Assembly (NCBI GenBank): GCA_009761415.1
Contig: QUOL01000021.1
Coordinates: 186,001 to 250,000, forward strand
Direction of reading: 5' to 3'
From: Sarcomyxa edulis
Taxonomy: Eukaryota; Basidiomycota; Agaricomycetes; Agaricales; Mycenaceae
Length of the DNA stretch: 64,000 nt
Shown: piece after piece, positions 1 to 64,000 of the stretch
How the letters are laid out: each line of letters opens with the position of its first letter
How positions within the stretch are numbered: the first letter of the stretch is position 1
Program-made: the position numbers and the translations under genes
Notes under the pieces: model-generated
Told to the model about the DNA's origin: nothing
What the model saw: only the letters and a program-made list of their open reading frames with translations
Database searches by the model: none

Positions 1-236
1 TCTTGATGACTCTGTTGTATACCATGATCAGATGATCATTTTTAGATGCGAAATGTATACTTTTTGATAGGAGGTTACCCCGCACTTGGCCCTGAAATTG
101 AATAAAATTGTGGAATTCAGTTGGACGTGCAAGCTCCGGACCCGAATCTGAATTTTCTGACTTGGACTCTCACCATCTCATTCCCATCTCACCTTCGTCG
201 TTTGTGACTTTACTCATTATCTGTGCTAAATATTCC
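1..236. other. Upstream region, no gene seen
   Basis: This stretch precedes the first kinase gene. The frame is open from position 108, but only with a TTG start, which is not credible in a fungus; the first ATG in that frame is at 237. Nothing else is recognisable. It probably holds the 5' UTR and promoter of the kinase. Confidence 0.5.
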
Positions 237-2473
237 ATGTTCGAGGGTGATACACCACCAGAAGACAAGCACCATCCTTCATTCAACAGATTTTTCATCA
301 CCGGGGACTTCACGAATGACCTCGAAGACTTGCCTTTACCTCAACTCAAAGTCGTGACTGGCGATGATTCTGGGGACAATTCAGCGCGTACACGCCGGAG
401 GACAGTCCATTCGAGTAGTATACCAGGGTGTAACCAGGATGGCCTCGCCGTTTCACCAGCAGCAATGTTTTTGTCTTCGTTTAGTGCCCCAGGCCCTTCG
501 TATGCCACTGCCCCCCTGGAACCCGATGGGGAAGGTGCTCTCGTCGCAGGATACACTCTGGGTCCCATAATAGGCTATGGAGGCTTCTCAACCATAAGAA
601 AAGCCTCGTCTTCATCTGGAGGTACAGTTGCCGTCAAAATCGTACGGCGCAAAGATATCTCCAGGCAACCGCACCCCAACCTCGCACGAAAACACCTCGA
701 CCATGAAGCCGCTGTCTGGTCTACTCTCAGCCATGAGCACATCTTGCCGCTCTTCCACTCCGTTCATACTCTTTACGCCGATTTCTTCGTCACTCTCTTT
801 TGCCCCGCTGGTTCTCTGTTTGATATCCTCAAGAGAGACGGTCGGCCGGCGCTGCCACAGGACGATGCGGGTATGATGTTTAGACAGGTGGTCAGAGGGC
901 TGAGGTACTTGCACGAGGTCGCGCTGTTGGTCCATAGGGACATCAAACTAGAAAATATCCTCGTCGATGAAACCGGTGTGTGCAGAATTGGTGATTTTGG
1001 CATGACCAGGAGAATTGGTGAATCAGACACTGGTGAACAAGACACTGAACATGAACAAGCCGTGAAAGGATCGGCTCTTCCTGTTCATCTGTCCATGATT
1101 CGTCATCAGAGCGCACGGCATCGCAATTCTTCACCATTTCCCGAGACGTCGGCTTCTTCACAATCATCATCTGCTTCTACTCACGTATTCAGACCAGGAT
1201 CCCTTCCTTATGCTTCGCCAGAACTGCTTCTGGCTAGTTCAGTCCCACCTCACCCGGCTCAAGATATGTGGGCATTGGGAGTTCTGCTCTACACATTACT
1301 GACCGGACGATTGCCATTCACAGACGCGTTCGAGCCACGTCTGCAAATGAAGATTTTACATGGTAGGTTTATACTCATAAAGTTAACTCAGAAAGTTGAC
1401 TCACTGAACGTCATGCTGTCGGCCATTCAGGTGTTTATGAAATGCCTCCCGGTATCGGACGCGGTGCAGAACGCCTTCTTCAAGGATGCCTCGATCGATC
1501 TGTTGTGAGTCGCTGGACTATTGCTATGGTCGATGAGGTCGCCTGGAGCGTTGGCTGGGGTGCAGAAGGTGACGATGCTACGCCTACACCACCACCTGAG
1601 AAGGATGTGTCCCATCCTCACCATGCCGAAAATATTCCCATACCACCAAGCCGTGACTGGGATCAAGAGGGACCGGGTTCAAGGCCGTCGTTGAAGACAG
1701 CCAGACGTCGATCATCGTCCCGAATCCAGCGTTCTACATCCAGATCGCCTGTCGTCATCCGCTCGGCGCTCTCAGGGAGGAATGGGTCCAGTCGCAGTAT
1801 CTCACGCCCTGGACCCTCCTTCTCTGCTTTCAACGCATCCATTCTGCACTCATCATCACCCTCATCATCACCTGCATCTAGTACTTTCCTCGACTCGGCG
1901 CTGAGGACATCACCCTCACCGCCAACGTCACTCGAACGCGAACGTGGACGCCGCCCACGAAAGTCGTACCAGGTCCAGTCAACCTCGCGTTCTCCCAGCC
2001 CTAGCGTTGTTCCCACCACGCCAATAGACGTGAGTCACCGTGGACGTGGTCATCTACCTATAAACATGGTAGTTGATAACCCTGATGATATCCGACGTGG
2101 ACGACAGCCCTTCGGACGTGGGATATATGGGGTTGACGTGGACGTGGATATGGGATTGCATGAGGATGAGGACGTTCCAGAGATCAGTCTGAATTCGGCA
2201 GACGATCATGAGGTCAAATGCAGCAGGCGAGCAATGTCTTCTAGTCGGTCGTGTACGAGAAACTTAAATGCGAAAGAAGCTGAAGAGGATGGTAGTTTGG
2301 TGAGATGGAGGGAACGGCAAGGACGTGAGCTGCCTTTGGGAAGGAGGGCAGGGAGTACACCCTCTTGGTCAAATGGAGGGCTGTTGAGGTTTGAGGAGGT
2401 CGCTGAAGAGAATGCTGTTCCTACTTCGAAGACAGTGAAGGGTTCCAGGCGGAATAGGAGTGCGGTGGGTTAA
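237..2473 (+). CDS. Ser/Thr protein kinase (CAMK-like) with long disordered tail
   Basis: Two exons (237-1362 and 1431-2473) joined by a 68 bp GT-AG intron give about 722 residues. The kinase domain spans roughly residues 105-415. All catalytic landmarks are present: glycine loop GYGGFSTI (about 113-120), the AxK lysine in VAVK (134), HRDIKLEN (233-240), DFG (253-255) and an SPE in place of APE (327-329). The intron falls just after TGRLPF and its removal restores the C-lobe, ending in the conserved arginine segment. An insert of about 70 Ser/His-rich residues separates DFG from SPE, so the activation loop is unusually long. The roughly 300-residue tail is rich in Ser, Arg and Pro and looks disordered. 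I place it among fungal CAMK-like regulatory kinases but cannot name an orthologue or substrate. Start chosen at the first ATG of the frame. Confidence 0.85.
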
Positions 2474-2734
2474 GGTCAGCGTCGTGAGGTCGCTCGTTCG
2501 TCTTTTTTCGTCTCTTTGAGATTGCCCATACCCAGATTTGTTGTACTGTTATCTTTGGCTCATTCTTCCAGGTTGCATGATGTTATCTATCTCTGGGATC
2601 ACCAAACGTTTCATATATTTTCTATCTTATTCCTGTATCATACATACCCCTCCTCTCAATATTTCAAGTTGTATCATTACAGTGACAATTATCGATTATA
2701 GTACATGGAGAATTACATCGGAAGGACTAGTCAC

Positions 2735-4173
2735 CTATGTTGTGATGCCCTCCATCATCGAGTCCGACGTCTCGAAAGCCGCTCTCTGTTCTGCAGATAA
2801 TTCGTCTGCTATTGACCGCGCAGATTGTCGTTCGGCAGCACGGGCATTCAGTGCATCGACCTCCCCTACGAGTTTTGCCTGTGGCATTGGTCAGCAGTGA
2901 GTCGTCCTACAGTAGACAATGAACTTACAGCCTTTGCTTCCAAGTCAGCTTTATTGAATATCGAGTACGGCGAAGGACGAGTTGGCGCTTTTTTGGGACC
3001 TAAAAGTACATGATGAATATTGCCACACCATGCGAAGGTAGGATGGACGCACCAAATGCGGCGTATCTGAATACTTCATTCATCAGGTCATGATTTCGTT
3101 TGTAACGGCTTGATGCGAGTGTTCTAGTGGATATGTGTTCGGTCTCATCTGCAGAGTCGTTCATTAGCGGAGCAGTTGACTTTGTTGCGAAAGAAAGTTG
3201 CTCACCAGCTGAATCGTCTTCTTCGACCCTGGTCGGACGCTAGTACGCATATATTTCGTCAGCACGGAGAAAGGCGAAGCATTATAAGCCAACGTACTGG
3301 AACTGAACTCCCGCTCCTCTCCCTTGCGCGCTCCCTTTCTCTTCTCCTCTCCAGCGTCTCCATTGCAGCGTTCTGATGTGCCACCATCCCTTGCGGATTG
3401 AACGGCATACCCTGTGGAACTACAGCCCCTCCACCGTGCATTGGTGGCACAGGCGGGCCCTGTGGTCCGGTATAGACCTTTTGTCCCGCTTTCTCACCCG
3501 CAACGTAGATAGAGGGTTCTGTTATATTCCGTAGAGGATATGCACGCGCGGGGGTGTTCATAAGGGCTGGTAAGATCGCTGTTTGCCCATGTTCGTCAGC
3601 TGCACATTCTTTAAGACAGGGTACAGGTGTTGCTCACGGGCGGCTGGGCCTCGGGTGTAATGCACGAGAACGAGTTGAGGGTGTCCGCCTTTGTGTAGAC
3701 GGAATCGGCGACGTAGACGCCATGCACTAGTGTCAGATGAGCCTGGAATGAACCCGTGTTTGATTTCTGTTACTTCTAGTTCCTGCGTTCATCCTTGAAT
3801 GTGCCATAACACTAAAAAATGACTGAGAACTCACCCGGTTGCTCCCACACGGTATCGAGAATCTCTGCTCGTGATCCTGATAGAGTATACCATCGAGAGG
3901 AAAAGAAGATTGTTGAGGCATATAGAGTAGAAAGACCTGGCCCTCTTCATAAAGCATCAGTCTTAACCATCTACGCGTACTGTTGCAAAACTAACCTAAC
4001 GGTTTGTCTATGAAACTCCAAGCATAAGGTGTCTGATGAGACAGAGGAACGGCGCGAGATAACATGGCCACGGCGCCGTCATAATTAAGGCTTTGGTGTA
4101 TCCCAAGATTATCTGGGTATCGTAAACAGAGCCCTTCCGCTTGGGCATCTCGCAAGTTAGTCATTTTGATCAT
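2735..4173 (-). CDS. ssr4: SWI/SNF and RSC complex subunit Ssr4-like
   Basis: Eight exons on the minus strand assemble with consistent phases: 4173-3996, 3944-3835, 3782-3638, 3578-3298, 3239-3206, 3148-3053, 2999-2929 and 2878-2735, giving 352 residues. The N-terminal half carries the fungal Ssr4/DUF1750 pattern: AEGLCLRYPDNLG, then YAWSFIDKP, FPLDGILYQD and an arginine-rich WRLRRRFRL followed by HPQLVLVHYTRGP. The C-terminal half has the family's RYKRNHDLMNEVF helix. In fission yeast Ssr4 is a subunit of the SWI/SNF and RSC nucleosome remodellers in the nucleus. The middle is Pro/Gly-rich with a charged ERRRERERARERS run. An in-frame stop lies upstream of the first ATG; a second ATG three codons in (4164) is an alternative start. 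The identification rests on remembered family motifs rather than a search. Confidence 0.75.
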
Positions 4174-4475
4174 GCCTACGATAGTTCCGAGTCTTTATGA
4201 TGGTCTTCCAGCCGATTTCGACGATTTCAGGGTGCAAGTTGGTCTTTTGGATTTCTGAAGTTGATGGTTTGAGAAGAGGTCAAAATTTGTTGAGTTCGGC
4301 GCTAAATTTGGAACAGCCACTGAGTTTCACGACTTGCTTCTTCCCCTCATCATCGTAAGGAGTCATTCTCAATTTTCAGTTAGTTTTATCACTGATTTAT
4401 ACGCCCTAACATTGTACGAAAGGCACTGGACTCCAACAGTAATCCACTGACGCCGCAGACAGTCCCGAATACACA

Positions 4476-5589
4476 ATGTCTGACATTCTCTCCTTGGACG
4501 TTCTTCTGCTCATCTTGGAACACGTCCACCGTTCAGACCTCCCAGCTCTATGCAGGTTGAACAAGACAGTGTATCCACATTGCCGATATGTTCTTTATCG
4601 CGACGTTGAGGTCTCTGGCGCTAACGTGATGCAGGCGTGCACAACGCTGTATCAAACACCGGCACTGACTGAAAAGGTGCACCGATTCTCCTTATGCGAA
4701 GGGCGGAGTATTGGTTTGGTCCAAATCATATTTGGACTTCTCTGTGATCTACTCTTGATGATGCCCAATCTACGCATCCTGTCTCTCCATATTGGGCCCC
4801 ACGGCTCCTGGATCCTTCCCCCACCAAATACAGTCCCATTTAGACTTATCTCGTTCAGCACTGGATTCAGTTATCACGGAGATCTAGTTCAATTTTTGCA
4901 TGGGCAGACCGAGCTCCGGACATTGTCATTGCCAGCATGGCCCGAAGGCTACCGTGCTTGGTTCACGAGTAAATCGCTCCCGAATCTCACCAAAATATTT
5001 GCACCTCTATCATTAATCCAAGAACTAATTCCTGACCGTCCCATCAACGATATATCTATGAAGTCCATATTGTCTATGTCTGACTCCACAGACCTGGATT
5101 GCTTTGCGAAATCTGCAGCCCAGAGGGGTGTAACCAGGCTGAAAATCGAACAGTCTGTGCTGGAGTCAGTTGGGGCTGAACATCTATCAACTATCATCCC
5201 TCACCTCGTTGATCTCACGGTTGTATGCTCGACATCTCCCTTTGAACGGAAAGAGGTAAGCTTCAATCCACTCAATGCATCACTTCGCTCATGACTACAA
5301 CTGAGAATAGGACGTAGAAGTCATGTCAGAATGGATCTCGGAAATTCTGTCTGTCTTCCTGTGTCTCGAATACCTCACCGTATATTTGGATCCTCATACA
5401 GGCGTATGGCGTATTGATACCACTAAAATCGACTTTCGTCCCTTGATCACACCTACTGTTGAACGCGCTCCGCGTTTCCGTCAATTGTCGATCAAGTTCA
5501 TTGGGGCATCTCACCAGGACTACGCTTGGGTCATGGATGAAAAGGAGTGGGTGTATCTGGGAACTCCCTTAGCATTGATCAATTCCTAA
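4476..5589 (+). CDS. F-box-like / leucine-rich protein
   Basis: Exons 4476-5255 and 5311-5589 (55 bp intron, phase 0) encode about 352 residues. The N-terminus has the degenerate F-box pattern of mushroom proteins (LSLDVLLLILEHV, then LPALCRLNKTVYPHCRYVLY). Irregular leucine-rich segments follow (LRILSLHIG, LRTLSLPAWP, LVDLTVV, LEYLTVYLD). Proteins of this sort are very numerous in Agaricomycetes and are presumed SCF substrate adaptors, but none of that is shown here. It has the same architecture as the gene at 47462-48713 yet is clearly diverged from it. No signal peptide or membrane segment is seen. A specific function cannot be given. Confidence 0.7.
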
Positions 5590-5886
5590 AAACTCTGGTA
5601 TGATGAACTGTATGCATCGAGAATACGTTACTTATAGCACCGGACACTAGACATGAATCCACCATCTTTGTAATATCTACGTGCGCACGAAGTGATATGC
5701 TTCAGACACGTCTGGGCTTTACCTTTCTGGGAAGTTGTATTGGTCGTATTGGTTGTATTCGGCGTACGAATGTGAGCATCGCCGTCCGGACGGGCGTCTT
5801 CTTATGTAAACTTTGTTTGACAGGTTCACACATTCTGAGAACAGCCCGTTCGATAAGCGCCCGTGTGCCCTTTCCTCCCCACCGCT

Positions 5887-8800
5887 ATGTCAAACAGGAG
5901 ATATCCAAGATACCCTAGGCCACTCGATGTTCCCAATGCAATTGCTTATCTAGAAAATGTCAAGTCAACGTATTCGGGGGATCCAGAGACATATCTGCGA
6001 TTCCTTTCTCTTGTGCTCGACTGGCGTAATGATGGGTCCGTAACTTATTATGTGTCCATCATATCTATCGTATAAAGAGCTCATCATCTTGACAGTATCG
6101 ATACCGCCGATCTCGTCGAAAAGATCGCAGCATTCTTCCAGCACAAGTCCGGTCTTTTGCGAAACTTCAATGCTCTACTGACTACTAGTGGTTACCGAAT
6201 TGAATGTTCGACCGATCAAGACGAAGTTCAATTATTCACTCTAATCACTCCTGACGGAGCGGAGATTCATGCTATCTCTGAATCAACTCCAGCCCCCCCA
6301 GACCCTTGTGTCAGCAATACGAAGGAGCTGCTAGATACTCTACGAAGCGATCATGGATGGGACAAAATCACTCATTTCAGATCAACATGGGCAAGCTGCG
6401 TTCTACAGTTGTTGCAAACAGTAAGTACTTGTATGACTCTATCAGATATGCCAATCCACCCGTTGTTATAGGCCCTTGATGATGAAGATCTCAACGAGGA
6501 CGACAGAAAGACGTGCTTGAGAGGTCTACGGACACTTGCTCAAGAATCTGGGAATTTACCGCCGTCGTTCCTTTTGCGCAATATTGCTAAGGTCGGAAAC
6601 TACGCGGTCAAGGGCGGAGGATTCGCTGTGAGTGTTCAATGACTGCTTATCACAATCACTCTCTGACTTTTCAGATAGGATATTTATGAGGGACGCATAA
6701 ACGAACGGACCGTGTGCTGCAAGGTCTTACGGGTGCATACTGCTGTGACAGATAGTCTGAAGGAAAAGCTCATTCAAGTGAGACTTCCCTCGTCATCTCA
6801 GCCTCCCGTGATCTACGTTCTCACATCAAGCAGCAATTTAGCCAAGAGGCGCTCATGTGGAGACAGCTTCAAAATCCATTCGTTTTGCCCTTCTATGGTG
6901 TTAGCAAGGACCTGTTTGCCCCGCATCCTAGTTTTTGCCTCATCTCACCCTGGATGGCTAATGGCAACATAATGGATTATCTAGAGAAAAATCCGGACCA
7001 CGATCGATTGAACGCGGTAACATATACTTATATCCTGGGCTTCATCCTAACGGCTCATTTGTTCGTATCAGATCGTGGAGGTTGCTCAAGGCCTACGATA
7101 TCTGCATGGTCTCAGTCCAAAGATCGTGCATGGTGATATCAAGGGAGTGAGTTTCACAGACCGGCAGTTGCTGCAACTCTCCTCTTCTAGCGAAATCTCA
7201 TTTTTCTCTGCTAGGCGAACGTGTTGGTGACCGACCAACTCACTTGCGTTTTGGGAGATTTCGGCCTTGCTTCTATTGTCGAGTCTCGACTCGCAAATAC
7301 TTCTATGGGGAGCAAAGGAACGATGCCTTGGATGGCACCTGAGCTCATCGACCACGACTTGATGGAGCGCGATCTTTGTCGAGATTGCGATTCTCAGATA
7401 AAGACTGCTCGCGATATCTATGCATTCGCATGCACCATGTACGAGGTAAGTTATCTGTACTTCCAGTCCGAGTTGTGATTATTTTTCTCATCATCGTTCG
7501 AAGATCCTTACGGGTTCACGGCCGTTTCCTGACTTGCATGAGATGGCCGTTGGACTGACTGTTATCACTGGCACGCGTCCAGGACGACCTTCACCGACGA
7601 TATATTATCCTGACGATATATGGTCATTGACCGAGTCTTGTTGGGCTCAGAATCCCCGCGATCGATCAAAGATCGACGAAGTTACGGAGGCTCTGCAAAA
7701 GATTTCGGATGCAAGAAATTGGTCTTCTGAGTCAGGTGCTACACTAGAATCCATAGGACCGAGACGTGATGCGATCCCTTCTCCTTCCCTTCATTCGGTG
7801 AACGAGCTACTTGTTACGAGCTGGTTAGAAGAAGAAGTAGGGATCCTCAGACCGGCGATTACCGAGAGAGCAGCGTCTCCAGAGTCCATCATCCCTTCCC
7901 CTACTCAATCACAAGTTCATATGGTCTACTCCGACCCGGGCTCGGTGTTGCCCGATAACCGTCCTGACGTGTCAACTGGGCTGGGAACTCTCGGTAGGTT
8001 GAGTATAGGGAGCTACTCAACTACCTTCGCCACAGATACGGAAGACCCTTCGCTATTCATACGATCGACTAGTGGCTCTACGAGTACTAGGCCAATGATA
8101 CGGACGCGAGATCATAGATCGTTGACCTCGCGTGCGACCAGTTTTACTAGCATTTCACCGCGAGATGTTAGTCGTAGCAGATCTCATACTTTTGACGAAA
8201 AAGATCATGACGGGTTTTATGGCACGTCGAAAGAGGTGAACGACATGCCGGTGAGGCCAACTCCCCTCGATTACGTGGCTGAAGATTTGAAGGCCATGGA
8301 GCCAAGTCCATTCCAATTTCGGCCGCGGGCACTAGCGTCGATGTTGGATCCTAAGAACCTCGATGTTCTACAAGGTTTGGGAGGGACACAAGGACTACTG
8401 GATGGACTAGGGACAAATCTCTCCCAAGGACTCTGTGCCATGGCAGACGATGGTTCCGTGTTCTCTGCATCGTTGGAATTGAGGAGACATATTTATGGAA
8501 AGAATTGTCTTCCTCTCAATAATCTCTCGAGTTTCTGGTGGTTGGTTTTCCAAGCTCTCGAGGATAAAGTCACGGTATGCCTTCAGCTTTGCTGCGATCG
8601 ATGAAACTCTGCTGATGTGCGTTTGTAGATATTGCTCACAATGACTGCGATTGTTTCTTTGACAGTGGGCTTGTACGAAAAATCACATCCTACTTTGTCA
8701 AGCAGCCCACCTCCTGTCAACTGGGTGGAAGGTGTTGCCATCATCGTTGCTATATTGTTCATTGTGAGTATTGCTTGTTGCGGGTATCTCTGCTTCTGAT

Positions 8801-11800
8801 TGACTTACGCTGATAGGTTGTTATGGGGGCAATAAATGATTTCCGAAACCAAGCCACAACTCAAGTTTTGGAGCGAGAACTCGAAGGTCGGACTGTCAAG
8901 GTGAGACGGGATGGCGTTGAGGTGATTGTGGACGTCAAGGTGCGTTCTTGAACAAATCGGCAATTCTTTCCCGTACTGGCCATGACACATGACGTAGGAT
9001 GTCGTTGTGGGTGATATCGGTTTTTTGGAATCAGGGGAGATCGTGCCTTGCGATGCTGTCTATCTTGAAGGACGAGATGTTGTATGCGATGAGCACTCCG
9101 TCACTGGGCAATCGGATCTCATCAGAAAGATTCCATATCAGCAATGCATTCTACTACGGAACGACAACGTCCTCCAATCCAATACAGATTGCTTTCTTCT
9201 AAGTGGCACAAAGGTACTACATGGATTCGGTGTATATGTCGTTGTTGCTGTGGGGGTCTGTAGCTTCAATGGGAGGATCAAGACAGGTACGCCTCCCTTT
9301 CTTTTCTCTTGTGACCAGGCTCGAGTAATCATCACTTTTATGTGGTATAGCCCTTGGCAGAGGTGGTACCTCTACTCGTCTTCAACTGAAGCTCAATAAT
9401 GTGACCGAAACGGTGACGAAATGGGGGACTTCAAGTGTCTTGCTGTTTTTACTCGCATCAATGATCAAATTTTTCGTCGAACTAGGGACAGAATATAAAA
9501 CATGGCTAGTAATGTTAACTTGTTCACTATGCGCCTGTTTTTACTGTTAAGTCTGTAGGGATCCTGTCAGGAAAGGGTCGACCTTTGTCGAGATTTTCCT
9601 GACTACAATCACCTTACTTTTCGTCGCAGTTCCGCAAGGTTCGTTGGTCGTGCGATTATGATCATAATGTGCATTGCTACATCATATATCCATAGGACTG
9701 CCACTCCTTGTAGCGGTGGTACTTTCGTTTGCCACCAAACGCATGATGCACGAAGGACTCCTCGCCCGATCGTTTGCATCATGTGAGAGAGTCGCAGCCA
9801 CCACGACAGTGTGTGTATCCAAGACGGGAATTCTGACCCAAAACAAGATGACCGTCGTTGCGGGGTGTATAGGTATCGACACTAAATTCATTGTCGGAAA
9901 TGATGGTTCTGTAGAGCCTTCGTTCCCTGACGTCACTTCCCATCCTCTCCCAATGCATCCTCCAGGCGGTCTCTATCGCGATCAATCATACTTCGATATC
10001 ATCTCTCCCCACCTTTGGCACCTATTCCACACGTGCATCGCTGTAAATTCCAGCGTACAGGGGGAGCATGATGGAGATATTTTAAGTGGTAGTCAAACCG
10101 AAACTGCATTGTTGAAATTTGTGCATCGTCTTTGGGCCGATGCGAAAACCTACACTTCATACGACATCATTCAATTGGTGCCGTTTTCGACCAATACCAA
10201 GACTATCGGCGCTGTCGTACAGATGGGTCCGGGGAGATGGCGGCTTTATCTGAGAGGCGCTGGTGAACTATTGGCCACAAGTTGTGTCCGCTCTCTGGTG
10301 GATGTGAAAGAGTCCGGAGATATTGTGACCAAGGCGTTGGGACTCGCGGAACATGCTCGCATCTCACAGCTCATTTCTGCCTACGCCAACCAAGGCTTAC
10401 GAACTGTTTCTCTTTCCTACAAAGATTTTGCGGCCTGGCCTCCGGAAGGCGCAGAGATGAATGGGTCCAAGGTAGGATCACACTAATTTGAGTGTTGGCG
10501 CCGCTCATCCATACTGTTTTAGGTGTCATTCAAAGATCTTTGTCGAGATCTCACTCTGATTGGCATCCTTGGCATCAACGATCCTCTTGACAAGAGTATC
10601 CCCGATTTTGTCCAAAAGTGCGCCATGGCCGGCGTTATGGTCAGACTGTGCACCGGTGAACATCCTGTTGCTGCTCGGTCAGTAGCTTTGGAGAGCGGAA
10701 TCTTTACTCCTGGTGGACTTGTCATGGAAGGTTCAACGTTCCGTCGCCTCAAACCCCAGGACATCATACAAGTGGTACCTCGTCTCCAGGTCCTCGCACG
10801 CGCAACTCCTGAGGACAAGACATTACTCCTACGTACGCTTGCGTCCCTCGGGGAGAGCGTAAGTATCACCGGACATCGTATGAATGATGCTCCTGCACTT
10901 GAAAGAGCCAACATCGGGTTTTCTTTTGAGAGTGCAAGCACCGGGATAGCAAAGGAAGCTTCCAATATCATCGTACAAAATGACAATGTCACTTCCATCA
11001 TCAAATCCATCGCTTGGGGCCGTTGTGCCCGAGATTCTGTCTCCAAAATCCTGCAATTTCAACTTTCTACCAGTATTGCTATCATTATTATCACAACTAT
11101 TTCTTCTCTGGCTTCCAAGTCGGCTTCGTCTGGACCTTCCGTCGTGCAACTCGTGTGGATCAGTATAATCATGGACGTCTTTGCCGTTCTTGCCTTAGGC
11201 ACAGATCAAGCTTCCGAAGCATTTTTGGATCGCAAACCACCGAGAAGGAAGGACCCCTTGATCTCGGTGAAGATATACAAGCAAATTTTGTTCCAGTCCA
11301 CTTACCAAATTACCGCCACTTTGATGCTTTATTTTGGAGGTTGGAAAATCCTGGATGTGTCTGCTTCAGACACAGAACAGCGCAGTTCAATCATTAAAAC
11401 TACTGCCTTCAACACATTCGTCTTCATGCAAATATTCAATCTGTTCAATTGCAGAAGAATCGACGGAAAGTTCAACATCTTTGAGGGTATTCACCAGAAT
11501 CAGTGTTTCATCATAGTCGTTCTTATTGGTGCGTTATTAACTGCCCATGTCTTTACCGTTTGTCTAATGCACCTGTAGAGATAATTGTACAAATCATTGT
11601 CATTTTCTTCGGTGGAATCGTCTTTAAGGTCACGCGCATAGGGGGGCTGGAATGGGGGATCACCGTTACTCTGGGATTTGTTTCCATTCCCCTTGGCAGC
11701 CTGGTTCGGTTCATGCCTGACGATCCGTTTCAAAAACTTTTCCAAAAACTTGGTCTGCTCAGGGATCCAGACATACTTCCAACCGTTCATCCAGACTCTG

Positions 11801-11991
11801 AGAAGAACTCACTCGTAGCGCTTGATAATCTTCGAACGTTTGCTGTTGTACGTGGAGGCCGCGTTCGGTCCTCACCTCATGTCACCAGGAGTCGGGCAGA
11901 ACACCTCGATGATGACGATTTCCCGTGCGTTCAGCCATCACATGCATGTATAGATTTTGACGGACTGGCCGGGAAAATCACAGGTTTCTAA
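5887..11991 (+). CDS. PAH - TKL kinase - P2B-type (pseudo)ATPase fusion
   Basis: About sixteen exons give one reading frame of roughly 1,755 residues. Residues about 12-85 are a Sin3-type paired amphipathic helix (AIAYLENVK, YLRFLSLVLDW, IDTADLVEKIAAFF, GYRIEC). Residues about 200-478 are a TKL-type kinase: GGGFADIYEG (206-215), Lys225, HGDIKGANVL (324-333), DFG (344-346), MAPEL. After a Ser/Thr-rich linker of about 190 residues comes a complete P2B calcium-ATPase fold (from about 670) with ten membrane segments, ending LGSLVRFMPDDPF. A single exon, 7504-8574, runs unbroken from the kinase C-lobe through the linker into the ATPase N-terminus (FQFRPRALASMLDPKNL). Catalytic residues of the ATPase are replaced (see findings). 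The junction near 9508-9558 needs an unusually short intron. A terminal intron from 11923 could alter the last residues. RNA evidence is needed to exclude two overlapping transcripts. Confidence 0.8.
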
Positions 11992-12205
11992 TGTCTTCGA
12001 TCGACCCGGCATCATTTCAGCATTCTAGTGCCTCTCGTGGACTCAAGTCAACGCAAGTGCACCCAGATACAGTCTCAGACGATCCGATACGCAGCTGGTT
12101 TCCGACGCGCACTTGACTTTCGATTCTACTTGACTATGACTGTCCTAACACCGACTCAGACATCAATACAATGGTACTTATACCTTAGCTATCCATCTCG
12201 TTGTC

Positions 12206-13730
12206 ACCCTCTTGGATCAAATGTGTTCCCAATTTGCGTATGTTTTGCTTTCTCGGGGCTGTACAACAAATACTAACACTGCTGTGATACTTACTCTACT
12301 GATTTCGACTTACTTCGACCAGCCACATCGATATCTCGGGTTAGATGATTGACACCCGTCATAAACGTATGGGTGCCTCTAGAACTTACATGGAGTATCT
12401 CCTCTAGCTCTAACACATTCATATTCATGTGGAAGTGCCTTCTATGTACTTTTGAAGATCTATTGTGCTTTTTGGGAGACTTTCTACGGGCAACTATCGT
12501 GGGATGTTATGATCCAGTTCGACCTGGACAGTCACCAAGTCGGTGCAAGGTTTGTGTCATGTCCCTTCTCGGTACATGTACAATCACTGACATCTCTCCA
12601 GGTTCTGCTTCCAAGTTGATACACGAGCGTCACGGTCTGATGTATGGAAGACGATGGTCCCTCGATCAGAGAAGTAAGCAAGAAGTAAGCGCACTGTGAA
12701 GCACGAAATCGGTCTTGGATCTTGGTCGTTCAAGATCGTCTCAACCATCTAGGTGGAGAAGCGCCCGGAAGAATGAGATGGATCATATATCGAGTCTTTC
12801 TCGTCAACCACTAGCCTCGCAACTTCTCTTACATGCTGCCATCCCAGTGATTCATGAACAGACATCTCTCTGCAACATTGCCATGTACATTAGGAGCTGT
12901 CTCTGTTCCCCGTCGCAGCCCGACTACTGCCACTGGCGTCTTCGTTGCACAACTCCGGACGCTTGAAAGCAGCATTAGTAGCGCTCCCATCCAACGAAAA
13001 TATATGTCAGTCCAGTCTCTAATCTATGTTTTCCTTTAAGATTGACAAATTTCATCTATCTCAATATTTAGCTTACAGGATTCTGAAATTTTCCGCCATC
13101 GGTCTAGCATCGGTATCTGCTTCGAGACAGAACTTTGGGAGTCAGACGACAGTTCAGAAGCTGATTTTTTCTCGCAATGTCAGTGCGAGCAGCTGATGAC
13201 CGGCAAGTCCAAGAATTCACAGTATGCAGTACAAATCGGCTTTTTTCTAGATGTATCCGGCGCCCACTCACATGTTCGTCGACAGATTCTACCCACATTC
13301 GAGCCACATGCCACTGATTCCCTTCCAGGATTCACATATCTATAGCCGGATCTATGTCGTATCCCGTTACACGGCTCAGCTCAGAGCGATGGTCGGACAC
13401 GCATGTAACGCAGGCAGTGTGTCCCCGACTTGTTAGCCTGGAGTGATTTGCCGGTCTTCGATGTCTGGTGGCCATACTGCGTAGCCGATCTTCTTCCGAG
13501 TGGATCGAATAAACCAACGGTAGGAAAATCACTATACTCTGTGTACTCGAAGTCCAAAGTGAGACCTACTATTTTCCTATATACACAGGCCAATCCACTG
13601 GCTGATACTCGAGTAGTTTTGGCACACAGTGACGGGTGTCAGAACACGGCAACCTGCTCTTGATCCTAGAAGAAAGACTCGGAGCTTAGCCTATCTATGC
13701 ACCCACCAAGGGTTCCGACTTTCCACCGAC
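12206..13730 (+). repeat. 1.52 kb repeat, left copy of inverted pair
   Basis: This segment recurs at 29241-30762 in the opposite orientation. It starts at ACCCTCTTGGATCAAATGTG and ends at GGTTCCGACTTTCCACCGAC; outside these limits the copies diverge abruptly. The two copies differ by scattered substitutions and a few short indels. Short open frames are shared by both copies (12349-12699 and 13430-13663 here), but no recognisable transposase, reverse transcriptase or other domain was found. No terminal inverted repeats and no target-site duplication were evident by eye. It is probably a mobile-element-derived or segmental repeat of unknown class. Confidence 0.8.
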
Positions 13731-13927
13731 CAGCAGTGGTCTCACAGCGATGAGGCTCAGGCATCGGGAGCGAAGCGACCTCGAGCCTTTATTGAATTGG
13801 ACTGTACCGCCCCTGTGAACAGGCACACAATTTACAGAATAAATTCAAGAAACCATTTGGAAACCATCAACAAATGACACTGTATATACTAATCAGTACA
13901 GCTATTTCATCTTCCTTGTCCAGAATA

Positions 13928-16693
13928 TCATGGGAGCGCTAAGAAGAGGGGCATCAACTTGGTGAGGTTGGGTGTGCCGACACCTGCATGAGAGTGAGTA
14001 AGTATTTCTTTCTATGTAGATGATCGGACTGTACCTGTCACAGGATCCCAGCCAGTCGTCCTGCGAGAATGCATCAGACATCAGTCTCGTCAGAGATAGG
14101 GAGCTACTTACGCAGTGAATCCAGCAGTTCCTGGATTATAATACAATTATTGACTCAAGGTAGCCATAGTTAGGAAGCATATGCTGCTCACCGCAACCTT
14201 GGTTTCCGCCAGTCACGATATCATTGAAAGCTGTTGCGAACGCAGGAGAATAGATTGCAGGGTTGATGAATCCTGATGATCCCACCAAGAATGAGAAGAA
14301 GGGCTAGGAGTGCGATTAAAACCGCTCAAACGGCGCACCGACTGGACCCTTGCCTGCGGCAATTCGGGCATCGTTGACCAAAGTAATCAAGGACCCAACA
14401 ACTGGGGAAGACGCGGAGGTACCGAACACTAGCTCAAATTCTCCATCGATTCCAATAACGTAGTTGGCGCTTTACTGGGATAAGAATCATATAGGCAGTC
14501 AACGAGACCGATTTAGCGCACCCGTTGGCAGACAGATCTGGATAGCCTCGGACCTGTATAGTATGATGAGACATGTACGTGTATAGCAGGAGTCATGGTG
14601 CTTACGGTTCCACTATTATTGAATTGAGCTGCGGTATATGGAGGAGGATGGGATGTCAAGAAATTGCTGACTGCTCCAGCTTGATAAGAAGGCATAGCGA
14701 ATATCTGGGATATACGATCAGCTTAACTTGTATCGTAAGATCAAGAAAGTGTGTCAGTACGCACATTCGAAAAACCTCCACCACTAAAAATGACCTGCTC
14801 GCATGCCCCTTCAGGATCGTTAACAGTAGACCCTGGGTTAACTTGGGTAGCTCCGACTGAAGTGACGAAAGGGCAAGTTGAAGGGAATTCAGGATTAAAT
14901 CTCGTTCCACGACCAGATTCTGAGCCTGAGGCGGTCAAACAAGCACCACCATTTCCAGCTACACCGTCATCGCCCGAGCTGTAGAAGATAGACGTTCCCA
15001 TCATCCCCAACTTCCCGTACTCGTTGCACTGTCTCGCAGCAGATGCAGCGGTGATGGTCACCTCGTCTTGACTGTAGGAAACCGAAACAGCATTTGGCGG
15101 GGCAACAATTCCGCAGGACTCGGGGCCTGTGAAGATGGAAGGAGTGATCAATGACGGTTTTAGATATCGTGAGGGTTTCTTACCTTTGAAGCCTCCAGGA
15201 GCAGGATCTGGGTATATTCCGTCCTAGGTACGCATGATGAGCGATACAGGTTTCTTTGATATGGACTCAGACAGTACCTGATCAGGATCATCACCTCCCT
15301 CGAATGTGCAGAACGATCCATCGACTGCATCTCTAGAAACCGATTAAAATGTGTGTGAATCTCTCTTATGATCATAAATCTCACAGCCAATTATCAAATC
15401 CGGCACCTGTCGAGGCGGTCCTTTTGATGAATCAAGGAAAAAATGACAACAAGAACAAAATATTCACCTTCAACATCGTCACCAGTTTGAAGAAGGATTA
15501 TAGGCTGAGGGTTTGTGAGACCCATGGCATACTCGAGGTCGAGGTCACTTTCTCCGTTGAAGTCGAAACTTTGGTCGCTCGTCTGAACAATGGCTGATGA
15601 CAGCACAGATAAGTGAACGTTGATGGCATGCAGGACATTATGTTGTAACTAACCTCCATCAATGAGGACGTTTGTAGGCCTCACACCAACAAGATTGGGG
15701 GTGAAGTTCCTGCATTACGAATTAGCTAGATGACCACGAAAAGGGAAGACTTCATGGCGAACGTAAAGAACAGATCTAGGTCGCCAGCCAAAAAGGCCTG
15801 GGGAGTAAATTCCACTAGAAGGTTTCGGGTATATATATATCGGTATAATGATCAAACGACCAAAACACAATGCCACACACCGATTCCGTAACTGTTCTTC
15901 GCCGTAGAGACAGGTGTATAATCCACAGAGTAAAGAGCACGAAGGCAATCCAGAGTGATCTGGGAGTCACAATTATCTAGACTGGGAGTGATGGTGACCT
16001 TCTTGCCATTCGTCTTCGGACCATTCCTAGAAGAGGGTACTCCAAGCCCTCCAAAACGCTTGTGCAGAGGATTCGTAGTCACTCGGTGGTTGAATTGGAC
16101 TGTTGGCTTGATGAGGTCGATGTGTTCACGGATGTGCATGGGAACGGAATAGGAGTGGCAACCTGTGGAATGGATACTAGGATCAGCAGTCAAAACGAAT
16201 GGGAAGAGAAGGGTGCTTCACCAAATTGAGTGGCCCCAGATGGATGACTGTAAACATGATATTCCGTATCCAGCAGGTCCTCCACTTCGGCAGTGGTGGC
16301 ATTGACCTCGATCCACCCTTTGCTCTGCGTAAGTCTCAAACGATCGACGGAGATACCAGCTCCAACCAGCCATTCCTTAACAGCAGTAATGGTTTCGTCA
16401 CTCGGAGCGAATGTCTCCACCACCTTCGCAGGTGAATAATGTTGTCCGTAGGTAGGAGATTCGGGGTGAGAAACGGCCATCAGCATTTCTTCAAGCTTGT
16501 CCAAATTCTGCTGAGTGAGTCCGAAACGCATTGGTAGAACTTTATCGGAGGGGAGTCGACTAGATTTGACCCAATCGACGGGCTCCATAGCACGCTTCTC
16601 GTGTACGACATGGTTGGCGCGAGGAGACTTGGATGGAGCAGCGATAGCCACCCCGATGAGAGTCGTCACTACAAAGGGGAATACGAGACGCAT
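13928..16693 (-). CDS. Sedolisin-family (S53) tripeptidyl peptidase, secreted
   Basis: The gene is heavily spliced on the minus strand. The first exon (16693 to about 16220) begins with a signal peptide (LVFPFVVTTLIGVAIAAP) and a pro-kumamolisin activation domain (MRFGLTQQNLDKLEEML, SPTYGQHYS). The mature region keeps the sedolisin catalytic set: Glu and Asp in GESDLDLEYAM (about 15540), the oxyanion Asp in YSSGDDGVAG (about 14970) and the catalytic Ser in FGTSASSPVV (about 14410). The calcium site FNDIVTGGNQGC (about 14230) and the terminal GWDPVTGVGTPNL are also present. These enzymes release tripeptides from protein N-termini at acid pH outside the cell. The stop codon is at 13928, about 200 bp from the left repeat copy. 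Internal exon limits were only partly traced, but no break was seen. Confidence 0.88.
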
Positions 16694-17530
16694 CGGTAGA
16701 CAGACACCAGAAGCCGAGCTCCGCTGTTAGGACAGAGACGGGGCTACACCGAACACAGTTGAAGAAAAGCGCATTTTATGCGTCTGTGAGTATGATAGGG
16801 ATTCATCAGGACCGCGAGAATAAGTTAATCCGAGCGGAAGTCATCGATAGAGAACCGTACCACGCGGTACTGAGGGTGTGTGTCCTAGAATAAGGTAGGG
16901 CATCTGGAATTGATATCGCTGAGCGTGGATGTTCTTGAGAATACGAAGCTATGATTTGGCTTTGATCAGAAGCAGTCGGCGAAAGCATGGAGGCGTCTAA
17001 GAGACGCTGAAAGGGCGGGCGGGGCTGAAGAGATCTTGCTGCTCACTAGAGAATGGGGATCATTAGGGTATGCGCGTTCAACATGACCTTATCTGAAAAC
17101 CTTGTAGCCATAGAAGGCTTTAGGGCCGACAATACGAAGTATTCATAGACCAACCTGACTTACACCTTTGGGAAAGTTCTCTGGTTGCAATGCAAGTAAC
17201 GATAAGGAAAAGTCAGCAGAGCATAAGGATCGACATCGATATCCCACGATTGATCGGCTGTGAGTGCAAGTACCAGTTCTGATAGATTGCATAGGTTAAC
17301 AGCGGATAGTTGGCGGCGCCGGCCTGTCTGAACCGACAAGATAGCTGACTCACAGAATCTTGAATCATTGATTATCAAAGAAGCGACCCACAAAGAACTA
17401 GGCAGAAAGATAGTATTGTATTTCCCTCGACATCTGCTGAATCAATGTAGTCTCTGAGCAAGCGGAGATTGCGGCGAGGAAGAAATGCGCACCATTAGAA
17501 ATTGCTACATCTATTACTGAATGGTCTGCA
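16694..17530. other. Intergenic, no gene seen
   Basis: About 840 bp between the sedolisin start and the HIS1 stop, both on the minus strand. It should hold the sedolisin promoter and the HIS1 3' UTR. Short frames here have no recognisable content. Confidence 0.5.
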
Positions 17531-18755
17531 CTAGACCCTACAGTTATCCAGACCAAAGATGAGAACATCTTCTGCTCCAATCTTCACGAGTTCGTCCATA
17601 ATCGTCGCAGCCTCCTTCTTTTCTACCATGCTACTCACTGCGACCCAATTCTCCTCCTCGAGGGGACTTATTGTCGGCGCTCTCCGCCCTGGAGTAAGAC
17701 TCGTCGCAGCGTGAAGTTTCTCACGGGGTACGTTGTATTGGCACACGACATATTTGTTGGCGGCTATAACACCGGCAATTCGGTTTGTTATTAGGTCAAT
17801 CAGGGGAGCGAGGTGGGGGTGCTTTAGGACACTGGACTTGATAAGGACAGCTTCCGATTCTAGGACGGTGGCTATGGCGTGTAGGCCTGCAGCGCGCATG
17901 GTGTCGCCGGATTCTAGAGGGGTATGGATATCTATAAGTAGTTCTCATTTATCGAGTGTAGCAACTCACCGACAAGATCAACTGTGTAGAGTTCGATGGT
18001 CAGATCCCAGATCGAGAGGCAGAATGGACCCACTCACCGATCCCGTCCGCCAAGCCAAGAGCACAGGCAGCTTCTACGCTCCCTCCTACGTACTCTATCT
18101 TTGTTTTCTTGTCTGGGCTCAGCTGCAACCTCCCATCGATTGCATCGAAGTATTTCCCAGAAAGGACTTCAAAGCTGGTCACAACACGTTTCCCAGCCAG
18201 GTCATCCACGGTTTTGATCGAGCCGGCCTCTGGAACCTGCACCTGGAGCGCACATTTCCCGAAGCCTAAGCGAAGAGTTTCTGTGACGAGATCCTCCATA
18301 TTGGCCTCGAGGATGACGTCGTGACCTGTGATCCCCAGATCCACATTACCTTTCCCGACGAATGATGGGATGTCTGAGGCAGGGAGGAAGACTCTGTAGG
18401 ACAGGTAAGTCCAATCCGAGCACAACGAATGACATACGCACAAGGCGATGGGATGATTCAGAACCAGACACACATCGAGTCTATTGTGTCTCCGGAATTG
18501 TATATCAGCGCCTGCGAGGTGGTTAGGGCTATACTGACGGGTCAATCTTGAGCTGCTGACCTGCTAGAATAGATATACACTTCTCATGAAGTCTACCTGG
18601 ACAGGGAAAAGTAACTATTTTAGTGTCAATAAATGGATCGACCTATACTGACCTTTCTTCGGAATGGCGAACAAAAGACGACCATCAAGCGAATCGGCGT
18701 CTACTGAACATGTTAGAAGTGGACTTGATACATTGCGAAAGGTATACGCACTCAT
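17531..18755 (-). CDS. HIS1: ATP phosphoribosyltransferase (histidine biosynthesis, step 1)
   Basis: Spliced minus-strand exons match the fungal enzyme along its length: DGRLLFAIPKKG, RLHEKCISILAGADIQF, VFLPASDIPSFVGKGNVDLGITG, KCALQVQVPEAG, GKRVVTSF, VGGSVEAACALGLADGI, DLVESGDTMRAAGL and the C-terminal regulatory domain with TPGRRAPTIS and WVAVSSM. It ends DNCRV, like the yeast protein. It condenses ATP with PRPP, the committed step of histidine synthesis, in the cytosol, and the C-terminal domain normally mediates histidine feedback. The start at 18755 gives a short N-terminus continuous with DGRLLF; an alternative splice from the same ATG would shorten it by about 14 residues. Length is about 300 residues, usual for the family. 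Confidence 0.93.
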
Positions 18756-18839
18756 AATTCTCAGACTCTGCCGAGTTTTGTACACAACCTACAGCGTTAA
18801 GGATATGTTGTCGACTTGTCTAAATTTCGATCTCAAAAT

Positions 18840-18846
18840 TGACTCG
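18840..18846. promoter_or_regulatory. Possible GCRE (TGACTCG) upstream of HIS1
   Basis: A TGACTC core lies about 85 bp upstream of the HIS1 start. It matches the Gcn4/Cpc1 recognition core used in general amino-acid control. It is a short motif and chance occurrence is possible. Confidence 0.3.
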
Positions 18847-19135
18847 ATGAGTACCAAACATGTTCCAAACATCTCTTTTTGGGAATTGGCGATCGATCAA
18901 CGATCGGACAGGTCCCAGCAGGTCACAGTGTGTCACAGATGCGTCACAGCTCGCTAATATGAATCAAATGATTCATATCCTGATTCCGAAAAATGGCAAA
19001 AGACATATTCAACGAGCCTCTGCATTTTGATCCATGGGGTCTGATTCTTGTTTTAAATTTCAAGGCCAATTTCGAGTCCAGTCTCAACGAAGTTTGTGAC
19101 AAGTTTGTGAGCTTCCAAAGCTTTTCATGCTTTTC

Positions 19136-19142
19136 TGACTCA
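19136..19142. promoter_or_regulatory. Possible GCRE (TGACTCA) between HIS1 and the divergent gene
   Basis: A full TGACTCA (Gcn4/AP-1 consensus) lies about 380 bp upstream of HIS1 and about 430 bp upstream of the plus-strand gene. HIS1 is a classical general-control target in ascomycetes. Functional use here is inferred only. Confidence 0.35.
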
Positions 19143-19575
19143 TGCTGACCGCGAGGTTGATACATTAGGGGATATCAAACATATGGGTTCATGGAGCTGT
19201 ATACGAGATACTTGACTTAGGCTTCCATGCATTCCCAATTGTAATCGCCCTACGCCCGACTATGACAGGGTTGTTCTCTTTGTTCAGCTTGAAATACTAC
19301 GATACGACCTACAGAATCAAGCGCCAATGAATCGTAATTTTCTAGCTCGTGCTCGAATCTCAGAGAAGGTGCGGACAAATTGGCTTGCTGTATGTCATCG
19401 TGATCATTCCCAGATTGGCATTCATGTTGTTCACTAAATCTAGGCAGAGCGTAAATCTATTTCTCTTGCATCTTCATCTCAAGCACGTCATGTGATCTAT
19501 TCATCGTTTTTAAGCTTCAAAGGCGCTTAAAGTCCCTCTTATCACACTGTTGGTGATATCTAGATTATAGGCAAA

Positions 19576-20987
19576 ATGTCCGCACACACAAATCAACGCT
19601 CAGCTCGCGGCCGTAGTTATGCACCGCTCACATCTTCTAGGAGCAGTGCCCCGGTTTTCAGACCCTCATACACTCCTTCGTTCGACAGCACGGTCCCATC
19701 CAATTCCTTACCTCCAGATCGTCTCATAGACGAGGGCCTTCTACCTGCCCCGCTACAAACCATCGAAAAACCGCCCATCGACAACAACGATCCCGAAGTG
19801 AAGATAAAAAATGTCGAACTCATTGGGTCTTACAACTGGGCAAAAGGCAGCTCCGCGACTATCATAGTTCCAGGTATATCTGCTCTTCAATGCAATGGTC
19901 GGCTCTATATAAACGACTTTGTCATGTTTCAGGCTCCCCTCCTGAGTGGCAGAATAGGCCTCCTCCTTATACAGTGCCAGCAGACACTGGAATATATTTC
20001 TCAGATCAGAATGGATTCCGAATGCCTTCGTCGACCCTTTTACCCCTCCTTATCGCTGTAGATATGAAGGCGGCGGACCCGGAATCAGACGGTTTTGATT
20101 GGGCGTCCGTTGATTTCGTTACTGATCGTAACGGTCTCAGAAAATTACTACGGTGGATCGATGGAAAAGCGGACAAAGATTTTAGAATCGATACTCAGCT
20201 TGCTGGAGATGGCACCGTGCTATTCAACCGCTGGGACAAACGGACGCGGGAGGAATTCAACGGAAGAACCTACGGTTTCAGCTTCGAAAAGGCCTCCACG
20301 AGACCTGCGCAAGGGTGCGAAAATAGCACTGGTCATCATAGGATCGTCACATACGTGCGTTCAAAAACGCTACTAATTCTGAAAACGCTTATTTGATCTC
20401 TTTTCTAGGATATGAACGGTCTGAAGATGGTCGTAAGGTTCGAAGTGGACGCGTGCATCCCTCCGACAACGACGAGAGCGCGTGTTGGCGTGGACGAACT
20501 TGCCGATACCCTAGCCAGTATCAAGATCTCGCCAAGCGCGAGCGATTCCCCGCATCATAGTACATCACATCATTCAACTTCTCTGAAGGTCATCGAGGGT
20601 GGCACATTCATCCCTCAGTCATCCATTATCGAACTTACCACCCGATCGGAAAAGTGGCTATCGGAATTCGACTGGAAAGAATCGTACCCACAACTATTTC
20701 TATCTCAGACCCCCCACCACTTCCTTGCCGTCCACAAATATGGGAGGTTTCACACTGTCCAGAAACGGAAATTAAATTCACCTGACTTTCAGGATGTGGC
20801 GAATGAGGCGCAAGTCGGTTTGAAAAGGCTCCTTCGCGTATTGAAGTCAATCAAGGAGATTGTGGTGGAAGGTGGGCAACGAGGAAGGTTAACCTTAGTT
20901 TTCCGGGATGGGGAGCTGAAAGTATTCGCGAGGAAAAGTCAGAATAGCTGTTTACCTGATGAGGTCATGCAACGGTTCGATGCCTAA
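19576..20987 (+). CDS. Conserved fungal protein of unknown function
   Basis: Three exons (19576-19873, 19933-20354, 20409-20987) give about 432 residues. Strong family signatures are PEVKIKNVELIGSYNW, TIIVPGSPPEW, IYFSDQNGFRMP, FDWASVDFVTDRNGLRKLLR, FRIDTQLAGDGTVLFNRW, TGHHRIVTYDMNGLKMVVRF and FEVDACIP. I recall homologues widely labelled geranylgeranyl pyrophosphate synthetase in fungal databases. No DDxxD prenyl-synthase motif is present, so I regard that name as a propagated error. The pattern suggests a globular enzyme-like or nucleic-acid-related fold, but the function is not known to me. The N-terminal 60 residues are Ser/Pro-rich. No signal peptide or membrane segment is seen. Confidence 0.8.
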
Positions 20988-23900
20988 AATTGATAGGTCC
21001 TTTTGTGTCTTCTTCTTTGCTTCAATTGCGCGTCTTTCGCTTGTATTAATACCACTCACCTGCAAAATCCATTCTCTAGAACTGTCTTCTCTGGCTCGAT
21101 CCCCCAGTTGCACGGCAATTATGTTTCCTCCAAGTCAGGTCACCACCCGACGTCGACCCTGTCGCGATCTTCGACTCCACATACAAGGCTAAGGTACTCT
21201 TGTATCATATCTCACTACCTCCGACGGTTCGAGCGGTCAGATAACGACATTGTAACTCTGGCCCCGTTTCTTGACTTCGGGGGTTTCCAATGTTCGCATC
21301 GGAGAAATTGAGACGCTCAACTCAAGCACCGACTAAATGTTCCTCGACGCCTAACTTCTATCTTGGAAGTCGTCCCTTCGGGCGTGCTACCGCCTTATCT
21401 TCAGGACTACTTTGCCACGATTGACTCGGAAACAACTGGAAGACTTCGGCTTATGTCGACCTCGGTGGACGACTGTGTAACCCCTTATGTGACCCCTTCC
21501 TTCGTTATCTTGGAGCAGTGGAACCCTGTGGAACCCTGATGTCGAGCTAGATAGCGAGCGTTTCTTGCTGCATAGCTTCACTCTTTGCCACCCCGTTTCA
21601 CCGTCCTCACGTTATGCTGAGATGCTGGAGAAACGGCGGGGGTTCTCACACTACTCAACCCACGACCTCGACTTCCTTGGCACGGGTACTGCTCACTTCT
21701 TGCCCAGGCACATTGATTTCAATATGAATGCGACTATCGAGAGAAACAGTGTGGGACTAACATCGACGAGTGGTGGGCAGGTGAATTGGCTGGTCAATGC
21801 GCTCTAGACCTCTAAGGTTCAGATCAAATATGCATAAGTATGGAAGGCGACGGTGATCAGATACATATATCCTCATGAGTACGTGGAGATTCTTCGGGAT
21901 ATCTGGAAGGCTATTGCGGTCAAAGCTCATGCCGGGTCATCAACGGTCACCCTACACAGCGCGCTTGGAACGAGGCTGACGCCAACTGCAGTAGAGCTGT
22001 TAAAGTATCGTGGCGGGCACAGTGGCGTCTTGGTAATCGAGACGATCACTTTTCGAAGTCTTCTCGAGCTTTGAGTTCATCAATATCAGTCAGACGGAGA
22101 TATCTGGTCGACCTACCTTCACATTCAGAACCCTTCCAAGCTTGAAGTCCTCGGCCACGACTTGATGCACGTTCGAAATTACGGACACTTCTTACATATG
22201 CTTATCCATATGACGACGACGGAGATTGTACACGGAGACGGTTATCCCATCTCCTATGTGTTTATTTGGAAAGATGGTATCTCTTCTTGGTCGAGACTAC
22301 GCCATGGCCACAAGACCTCCGTCCTTTATTAAATAATATGCTCCGGTAGCGAAGTCGCAGAAGATAGTCCCAAGTCACGACTGAAGTAGGGAACAGAAGT
22401 TCAGAAGATAAGCGGCTTTCTGGGTGGGTTTGCTTACCTATCTGCAATCTCACGACGTCGGTCCGCACTCATATGGGGAGGTTTATGTTGTCCGTGGGCT
22501 AGCCAGTCTCACTCCGATGATTGGATGATACAAGAATTCAAGTGAAGGGAGTAATTTCAAGGACATGAGGAATGTTATACTTACTTTCGACTTAGATAAA
22601 CTCAAGAAGACGTCAATGGCAAATGTCGAGAAACAGGCAATACTCATCTGCCTCTATACATATAAGTGCCTAGATCCATCGGAAGATAATGAAATGCGGG
22701 AGGAGATGTGAGATACGTGAGTATCTGGGCAGTGGCTCGCGAGGGGGAGAGCAGCACGATATAGAAATTGCCCGATGGACGGGGTGCCATTATTTTTGCA
22801 TTGGCGGATACGATCAGGCCCATGGAACCAAGATACAAGATTGCAAGCGACGGGGACGGGCATATACTGTCGTCGAGGATAGCACAGTTGAGGCATCATG
22901 TTTTAGGCAAATAAAACAGTGTCCGAAAAGACCCGTGTGGAGTCTCGGGGCATCTGTTGCCGACAATACCACAGAGAAGTAAGATGATTATGGGCGTTAG
23001 TACAGTGTCGCCTACGGAAGGAGTAGATAAACATAACTATAATGGGAACCCGATGAGTGCGCCGTGCGCCGAATATAGCTATTGTCACGGGGAGGATCGG
23101 GTGCGTCAAAAACAATCGATGGATCCTTGTAGGTGGAGCACGTTGACAACGAACGATAAAATGGGCGTCAGAGCAGGTAAACGGAGAGCGAGACTGGCCA
23201 GCGTGGATCGAAGATTCGACTGGAAGAGAGGCATACAAATGGTAATTTTCCGGGGTGAAAATTAGTACGAGTCCAGAAGTCTGGGATGAGAGAAAGATAG
23301 ACGACTTATGGGAGGCACGAGGCAGTCAGGCTCTTGTCAGGAAAATAGCCTATTATGAATTCCAAGCGGCCGGTATTGAGTATGAAGGTCCAGGTCTACA
23401 CACGTCCGTGAGAGTGGAGTGGCTCGTGAGTAACCGCGCAGATCATGCTGCTGGCACCTGCGATGGGGTGGGTAGAAGGACACATATGAAGGTGTAATGT
23501 GTGCGGAGGAAAGGCACGGACAGAAGACGCGATGTCTACTATAGCTCATGGCTTAGATGTCAGCCCAAGAATTTGGCAAATGAAAATCGCATGCACCTGC
23601 AGAGCAGAAGTGAGAATACCGCAGAGCGTTTATACCATCGATACAAGATAAACGAGGGTACTGCCTGTTAAAACCTCGGTGAGTAAAAGGTTTCGTGACT
23701 GCCCTCACTGGGTTCATGAACACAAGTTCCTTTCTTCTGACAAGAAGAGGCTAACACTCTAGAAAGCCGATAGAATACAAATGGCAAGTCATCCCCAGAG
23801 TTCCGCTCCTGACGGGATGCTAGAGGAGACGCAGGCCACTAGCTCAGAAGCATGCATAAACGATTCTAAAGGTATACGTTTGGGTGGCATGCTTGATTAG

Positions 23901-24392
23901 CAACAGTGAGTGGGAAGTGAGGCGAAAGCACGCGGAGCGCGGGCGTACCTTGCTTTTCGGGGAGTTGTCGGGAGGAAGATAAGAAGGTGGCAATGCCTGG
24001 CTCTCCGAGAACCATTTCGAGAGAATGTTGATTAACAAGATGCAGAATCTAGATAGATACATGTATAAAAAAAGATGGCATTCAGACACACCCACAGCGA
24101 AGTAGACCCCGTTTTTTTCATTGAAAAAAGAGAGACGCTGGTGCTTCGCCGACATGTGCGATAGGTTTGAATAGTGATTGGGCCTGGAATAAACAAGTTC
24201 CCAAGGGATTAGTAGGACTGTTTCTGTATAAAAGCCAGAGACATGGTAGGTCAGGCTAACCAGAAGTCACGACTCAAAAATTCGCACGGCAGAACGCGCA
24301 TTACGCGGCCTGTCTCTTGCGTTCACTCCTCTTCATCGAACACTATCCTCCATCCCTCCGTCCTGTCTAAGTATCGTATATTTACGCAGTAA
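20988..24392. other. Gene-poor 3.4 kb stretch, possible decayed coding remnants
   Basis: No intact gene is supported. Between 21080 and 22260 short plus-strand frames look protein-like (for example EYVEILRDIWKAIAVKAH near 21880 and PSKLEVLGHDLMHVRNYGH near 22135) but are interrupted by stops and change frame, which suggests a decayed gene of unknown family. From 22300 to 24200 nothing coherent is visible on either strand. The last 250 bp should contain the PRE7 promoter. Confidence 0.45.
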
Positions 24393-25734
24393 ATGCCCGA
24401 TATGACCTCCATTGCACACCCACAACAACGCCAGTTCAATCCTTACAGCGAGAACGGAGGAACCATCCTTGCAATCGCAGGTGCTGACTTTACCGTCATC
24501 GCTGGTGATACCAGACAGAGTGAAGGTTATAGCATCCAGACACGATATGCTCCAAAGGTCTTCAGATTGTGAGCACGCGTCGTCACCCACAACCATCTCT
24601 GGGGTTGCTCACAACATCTCGTCTTCGTAGGACTGATCGCGCGGTTTTGGCTGTTAATGGATTCGCTGCCGATGGAAATATGTTCGTAAAGAAAGTCAGG
24701 CAACGCCTAGAGGTATGTCCAAGCCTTTTCTTTCCATCAAACTACTTTGTGACCCCCGTCTTACAGTGGTACCGCCACGCTCACGCAAAAGACATGCCGT
24801 TACGCGCTATTGCACGGTTGATTCAAACCATGCTATACGCTCGTCGGTTCTTCCCATTCTACGTTTACAACATTCTCGGAGGTATCGAAGACGACGGTAA
24901 GTACGAGCGAGGCACTCATTCCTTTTCAAACAGACGTACCCTGCTTCTTTCCTGCGTCATCTGATTCGATGGCTACGGGTCTCGGGTAAAGACAGGGCGC
25001 CACCTTGCGTCCCGAATCCGGTTTCTCATCCTTCCTTCTGAACAACATATCTCTCCCATGTTTCTCCTTCGTTTCTTCTTTACCCCGCAATCATCATCGC
25101 TCCACTTGATAAACGTGAACTGATCTCAAATTTCTTTGGCTTCTTTAGGGACCGGTGCCGTGTACTCGTTCGATCCGGTGGGCTCCTACGAGCGCGAAGC
25201 ATGTCGTGCCGCGGGTGCTGCACAATCCCTAGTCCAGCCTTTCCTGGACAATCAGGCGAGTGAAACACACACCCCTCTCTCAATTCCGTATCTATATGCA
25301 CATTACACTGTGATCACGCGTAACCGACCCTTTGCCGACTTCATCCCGCTTTCGTCCTCGCTCCACGCTGACCTGCATATAATCTTGTCTAGATTTACTT
25401 CAAGAACCAAACAGCAGCACCCGGAACATCACATCCTGCTCATCTCTCACTCGCAACCGTTCTCTCCCTTGTGATCGATTCGTTCACTAGTGCCACGGAA
25501 CGGCATATTGAGGTTCGCATCGCTTGTTTAGTTTTCGCCTCTTGGGTATTCCTCCTTCGTTCCATGCTAACACATGTCCCCATGTAGGTCGGTGATGGTC
25601 TCGAGATGTACGTTGTTCTCGCAAAAGGCCGAGCACTGCAAGAACTGGAGGGTGTCCGTGGGATCCAAGAAATGACGTCGACCGCCGACGGCGAACGCGT
25701 GTTCGTTATCCGAAGAGATCTGAAGAAGGATTAA
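24393..25734 (+). CDS. PRE7: 20S proteasome subunit beta-6 (PSMB1/Pre7 type)
   Basis: Six exons (24393-24568, 24631-24712, 24767-24896, 25149-25255, 25393-25512, 25588-25734) give 253 residues. Signatures are [43 protein letters not shown] and [15 protein letters not shown], all matching the non-catalytic beta-6 subunit of the core particle. As expected for this subunit, the residue after the propeptide-like segment is not the active-site Thr. The fourth intron (25256-25392) must start with GC (CAG followed by gcgagt) to keep the frame into IYFKNQ, a GC-AG intron. The protein ends in RRDLKKD. It acts in the inner beta ring of the proteasome in nucleus and cytosol. Confidence 0.93.
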
Positions 25735-26194
25735 TCTCTAACCTTCTGTCTCTTCCTCCCTCTCTTGCGGACCCTTACGAGTGATGGACCCCACGCAGCA
25801 CGCTCTGCCAAATCTCTACCTCTTTCGAATCTGGTACTTTTACTTAATTGTGAATAGATTCTGGTCTTGCTAGTTTCTGTTTCTCTGAGACACTACCGCT
25901 ATTGTACTTATTGCCTGTAGAACGCTTAACGAATTTCGAACTGCACAACTTTCGCACCCAAAAACGGTCGTGACTGAGTTTGAGCCACAATCGCAACAAA
26001 GGCGGGTCACGATTTGGTCACAATAGTTTTCCTCTTCTTCTCATCATCACCCACGACGACGACCGGTCTCTCCCTTGCTCTCTTTCTCTCTCACCGTCAA
26101 CATCTCGCTTTATAGCGTATCCATATCTATCACCGTCAGCAGCTGCTAGATATATATCTCCAAGAAGATACTTCCCCGAAGAAAATTCAAGGCC
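25735..26194. other. PRE7 3' region and ROT1 promoter
   Basis: About 460 bp between two plus-strand genes. A pyrimidine-rich tract (about 26030-26100) precedes the ROT1 start, typical of fungal core promoters. No other feature is seen. Confidence 0.4.
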
Positions 26195-27044
26195 ATGCGT
26201 CTCACCTCGATCCCCTTTCTTGCGCTGGTGCTAGCAGCAGCCCCAGCGGTTCTGGCACAAGATATCGTTTATGACTCGATACACAATGCGACCACTATCG
26301 TCGGTACTTGGAGCTCAGGGAGCCAGGCTGTCGTCACCGGTTCAGTGCGTAGTCACCTTTGCTTTCCCACCAAGAATCACTATTGACCTTGGGCGTATAG
26401 GGCTTTGCTGATCCCGCCAACGAAACATTCACATATCCCAAAACGACCGGCATTTCGTATTCTTTGTGAGTCGATGACGATGACGATGATTTTTGGACGA
26501 ATCGCTGACGGGTCTTGGGGTGCTTAGCTCTGACGACGGGTTTTATGAAGTTGCACGATACCGCTTCGTTAGCAATGCAACGCAACCAAGCTGCATAACG
26601 GGTGTCGTCATCTGGGTTCACGGCACATACGATCTTCTCTCCAACGGTTCGATTATTCTGACACCAATGGGTGACGGCTTCCAACAAGTCCAAGACCCCT
26701 GCGCCGCTGTCTCCAACTTCATCCAGGATTACAATCAAACCGAGATTCTACAATCTTGGCGCATCTTCCAAGATACATCGGCGGGATACAAACTGCATCT
26801 CTTCCAGTTCGATGGGAGTCCTCTCGCCCCGCAGTTCCAAGTATCGGCAACCCCGAATATGTTGCCAACTACGTTGCTTAGAAACTCGACTTCCAGCGGG
26901 ACGACCTCGACGAGTTCGAGTGGTTTGACCACGCAGAGTAAGAGGGGAGTCAGCAGTGGCGAGAGGAGTTGGAGTATTGGGATGACATGGCTGGCCATGG
27001 CCGCAACGGCTGTTGGGATGGCCGTGGTCGGATCGGTGCTGTAG
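26195..27044 (+). CDS. ROT1: Rot1-like ER chaperone / cell wall biogenesis protein
   Basis: Three exons (26195-26344, 26401-26465, 26528-27044) give 243 residues. An N-terminal signal peptide (FLALVLAAAPAVLA) leads into the Rot1 pattern: VGTWSSGSQAVVTG, GFADPANETF, GISYSFSDDGFYEVARY, HGTYDLLSNGSI, YNQTEIL and KLHLFQFDGSPLAPQF. A C-terminal hydrophobic segment (WSIGMTWLAMAATAVGMAVV) should be a single membrane anchor. Several N-x-S/T sites fit the ER lumen. In yeast Rot1 is an essential ER membrane chaperone needed for glucan synthesis and protein folding. The Ser/Thr-rich stretch before the anchor is longer than I expect but not unusual in basidiomycetes. Confidence 0.9.
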
Positions 27045-27753
27045 GTTATATATTCGCCGACGCCGCATCCGATGATTTTTCCCTTCACCTCTTTCGTATC
27101 ACTACACACCCCGTAGTTACTTTATTTCGTTGCTTGCCTTCGCTATCAGTCGCTGCATCTTGGACCGTCGGACCACCTCATTACACCCTCTGCCGTTGCT
27201 TGTTGCCCTAATCTTACGCCCATCCCCCCAATCCATATATACGCACTTACATACAACATTTTGCATACGTATACCCTAAATCCCTATGCCGTTCTGCGCC
27301 CCCTCGGACAGAGCTCAGGCGCAGCACCGGTACCGGTATCACACTCGTTTTTCCCCACTTATATTATTCCTAGTCCCTGGAAGTTGAACTATTTTCTCCG
27401 TGCGGTTCTCTTGCTACTTTATAACATAAATGTTATATACCAGCAATTATCGAGGGAACAAACGTCGAGAATCGAGATACCTCGGTCCTGGAAGGGCAAG
27501 TGTGACGGCGTGACTCCCGCCTTTTGACTGTACAGCGTGACTGTTACCATATTCCTCTCTTCTCCGCATCCACCATCATGTCAATTTTGTCTCTCGAGCT
27601 TCCCTCAGGATCTTAGCTATTCGTTGAAAACAAAAAACTAACACTCTTATGAGTTCAAGGCCTTCCAAATGTCCCATTGTCGAATTTGGACTCATAATCA
27701 TCAAGGTGAATACTTTGTTATACGCGTTCTTTTTGTACCTTTTTTTCTCTCTT

Positions 27754-27860
27754 GATGAAACCAACCACGGATACCCGAGTTCTAAACCAACTCACAAACG
27801 TCCGAGAGCGCATAACCCCATGTGGATTCTTCCGTTGCCTTCCTTCTGACCTTACCTTTT
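27754..27860 (+). repeat. Imperfect direct repeat, unit 1
   Basis: About 105 bp that recurs 277 bp downstream. Both units share CGGATACCCGAGTT, CTCACAAACGTCCGAGAGCG and CCCCATGTGGATTCTTCCGT, with small differences. Both are followed by related pyrimidine-rich sequence, so the true duplicated unit may be longer and decayed. Confidence 0.8.
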
Positions 27861-28030
27861 TCGATATACCCTGATTTTTTCGGTTTGATGATCCTGTATG
27901 CTGACGCGTCTCATCTCATCCAGATCTCGACTTCCTGGCAGGACCATTTTCTTCATGATGCGTGGTCAGAGTTCCAGGTGAGATTCTTTTCCTCTGAGGC
28001 GACAAAGCATCTTGTCTTTTTATTTTTCCT

Positions 28031-28140
28031 GATGTAACCAATCACGGATACCCGAGTTTCAACCAAACTCACAAACGTCCGAGAGCGCAAAACCCCATGT
28101 GGATTCTTCCGTTGCCTTCCTTCTGATCTCTTACCTTTCT
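28031..28140 (+). repeat. Imperfect direct repeat, unit 2
   Basis: Second copy of the unit at 27754-27860, roughly 90% identical by eye over about 95 bp. No coding function is apparent in either. Confidence 0.8.
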
Positions 28141-29240
28141 ATGTCCTTTTCTTATGTTGTACGTTGTTCTGACCTACTTTTTTTTGGCATGATAGTTCCT
28201 CCTCGCCAAGTGATTTTAGTCGGGACATATGATGTTTCTTTCTGTCTCCGTATATCTCTATGTTTCTGCAGCTGTGCTGTATGATCTTCTGTCAACGTGT
28301 ATCGTCTATGTCTTTTTTTTCACAATATACAGTCTGACTTACGTCCCCGATGTTTCACCGTTGACTGAAGTAATTCACTATGGTCTCGAATGTAAGATGT
28401 GTTACGTGCTACATGCTGCTCGCTGTCTTAGTCCTCCGTCGTTAATCCGCTTCAATACAAAGAGGATTCTTGTCTCCGCTGTTCATAAATTTATTCTCTC
28501 TTTTCTGAAGGTCTCGACTTGTCAATTTCTCCGAGCCAGAGTACAATCGCACTCACTAATAGGTGCACTTCAGGGCAAAAGAAATTCCCGGACGGGTACC
28601 GACCATTCTAGTGGTATGCGTCGAAGCTTGCGATGGGTCTCCGAGTGTGAAAAGCTCGGGATCACGATGCCTACACTGCTACATGTAGCATATGTTCGAC
28701 GAGTCATGCATGACTATAGACAAGTAGCTAGAAGCATGAGGGTTGCACAAGGATAGGTTCAACGTACCATTCGAGTGATGAAGAATAGACGCACCGAGAA
28801 GATGATACTAATCCAGTCGTCGACCATCTGACGGACTCGGATGAAAGTCTGCTTCTGAGCAGCCGCTCTGTCGCCTGGATAGAGTAGACGGGATTGGGAT
28901 AATAGCGCACGTATAGACAGCATGCCTCACCGACTGCCTAATCTTTGGAAGGTCAATTCTCCCACATGCAAACCTCCAAGATCAGAGTATGACAATTAAC
29001 TAAGATTCGAGAGATTTAAATCAAGGGATTAGACATACCAGATGTAGTATGTAAGTTCCTAGGTGATCGCGCTGAAGCGCATGTTTAGAATAAGGTCGGC
29101 GGCGAGAGTTCTTCTGAACGTCTCGAGGAGGTTTCGATACAGGGGATCAAGGAGACCAATACAGGTGATTCACCGAAGACGGGATTTCTAGTAAAGATAA
29201 GCAGTAGGCAAGACTCGAACCCCGGTATTAGAGTACTGGT

Positions 29241-30762
29241 TGTCGGTGGAAAGTCGGAACCCTTGGTGGGTGCATAGATAGGCTAAGCTCCGAGTCTTTC
29301 TTCTAGGATCAAGAGCAGGTTGCCGTGTTCTGACACCCGTCACTGTGTGCCAAAACTACTCGAGTATCAGCCAGTGGATTGGCCTGTGTATATAGGGAAA
29401 GAGTAGGTCTCACGTTTAACTTCGAGTACAGAGAGTATGGTAATTTTCCTACCGTTGGATTATTCGATCCACTCGGAAGAAGATCGGCTACGCAGTATGG
29501 CCACCAGACATCGAAGACCGGCAAATCTCTCCAGGCTAACAAGCCGGGGACACACTGCCTGCGTTACATGCGTGTCCGACCATCGCTCTGAGCTGAGCCG
29601 TGTAACGGGATACGACATAGATCCGGCTATGGATATGTGACTCCTGGAAGGGAACCAGTGGCATGTGGCTCGAATGTGGGTAGAATCTGTCGACCAACAT
29701 GTGAGTGGGCGCCGGATACATCTAGAAAAAAGCCGATTTGTACTGCATACTGTGAATTCTTGGACTTGCCGGTCATCAGCTGCTCGCACTGACATTGCAA
29801 AAAAATCAGGTTCTGAACTGTCGTCTGACTCCCAAAGTTCTGTCTCGAAGCAGATACCGATGCTAGACCAATGGCGGAAAATTTCAGAATCCTGTAAGCT
29901 AAATATTGAGATAGATGAAATTTGTCAATCTTAAAGGAAAACAGGGATTAGAGACTGGACTGACATATATTTTCGTCGGATAGGAGCGCTACTAGTGCTG
30001 CCCTCAAGCGTTCGGAGTTGTGCAACGAAGACGCCATTGGCAGTAGTCGGGCTGCGACGGAGAACAGAGACAGCTCCTAATGTACATGGCAATGTTGCAG
30101 AGAGATGTCTGTTCATGAATCACTGGGATGGCAGCATGTAAGAGAAGTTGCGAGGCTAGTGGTTGACGAGAAAGACTCGACATATGCTCCACCATCTCAT
30201 TTCTCCGGGCGGTTTTCCACCTAGATGATTGAGACATCTTGAACGACCAAGATCCAAGATCGATTTCGTGCTTCACAGTGCGCTTACTTCTTGCTTACTT
30301 CTCTGATCGAGGGACCATCGTCTTCCATATATTAGACCGTGACGCTCGTGTATCAACTTGGAAGCAGAACCTGGAGAGATGTCAGTGTACATGTAGCGAG
30401 AAGAGACATGACACAAACCTTGCACCAACTTGGTGACTGTCCAGGTCGAACTGGATCATAACATCCCACGATATTTGCCCGTAGAAAGTCTCCCAAAAGG
30501 AACAATAGATCTTCCAAAGTACATAGAAGGCACTTCCACATGAATATGAATGTGCTAGAGCTAGAGGAGATACTCCATGTAAGTTCTAGAGGCACCCATA
30601 CGTTTCTGACGGGTGTCAATCATCTAACCCGAGATATCGATGTGGCTGGTCGAAGTAAGTCGAAATCAGTAGAGTAAGTATCACAGCAGTGTTAGTATTT
30701 GTTGTACAGCCCCGAGAAAGCAAAACATACGCAAATTGGGCACACATTTGATCCAAGAGGGT
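29241..30762 (-). repeat. 1.52 kb repeat, right copy of inverted pair
   Basis: Reverse-orientation copy of 12206-13730, nearly equal in length (1,522 against 1,525 bp). Shared open frames on the minus strand at 29309-29542 and 30353-30619 are over 85% identical in protein to their left-copy partners. One frame (around 30440-30600) reads through an exon-like segment containing WETFYGQISWDVMIQFDLDS followed by an intron-like gap, hinting at old coding content, but I recognise no family. Confidence 0.8.
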
Positions 30763-30976
30763 AGTCAATTGCGGTGGCCAATTCCCCACATGTCACTAGG
30801 TGCCACTGAGGATGTGGGTCAGTAGGTACTGGTATAATCTACGTGGTGAGTTAACTATCATAAAATGAGAACAAATGCGAAAGTAAGTAATGAGCTCGGG
30901 CCAGCCTCTCAAAACTAAATGTGATTACTGGGGGTTTGCTTAGGTTGGCGGATGCGAAAGAATAGCTATCATGATC

Positions 30977-32184
30977 CTAGTACCCAGGAAACTCCACGCG
31001 GAGGATATCTCGATTATCAATTTCCGGAAGTTTCGACTCCCTGATCAGACGTTCAACGTTGACCCTATCCACCTTGTCTGAATCCGTGCCAGGCATGCGT
31101 ATACGAACAGTAGTGAGGTTTCGAAACTGAGAAAGGAGAAGGGAGTTCTGCACACTCGCCCAGTCGAAACACTCGATATCGTTATTGCGGTGGACAAGTA
31201 GCGTAAAGACGACCTCTCGCATCTCCTGAGATGAGACTTGAGTCAAGAGCGTTGGGACCCAGCGAGGGATCTTGCTTGTCATGACGAATCCTGAGAGAAG
31301 GATGATATTGTGCAAGTGTAGGTGACGGAGATTTGTGCATAGGCCCAGGTCGACAGAGTTGCGAAGGTTCTCTTAGGCATTTTATTAGGCTAGACGGAGA
31401 GATGGCGGTCAATTGACATACCGTCAATCTCATTTGCGAAAGTGAGCTCGAACTGGAGCTGACGGATGAAAGGCCCGCTGGTCTCGATAAGCCTGCGTAC
31501 TGCATGGTTAGGCTCGTATCTGTGGGTATCAAAGTGCAGGGTATGGATAGAAGGAGTGAAGTCCTGAGCGTATAACCATTCTACCACGTCTCTGGCATTC
31601 CCATCATGAAGATCTAAGAAGCGGAGGCAGAAAGAGGGTTGCAAACTTCGCTTTAGATTTCTCAAATAGACAGGAGGTGTGGGGTATGTCCAGGAAACCT
31701 CGCTGAACGACAAGGCTTTCAACGCAGTAAACCGGGAAACGAAGTCGACGAAGTCCGGAAAATGGTCGAACTCTATGAGGTGCAAGTCTAGTTCGGTGAT
31801 TTCCTGGAATGCAGTTGACAAAGTGGCCATGACACGAGGTAGTGGATTTGATTTGGTCAGTCTCAGGGATTTCATCTTCGGAAACATGCATCTGGATGCG
31901 AGGATGTTCAACAAAGCGTGCTCGAAATTTGGAATGTCGATCCTGAACTCGTGGAGAGCAAATTTCGCTACGAATGGCGCGACCGCGTTGAATGGACTCT
32001 CGTTCAATGCGAGGAACGATGGCAAGTCCTGAGGCCTAAGAGAGACCGTCGAGAAAAGGTGGCGGCGACTGGAAAGCATGAAGCCTCTACAGACGAGGCT
32101 GGAGACGAGTAATGTCGTTCTATCTCCACTGAGATGAGAGATGATTATATCTGTCAGCTCCAGAGGTATCTCGCAAGTATTCAT
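30977..32184 (-). CDS. F-box protein with leucine-rich segments
   Basis: Exon 1 (32184-31422) and exon 2 (31371-30977) join across a 50 bp intron to give about 385 residues. The F-box-like N-terminus reads CEIPLELTDIIISHL then LLVSSLVCRGFMLSSRRHLF. Irregular leucine-rich segments follow (MKSLRLTKSN, ITELDLHLIEF, LKALSFSEVSW, LRFLDLHDG, LRHLHLHN). An upstream in-frame ATG at 32280 would add 32 residues, but they look unlike an F-box N-terminus, so 32184 is preferred. It sits about 215 bp from the right repeat copy. Substrate and partners are unknown. Confidence 0.75.
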
Positions 32185-32280
32185 GAGGACCGTAGTTGAA
32201 CCAATCCATCTGGGAGTCGAAATGATGCCTTGGGATATTAATGACAATTCAGGCACAGCAGAAGAAAATACGGATCCCAT

Positions 32281-32633
32281 CTGTAGAGCTCATGTAAAGG
32301 TCAATATCTCAGTCATGAGAGCAGCCCACTGAAGATGCTCACATTGAGACCGCGCAAGCTAGCACGATAAGTGTCCAACGAAATCTAGAGTGTCACGCTC
32401 GCCCACCTAGAATGACTCATTGTTCTGCATTCAGAATGCGCAGTATTCTACAGCTTGAAGCAGGGTCGGTTCCGGGCACGGGAGCACCTAAAATAGCCCT
32501 CATCAATGGCCAGCATCAAGTACTGTTGTACTAAAAAGATGTTATCAGAGAACGAGTGATGATGGAGTGATCGTTTATGAATCGCGGCAGAGGGTACAAA
32601 ATATGCTAGAAAGGATGAACGAGGTAATGCGAG
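32281..32633. other. Intergenic, no gene seen
   Basis: About 350 bp between two minus-strand F-box genes. It should contain the promoter of the first and the 3' end of the second. Nothing else is recognised. Confidence 0.4.
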
Positions 32634-34243
32634 TCACTGCCACGCTGGAGGAGACATTCCATCCCTGGGCTTGTAAGAGTCAAAAGACTTACGTTCAAGC
32701 TTTGTCAAAGTTTCCACCGTGATTTGCAACCCATCCTCGCGTAGAGTCACCAAGTCGGGTGATGGTGTACGTCTGTCTCCAATTTCATCCCAGCGCCAAA
32801 CGTGAACGTGCGTCAGTGGTGCGATTCCTGCAGGAATGGACTGCTTCCTCCGGTGGACGAAGTCGAGAATGGCCTCATTTGACACATCCACATAATCGTG
32901 CATTGCGATTCTTTGAAGGCTGGGAAGTAGACATGTAGCAAGTCTGTCGGCATCTGGAGTAAGAAGCCGTAATATCACAGTTTCGAAGCTACACCCTACA
33001 TTATCAGCTTCCCAGTCGCTCGATCCTAGGACGTGCAGGTCTAGGCTGACGAGACCTGACATGAGCGAGAGGCACTTGACGAGATCATCGTGATAATGGT
33101 GAGAGTACTGGGACGCAAAGCTCTGCAAACTGCATGACGACCTGTTGATCATGAAAGATAACGAAGAATAAAGCTCAGGGTCTTGAACGTCGAAGGATCT
33201 AGTCCTCGTGTCGACGATAAGTCTTTGAAGTCTTGGCACGACAAGTCCCTTCATCAAGGCTGGGGTCCTAAAATCGGCGGCAACGAAAGTGAGGTCACGA
33301 AGTTGCGGCAGGGTGACAAGTCGATAGTTGGATGGGAAATACACGTACGAAGGCGCGCTCAACGAAAATACCCGTAGATCGGTACATTGCTGAAGAAGAT
33401 CTAGGATTTCGTTGGGGTCTGACGCCCAATGCAGATCTGATTCTTGTAAATGGCTCAAGGGAAGGAGGAAAGCTTCATCAAGCTCGAATTGTCCCCCCAG
33501 AACAATTCGGCAGATAGACGTCTGCTTCAAGGTGGAGAAGGCTCTGGAGGGTGATGGCCTAGGAAATTCGACCTGTAGGTTTATAACAATCTCCTCCAGG
33601 GACCGTAGGTCCCACGAGCCCAGACAAGCTAAAAGCTCTTTGGGAACCATGAATGCAATCCTTCGCGACCGATGGATGAAAGGAGCCAAAGACTCAATTA
33701 TTGGGGTATAGTCATTGGAGTTTGATTCGCGAACGGATAACGAGATGGACAGTGGACATATTCCAGAGCTCGCAAGCCAGTCTTTGGCTCTCGTGAGGCT
33801 ATACGACATCCTCGAATTGGTCGACTCGAAGGAACCTCTTTGGGGAATGGAAATGTGTAGAGACGACCATAATTCCGGAGTGGATAAGGCTATCTGTCTC
33901 CAGACGGTACATATACGAGTGAGGAGAAGAGGGCTGCTGTAGCATCCATAACACAGTTCGTCTCTGTGGGTAGACATCGAACGAATATCTCCTGCAGTAA
34001 CTCGGGCGCGAGGCGTCGCATAGGCGATAAGACTGCTTTATGAGAGTCTACGAACCGCTCGAGTTGTGCATGCTCTGACTCTAAACCTTCTATGATAGTA
34101 CGCATGCGAGCTATCTCGGATTCGAGGCGCTGAAATCTTCTGTCGGGTTCAGCAAGATATATTCTGATCTCTTGCAGTTGAGATTCGGAGGGTGCATGGT
34201 TCGTGTGGAGGATGTGGCAATACGGAGAGTCGGTGTCGCCCAT
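32634..34243 (-). pseudogene. Coiled-coil F-box protein, frameshifted
   Basis: The 5' part (from 34243) reads MGDTDSPYCHILHTNHAPSE, a coiled coil, then LAPELLQEIFVRCLP. The frame then runs off at the conserved NCVMDATAA position. The rest (LLLTRICTVWRQIALSTPELW onward to the stop at 32634) continues in another frame. Comparison with the sister genes at 39920-41563 and 53970-55580 indicates a single-base deletion around 33930-33935. Apart from this the sequence is complete and similar to its paralogues over about 535 residues. It is either a recent pseudogene or a sequencing error. Intact, it would be one of the F-box/LRR-like proteins abundant in mushrooms. Confidence 0.65.
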
Positions 34244-34696
34244 GATACACGTCAATGGTGGGTGTTGGCATGCACTGTGTCCAGTGCGTTGGTGATGGTG
34301 CGAGAGTATTGGAGGTTGTTTGGGCATGTAGCCTTCAAAGCGCCCAAGCACCGCTATGAGCCAAGCAGTCACTCGAACTTGGCGATCGTCGTCAGTGAGG
34401 CACGATAAACTGCAGATGTCAATTCCAGAAGGAAGGGAAGGACGTACTATGATCTCGCCCTTGTATCAATGTATGTGAGACACCTTGAGACACCTTGAGA
34501 GGCGTTGGGGTCAAAAGCGTAGATGGGTCATTATACGGAAGAAAAAAAATACAGCACAGAGAGTGAAAGAGATGTGTAGGTAAGAAACTTAACAGCCGAA
34601 AAAGATCCAACAATCATTCGAGCACGATGATCGGAGGAGAGACGTGCATCTAATAACCCCCTTGAAAAATGAGATGATTGACTCAAAACCCACACA
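34244..34696. other. Intergenic, no gene seen
   Basis: About 450 bp between GLO3 (ends 34697) and the frameshifted F-box gene. A 10 bp unit (tgagacacct) is repeated in tandem near 34470-34490. No gene is supported. Confidence 0.4.
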
Positions 34697-36391
34697 TCAT
34701 CGCTCCGACATCTGTGCCAGATAATCGGAAAGCTAGCAGGATGCCAATCAGCTATCACATCGAATGAGAGACTTTGAGAACGTACTTTGAGAGCTCCAGT
34801 TCTGATACTTTCGCCCACATTTTGGACATCTGGATTTGCCAAGACCTTAGCCAGAGCCTCTTTCGCAGCAAGCTCCAGTCCTGCTAAGCTCCCGTCACCA
34901 AGCAGTCCTTCCGTTCCACCACCGGGACCACCGTGTTCTTCTTCATCATCGCGACCAAAGTATTGGTTCGAAGAGATAGAAGTGGCGCCCTGGAAAGACT
35001 GTAGCCGTGATTGTGCTTCATTTACCGCTGCCGGGTCATACGTCCCTCGTCCAAAGTACATATCTGACGAGATAGCTTTCTGATTGCCAAATTTATCCCG
35101 TGCAGCAGTGGGTGCGTCATCTGCTGCTGAAGAGTATGAACTAGCGGAGAGAAACAGATGCTAGGTGAGCAAAGTCAGAGTGGAATGTGTGGTTCGATTT
35201 ACCTGGACCTCGACGTAGTGGCGGCGGCGGCAGAAGCCGCAGCTGCAGTAGGGATTGCACCAAAGCCAAATCTAGGGAATGGTGCGGCCTGAGGAGCACC
35301 AGCCTTACTGTTCCCATTGCTAGCGGAGAACGCTTTAGGAACGATCTCGTTAGCTCTTGCTTTGGCCTTGGCAGCGGCTTGCAAAGCTTCTGCTTCCTTC
35401 TTCACTCGTTCCTCCTCCTCCTCTCGCTGTCGGTCATATCCTAGTTGCTTGATCCGATCAGCTTCTTCAAGTGCCTTCCGCTCCGCCTCTGCAAAGTCCA
35501 CAGGCTTAGTTCGGGACGCGCCGAGTCCAAGTTTAGATTTTTTGGGTGCGGTACTAGTCCCTAGGGTAGACGTGCTAGAACCAGAGTTGAGACGAGATAT
35601 ACCGCCAAGTTTGTTCGAACGCCCCGCAGAAGCAGAGGTGATGGTACGTGGAGCAGCAGCGGGTGTAACACTCGGTGACGGGGTACGCCCAATGATAGGT
35701 GGGGTAGATACTCTTGGGGTCGGAGGTGCTGATGATTTGGGCGTAGCTGGCTTTGACCACGAAGTGAAGAAGTCGTCTTCAGTTTCTTCCTTCGAGGCAG
35801 GAGTGGCCGAAGCTTGCATGCCATCGACGAAGATCCCGTTAGGAAAACTAATAGAGAATGAGTAGGCCATTCCTCCAAGATGAAGAGAGCACCCACCGGA
35901 GTACATCGTCCTTGACACGTTTCGCTAGCTCTTCCTTGTACAACTCGGCGACGCGACTGGAATATTTCTTCTTGGTATCTGAATCGCTCAACAACGACGA
36001 TCCACTATGTTTCGTAAAGAATTCTGACGCAGACGTGTTTCCACCGACTTTCATGGTACGTAGCTGTCCGAGCTGCCAGGTGTCCAAGTTCGTAGACCTG
36101 TCTCAATCATTAATCAGGGCATCGCAAATTAAATCTACTTGAGACATACCGGACAAAACTGATATGTACGCCCATATTACGGTGTACGCTGGAGCAATCC
36201 AGACATATGTATACACCAAAAGTGACGCTAGACCATGTTGGATTCCGAGCAGAGCAGTCGAAACATGTCTTGGGGTGATCTTGAGAGTCTGAGAGATTGA
36301 GAGTGGTACAAAATGGACATACTTTGTTTCCTTTTTGCGCCCTAAGTACTTTGAATACCTGCTCTGTTTCTTGTTTTGTGGGTTCTGCCAT
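34697..36391 (-). CDS. GLO3: ArfGAP, Glo3 / ArfGAP2-3 type
   Basis: Six exons (36391-36323, 36268-36150, 36097-35897, 35847-35203, 35140-34786, 34711-34697) give about 467 residues. The ArfGAP zinc finger is complete: [13 protein letters not shown] and [22 protein letters not shown], including the arginine finger in [20 protein letters not shown] follows. The C-terminal part carries the Glo3-motif region with [16 protein letters not shown] and SSNQYFGR. Glo3-class ArfGAPs stimulate GTP hydrolysis on Arf1 on COPI vesicles in Golgi-to-ER traffic. The first intron (36269-36322) is 54 bp and carries no stop, so it would be read through in frame if retained; family comparison shows it must be spliced. 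A predicted coiled coil ([16 protein letters not shown]) lies mid-protein. The final five-codon exon is less certain. Confidence 0.88.
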
Positions 36392-37549
36392 TATTGTGGC
36401 GATAGATGAGCGAGTTTGCTGTCGTGGTCGTCAGGAGTTTCTGGAATCTGGTGTGTCCGAAATAGGGCGAAACGTGGCAACACGGACTAGCGCTCGCCGT
36501 CTCTTGCCTTTCTCCATGTTGTTCGCCGTCGAAATCAACATCGAAATCCTCGTCAGCGTCAGAAACAGTCTATGGATCCGGATACTTCAGTGATGAAAGC
36601 ATGCAGATTTTTACTCGAGGGGTGCTTGGGCTGCCGTTCAAATTATGGTCGAACGACCCGAGTGTCTGCAGTCTCTATGGATATCAAGAAAGTTCGAAGA
36701 AAGTCTCAAACTGCAAGTCTTTCTTGAAAATAGCCAGTCTCTGCTACTTAATGAAGCGTATGCAGAAGCTCGTCGATCTAGCGAGCGGCAAAAAAGCCAT
36801 CCTATCTCTGCAATTATGAGAGGCGTGCCCCCGAACCCCGGAGGTCAAAAACAGTTGCGTTGAGGGTACACTAGACCGATAGCAGCTAATCGCGATTGGG
36901 ATGAAGACGAGCATTCTCTAGTATACTCCGAAGAGACACGGATCGCGTCGGAAATGTCCAGCGCGTCAGTCAAGAGGTATGGGCAATGGCGGCGCTACAG
37001 TTTCATCCTTCAAAGGTGGGGTAACCGTTCCATGTATCTCCTTCCACATGGAGAGATAATCGCATCTACAAGCTATGCAGGTGTGGTTCGAATCCCGAAG
37101 ATCGTTGGTCGAGCCCAATGACGCTGCCCTGTAAAGTTGAGCGCCTTATTTGTTTTCTGCTTGTATAGAACACTGAAAGATAGTCAAGCTGGATTTACCG
37201 GAACGCAAGACTCTTCTACTTCATCCCAATAGTATGAGTCGCGTGCTAGAAATCTCGCTTAGTGCGTAAATAAATTCGGGTCTGGACGTGTTGCACCTTC
37301 TTACCCGTCCTCTTCTTCAGACCTTGAAGAAGTAATCATAAGGCGTCAATCGTCTATCGCAAGCGAATGGGTGTCGATAGGTAGTGTGGTAAGAGTTTTG
37401 TTTGGATCGTGACGACAATTGTCATCAATTGTTTGTCTAGCTGCAAAGCGTTAGCTTCCTGACATTTCGGAAGTCAACTCAACACTCGAGCCACCACTTT
37501 CACCCACCCCAATTTTGTTCACTTTTCATCAAGCCTTTTGACTATCATC
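36392..37549. other. Divergent intergenic region GLO3 / linker histone
   Basis: About 1.16 kb between two divergent genes. Short plus-strand frames (36601-36863) show no family signature. A GGTTCGAATCC-like box near 37084 resembles a tRNA B box, but no tRNA cloverleaf can be folded around it. No gene is called. Confidence 0.45.
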
Positions 37550-38682
37550 ATGCCAGCTACTACTTCTAGATTTAAACCTTCCGCCGCAGCATCAGAAAAT
37601 ATATCTCCCCAAGATCGTGCCTCTCGCGCAAACAAAGGCATCGCCGCCGTTAGCACAAGCAAAGTCGTCAAGAACCAGTCCACTGCTCGGGATAAGGTGA
37701 CCAAGACTAAGCCACCACCACATCCCTCTTGGAGGGTAATCATACTCGTAAGCTCTCGATGCTTTCTTCCCGTTCTCGTCACTCACAACTGATATCTCTA
37801 GGAATGCATCGCGGGCCACCCAAGTGGGAAACGTCTGGGCGTCTCACGAAAGGCAATAAAGACATACGCAATGGAGAAATACGAGCTGCCAGAAACGGCA
37901 GCGAACGCGACCTACCTAAGCCGCGCCATAGAGGCCGGGGTGGCAAACGATATATTTGTTCGCCCTACTACCCCTTCGGGAAAGATAAAAGCATCCAAGG
38001 GCAAGACACCGGAGAAATCCAAGACCAAAACCAAGATGGCTCCTACCGCTCCCATCGCTACGGTCTCCAAACTAGCAGACGTCAAACCGGGATCGAGTCG
38101 AAAATCTAGGACTGCGAAAACATCTGCCACTATCACACCTGGTCCTAAAATGGACGTCGATACAGCTGAAGACGAAGAAGATAACTCTGTTGCGCTCAGT
38201 AGTAGGGAGACGGTGTGTACATTTCGTGTATCTCAATGTTTTGTTGAGAAATGCTTACCTGGATGTCATTCAGCTTCCACCGCGATTGCAGAGAATACTC
38301 GACAATTACCTACCTGTTCCGTCTGAGGCTCTACCAGCTGATGCTCTACCAGCTGAGGTACCAGCTGCAAAGTTAGTCGCTGCTAAGGAGGTGGATCCCG
38401 TACTTCCACCACGACTGCAGAGAATACTCGACAATTACCGACTTGTTCCGTCTGAAGCTCTACCAGCTGAGGTACCAGCTGCAAAGTCAGTCGCTGCTAA
38501 GAGGGTGAACTCTACCGGTACGAAGAAAATCACTTCGACGCGTGGAGCGGCAAAAAAAGTGAGCCTGTACATCCATATCTCCGGCTTTCTTTGTCTGATA
38601 CACTGGTACGTAGGCTGTCACCGCCAGCTCCAACGGCAGGTACAGGACACGCAGTAGAGCTGCCCTCGAACCGCTGACCTAA
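37550..38682 (+). CDS. Linker histone H1, divergent paralogue (copy A)
   Basis: Exons 37550-37747, 37802-38212, 38274-38558 and 38614-38682 give about 320 residues. The H1/H5 globular winged-helix domain spans about residues 58-130: HPSWRVIILECIAGHPSGKR, LGVSRKAIKTYAMEKYEL, YLSRAIEAGVANDIFVRP, SGKIK. The Lys/Ala/Pro-rich tail fits linker histones. Compared with copy B the globular domain is clearly diverged. The third exon contains a tandem duplication (38274-38402 and 38403-38515) coding LPPRLQRILDNY then VPSEALPAEVPAAK twice, which copy B lacks. The last exon ends RTRSRAALEPLT. It lies about 600 bp upstream of a CsbD/Hmp1-like gene in the same orientation, as copy B does. It should bind nucleosomal linker DNA; expression unknown. 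Confidence 0.8.
38274..38515 (+). repeat. Intragenic tandem duplication in H1 copy A
   Basis: Unit 1 (38274-38402) and unit 2 (38403-38515) both start CTTCCACCRCGAYTGCAGAG and preserve the reading frame. Unit 1 carries a further 15 bp internal duplication (ATGCTCTACCAGCTG). The duplication lies wholly within exon 3, in the histone tail. Confidence 0.8.
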
Positions 38683-39110
38683 GTCCTGGATTTGAAAACG
38701 GTACGGTGTTCTAGTGTCTCCACTCTCACTCATCTATTCAACATACGTTTCTTTTAGTCTACATGACTTTGTTGCAATGGCGACTTTATGACATCCTTTT
38801 CTGTACTCTTTGCTCCTATCTTTTGTAATCCTCAACTGTGTATATATTCCCAGCATCTTCTATCAGTGTATCGTGTTTTGTTTCCCCATTCTGCCGCTGT
38901 GGTCGTAATCGTTAATCCTCACGTCGAAACTCAATCCCGCATTGTACATGGGAGTGCCGAAAGCTTTTTTGGAGATTTCGCTGTATCCTCATGACAAGCC
39001 TTCCCCACGACTTTCATTCTGCGTATAACTCAAGTACTCGACTTGGCCCGAGACGGTCTGTGGTTGAGTTCGGGGATGTCGGGACGAATTGAGGAACCTG
39101 AATTACCATA

Positions 39111-39175
39111 AACGGAAAGTCGATAAACGATGACGTCACGAGGCGACGCGTTTAAACGCGTCATTTGCTGCCAAG
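39111..39175. promoter_or_regulatory. Conserved promoter block with CRE and ACGCGT palindrome (copy A)
   Basis: This 65 bp block upstream of the Hmp1-like copy A is repeated almost unchanged, inverted, at 50000-50065 upstream of copy B, while flanking promoter DNA has diverged. It contains TGACGTCA (39131-39138), the ATF/CREB consensus, and a perfect 18 bp palindrome (39145-39162) holding two ACGCGT boxes. The start codon lies about 140 bp downstream. ACGCGT matches the MluI cell-cycle box, and CRE sites are bound by stress-responsive Atf-type factors in fungi; use here is inferred from conservation. Confidence 0.65.
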
Positions 39176-39279
39176 GCCCCAACTGGATGGTATAAAGAGG
39201 ACCTCCGTTCAAAACGTCTTTCTTTCTTTCCCCATAATCAACCCCCTCACTCAAAAACTCAGCCCCTTATTACAACGAT

Positions 39280-39761
39280 ATGTCTGGTGAACCCAAGTAA
39301 TTTCTCTCCATTTTTTCGCAGACGATGATCGATGATCACTGACTCCTCCTTCAGCAAGTCTTCTGGTCAATTCCACAGTGCCAAAGGCACAGTCGTCGAA
39401 GCTATCGGAAACGCGACCGGCCTCGAGTCGTGGCAAACTTCAGGATCGAAGGAACACGCTGAGGTCCGTTATATGCGCTATCTTCATGTCACAATGCGTT
39501 GTTTCTCAGAATTTATCTAGGGAGAGGCAGAATACAAAGCGGCTCAAGCTAAAGGGTACGTTGAAGGCACCACAGATCGCGTTGCCGGCTACGGAAAGTC
39601 CGTCGTGGGTGCTGTCACTGGCGATAAGACCCAAGAAGCTTCTGGTGAGTCCCCTTCCGAGTTTGTATGCTACTCTTTCCTCACGCGCATACATACACCT
39701 TTTACTAGGCGATATCCAGAAGGCAAAGGGCGAAGCCCAGCAAGACATGAACAAGCCTTGA
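39280..39761 (+). CDS. hmp1: CsbD/Hmp1-like small stress or DNA-binding protein (copy A)
   Basis: Four exons (39280-39296, 39355-39463, 39521-39644, 39709-39761) give 100 residues: MSGEPNKSSGQFHSAKGTV at the start, then AIGNATGLESWQTSGSKEH, GEAEYKAAQAKGYVEGTTDR, GYGKSVVGAVTGDKTQEASG and KAKGEAQQDMNKP. This matches the basidiomycete proteins annotated as mismatched base pair and cruciform DNA recognition protein (Hmp1 of Ustilago), which contain CsbD-like hydrophilic repeats. The role is uncertain: DNA recognition was reported for Hmp1, and CsbD proteins are stress-induced in bacteria. The first exon is only 17 bp. It is nearly identical in protein to copy B (49417-49884). Confidence 0.85.
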
Positions 39762-39919
39762 TTAAACTTTCTTGCCTTTTGTACTACCAATACGGACAAG
39801 AAATGTCGATTCTTTGTGACCTACATCAATGACAAAAAATCGTGATCAATGATACTGAGAGTGTTCGAAAGACATCGAGTACATGAAACAGAATTACGTT
39901 GGAGGAAAACTAAGAAACC

Positions 39920-41563
39920 TTATATCAAGTCGACGTTAAGGCGAGAATCCATCAAGGTAAGACCATCCCACGGGTCAAAGAACTCTACGCTGGCTGGAGC
40001 TTCCACATCCTCCACTTTAATATCCAAGCCATCATCTCGCAAGGACACAAACTCTGGAGATAGAGGATGCCCCTGGTCATCGTCGAAGCGCAGGATCTGG
40101 ACGGAAGTGAGGCGTGCGATTCCTGGCTGACCTGATCGTCTTCTAGAGTGAACAAAATCGAGTAGGACCTTATCTGACGTGTCATCATAATGAGACAGCT
40201 TTATTTTTTGGAGATTGGAAAGTAGGCACGCGGAAGGAGTGTCTGAGTTTGGGGTAAGAAGTCGTAAAAGTGGGTTCCCGAAAGTTGTTTGTATTCGTAT
40301 CGCCTGAAGCGAGTCCTGCCAGATCGTCGGATTGAAGGCAAATAGTTCGAGGTCGATGAGACCTGGCATGAGGAAAAGACATTCGATGATATCGTTAGGA
40401 AAAACCTGCATGTGGGGAAATTTGATCCTCCTCAGACTGCATGAGGACCTGTTGATCATGGAAGACAATGCAGGATACAGTCTACGGCAGCGTTCGACGG
40501 GACCCACATCTGAGACTATAGACAATGGAATATGATTGACGATGAGGGTTTGTAGCCCGGGTACGACGATGACACGCAGGAAGAATTCGATCATCATATC
40601 TTCGGTTTCCATGGAGAGTGTATGAAGATTCGGAAGAGTGACAAGTCGGGTAATGGGATGAATAAAACCTGTGAGGAAAGGTGTGGCCAACGAAAACTTG
40701 CGTAGATTGCTGCATTGCTCGAGCATATTTAACAGGCTTTCGACATCATATGGACACTGCAAGTGCAGTTCGTCCAATTGATTCAGAGGAAGGAGACTAG
40801 CTTCATCGATCTTGATGAAGACCCCTATAGTCACTCGGCGAAGAGAAGACGTGTGCTTCAAGATTGAGAAGGCGTTGAAATCGAGAGCCCAAAAGGTATC
40901 ATATAGATTGATCGCAATTTCCGCCAAGTCTGGTGAATCTAGTGAACCTAGATCGCTGAGCAACTCCCAAGGGACTCTCATTTGGATACCTCGGAACCGG
41001 TGCATGAAGAGCCTCAAGAATTCGATTACTGGAGGAAAGTCATCCTTATCCTTTTCGGAGAAGTACAAGGAGATAGAAAGGGGGTATTCTCCGGATCTGG
41101 CGAGCCAACGTTTGGCCTTCTCGAGAACGGAGAGAATCCCCTGGTCGGTAGCTGGAAAGCGGCGAGGAATGGGAATGTGTAGAGACGACCATATTTCCGG
41201 AGTCGATAGAGTGATCGCTCTCCACTCGGAACATATGCGGGATAGAAGAAGAGGGGATTCTGTAGTGTCCATGACACAGTTCCGCGCTGGTAGGCATCGA
41301 ACGAATATCTCCTGCAGCAACTCCGGCACCAGGCGTCGCATAGGCGATAGAAGGGCCTTATGAGAATCAACGAATTGCTTGAGCTTAGCATGCTCGGACT
41401 CCAAAGCTTCTAGAGTAGCACGCATGCGTGTCATCTCGGCTTCGAGGTTCTGAAGTTTCGCCTCTGGTCCAGAGATATACGTCTTGATCTCCTGCTGTTG
41501 AGATTCGGAGGGAATATAATTCGTGTGGAGGATGTTCGCATACGGAGATTCGGTATCGTCCAT
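39920..41563 (-). CDS. Coiled-coil F-box / leucine-rich protein
   Basis: A single intronless exon codes about 547 residues from MDDTESPYANILHTN (41563); an ATG at 41602 would add 13. After a coiled coil (about residues 25-60, with LEAEMTRMRATLEALESEH) comes the F-box: LSPMRRLVPELLQEIFVRCLP then PLLLSRICSEWRAITLSTPE and WSSLHIPIP. Then come about 400 residues of irregular leucine-rich repeats. It is a paralogue of 32634-34243 and 53970-55580. Such genes are highly expanded in Agaricomycetes and are presumed SCF adaptors; the substrate is unknown. Its stop lies 160 bp from the stop of the Hmp1-like copy A on the other strand, so the two converge. Confidence 0.82.
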   Translation of the reverse strand: MDDTESPYANILHTNYIPSESQQQEIKTYISGPEAKLQNLEAEMTRMRATLEALESEHAKLKQFVDSHKALLSPMRRLVPELLQEIFVRCLPARNCVMDTTESPLLLSRICSEWRAITLSTPEIWSSLHIPIPRRFPATDQGILSVLEKAKRWLARSGEYPLSISLYFSEKDKDDFPPVIEFLRLFMHRFRGIQMRVPWELLSDLGSLDSPDLAEIAINLYDTFWALDFNAFSILKHTSSLRRVTIGVFIKIDEASLLPLNQLDELHLQCPYDVESLLNMLEQCSNLRKFSLATPFLTGFIHPITRLVTLPNLHTLSMETEDMMIEFFLRVIVVPGLQTLIVNHIPLSIVSDVGPVERCRRLYPALSSMINRSSCSLRRIKFPHMQVFPNDIIECLFLMPGLIDLELFAFNPTIWQDSLQAIRIQTTFGNPLLRLLTPNSDTPSACLLSNLQKIKLSHYDDTSDKVLLDFVHSRRRSGQPGIARLTSVQILRFDDDQGHPLSPEFVSLRDDGLDIKVEDVEAPASVEFFDPWDGLTLMDSRLNVDLI

Positions 41564-41602
41564 GGTCCATGTGTCGTCGATTGCAGTTTTGGAGGAATTC
41601 AT

Positions 41603-42211
41603 GGGTACTAGTTAGTCTTTAGAGACTTACTTTGATGCAACTGGAGATATGAGCAGAGTGGCGACTGTAGCCGTTGAATGTTGAAAACTTGAGCGCTCAT
41701 GAGCGCCAAGTGGAGGCTGCAATTTTGTTTCGAAACTCTATTTTTCTCTATTTTTCTCCTGCACTCGGGCGGCCTCTCTTGTGTAGATCTACACGGTTTA
41801 CATGAGCCTTCTCCCCATTTCTCCCTCCTTCAACTCGATTGGATGAAATATGACGTCCTCATCAGCAGTGGCACACTATAACGCGTGGATTGACCTCAAG
41901 CCTAAGGCTCCATCGGGTGGCAGCGTCGTCCAGCAGCTGAGAGTCACGCGTTGTTGCTATCGACTTTATCTCAGGCTACCTGTTTCTTTCCATCCCGAGT
42001 CGAGGTCCTGAAAGTGACTCCAGGATGGATTCACAGTCTTCGCTATTGCAGATGTCTGAGATCTATGTTTAGTGCACCGTGATCAGGTGCTTCGACTCGG
42101 ACTCGGAGCTCTCGACAAGATTTTGTTCGCATGCTCTAGATCCCAAGACCATACGTGGACTCGTTATTTGGAAGCTCGACTCTGTCTGGAATCATCACCT
42201 CGTCGCCCCAG
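41603..42211. other. Divergent intergenic region
   Basis: About 610 bp between the divergent F-box gene and the TPP enzyme gene. No coding sequence is supported. A duplicated ctatttttct unit occurs near 41740. Confidence 0.4.
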
Positions 42212-44524
42212 ATGCTAACAACCTCCTCCGTATTCCTCAGGACTCTCGCTGAAGCTGGTATCACTCATGCGTTCGTCAATTGGGGATCCGATCGTCCGTA
42301 CTGTCATGCTTAGGCTGATCGCTCGATAGATCGGTTTGGACTCACTGAGGCACTTTCATGTTCTCATAGATCCCGCTTTACTGGAAGATCTCGAAAGACA
42401 GCGTGTCCAGGCGACTAACGGGAGGACGGCTCCTGAGATCATAACATGTCCTAACGAGATGGTCGCCCTCAGTGCTGCACAGGGGTACGCACAGGTGACT
42501 GGAAAGCCTGCCGCAGTTATCGTCCATGTCGATGTCGGAACACAGGTGACTACAGAATCATGCCAATGTCTCACAACCAGATATCTCATTAGACCAGGCA
42601 ATGGCTGGGGCGATACACAACGTCGATCGTGGTCGAACTCCAGTCTTGATTTATGCGGGGGCATCTCCCTTTTCTAGTAACAGTGAGCTCAAAGGGAGCA
42701 GAAACGAGTTTATCATGTGGTTGCAAGGTGAGTCCAATCTATACCAGTCAGGTCGTCGCAGCTCTGACGAGGGATGTTCAAAGATGTCCCAGATCAAGCT
42801 GCCATCGTGCGGCAGTACATGCGTCACACTGCACAAATCAACAGCGGCAAAACAGTCGCAGAAGTCATCAAGCGGTCTCTCCAAATGTAATGTTGCGAAC
42901 ATCGACGGTCTAGCATTGGTACTACTCACATCGATCTTTCAGAGCTATGAGCCAACCGAGAGGCCCGGTGTACTTATGGGCTCGTCGAGAGGTCATGGAG
43001 CAAGAAATAGACGCGTCTCTCATGGAACGTGCTATCAATATCCATCAATGGCCTCCAATCGAACCTAGCGCTCTCTCCCCCACCGGTGAGCTAACATCCC
43101 GTTCTCCTCATGGTAGCATCCTAGTCCAATCAACTTACATTCTCACCATCTGCGAGTTGCGACGCGGATAGCTACGGCTCTTCTGACAGCCCAGTTCCCA
43201 CTCATTATCACTTCCAATCTGGGTCGAAATACAGAGGCCATCCCACCCCTAGTCGCACTTTCGACTCTCCTCTCAATCCCCATCTTCGCAGCCTGCCCCT
43301 CTGTCGTAAACGTTCCTTTCTCCCACCCTTACTTCTGCGGTTTATCATATCTTCCTCCTGGGACGCATACTGAACATCTCGAACAAGCAGACGTCATCCT
43401 CATCCTCGAATCAGATATCCCTTGGATCCCTTCGAATAACAAACCACAAGAAGGTGCCAGAGTATTCGTTATTGACAGCGGCGATCCTTTGAAAGTGAAC
43501 ATCGGATCGTGGCATGTCGACGCAGAGCTCGTGTGCAAAGCCGACCCTGAGATTTCTCTAGACCAGATCGTAGAATCCATAAGGAAGGTCGACAAAGAGC
43601 TCAGCGTTATGAGTGGCACCTCGAAAAGCCTCCTTGGTAGTCGGGATATAATGGAACGAGGGAAGCTGTTGGCAAAGAATCATTCTGACTGGATCCGTGC
43701 ACTGGATATCGCGGAGGATAGCTACCCAGACGCTTCCAGAGCCCCGGATAACAGCCTTACTACCATTCCTCCGAATTTCACTGTTCCGAACGTTATCGGC
43801 GTCCTGCGAACAGCGATCCAGACCAATACACCTAATCAGGGCCTCAATACTCTCGTTCTCAACGAAGGCATCAGCAATTACACTGATGTCTGGTCACATC
43901 TTCGACCTGAAGCTCCTGGGAGCGTCCTCACGTCTGGGGGGTCTTCATTGGGTTGGTCATTAGCTGCAGCTATAGGAGGATACCTCGGGGCGCAAGCAAC
44001 GGGGGCGCAATATGATCTAATAACTGCTATTGTCGGCGACGGATCGTTTATGTTCTCAGTACCTAGTTCAGCATATTGGATTGCGAGGAAATATAAAACG
44101 GTCAGATCATTTATGTCTGTCAACGCATCGACTTACACGTTATTTCAGCCTTTTTTGACCATCGTACTCAATAACGGAGGATGGAAGGTACGTCACCGGG
44201 TCGAATATCATGATGAGACCTGTTTTCTCTGAACCGAGATGTTTTTTCGACCGTTTAAAGTCACCTAAACTATCGATGCTCGGTGTCTACCCCACCGGGC
44301 ACGGCAGTAAGGTCCTAGGAAATCAACTTACGGTTGGCTTTGGTCCAGATTGTCCTGATTACTCGCAGATAGCTATTGCGGCGTCTGCAGGGTGGGCATG
44401 GGGGCGACGCGTTGACGCATCGGGTGGCAAGCAAGCCTTAGAAGAAGTAATTGCGGAGGCTATCAAAGTGGTTGTTCAGGAAAAGAGGTGCGCGGTCGTT
44501 GATTGTGTGTTGGAGTCTATTTGA
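42212..44524 (+). CDS. Thiamine-pyrophosphate enzyme, acetolactate-synthase-like
   Basis: Eight exons (42212-42293, 42370-42545, 42598-42727, 42784-42886, 42943-43085, 43157-44100, 44149-44187, 44261-44524) give about 626 residues in consistent phase. The N-terminal PYR domain has FVNWGSDHPALLED, ITCPNEMVALSAAQGYAQ with the conserved cofactor-activating Glu, VHVDVGTQAMAGAIHN and GASPFSSNSELKGSRNE. The central domain is present, and the PP domain carries the TPP/Mg motif GDGSFMFS to LNNGGWKSPKLSMLG. These proteins resemble acetolactate synthase and benzoylformate decarboxylase. In fungi this clade is distinct from mitochondrial Ilv2 and its substrate is not settled. No mitochondrial leader is obvious, so a cytosolic location is likely. 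The AP-2 sigma gene starts 184 bp downstream. Confidence 0.85.
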
Positions 44525-44707
44525 GAGATACCGAAGAAGGACAGTATAAAATACGTTGTATTATCAGTATGTGTACTTACGATTTGATTGAAGAGCAAAA
44601 TAAGAGACGCGTCTTGACGGAGCCGCCCTTTCCACGTGCCAATTCGCCACGCGCAGTGCCTACCGAATTCTTTGCACTGCCACTGGCAGCACTTGCATGT
44701 CACGGTC

Positions 44708-45399
44708 ATGATCAGATTTATCCTTGTGCAGGTCTGTCTGCTATGTGTCGTCTTTCCGGCTAGGAATTCATAGATCGTTTCTCAGAATCGTCAAGGAAAG
44801 ACTAGGTTGTCGAAATGGTATGTTCCGTATGACGACGACGAGAAGGTGAGAGAGCATCTTGAAGTTTTGTGCATTGGCTGAAGTATTCACGAATCAGGTT
44901 AGACTGCGGGGGGAAGTCCACAGACTAGTGGCTCCTCGCGATCAGAAATACCAGTCAAACTTTGTCGAAGTGAGTTTCGAGCTGTGGATCGTTCACTAGT
45001 ACTTATTGTCTACGCAGTTCCGGAACTATAAAGTCGTTTATCGTCGTTACGCTGGACTTTTCTTTTGCGTCTGCGTTGATGCGAATGACAACGAGCTTGC
45101 GTACTTGGAGGCTATTCATCTCTTCGTGGAAGTTTTAGGTTCGTTCAATCTTCTCTTCTAGTGTCGACGTCCCAGTACTAAATGACTGTAGATTCCTTTT
45201 TCGACAATGTCTGCGAGTTAGATCTCGTCTTCAATTTCTATAAGGTGTGCTCTGTTCAACTTATGCTCATCCCAGTTTCATATGATACCTTTTGTAGGTA
45301 TACGCTATCCTGGACGAAATATTTCTCGCTGGCGAGATTGAGGAGACAAGTAAAGATGTTGTTTTGTCTAGGTTGGAAGAGCTGGAGAAGCTTGAGTAG
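44708..45399 (+). CDS. APS2: AP-2 adaptor complex subunit sigma
   Basis: Six small exons (44708-44731, 44786-44845, 44898-44969, 45018-45138, 45192-45244, 45298-45399) give 143 residues, the normal length for the family. The sequence is highly conserved: [93 protein letters not shown] and [10 protein letters not shown]. It is the small subunit of the AP-2 clathrin adaptor at the plasma membrane, recognising dileucine signals in endocytic cargo. Every intron follows GT-AG rules and is about 48-54 bp. Confidence 0.95.
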
Positions 45400-47461
45400 G
45401 AATATCTTGTAAGCCTATCTTCGTCGTCTGCCAAACATGGAACTCATTGCATTCAGTTACTTTTTTCTAATGTTATATAATACCTTGTAGATATGAGGCT
45501 CGCAACTCCCAATATTCATGTATGGTCAGTACCTCTTTATATATACCTCTCGATTACCGATTGATTTTGAATTAGTTGCTTGCCCCAGATCGTAATCTCC
45601 GCTTGTAAATCTCGTTCTGAATGTGCTGCATCTCCCAACACGGAGCCGAAGATATCTACGACTAAATTATCCGCCGATTCTCCGTTACGCACACATCGGC
45701 TCCCGACCAAGGCTGATTCAAGGTTATCGATACTATGAGATCTTGCAAAAGCTTCTCAGTGAGTACTGATGACGTTTTCGTGCACCGTCTGCGCACGCAT
45801 GTTGTACGCTGAGTCTTATCCGATCCAGCTGAAGTCCTAGAGAAACTCGTCCTCGTGATTTCGCAATTCACTTTCCACTCAGGTCGCTCTGTTCATCGAT
45901 TATCGTGTCTCCGAAGTTGATACATCGGTTCGTCAATCTCCGCGTTTAAATCAATCTTAGCATCGCGAGTGCACCTTCGCTGGGTCTTCGGTTCTTCAAC
46001 AATAAGGTTGTCGTTAAAACTCTCCGTTTCTTCGAGCAGCAGCTTGTAGTCGCGGGAACGCCGGACAATTTCTGATTCTTCTTGAAAGGAATAATTCAAA
46101 TCGATGCTTAAACTTCTTTGGCTATATCTCAAATCAAACGACCATGTACTGTGAATGCGGCGTCCATGTGTGCTTCACGGAGGAGGAGCGAAGCTCCAGC
46201 AGCCCCAAACCAATGGTATTACCACGCGCGGGTATTCCTTTCCAAATCAATTATACAGCGAGGACTGACAAGTTTTATCATGATCCGTGGTCCCAGCGCC
46301 CTCCAAAAACGACAAAAACAAGTCTTTGGTGCCGTATAGGCGCGGAACGCAACTGTACCGGAGCGGACCGACGGCCATGGGAGCGTCTCGTTCGACAGGT
46401 GACAAGTACGGGCCTTATGGTGAGTGAGCGAGTGGAACTTCTGTTTATCTGGATGACTCACAGATTATACTAGACAATCTAAATACTGTAACTTGCTCGC
46501 ATCCTCGAAGAAAACGTTACACGAGAAGATATCCTGTCGGCGCCCGCAATGCATATGAAGAATGCAGGGCGCTGGTGGACAATTTTGACTTGGTACGCAG
46601 ATAACGTGCATTTAAAGATTCGACTTAATATCACGATGGTGTAACCCTATTCTATGGCTCCCGGCACTCGGTCTGACAACGCTGCTGAGAAACTTTTCCA
46701 AATTTACTGCCATCAAATTCCATCTTTCGTCCGCTTACCGAGGCACAAAAGCACCGTAGCGCACTTCGAATATCCAGATAGGGAACTTTGTCGATGCACT
46801 GACATCGTTGTCAGGTCGCGTCCAGTCGGTAAACATCGTTGCTCACCGAATTGTCCGTACAAAGAGGCACATGGAGTGCACATGGATTCCACGTGGGAGG
46901 TAACTAGCTTGATTAAAAAGGACCGAGTTTACAAGTAAAGTGCGACTGGTACAAAGGCTCTTATCCATCACTGTTCTAGGCACTAGCAGCAAGTAAATTT
47001 CAACATATGGTTAAAAGCATGGGAAATATGAAGCCATAATGACTACCCGGAGATCCCCCCAAGGGTTCGCATTTCCGAAATGCCTCCGCACTGATTCCAC
47101 GCCAGGATTGCAAGATCGACTGCATAAATAGGCGATGACGGGGTGGCTCTAATCCTCTCGCTTTTAACAGTTCCCCCTTCCATTCGTTCATTGGTCCGAG
47201 TACCTCTTCTTCCCTGCTCGCTCAGAGTCGGCACATCCTGTACGTTGCTCATTCTGTGATCTCAACGATATAGACTCAATTAATTAATTTACTGATCCGC
47301 TGATCTCTCCATTAGTTTCTTCGCTACCCGACATTTGCATAGCAAATCTTTTCACTCTTTTACTTTCGCACTCCCAAGGGAGTCTGTGAGTTCACCACCT
47401 CTATCCTACTGAGATGATTTGCTTATCTACGTGATGACAGGGTTATGATTCGTATTACTAC
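45400..47461. other. 2 kb stretch without a supported gene
   Basis: Frames at 46144-46473 and 46654-46938 (plus) and 45893-46132 (minus) are open but lack recognisable domains, conserved splice structure or paralogues in the window. The last 450 bp should contain the promoter of the F-box-like gene. Decayed genes cannot be excluded. Confidence 0.4.
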
Positions 47462-48713
47462 ATGGACATATCACTGGAGGTCTATCGCAACATAGTCAAA
47501 AGTGTTGGTAACAGGGCCGACATATCCACCCTATGTAGGGTCTCCAAGGGCTTTCAATACGTGGCGGAGCGTGCCCTCTACAACACGCTCTACATGCGAG
47601 ACGCACGTATCACGATGTTGCTCTGCGAGACCCTTGCTCGCCAACCCCGCCTTTCGTCTCTCGTCGACGCACTCACGATCTACCTATCGGGGGATCAAGA
47701 AGATAGTGAGGACGAAGACGAAGGAGGGGGAGACACAGAGAGTGTCTCTTTGCCGGAAGGGTATTGGGACACCATTGCCCGCGCTTTGCGAAGCGCCACG
47801 CGACTCCGATACCTCAATATCCACATCAATAATACTTCCGATACGTCCATCGCTAAGAACGCATGGATATTGGATGATTGCACGTTTCACCTTCGAAGTT
47901 TCCATTGCGACCTGGAATGGGATAGCAGCCTCATCGCCTTCCTCAATCGCCAGGTCGAGCTAGACGCTCTTTACATCATCGATTATAACGACATAGTTCC
48001 CGAACCATCCACCACTGTATCATCACCTTCGCCTATCAATACCCTCGATACCCATTCCCTTCCTAATATGACCACGTTGGAATGCACATTTACAGAAGCT
48101 GCTGTAGCCCTCGTCCCAGGTCGTCCTGTCACCCACCTGAAGACGTGTCTTTCTCGCTCCAATATTGCCGAAAAACGGACAGAAATGTCTTCTCTCTTCT
48201 CCAAGATCAAGCTATCTACCCGTCGCCTTCGCTCCATCGATCTTGCGGACTCTACATACGCCGAAGCGCAATCCATGGATCTTCTTGCCCACATCGTCAG
48301 ATCAAATACAACAAGTGCTGATTTACGGTATCTTGGAACGCTGGTCCTCCCAATAGGTGGCCGAGAGGTCCGAGTCATCCCTCTCATTCGTCCCTTGTTC
48401 TTCTCAATGACGACCCATTCCTTGTTTCTTGTTATGATTTTTTCCCGCCTTTCTCAAGAGGTTACAGTTCTACGGCTCGCTCATGCGCCTTCCCAAACTC
48501 GAGTGCGTCGAGGTAGAGGTTTCCGAGTGGGACCCTCAGCCACAGCTACCCGCCGCCTTTCGTGCTCTGGCAAGTGAGCTCCGCCTTTACTGTTCCTCCA
48601 TTACCCGCGTAGTTTTCGTCCACGACTTTGACAGGACGGTCGTGTCAGTCATTGATGGTGTATGCGTTCTAGATCCGGACATAAATACTGATAACTTATG
48701 GAGAGAAGTCTAA
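47462..48713 (+). CDS. F-box-like / leucine-rich protein
   Basis: Exon 1 (47462-48367) and exon 2 (48459-48713) give about 386 residues across a 91 bp intron. The degenerate F-box is MDISLEVYRNIVKSV then ISTLCRVSKGFQYVAERALY. An acidic loop (SGDQEDSEDEDEGGGD) and leucine-rich segments (LRYLNIHINN, LRSFHCDLEW, LRSIDLADS, LECVEVEV) follow. Architecture is as in 4476-5589, and it is distinct from the coiled-coil F-box group nearby. Function is presumed substrate adaptor; nothing specific can be said. Confidence 0.72.
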
Positions 48714-49416
48714 CTTTCTTACCTATGTAAGTGACTTCCATCCTTTGCCTCGAGTTCTGTCGATTGAACTTCTTTCCCTGTCCGTTCTCCCCCTATGTAG
48801 CAGATTTGAACATTCGTACATAACTCTACCATTATTTCGCCTTCCCATCGCAACCGTTGTAGCCCCAGATTATCTGTAACATATTTCTTCTTCTCTGCAT
48901 TCGCATCCTCCTCGAAATCCTTACACGTCTGTCATTCAAGTTGAGGTTGACTTCGGTCATGCCCGAAGTTGTGTGAGGCTCTTTCCATCTTTGTGGCGTA
49001 CTGACTCTCTTCGGCATGTTCTCCAGGTACTATCTCCCGCGGCACGTTCCAGTTTACTTCACAATACATGTGCGTGATGTCTACTAATAGCTTACAATCT
49101 TGTACCTGGACATATGCACTTCTAGCTGATGCCGTATAAGCTATTATAGGATATGCTTCAATTGCTGGAGTTCTTGTAAGCCAACTCGCTAGATGGTAAT
49201 GCAATGAAAGGCTAGCCTCGGATCTTGCCTTGACGAACGATACATGTTCGAACACTAATACTGGTATGAAATCCTAGGTTTTCGACTACCGAGTGATCTA
49301 GGATAGCTATTTCGACGAGCGCGACAAGACGGTATGTCACGAGTCAAGATATTCTTTAACGGTACGAGTAGACAATATTATACATGTATGATGGTACAGA
49401 CAGAAACGAAATGCAA
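48714..49416. other. Intergenic between convergent genes, no gene seen
   Basis: About 700 bp between the F-box-like gene and the convergent Hmp1-like copy B. No coding or structural feature is supported. Confidence 0.4.
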
Positions 49417-49884
49417 TCAAGGCTTGTTGATGTCTTGCTGTGCCTCGCCCTTCGCCTTCTGGAGATCGCCTGATGGATATATGCGCATAAGAATGAAGGA
49501 TTAACATGGGATCTTGAGACAACGACTGACCAGAAGTTTGCTGAGTTCTGTCGCCAGTGACAGCACCCATGACGGACTTGCTGTACCCAGCAACGCGATC
49601 CGTAGTTCCCTCCGCGTAACCTTTCGCTTGAGCCGCCTTGTACTCTGTCTCGCCCTGAATGGAAGATCAGACATTGGTATCATGATATACACAATGAATA
49701 CAACGAACCTCGGCGTGCTCCTTTGAGCCCGAAGTTTGCCACGACTCGAGGCCGGTCGCGTTGCCGATGGCTTCGACGACTGTGCCTTTGGCACTGTGAA
49801 ATTGACCAGAAGACTTGCTATAAGACGAGTCAGTGCATTGTCTCAAGAAATATGCATGACGATTCACTTGGGTTCACCAGTCAT
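49417..49884 (-). CDS. hmp1: CsbD/Hmp1-like small stress or DNA-binding protein (copy B)
   Basis: Four exons on the minus strand mirror copy A, again with a tiny first exon (MTGEPN). The protein is about 100 residues and nearly identical to copy A: SSGQFHSAKGTVVEAIGNAT is shared exactly. Differences include GETEYKAAQAKGYAEG, GYSKSVMGAVTGDRTQQTSG and a final QQDINKP. Intron positions and phases are conserved, intron sequences are diverged, so the duplication is genomic rather than retroposed. It follows H1 copy B in the same orientation and carries the same 65 bp promoter block. Confidence 0.85.
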
Positions 49885-49999
49885 ATCGAAGTTTGAGTGG
49901 GTGAATTTTCGAGAGAGAGGGTTAATTGTGGGGGAAAGAAAGAAAGAAAGATTTCCTGGAGGTGCTCTTTATATGCATCCCCGGATGCGGGGATGAAGT

Positions 50000-50065
50000 C
50001 TTGGCAGTAAATGACGCGTTTGGACGCGTCGCCTCGTGACGTCATCGTTTATCGACTTTCCGTTT
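50000..50065. promoter_or_regulatory. Conserved promoter block with CRE and ACGCGT near-palindrome (copy B)
   Basis: Inverted counterpart of 39111-39175. TGACGTCA lies at 50037-50044 and the 18 bp element at 50013-50030 retains both ACGCGT boxes but has GG in place of AA at the centre, breaking perfect symmetry. It lies about 120-180 bp upstream of the copy B start codon. Confidence 0.65.
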
Positions 50066-50335
50066 TTGGCAATCCCGAACTTCTCGATTCGGACCGAACT
50101 TGCGTCCCAGCTCTCGAGTGGCATGTAAGTGGCATCGTGTTATGTTGTGCGCTGATCCCAGAGAAGTGGAAGCCATATGCATATGTGAGGAGTGATTAAT
50201 CATATATGGGTGGACGACAGCGAGAGGTTGAACAGACGATGTATAAACGAGACCAATAAGTACATATGAACGTTGCAACAAATACAGCAATAAAAAGCGG
50301 ACTATACGAGAGAGAGATCTCGAGAGGCGTTAGCA

Positions 50336-51465
50336 TCAAGAGACACTGATTCTAGTTGGACTGAAAGACGATGAATATATTGTTTGGAAAGAGAGAGAAG
50401 AACGCCGTACCAATTCAGATTCAGGTGCTGGGGATGCGGCGACGGCAGGAGCTCTACTGCGTGCCCTAGACTTAGCCTTAGAAGTGACTTTGGGAGTGAC
50501 CTTTGGAGTTGCCTTTGGCTTGGAGCCGGTAACAGTCTATGAATCGCTCGGTCAGACAAAGGGAAAAGCACACCCGGAAAGGACAGTGGCATACCTTTTT
50601 CGCCGCTCCGCGCGTCGAGGTCGTCTTCTTCTTCGTTGCACTAGGTTCTGGTTTCTTGACAGCAGCTTTCTTCGCAGACCTTGGAGTTTTGGACGGCGTT
50701 TTGGTCTCAGAAACCTTCTTTCTCGACTTCTGTGGAAGGACAGTAGGCTGAAGATGATAGTCAGAAATTCGATATCAAACATCGAAATAATGTACACACC
50801 TCTTCGCTACTGGTGGGCGCAACAGAGGCAAGAGCTTCCACGGCTTCAGCTTCCTCGACATCATCTTCCTCCTCGGATTCGGGCTCGATGGCAGCAGTAA
50901 CTTTCGCGGTGGCTCTCTTGCGTCTTGGTTTGGGTGCCTTGACTTCAGGCGGCCTAGCAGTGGGAGTCTTGGTGGCTTTGATGATGGCCTTGTATTTCGC
51001 GTTGGCATTATCACTTGAGAGCCTGATCTTGCCAGAAATCCCCTTTGGAAGGGTGAAGATGCCACTCTCCACTCCCGCATTGATGGCACGAGTGAGAGCG
51101 CTCAAATTCCCCTTGATAGTGGGATCGAGATTATAGACGTCCTCCGCGTACTTCTTGATGACCTGACGCGACACGCCAATACGCGCTTCGTCAGGGTGGC
51201 TAGCGATGCATTCCTGAGATTGTCAATCATGAGTGGCAGTGGCATGAATGGATAATTCAACGTGTCGCAAGCGTACCGAGATGATCTCTCTCCACGGACG
51301 GTGAGGTGGGATGACTACCTTGGGTACCTTGGCCTTGGTGGCACCACCTTTCTTGGAAGTTTTATGGTTGCTAGACTCCTTCTCGGGTTCAACCTCGGGA
51401 GAGGCACGAGCTGAGGAAGGTGTGTCTGAAAGTGGAGAGGGGGCATCAGGAGCAGCAGCTGGCAT
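50336..51465 (-). CDS. Linker histone H1 (copy B)
   Basis: Exons 51465-51277, 51213-50800, 50747-50595 and 50536-50336 give about 318 residues. The globular domain is typical of fungal H1: HRPWREIISECIASHPDEAR, IGVSRQVIKKYAEDVYNL, NLSALTRAINAGVESGIFTL and PKGISGKIRL. The N-terminus is Pro/Ser/Glu-rich. The C-terminal tail is rich in Lys, Ala, Pro and Thr (PKATPKVTPKVTSKAKSRAR), with an acidic patch (EPESEEEDDVEEAEAVE) in the middle. It is closer to the family norm than copy A and is probably the principal H1. An alternative last intron at 50410 would end the protein earlier, at a stop near 50352. It should bind linker DNA and compact chromatin. Confidence 0.85.
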
Positions 51466-52395
51466 GATGTGAGTGGAAAGATTGGATGAGTGATGAAAAA
51501 AGTTGAGGGGGTGGCAGAAGTGGTGGTGGTTTGAGTTCAAGAAATCAAGACGTCCCGCTTGGTATTTAAGCAAAGCGTCGGTGGCCCAAAAGCAGTGCAA
51601 ACAAAAGGCAAGTCCACGCGACTTATCGATGTTCTATCGCTTTCCGTGGCCCATCGGTGCGTTCCGAGGGCCCTGCCGAGCTCTGAAAAGAGGACGCATG
51701 AAATGGGTCAAGATGTTTTTATATTTCACGCACGAAGCGAAATTTTGTCTATGCATTACGAAGGCCTTGTTTCGCGAGCAGAAAGATCAGAGAACTCGAA
51801 TATGCACAAATCAAGAGAAGGTTGCCTAGACCGTCCACTGAAATGGTCGTTGATCTAGCGTGCCATGCTGTATGCTTGTATCGTATCAAAGAGGTCCTCC
51901 TACAATTGAGAAGACGAGGGCTTTCTCCTCTGGATAGAAAGGGACTATCAATCAACTGAAGATATTGTACTACTCACGACCATCTACGTTTAACCAATCT
52001 GGATCCGCGGACACATCTGCAACGCGCGCTGTAGTTCAGCGTAAAATGATTCGAGATTTGCTTTCGATTTGCTACATTCGTGATCACTGTGCGAGGACGT
52101 GTGCTTCAGTTCACCAATATGACGTTTCCGTCGAGGCTTGCTTGATATTGATTGAGAGAGGTTGTTATCGACGTGTTTTGAAGAGAAGAGAAAACTTGAA
52201 TAGTCCGAATAAATTTGAAGCTATTTTTGGAATGACTGATTTATTCTTGATTCTTTCGTTGATTTTGTCCTTCTGTTGCCCAAATCCTCGATCAAATCTC
52301 TTCGAGAGGGAAAAATCGAATACTTGTTCTGTATCGCTACGCCATATACAAAGAGAAAATACATGTAATTTCGTTGCGGAGCAAAGAATGAACCT
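51466..52395. other. Intergenic, no gene seen
   Basis: About 930 bp upstream of H1 copy B and downstream of the first dioxygenase-like gene. The part next to H1 is its promoter. Frames present are short and unsupported. Confidence 0.4.
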
Positions 52396-53759
52396 TCACA
52401 TGGTAGCCCTACTCGCAGCTGGACCGACAGAAACTATGAGACTGCATGTACCATAGAGGTACTCGAGTTGAGCCTCGTTACCATACGCGATGAAGGGCGA
52501 AGTGAAATCGAGGCTATCTGGAACATCCGTGACCCACCAAATCTCAACATCGTCATCTTCCACTAAGTGTCCTCCTCCGCATACCATCCCTTTGGCACCA
52601 AAGTACTCCCCCAGATAGTCCCTCATACATTCGTGGATCTCGCCTTCGTCCTCAAGACGAGGCACTCTGTCAAGAATGACGGTACGATCCCTGTATTTGC
52701 GATCCTGCACGTCGTAGAGCACTTTGAGAGTTGCTTTCAATGAAGCCTTCTTGCAGACATTTTCAATCACCGCGTCAATCCCTTTGAGATTCCCGATGAG
52801 AGGTTTCAAGGAGTTCTTGGTTGGATATTCGTGGAACAACCCGAAGCCTAGATAGCCGCCATCAGGGAGAAATTCGGGATCTTCCAGGACCACACGAAGA
52901 GCATCTGTGAACGCGATCTCCACAGGAGACGTAGCCAATGCAGGTTTTGTACGAGCTCCAGACGAGAAATAGAGGTTATAAGTTAGCGTCACTCTGTAAC
53001 CGGACTTGACCAATGCCACCTCGTGTTCGACATCGCTGTAGAACGCGACATACGCAACACAGGGATCAGACTGTTCAGCCACTGCTTTCGCTGAATCAAA
53101 CTCCCATTCCTCGTCATCATGGCGGAGAAAGAGGGAGCCACCTTCGTGGGTGGTGGGAAACACGATGACAATCGAGCCAAACATTTTCTCTCCGCGAGGA
53201 GTGTCTTTGTGAGCCTTGAAAAACGAGTCTTTACCTGTGTATAGTGATAGACGTGAGTGGTGGCATAAATTATCAGACAGAGCTATCTTACGTACCATAA
53301 ACATTGAGCTTATAGCGTTCTGCTTCGATCTGCTTGGTCTCGTCATGGCCTATAAGAAGTTCCGAACGCACGATGTCCAAGATACCAGACTTCTCGAGGT
53401 CAAAGTTCGTAGAGAAATCGTCAGCGTTGAGCTTTCCAGCTTTTCGATACGACTCGTCTAGAACGTCCTGTTGGTTGACACCGAATGTGGCAGGCTCACA
53501 AGCATCAGTTAACCTTTGTAGATCTTCCCCGGATGCCTTGGCGAGGTGAATACGACTTGTAAGGTACAAAGGATTGCAGGTTTAGTCTGATGCCACTGTG
53601 AATGGTATATCAACGCGCTTACCCTGAAGTGCTTCCTTTTCCGTAGAATAAAATAAAGCCTCCGTCGGGAATGGAACTGGTACCAGCAATATAAGGAGGT
53701 TTGGTATCAATCAAGGTATCTGTCAGAGTTTCAATTTGAGAGTCCATATGAGATTCCAT
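52396..53759 (-). CDS. 2-oxoglutarate/Fe(II) dioxygenase-like protein (copy 1)
   Basis: Three exons are traceable, beginning MESHMDSQIETL (53759; a second ATG is at 53747). Early segments are PPYIAGTSSIPDGGF and the second exon PATFGVNQQDVLDESYRKAG. The last exon holds the double-stranded beta-helix core with candidate iron ligands His and Asp in AHKDTPRGEKMFGS, the distal His in DVEHEVALVKSGYR and the 2-oxoglutarate-binding Arg in that segment, followed by VTLTYNLYF. It resembles fungal prolyl-4-hydroxylase-type proteins of unknown substrate. It is a paralogue of 55742-57094 with the same exon structure; the F-box gene at 53970 starts divergently only 210 bp away. Confidence 0.78.
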
Positions 53760-53969
53760 GATGAAGCGATAATTCGAGATAAAGTTAGGGAGCAAGGAAG
53801 GAAGGAGCAAGGAAGGGGAGTGGCGCGTCAAGAGCTTTTTATTGGCCACGCTCTTCCCACGTGGGACCGTCCTTACTACGGCCCCGGACAGCTTGACTCC
53901 TACCATACACTGACTCGACTCGAAATTTGCAGCTGGCCATCTAGGGCTGATACGGGCCAGTGGACTGGC

Positions 53970-55580
53970 ATGGACGACGTCGACTCTCCGTATGCCTACA
54001 TCCTCCACACAAACTATGCACCCTCCGATTCCGAAATTCTAGAGATTGACACATATCTTCTCGAGCCCGAGGCAAAACTTCAGTGCCTCGAAGCCGAGAT
54101 CACTCGTATGCGTGTCCTCCTGGAGAGATTGGAATCTGAGCAAGCTAGGCTCAAGCAGTTTGTCGACTCGCATAGAGCGCTTTTCTCCCCCATTCGACGT
54201 ATGGCGCCAGAGATATTGCAGGAAATATTTGTTCGGTGCGTACCAACATTCGGAAACTACATCATGGACGATACAGAACCCCCTCTTCTGCTAACCCGCG
54301 TATGTTCTGGGTGGAGACAGATCGCTCTGTTCACTCCAAGACTGTGGTCATCTCTGCACATTCATATCAATCAGAGACCTTACAAGGCACCGACCAACAC
54401 GAATATACTCGAAGTCATCCGGAAGGCCAAAGACTGGCTTACTAGATCTGGAATATGCCCATTGTCTATCACTTTGACCACCGATGAACCGCATATGGAT
54501 AATTTCCTTCCAATAATCGAATTATTGGCTCCCTTCATGCATCGGTCTCAAAGCCTAGCTTTCGGCCTTCCCGCAGATTTTCCTGTGCGCCTAGGATCAC
54601 ACGACATGCCTATTCTAAAAGAAATCAGCATTAAAATTCACAATCAACCCTTACCTGAAATAAACGCCTTTTCCATTCTGAATCACATCCCGTCGCTTTC
54701 CCGAGTAACTATGGCGGGGCATATCAGCCTCGATGACGCTCTTTCACTGCCGTTGAGCCAACTACAAGAACTGGACTTGCGATGTCCATACACCTCTTAC
54801 AAAATATTGAATTTGCTCGGGCAATGCAACAATCTTCGCGAGTTTTCACTGACGACGCAATTTTCTCCGGATTTCGACCGCCATGTCGTTCACCGTGTCA
54901 TCCTTCCACACCTCCACACCTTCTTCATAAATGTTTTTGATCATACAATTGAGGTCTTTCTACAAAATCTTACCTTGCCCAGTCTTCGAGTGCTCATTGC
55001 CGGGGACACGTGGATCTCCGAGGAATTTAATTATGACGACGCTCGCGAGGATAAGTTCTATCCTGCGCTTGCGGATATGATCACCAGGTCGTCGTGCCGT
55101 CTAGAGACGTTCAACTTTGACCACATGCACGAATCTTCCGAGAAGCTCTTCGAATGTTTCTCGCTCATGTCAAGTCTCACAGACTTAACACTGGCTTCCT
55201 TCGATCCTACTTGGAGAATAGGCCCAGGAGAGCATGCTCTTGGGGATCCACTTTTACGATTACTCACTCCAACGAATTATTCTACCTCAACCTGTCTACT
55301 TCCCAATCTTCGTAGCATCAGACTGTTTTCTTACGTTGCTACGTCAGACGAGGCCATACTCGATTTCGCTCATTCTAGAATGCAGTTTACTCAGCCGCTG
55401 GCAGGAATTGCACGGCTCGATCATGTCTTCATCCAACGACTTACCGACGACGAACAGGCGCTATCTGTATCTCCAGATCTCCTGTCTCTACGAGATTGTG
55501 GCTTAGATTTCACAGTGGATACTTTACATGTACCAGTTCGACGGTGGTGGGAAGGAGCGGATGCAGAAGATGAATCTTGA
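53970..55580 (+). CDS. Coiled-coil F-box / leucine-rich protein
   Basis: A single exon codes about 536 residues from MDDVDSPYAYILHTN. The frame is open further upstream to 53736, but that part overlaps the start of the divergent dioxygenase gene and lacks counterparts in the paralogues, so the ATG at 53970 is chosen. The order is coiled coil (LEAEITRMRVLLERLESEQ), F-box (IRRMAPEILQEIFVRCVP then PLLLTRVCSGWRQIALFTPR) and irregular leucine-rich repeats. It is intact, unlike the sister at 32634-34243. It is sandwiched between two dioxygenase paralogues on the opposite strand. Confidence 0.82.
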   Translation: MDDVDSPYAYILHTNYAPSDSEILEIDTYLLEPEAKLQCLEAEITRMRVLLERLESEQARLKQFVDSHRALFSPIRRMAPEILQEIFVRCVPTFGNYIMDDTEPPLLLTRVCSGWRQIALFTPRLWSSLHIHINQRPYKAPTNTNILEVIRKAKDWLTRSGICPLSITLTTDEPHMDNFLPIIELLAPFMHRSQSLAFGLPADFPVRLGSHDMPILKEISIKIHNQPLPEINAFSILNHIPSLSRVTMAGHISLDDALSLPLSQLQELDLRCPYTSYKILNLLGQCNNLREFSLTTQFSPDFDRHVVHRVILPHLHTFFINVFDHTIEVFLQNLTLPSLRVLIAGDTWISEEFNYDDAREDKFYPALADMITRSSCRLETFNFDHMHESSEKLFECFSLMSSLTDLTLASFDPTWRIGPGEHALGDPLLRLLTPTNYSTSTCLLPNLRSIRLFSYVATSDEAILDFAHSRMQFTQPLAGIARLDHVFIQRLTDDEQALSVSPDLLSLRDCGLDFTVDTLHVPVRRWWEGADAEDES

Positions 55581-55741
55581 AAATTGGTAGGTCACGGACA
55601 AACCCCGGACAGTCTTTCGACACTTTCAAATGCATAAATCCAATTTTCCTATCGATTCTCCAATACTAGCTACATTCCTAGATTTGTAACTTCCCGAATT
55701 GCGTGACTCTACATGCCCGGTACTGTAACGAAGCTCAGTCT

Positions 55742-57094
55742 TCATGGCTTTGGACCAGTAGCTCTGTCTTTGAAATCACCAACAGAGACTATAATGCAAA
55801 ATGAACCGTAGAGATACTCGAGTGATGCTTCGTTCCCATAATAAACGTACGGCGTTTCACGGGAAGAAGGATCAGATTCCGGACGTGGCTCGTCCGTAAC
55901 CCACCAAATTTCGAGGTCTTCCTCGTTCTCTGATTCTGTCCCACCACTGACTGCCCCTTGTGCCCCATATTCATATTCCAAGTATGCCGTGATCTGCGTG
56001 TCAACTACTCCATCAACATATGGCATTCGGTCAAGGATGACAAGGCGGCCTTCATCAGCATCACACGCAACCCTGAGGAACGTTTTCAACAGAAGCGTGC
56101 GACAGACTTTGTCGACAATCGCGTCAACCCCCTTCAAGCGGGTACCAGAAGTGCCCCCAGAACCTTTACGAGGATATTCGTGCGACAGTACGAATCCCAA
56201 GAAACCTCCATCTGGAAGAAATTCCGGATCTTCCAGGGCTGAGCGCAGAGAGTCGGTGAAAGCGATTTCCAGCGGAGACGTAGCCACATGAGGTCTCGCA
56301 CGAACGCCGGACGCAAAATAGAGGTTATAAGTCAATGTGACTCGGTAACCGGACTTGACCAATGCAACCTCGTGTTCGACGTCACTGTAGAAGGCAATGT
56401 ACGCGACAGAGGGATCGGGCTGTTCAGCAACCAATTTCGCGGAGTCAATCTCCCATTCCTCGCCACCGTGGCGGAGAAAAAGGGAACCACCTTGGTGATC
56501 TGTGGGGAACACGATGACAAGAGAGCCGAACATGCTCTCCCCACGAGGAGTGTCTTTATGGGATTTGAAGAAGGCGTCTTTACCTATGCACGATGTAGAT
56601 ATTCATTATTAGGACGAATGAAGTCAGAACGAAACAGCATACCATAAACATTTAGTTTACAGAGTTCGGCATGGATCCCCTCATTTTCGTTGTGGCCCAC
56701 AAGTAGCTCTGAACGGACGACGTCCAAGATCACAGAGCCGTATATGTCTATCTTCGAGGAAAAGTCAGCCGAGTCCAACTTCATGGCTTTCCGATACGCT
56801 TCGTCCAGGATATCCTGTTGATTGACACCAAATGTGGCGGGCTGGCATGCTTCGACCAATTTTTGGAGGTCTGCCTCGGACGCTGTTGCGAGGTGAATTC
56901 GACTGCGCAGAAGACACATCAAGAGTCAAATCGGGCTTCGCTGCAATGAAATACCAACGGCATTCGTACCCTAGAGTTTCATCTTTGCCGTAGAATAAAG
57001 TGAAGTCATCGTCAGGAATGGAGCTAGTGCCAGCAACGTAGGGAGGTGTACTGTCTAGCAATGCGGATCTCAAGGTCTCGAGTTGAGATTTCAT
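55742..57094 (-). CDS. 2-oxoglutarate/Fe(II) dioxygenase-like protein (copy 2)
   Basis: Same three-exon layout as copy 1, from MKSQLETLRSALLDSTPPYV (57094). The second exon has PATFGVNQQDILDEAYRKAM. The third has KSHKDTPRGESMFGS (candidate His and Asp iron ligands), DVEHEVALVKSGYRVTLTYN (distal His, Arg) and ends RATGPKP. All candidate catalytic residues are conserved between copies, which argues both are active. Sequence between the copies differs mainly in the C-terminal third. Substrate is unknown; the fold is associated with hydroxylation of protein or small-molecule targets. Confidence 0.78.
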
Positions 57095-58346
57095 GATTCG
57101 AGACGATCTTCAAGAAGGAAAGGGCTAAAGATAAAGATACGGAAAGTGAGCTATATAAACCGCGACGTTTGGAATATTGCAGCCGAGCCTCGAGGCGGGC
57201 CCGCTCTGAATGTCATCTCGAGTCACGGCGAAAACTCCATCGATAATCACGAAATAAGCGAGACACGGAGCGGAGATTCGGAATGGTATAATGAGCCTCT
57301 GATATTCACGAGCAGTGGATATACATGCGCAATGTCGGGAGTAATGTGCGGTCACGATTTCAGAACAAAAGTAGCCCATCGGGTTCGGTCTCCATGCATA
57401 TGCTAAGTATCTAGGTTTTAGTGGAATTTTCGCTCGATTTATCAGAAGCGTTTGACTGACCTCCGATAACGGACATGTACAGGAGGTACTCCGAGTCGCG
57501 TACGTGGTGGTTTGAGGGAGGTTCTTGAAAGTTTATATTGTGCCTTCGTCTAAGATTAGATTAGATCAAATCGATCGAATGCTGAGTAAGATGAAAATTC
57601 AGAAAAAATAGTATGCTGGCTCGCCAGGTAGTCCGAGCTCAGCGGCGGAAATCAATCCACGCAAGCGTCCCCTGGAATCCTAGTCTGCGTTGAGTCTGCG
57701 CGTCGAGGAAATGAGCCGCGGAAAAAGCCGAGTCAAGTCAGCCGAGCCGGAGTGTGGGCAGCGGGCACTGTTCTGGAGCCTTATACTGCGTCAGAACTCA
57801 TTAGATCCTCATGAGAATCTCGCGGATTGTTAAGAGCGTTATAAAGAGTCCCAGTGATTATTTCTGTAATTTTCCAATTTTTTGAGCATGTCCTTGACCA
57901 TCCAACACCGAGAAACAGCAGATGGTGTTCTGGAGTGGTCAGTTCGTCACGGATTCTTCTCAAACTTTCGCGGATTGTAGATGGGCATGCTGGACAGCAT
58001 AATTGAAGTTTTCGTCGCCTTTCAATCTATACGAATACAGTTTTGATGAGAGCCTCCAAGTTGCGAAACGACAAAACACGTGACTTTTTCGAAAAATTTT
58101 ACTTTTGGCCCAAGGCCTTTTTCATCCCCCGGCAGATAGATTTCCTCGCTTCGCTCGGAAATAAACCTCCGAGTTCGGTGTCCACGTTCGACGACATGTC
58201 GGCTTGAACTTTTTGTTTACTTGTTGCAACCTGGGTAGCTTGGCTCGAAACTGACCACTTCACGACTGTCTTCGACGTAAACTTTCAGCCAGGCTTCGAC
58301 TTTTCTTGTCTTTTTCTCTCGTTTGCGACAATCGGGCAATCAATCA
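57095..58346. other. Divergent intergenic region, no gene seen
   Basis: About 1.25 kb between dioxygenase copy 2 (-) and the first MFS gene (+). No coding sequence, tRNA or repeat is supported. Confidence 0.45.
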
Positions 58347-60399
58347 ATGTCCAACAATACTGCTGCAGATTCTCCGACGACTACAGTTACAGAACCTTCC
58401 TTGGAGAACGAGACTCACGATGTATACACGACGGACTTCGGAGTCTTTCCAATTCCGAAAAACCTACGATACAATCCTGATAAGCCTTTCTACTTTGGCT
58501 TGCTCATGAATGCGGCCTTTGGGTTTGCCAGCACCTTTGGTGAGCAATGAAACTTTGACTTGATTGGCTAGACTGACGCATTCGTAGTTGTGGCCAACTT
58601 GTATTATTGCCAGCCACTGCTAAGTAAGCTCAACCTCCTAATAAAGCTACGTATGTCGTGAAACATTCATTGCTGACGGTGAACCTTTCCGTAGTTCAAT
58701 TTTCTCTATCTTTCGACGTCACCTACAATGAAGTGTCGAAGTGAGTGAGGCTTTCGACATGGAATTCAATGTGCTCATTACGAATTATGTAAGAATACCA
58801 ACATTGATCCAAGCTGGGTATGCCTTTTCTGCTTCGTCTCCTTGTCGCAGACTAAGGATGTAATTATAGATACGGAACGGGGCTCCTTCTCATTTCGCCT
58901 CTGGGTGATCTGGTTCGTCGACGTCAACTCATATTAGCCCTTGTCACGTTGTCTGCGTCGCTTTCTATCGGTCTAGCCGTCACCAGGAGCTTCGTCGCTT
59001 TCCAAATCATCTCATTCTTTGTAGGCGTCGTCTCCGTCACACCACAAATTCTGCTCCCACTCGCAGCCGATCTTGCGCCTCCGGAACGTCGCGCCTCAGC
59101 GATCTCCGTCGTCCTTTCTGGTCTCTTGTTCGGTGTCCTCATCGCCCGTGTCCTATCTGGTGTCATCGCAGAATTCACCACATGGCGCGTGGTCTTCTAC
59201 ATGGCTATCGGCGTGCAATACTTCGTTCTCGTTGGAAGTTACTTCATAATACCTGATTATCCAGCAAAAAACAAGCACATGACTTACTGGGGAATCTTGT
59301 GGACCATGGCTAAATTCGCGTTCACAGAGCCGTTGTTGATCCAGGCTTGTCTGATCAATCTAGCCTCTAGTGCATGTTTTTCTAACTTCTGGGTCACGCT
59401 AACCTTCCTTCTTGGTGGCCCACCGTATAATTATTCGACGTACATATCCTTTTTTTCCTCGGGAGTGACCTCGTATTGATTTCTCTTCATTCTAGGCTCG
59501 TGATCGGGCTGTTTGGTCTCGTAGGCATGCCTTAGTCTTTAGATGTAAGTTCAGGAACACCTACACATGGACCAGTCTCTGATTTATGCAAGATTACAGC
59601 CAAAATGATACGAGTCTGAAGTCACGTCCCGAATGTAGGTATGCTTGGTGTGGCCTGCGGACCATTCGTTGGCCGCCTCATTGACAAGCTCGTTCCCTGG
59701 TATGCATCCCTCGTTGGGGTGTCGCTTCTCATCGTCTTCCAAGCCATTCAAGTAGGAGCCGGTGGTATCAATATCGGAGCCGTCATCATCGCGACATTCG
59801 GGCTGGACGTGTTCCGTCAAATGTTACAGGTATCGCTATCTACAGCCGTGTTCAGGTACGTTTCTTCTGACCTAATAACTCGCCTATTTACTGGAACGTA
59901 TCTATCAAGCATATCTCTCGCAGCGCGCTCCCGCCTCAACGCACTATTGATTCTTTCTGCAAGTCATTTCTCTCTAGCGAATACTGCGTGTTAGTGCTTC
60001 GAATTAATTACGTTTCACCAGCTCTTCATAGGACAAGTTATGGGGACCAGTGTGGGAACACAAGTCTTCGTGAAGTTCGGCTGGCGTGCGGCTGCCGCTC
60101 TTTCCCTGGGATGGTATGGGTGGCAGCTTCTGGTCTTACTCATCCGTGGCCCTCATTGCGAAAGACATACGTGGTTTGGGTATCAGGGTGGTCTCGAAGC
60201 TAGGAAGAGCGTAGTGGAGGCGAGACTTAGGGCCGCTGCTGAAGGAGGTGGCGCAGTGACTGAAGTTGGGGATGTTCAAGAAAAGGCACGGGAAAGTGAA
60301 GAGGAGAAAGTAGCAAGTGCAGGAGCTGATACGGACAAGAACAAGAGTGGAGAGGACACGAACATGATCGATGAGAAAGACCCTTCGACTCACGTCTAA
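58347..60399 (+). CDS. MFS transporter (copy 1), possibly disrupted
   Basis: Many short exons code a 12-segment major facilitator. Landmarks are FGVFPIPKNLRYNPDKPFYF, VVANLYYCQPLL, the motif-A-like GDLVRRRQL, LAADLAPPERRASAIS, VIAEFTTWRVVFYMAI, SNFWVTLTFLLGGPPYNYST, VACGPFVGRLIDKLVPWYA and a long charged C-terminal tail. After LVIGLFGLVGM the frame hits TAG at 59533-59535. Copy 2 has an open exon end there. Either an unusual GC-AG intron from 59525 removes the stop, or a single-base deletion has broken the gene. A separate GC-AG intron with the good donor gcaagt is needed at about 59955. The substrate is unknown. Confidence 0.75.
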
Positions 60400-60892
60400 T
60401 GATAGGTTCTGCCGACGGAACACGATGTGTATGTGTTTACCTATTTGCTTTGCTTGCGTTCTTAGACTTCGTTGAAGGTCATGTTTTGCCGCTTAGATTT
60501 ATTTAGGGCCTCTTCTCGAACATCGGTTCGTTTCGGTGGAGCATTTCATGTACCGGTATGTTACCATTGACTTTTTGAACCCTGAGAGCTAGAGACTCTC
60601 TGCTCGTTCATTCTATGAGGACCCTTTGAGGTTCGAATGCACCTCAACATATCGAGAGCTCTTGAACACTACTTGTTTCGGAAAACCGCGCCGGCACGAT
60701 GTGATAGGCACCATCTCGGCAAGTTTTGCCTCAACACGGTGGAAGGTTGTATTTTTATCAGTCGGACATAATGATGATTCACAAGATCGATGTCGGGGCC
60801 AGTGCAGGCCGTTACTGACCTATAAAACTCACACAGATTTTGGCTTCTCGCTATCGGTCCCCCCCCCAAGTACCATTCGTTTTACCGCAGTC
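60400..60892. other. Intergenic between tandem MFS genes
   Basis: About 490 bp with the promoter of MFS copy 2. A run of nine C residues lies at about 60859. No other feature is recognised. Confidence 0.4.
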
Positions 60893-62872
60893 ATGTCCCA
60901 GACGAGCTCAACGATAGAGGACTCCCCAACCCTCCGGGAGCCAGATGTAGAAGATGTTACAGGAAAGTCTTATAAGAAAGAGTTCGGGTTTCTCCCCGTA
61001 CCAAAGCATCTACGTTACGATCCCAGGACGCCTTTCCACTTTGGATTATCGATGAACATACTTTTCGGGTTCGCGGGCACTTTTCGTGAGTCTCCGTTTA
61101 TTGCACACACGTGCCTTCTTTGATGAAGCGCTCTCGAAATTAGTCGTCGCCAACTTGTACTATTGTCAACCTTTACTAAGTACGTGGAGTCTCTATACGT
61201 CACGGGGATATTCGATGACCTCGATTCCTAGTTCAAATGTCCCAGTCTTTCAATGTCTCTTATAATGAGGTTTCGAGGTTAGGCTTGTGTTCCCGCCATT
61301 CAAAAATTGAATTGTTCTAACATTGGAATCTAGGATACCAACGCTTATACAAGCCGGGTGCGTGTAATAGATCAATGTCTAGGACGTACTGATCCTGGAG
61401 TCTTTACGCAGCTACGCCGTCGGCGTGTTCTTTGTAGCACCTCTGGGAGACTTGGTTCGCCGTCGGGAATTGGTTTTAATGCTTGTTGCGCTTTCAGCTT
61501 CCTTGACCATCGGTCTGGCAATAACCAACAGCATCGTCGTTTTCGAAGTCCTCTCTTTCATGATCGGCTTTGCGTCAGTCTCTCCTCAGATCTTGATACC
61601 TCTCGCAGCCGACTTGGCTCCTCCCAATCGTCGTGCCTCCGCCATATCCGTCGTGATCTCAGGTCTACTTCTCGGTATTCTCATCGCCCGTGTTGTCGCC
61701 GGCGTCATAGCAGAATTCACTTCCTGGCGTGTCGTGTACTACATGGCCGTCGCGGTTCAGTACACCGTCCTCTTGTGCAGTTACTTGATGCTCCCGGACT
61801 ATCCATCCAAAAACAGCCACATGTCGTACTTTGGTATACTCTGGACTATGATCAAGTTTGCGTTCACGGAGCCCTTATTGATCCAGGCGTGTCTTATCAA
61901 TGTCGCAACTAGCGCTTGCTTCAGCAACTTTTGGGTAACGTTGACATTCCTTCTTGGTGGCCCACCGTATAACTATTCGACGTACGAGTTGTTAGATGAC
62001 TTGCTCTCTCATCATTGTGTTGACGTTATCGTTCTTATAGGTTGGTGATAGGGTTGTTTGGACTCGTAGGCATGTTCATGATTGAACGTACGTACTGACC
62101 TTCTCGAACGCTACTTGTCATATGCTCATCCTGCATTGTTTACTTCCCAAACAGTCTCTAACAATCTTTGAGACTTATACGTTCTCACCAGGTATGGGCG
62201 GAGTAGCGATGTCTCCTCTCGTAGGCCGGCTTGTCGACAAGCTCGTCCCTTGGTATGCGATGCTGGCTTCGTTGATAATTCTCGTTTGCTTCCAGGCGGT
62301 CCAGTTGGCCGCTGGAGGCATAAACATTGCTGCTGTGATCATTTTTTGCTTCGGATTAGACGTCTTCCGACAGATGCTAAATGTCGCCCTGTCGACGTCA
62401 ATCTTCAGGTGTGCATTGTTCTGTTTAGCACGATGTATTTAATGTCTTGCTGATACTTCTGACATGCAGTATATCCATGGAAGCTGCGTCTCGTCTCAAT
62501 GCATTATACGTGCTCTCAGTACGTATCCTTTGTATCCATTGTTCACTCGATGTTTGATGTTCACTCTGGCAGTTCTTCATCGGGACGATCATGGGCACTT
62601 CTGTCGGGACCAAAGTTTTTGTTGAGCATGGGTGGCGTGCTGGTGCAGGTCTTTCGATGGGATGGTATGGAATACAGTTTGTCTTTCTGTTACTGAGGGG
62701 TCCGCATTGCGGGAGGAAAACGTGGTTCGGATACGAGGGCGGTCTGGAAGCTAGAAAGTCTGTCGTCGAGGAGAGAACTGGGGTGTCGTCCGAACCTAAA
62801 ACTTCTGTGGAGACGTCCGATACCTTGAGAGGAGAGTCGGAGAAAGAAGGGGCAGCCACTGCAGTGGCATAG
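60893..62872 (+). CDS. MFS transporter (copy 2)
   Basis: Tandem paralogue of copy 1 with the same intron layout. It starts MSQTSSTIEDSPTLREPDVE and has FGFLPVPKHLRYDPRTPFHF, YAVGVFFVAPLGDLVRRREL, LAADLAPPNRRASAISVVIS, SNFWVTLTFLLGGPPYNYST, MGGVAMSPLVGRLVDKLVPW and VFVEHGWRAGAGLSMGWYG. Every splice junction I traced is GT-AG and the frame is unbroken, so this copy looks functional. The acidic/Ser C-terminal tail is shorter than in copy 1. These transporters resemble a group of fungal and bacterial MFS drug- or metabolite-efflux proteins; the substrate is unknown. Confidence 0.85.
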
Positions 62873-63215
62873 ATTGAAGAAAAAATAGATCAGTAGCTAC
62901 AATTAGAGTAGTTATACCCAGGTATTATAGCAGGTCTTTATGTGTACTTCCAGGGTATTTTGTGTAGAAATCGTGGAACTAATTGGCGTAGAATCAACGT
63001 AGAAACTTAGTAGAAACACCGATTTGCGGCCAGATCATAGACGGCTAAAGCAAATAAATCTCAACACGGTATTTGGGCGGCGAATTTCCTGGAGGCTCCT
63101 CTTCTCCCATCTCCCATCTTTCTTGCTCACTGCCCAGAAATTGACTCTACCAGCTCTTTCTCTCGTACATCCATCTACCCGCCAATTCATATTGTATCTC
63201 TGATCCTCAACTACC
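62873..63215. other. Intergenic, UBC1 promoter
   Basis: About 340 bp upstream of UBC1, with a pyrimidine-rich stretch at 63090-63210. No gene is seen. Confidence 0.4.
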
Positions 63216-64000
63216 ATGGATGCTCGTCTTCGTCGCGTAAATAAAGAGATTGCCGATTGCAAAAATGACAAGACTTCAAATATCAAAATCGACCTGATCG
63301 ATGAATCGCCTTTCCATCTGAAAGGATCTTTTCCAGGTCCAGAAGGAACGCCTTATGAGGGAGGCAAATTTGAAGTGGTCAGTGGTATTTGAAGTTGTGG
63401 ACTTTTGCCACCAACCCGGAATTCGCAACTCACCCCGATCCGCGTGTTAGGATATTGTCATCCCAGAATCTTATCCATTCCAGCCCGTCAAGATGAAGTT
63501 TATAACCAAGGTTTACCATCCAAACGTGTCGTCTGCATCCGGCGCCATCTGTCTCGACATTCTCAAGGATGCTTGGTCTCCTGTCCTTACTCTCAAATCG
63601 ACCTTGATCTCTCTTCAAAGCTTGCTGTGCTCTCCTGAACCCAATGACCCTCAAGATGCAGAGGTTGCTAAACATTACACCACCAGCAAAGGTAGCTTTG
63701 ACGACACGGCGACGTATTGGACCCAGATCTACGCAGGGGGGCCAGGACCGAAGGAGAAGAAGGGGAAGAGTACCAAGTCGACGACGACACGAGATGAGAT
63801 AGCTATGGCTGGCCTAGAGAAGGCTCATGTTGATCAATTTCAAGCTCTTGGTTTCGAGAAGGGCAAAGTTGTACGTGGCGCGCTCTTTTCGTATCCCAAG
63901 TCTGTCCTGCATGTTGGAGTGATATATCCTGACGGACTATTTGCATTCGTTTCTCTCTCAACTTAGATTGACGTACTTCGGCGATTAAACTATCGTGGAG
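63216..64000 (+). CDS. UBC1: Ubiquitin-conjugating enzyme E2 with UBA domain (Ubc1/UBE2K), 3' partial
   Basis: Exons 63216-63377, 63451-63870 and 63967 to the window edge. The UBC fold is complete: HLKGSFPGPEGTPYEGGKFE, FITKVYHPNVSS, the active-site Cys in GAICLDILKDAWSP, and LLCSPEPNDPQDAEVAKHY. After a Lys-rich linker (GPKEKKGKSTKS) the UBA domain begins (VDQFQALGFEKGKV). It continues after a 96 bp intron as IDVLRRLNYRG, where the window ends. That intron contains no stop, so reading through it gives a false C-terminus ending at 63966. Yeast Ubc1 elongates Lys48 chains with the APC/C and in ER-associated degradation. Confidence 0.93.

Follow-up and report, generated by a model that had tools for sequence, protein, structure and literature searches.

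An Agaricomycete gene that apparently joins a Sin3-like helical domain, a seemingly functional TKL kinase and a whole inactive calcium pump

The window, by which we mean the whole stretch of 64,000 nucleotides of Sarcomyxa edulis DNA that was analysed, belongs to a genome of 35.6 Mb in 40 contigs. On its plus strand, at 5887..11991, lies a gene of 16 exons whose predicted product of 1758 amino acids carries a Sin3 PAH1-like domain, a TKL kinase, a linker and a dead P2B ATPase, as delineated from splicing, Pfam and intron positions. In our splicing model a single open frame of 1758 codons runs from ATG 5887 to TAA 11991 across 15 introns of 45-68 nt. The choice between acceptors 6830 and 6833 alters one residue only; donor 9514 with acceptor 9558 keeps the frame, and the intron so defined coincides with an intron of plasma-membrane Ca2+-ATPase (PMCA) genes, while the alternative acceptor 9570, read from the sequence, would likewise keep the frame with four residues fewer. 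Pfam placed the domains in the order PAH, TKL-type kinase (PK_Tyr_Ser-Thr, residues 206-471) and then four Ca2+-ATPase domains, namely Cation_ATPase_N (700-774), E1-E2_ATPase (831-1046), Cation_ATPase (1148-1224) and Cation_ATPase_C (1493-1666). The hydrolase model PF00702, present in all the best 120 of 3397 PMCA relatives, was absent from the Pfam matches of the window protein. An earlier note on this DNA had placed a PAH domain, a TKL kinase and a P2B ATPase in one reading frame, and this was borne out by the splicing into 1758 codons, by Pfam and by homology; one gene thus apparently unites a whole inactive calcium pump with a kinase that seems functional and a helical domain like that of Sin3. 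An assembly artefact was considered and dropped, the joint sitting within an exon and no N being seen at 4500-14500. Just upstream, on the same strand, open frames at 4443-5589 gave a weak F-box match below the cut-off, and part of another protein kinase gene, also on this strand, lies at 576-1010.

The Sin3 PAH1-like domain and its flank span residues 11-118 (5917..6300, plus strand), within which Pfam PAH covers residues 34-78, from 5986, at 23.9 bits against a cut-off of 21.3. Since this score alone is weak, the identity was settled by comparison with Sin3: the N-terminus of the window protein matched the Sin3-like gene of the same genome on contig C11 with an E value of 4e-13, through RPLxV and GYRIECSTD, and the intron at 6036-6095 lies about where that gene also breaks. 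The Sin3-like gene itself (L058, G000:C11:364000-372500) is followed some 5.5 kb on by a second, partial Sin3-like stretch. The nearest paralogue of the window gene, on contig C9, has the same PAH-like start, but its Pfam PAH score stays below the cut-off; none of 20 relatives gave a Pfam PAH match, and seven relatives compared with the Sin3 piece gave z values from -0.7 to 5.9. A nuclear helix on a membrane pump had been called a paradox. The N-terminus is truly Sin3 PAH1-like, but the paradox is weakened, since the nearest paralogue also has this start: the PAH-like part came with the kinase and is uninformative on where the pump resides. The kinase domain follows at residues 206-471 (6613..7695, plus strand; Pfam and catalytic residues). 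Its glycine loop occupies residues 206-215, and Lys225 (6721), helix-C Glu249 (6846), the HGD Asp327 (7135), the DFG Asp345 (7257) and APE at 371-373 are all in place. HGD in place of HRD is usual in this kinase family, the consensus of 20 members being HGDIRGANVLV. Judged by these residues, the window kinase is apparently a TKL kinase with an intact catalytic set and is predicted to be active.

The P2B ATPase body and tail, full-length and catalytically degenerate, take up residues 700-1758 (8380..11991, plus strand), as judged from Pfam, the PMCA alignment and solved relatives. Its fold is complete by homology, as the earlier note had stated, but its active site is not, key catalytic residues being changed; and the ten membrane segments claimed there rest on homology, because by hydropathy the window protein shows 9 peaks against 10 in the normal PMCA of the genome. 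When aligned with 120 PMCAs (the alignment omitted P0195), the plus-strand codons of the window pump show the Glu of TGES replaced by Gln at residue 888 (TGQS, 9109..9111; Glu in 120/120), the Glu of PEGL, in the M4 part of the Ca2+ site, by Gln at 1027 (PQGL, 9635..9637), the phosphorylated Asp of DKTGT by Ser at 1069 (SKTGI, 9818..9820; Asp in 117 PMCAs, Glu in 2, a gap in 1), the Lys of KGA by Arg at 1214 (10253..10255), the Arg of DPxR by Asp at 1309 (10589..10591), the Asp of TGDN by Glu at 1332 (10658..10660), the first Asp-Gly of TGDGTND, constant in 120/120, by His-Arg at 1404-1405 (TGHRMND, 10874..10879), and the M6 Asn of the Ca2+ site by Ser at 1500 (11162..11164). Nine key positions are therefore altered, seven of them invariant in 120/120 PMCAs, with R1309 found in 119 and D1069 in 117. 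Residues that are kept include, in TGDGTND, the second Asp and, in M6, Asp1504, the latter being the sole survivor of the Ca2+ site trio (PEGL Glu, M6 Asn, M6 Asp). The altered residues have established roles in SERCA and PMCA. By these replacements the pump is judged catalytically dead, a point that the earlier note overlooked. Among the PMCA relatives, P0095 and P0135 from Mycena have Glu aligned at the phosphorylated Asp and may be further inactive paralogues.

The changes extend well beyond these motifs. Among positions that are near-invariant (at least 98% alike in the 120 PMCAs), 148 of 456 are changed in the window pump, against a median of 1 and a largest value of 15 in the other 120 PMCAs. 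By region, the changed positions amount to 13/35 in M1-M2, 11/46 in the actuator domain, 21/55 in M3-M4, 70/183 in residues 1047-1440, 16/39 in residues 1441-1500, 13/70 in residues 1501-1690 (M6 to M10) and 1/11 in the tail, so that better conservation is confined to the actuator domain, the tail and the final membrane helices. The changes do not clearly concentrate on the key residues, and the early membrane helices are altered as much as the catalytic domains. Because about one third of the near-invariant positions have changed and the early helices are hit equally, the change may represent a general release from pump function. One could argue that the product is instead a regulator of the real PMCA, in which the pseudo-pump pairs or competes with PMCA and the kinase phosphorylates PMCA or its partners; residues 1501-1690 and the C-terminal tail (the RGGRVRSS region) are indeed among the best-kept parts and the genome does possess a normal PMCA, but conservation in membrane helices one to five does not exceed that in the catalytic domains and we know of no P2B pump that needs partners of its own kind, so we regard this explanation as unlikely.

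As to ancestry, the best solved relatives of the pump part are P2B pumps, with PMCA1 (6a69) at the top (E 8.2e-137). Furthermore, all eight introns of the pump part match introns of the normal PMCA gene on contig C10, which has nine, in both column and phase (the exon model of this gene was fitted to the relative P0082), which implies that the pump was captured as intron-bearing DNA. From these homologies, the pump part is a P2B Ca2+-ATPase by descent. The normal PMCA of the genome groups among Agaricomycetes PMCAs, sharing 78% identity with its Plicaturopsis crispa counterpart; it serves here as comparison sequence and not as an identified direct donor. In the PMCA tree the window pump sat on an end branch of 10 changes per column and its placement failed, and rare shared residues tied it to no particular PMCA, suggesting that either the capture is older or the tie is masked by the changes of the pump itself.

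The window pump and the normal PMCA differ at 37, 26 and 65% of first, second and third codon positions over 1018 codons, with 50.6% residue identity, figures that include the constraint on the normal PMCA. When substitution drift of the normal pump was simulated to 62% identity, an end point chosen by the analyst in a model without indels, a mean of 16 stops arose, with at least 7 in 200 of 200 runs, against 0 in the window. The same genome also holds a decayed PMCA copy (L050, G000:C27:52500-62400), taken as internal control, with stops within the matched sequence; its DNA is 80% identical to the C10 gene over one matched stretch, and within the 9.9-kb stretch no match was found past residue 872 of 1537. 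It may be argued that the window gene is likewise a decaying chimera, in which the fusion did happen and is now without selection. The loss of nine key residues and of about one third of the near-invariant positions, as well as the presence of a decayed PMCA copy elsewhere in the genome, speak for this; the 1758 codons without stop or frame break, the 15 usable introns, the excess of differences at third codon positions, the stops that accumulated in every drift run and the intact kinase residues speak against it, and we hold it to be quite unlikely.

The kinase and the pump meet within the exon at 7504..8574 (plus strand; splicing and homology), which encodes the kinase C-lobe, the junction, an N-terminal extension of PMCA type and the first part of Cation_ATPase_N. 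As the earlier note had it, this exon reads through 357 codons without a stop from the kinase C-lobe to the ATPase N-terminus, and it is the homology of the linker that is decisive. Homology to kinases ends at residue 471 by Pfam and 482 by the C9 paralogue, while residues 535-717 align with the N-terminal extension of the normal PMCA on C10 (E 2.7e-16); a multiple alignment, which carries no statistic, puts the PMCA-like start near residue 519. A stop-free gap of some 36-52 residues is thus left between the two homologies. On the plus strand, the junction zone, taken from the end of kinase homology to the start of PMCA homology, comprises residues 483-534 (7729..7884), in a frame without Met, and the former N-terminal cytosolic extension of PMCA, placed by homology and alignment, comprises residues 535-699 (7885..8379). 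No in-frame Met occurs from residue 421 to 547, and pump-derived sequence therefore starts 5' of the first Met usable by a separate pump. From base composition the chance of 357 stop-free codons is about 1.7e-8, and that of the 171 codons at 7737-8250 is 2e-4; stop-free stretches of 171 codons were actually seen in 15 of 521 placements at 12500-63000. Over 7737-8250 the frame of the gene is the only one without stops and outscores the other five in codon usage. Its score of 0.031 per codon is nevertheless exceeded by at least one of 292 other stretches, whose mean is -0.118, SD 0.08 and maximum 0.13, and codon usage by itself does not decide the matter. A single GTRNGY donor (7994) was found in 7700-8300, for which the nearest CAG acceptor, 8035, preserves the frame and CAG 8141 does not; a possible intron 7994-8035 could thus be removed without frame break. 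Five of the eight acceptors listed for this donor would truncate the kinase, and truncated kinase forms are accordingly possible. That two adjacent genes, one for a PAH-kinase and one for a degenerate PMCA, are read as one through a chance open frame is very improbable. In its favour, a separate pump could begin at any of the in-frame Met codons 7921, 8095 and 8245, most of the listed acceptors end the kinase early and stop-free stretches of this length do occur elsewhere in the window; against it, PMCA-derived sequence in the kinase frame is already present before Met 547, where such a pump could first start, the one donor has its nearest acceptor in frame, and two other kinases of the family, P0216 and the C9 paralogue, also run into other modules.

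The C9 gene groups as sister to the window kinase, being 53% identical to it and supported by 97 and 96 in two trees; the identity of P0219 is slightly higher (54% over 261 columns). At the C9 locus (L051, G000:C9:96500-106400, 1629-4813 on the minus strand) the PAH-like kinase runs in frame into a RhoGEF-related region, a single frame of 568 codons leading from the kinase C-lobe into this extra region. A search of the genome matched this region elsewhere only to a RhoGEF gene on C36, at 36% identity, and Pfam and PDB sequence searches gave it no name; we take it to be BAR-like, as in fungal DH-BAR proteins. Among public relatives, non-kinase domains were found in 15 of the 35 top rows of at least 967 aa and in 17 of the best 120 of 281 in a wider listing, the kinase-like models ABC1, RIO1, APH and TCAD9 being set aside in the count. 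Their modules include SH3, VHS, ENTH, ARID, G-alpha, PBD, RA and dsrm as well as homeodomain, bZIP, Zn2Cys6, C2H2, RRM, GRAM/VASt and DUF6699, and in the 22 of 32 module-bearing relatives that were mapped they lie variously N- or C-terminal to the kinase; these relatives are automatic gene models, and some of the joins may be merged neighbour genes. In the kinase tree, built on 56 of 156 rows (the 34 best-scoring plus module-bearing ones, with P0016, P0028 and P0034 left out by hand), at least 28 changes of module label are required, a number that is not a rate. Taken from these domain assignments, it is one kinase family with many different extra domains on scattered branches. We also surveyed other kinases of the same genome at 14 loci on the plus strand only (6 without match) and at 7 loci on both strands (one being the Sin3-like gene), and the more distant kinases among them showed no clear added module by eye. 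One relative, P0026 from Gymnopus androsaceus (2060 aa), has adenylate cyclase-like RA, LRR and PP2C domains followed by a TKL kinase at 1806-2059, the cyclase catalytic domain not being listed.

A second joining to a pump was noticed in P0216 from Armillaria borealis (752 aa), where a kinase of the same family leads into an N-terminal extension of PMCA type and the membrane segments that open the pump; read from the sequence of this automatic gene model, the protein stops shortly beyond membrane segment two. The pump part shares 85.6% identity with the PMCA of Armillaria fumosa over 374 positions, with 33 rare residues in common, and the kinase of P0216 clusters with Armillaria and Desarmillaria kinases on another branch than the window kinase. 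A clade of the two fused kinases, named for testing after the data had been seen, was rejected (lnL difference 83, p-AU 2e-62). By these relationships P0216 is an independent joining of a family kinase to the PMCA of its own lineage. It resembles the window gene in combining a family kinase with the PMCA N-terminal extension, and differs in having only the first part of the pump. The earlier note knew of no described protein with this order of domains, and indeed the full order was found in none of the relatives listed, but P0216 does join the kinase to the first part of a PMCA. Pump domains were absent from the Pfam domains listed for 81 relatives, some of these lists being cut short, no kinase domain was found among the best 120 of 3397 PMCA relatives, and P0216 was the one kinase relative with a PMCA part among the best 120 of 281 listed. 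To our knowledge no kinase-P2B pump fusion is known, and a search of the literature covering mostly titles and abstract openings, with few subscription papers and no preprints, found neither a kinase/P-type ATPase fusion nor module capture by these kinases.

The locus thus presents a single frame, homologies to three kinds of protein, introns in common with PMCA, loss of pump residues with kinase residues retained, and a frame intact despite long divergence. We consider it rather probable, from the sequence, that this is one real gene that arose by fusion and encodes a kinase tethered to a membrane, for which the pseudo-pump would serve as a docking or bait module. A module-swapping Agaricomycete TKL kinase gene, with the PAH1-like N-terminus already present, would have been joined in frame to a plasma-membrane Ca2+-ATPase gene, a duplicate that carried introns, at the part encoding its N-terminal extension. 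Residues for phosphorylation, dephosphorylation and the handling of Mg2+/ATP have been lost from the pump, along with some of its Ca2+ site. The fusion protein, if made, would probably sit in the membrane that PMCA occupies with its kinase on the cytosolic side, and the pseudo-pump, without transport, may act as an anchor and as a docking, sensing or bait surface which offers PMCA-like surfaces to partners, ligands or attackers; binding at the pseudo-pump or at the PAH-like part might switch the kinase. A membrane-tethered kinase with the ATPase as sensor or scaffold had already been suggested in the earlier note; because the pump is catalytically dead, this fits better than could be seen then, and the function we propose is inferred. 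If expressed, such a protein would be a kinase hard-wired to a non-transporting transporter fold, in effect a receptor-like membrane protein built from a pump. A kinase family with SH3, VHS, ENTH, G-alpha, homeodomain, bZIP, RRM, RhoGEF-derived and pump modules would further offer a testable system for the origin of signalling chimeras, and a possible route to fungal self-defence receptors by capture of duplicated genes.

Among known systems, the alveolate guanylate cyclase/P4-ATPase fusions (TgATPaseP-GC, PfGCalpha, PfGCbeta) similarly hold a P-type ATPase and a signalling enzyme in one chain, but there a P4-type module precedes the cyclase, whereas in the window a P2B pump follows a TKL kinase, in a fungus. 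In PfGCalpha the conserved Asp is required (PMC7858053), whereas the window pump lacks that Asp; the ATPase part of PfGCbeta is described as degenerate. Membership of the window gene in the alveolate group was rejected, as Pfam gave no cyclase domain and the best solved relatives are P2B pumps. The TRPM6/7 channel-kinases are a further parallel. TKL kinases are unusually numerous in Laccaria bicolor and belong to the same broad kinase group as that of the window, and the accessible text of that report does not mention a pump fusion (PMC2838846). In Triticeae kinase fusion proteins (Sr43, Pm4, Lr9 and others) an apparently working kinase is coupled either to another kinase, which is often non-functional, or to a different domain, Pm4 being a kinase fused to a C2 domain with a multi-membrane region, and an integrated-decoy model is proposed for them (PMC10260397). 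At the level of sequence the window gene likewise combines a degenerate duplicate of a cell protein with a kinase whose residues are intact; the Triticeae fusions, however, are plant resistance genes, whereas the window gene is a fungal gene known from its sequence, with a whole transporter as module. By analogy with the integrated-decoy model (PMC10260397), we propose that the pseudo-pump could be read as bait. A wider scheme, which is possible though doubtful, would give mushroom-forming fungi a whole set of domain-integrating kinases, resembling the plant immune kinases and NLR proteins that contain integrated decoys: the PAH-like/TKL core would repeatedly capture duplicates (PMCA at least twice), let their activity lapse and use them as bait, the window gene being the membrane-pump member. 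In the G-alpha part of P0021, outside the window, the switch region reads NIGGS against DVGGQ in G-alpha-13, and the ARRPT motif is AYLPT; these alterations may count as one point in favour of bait.
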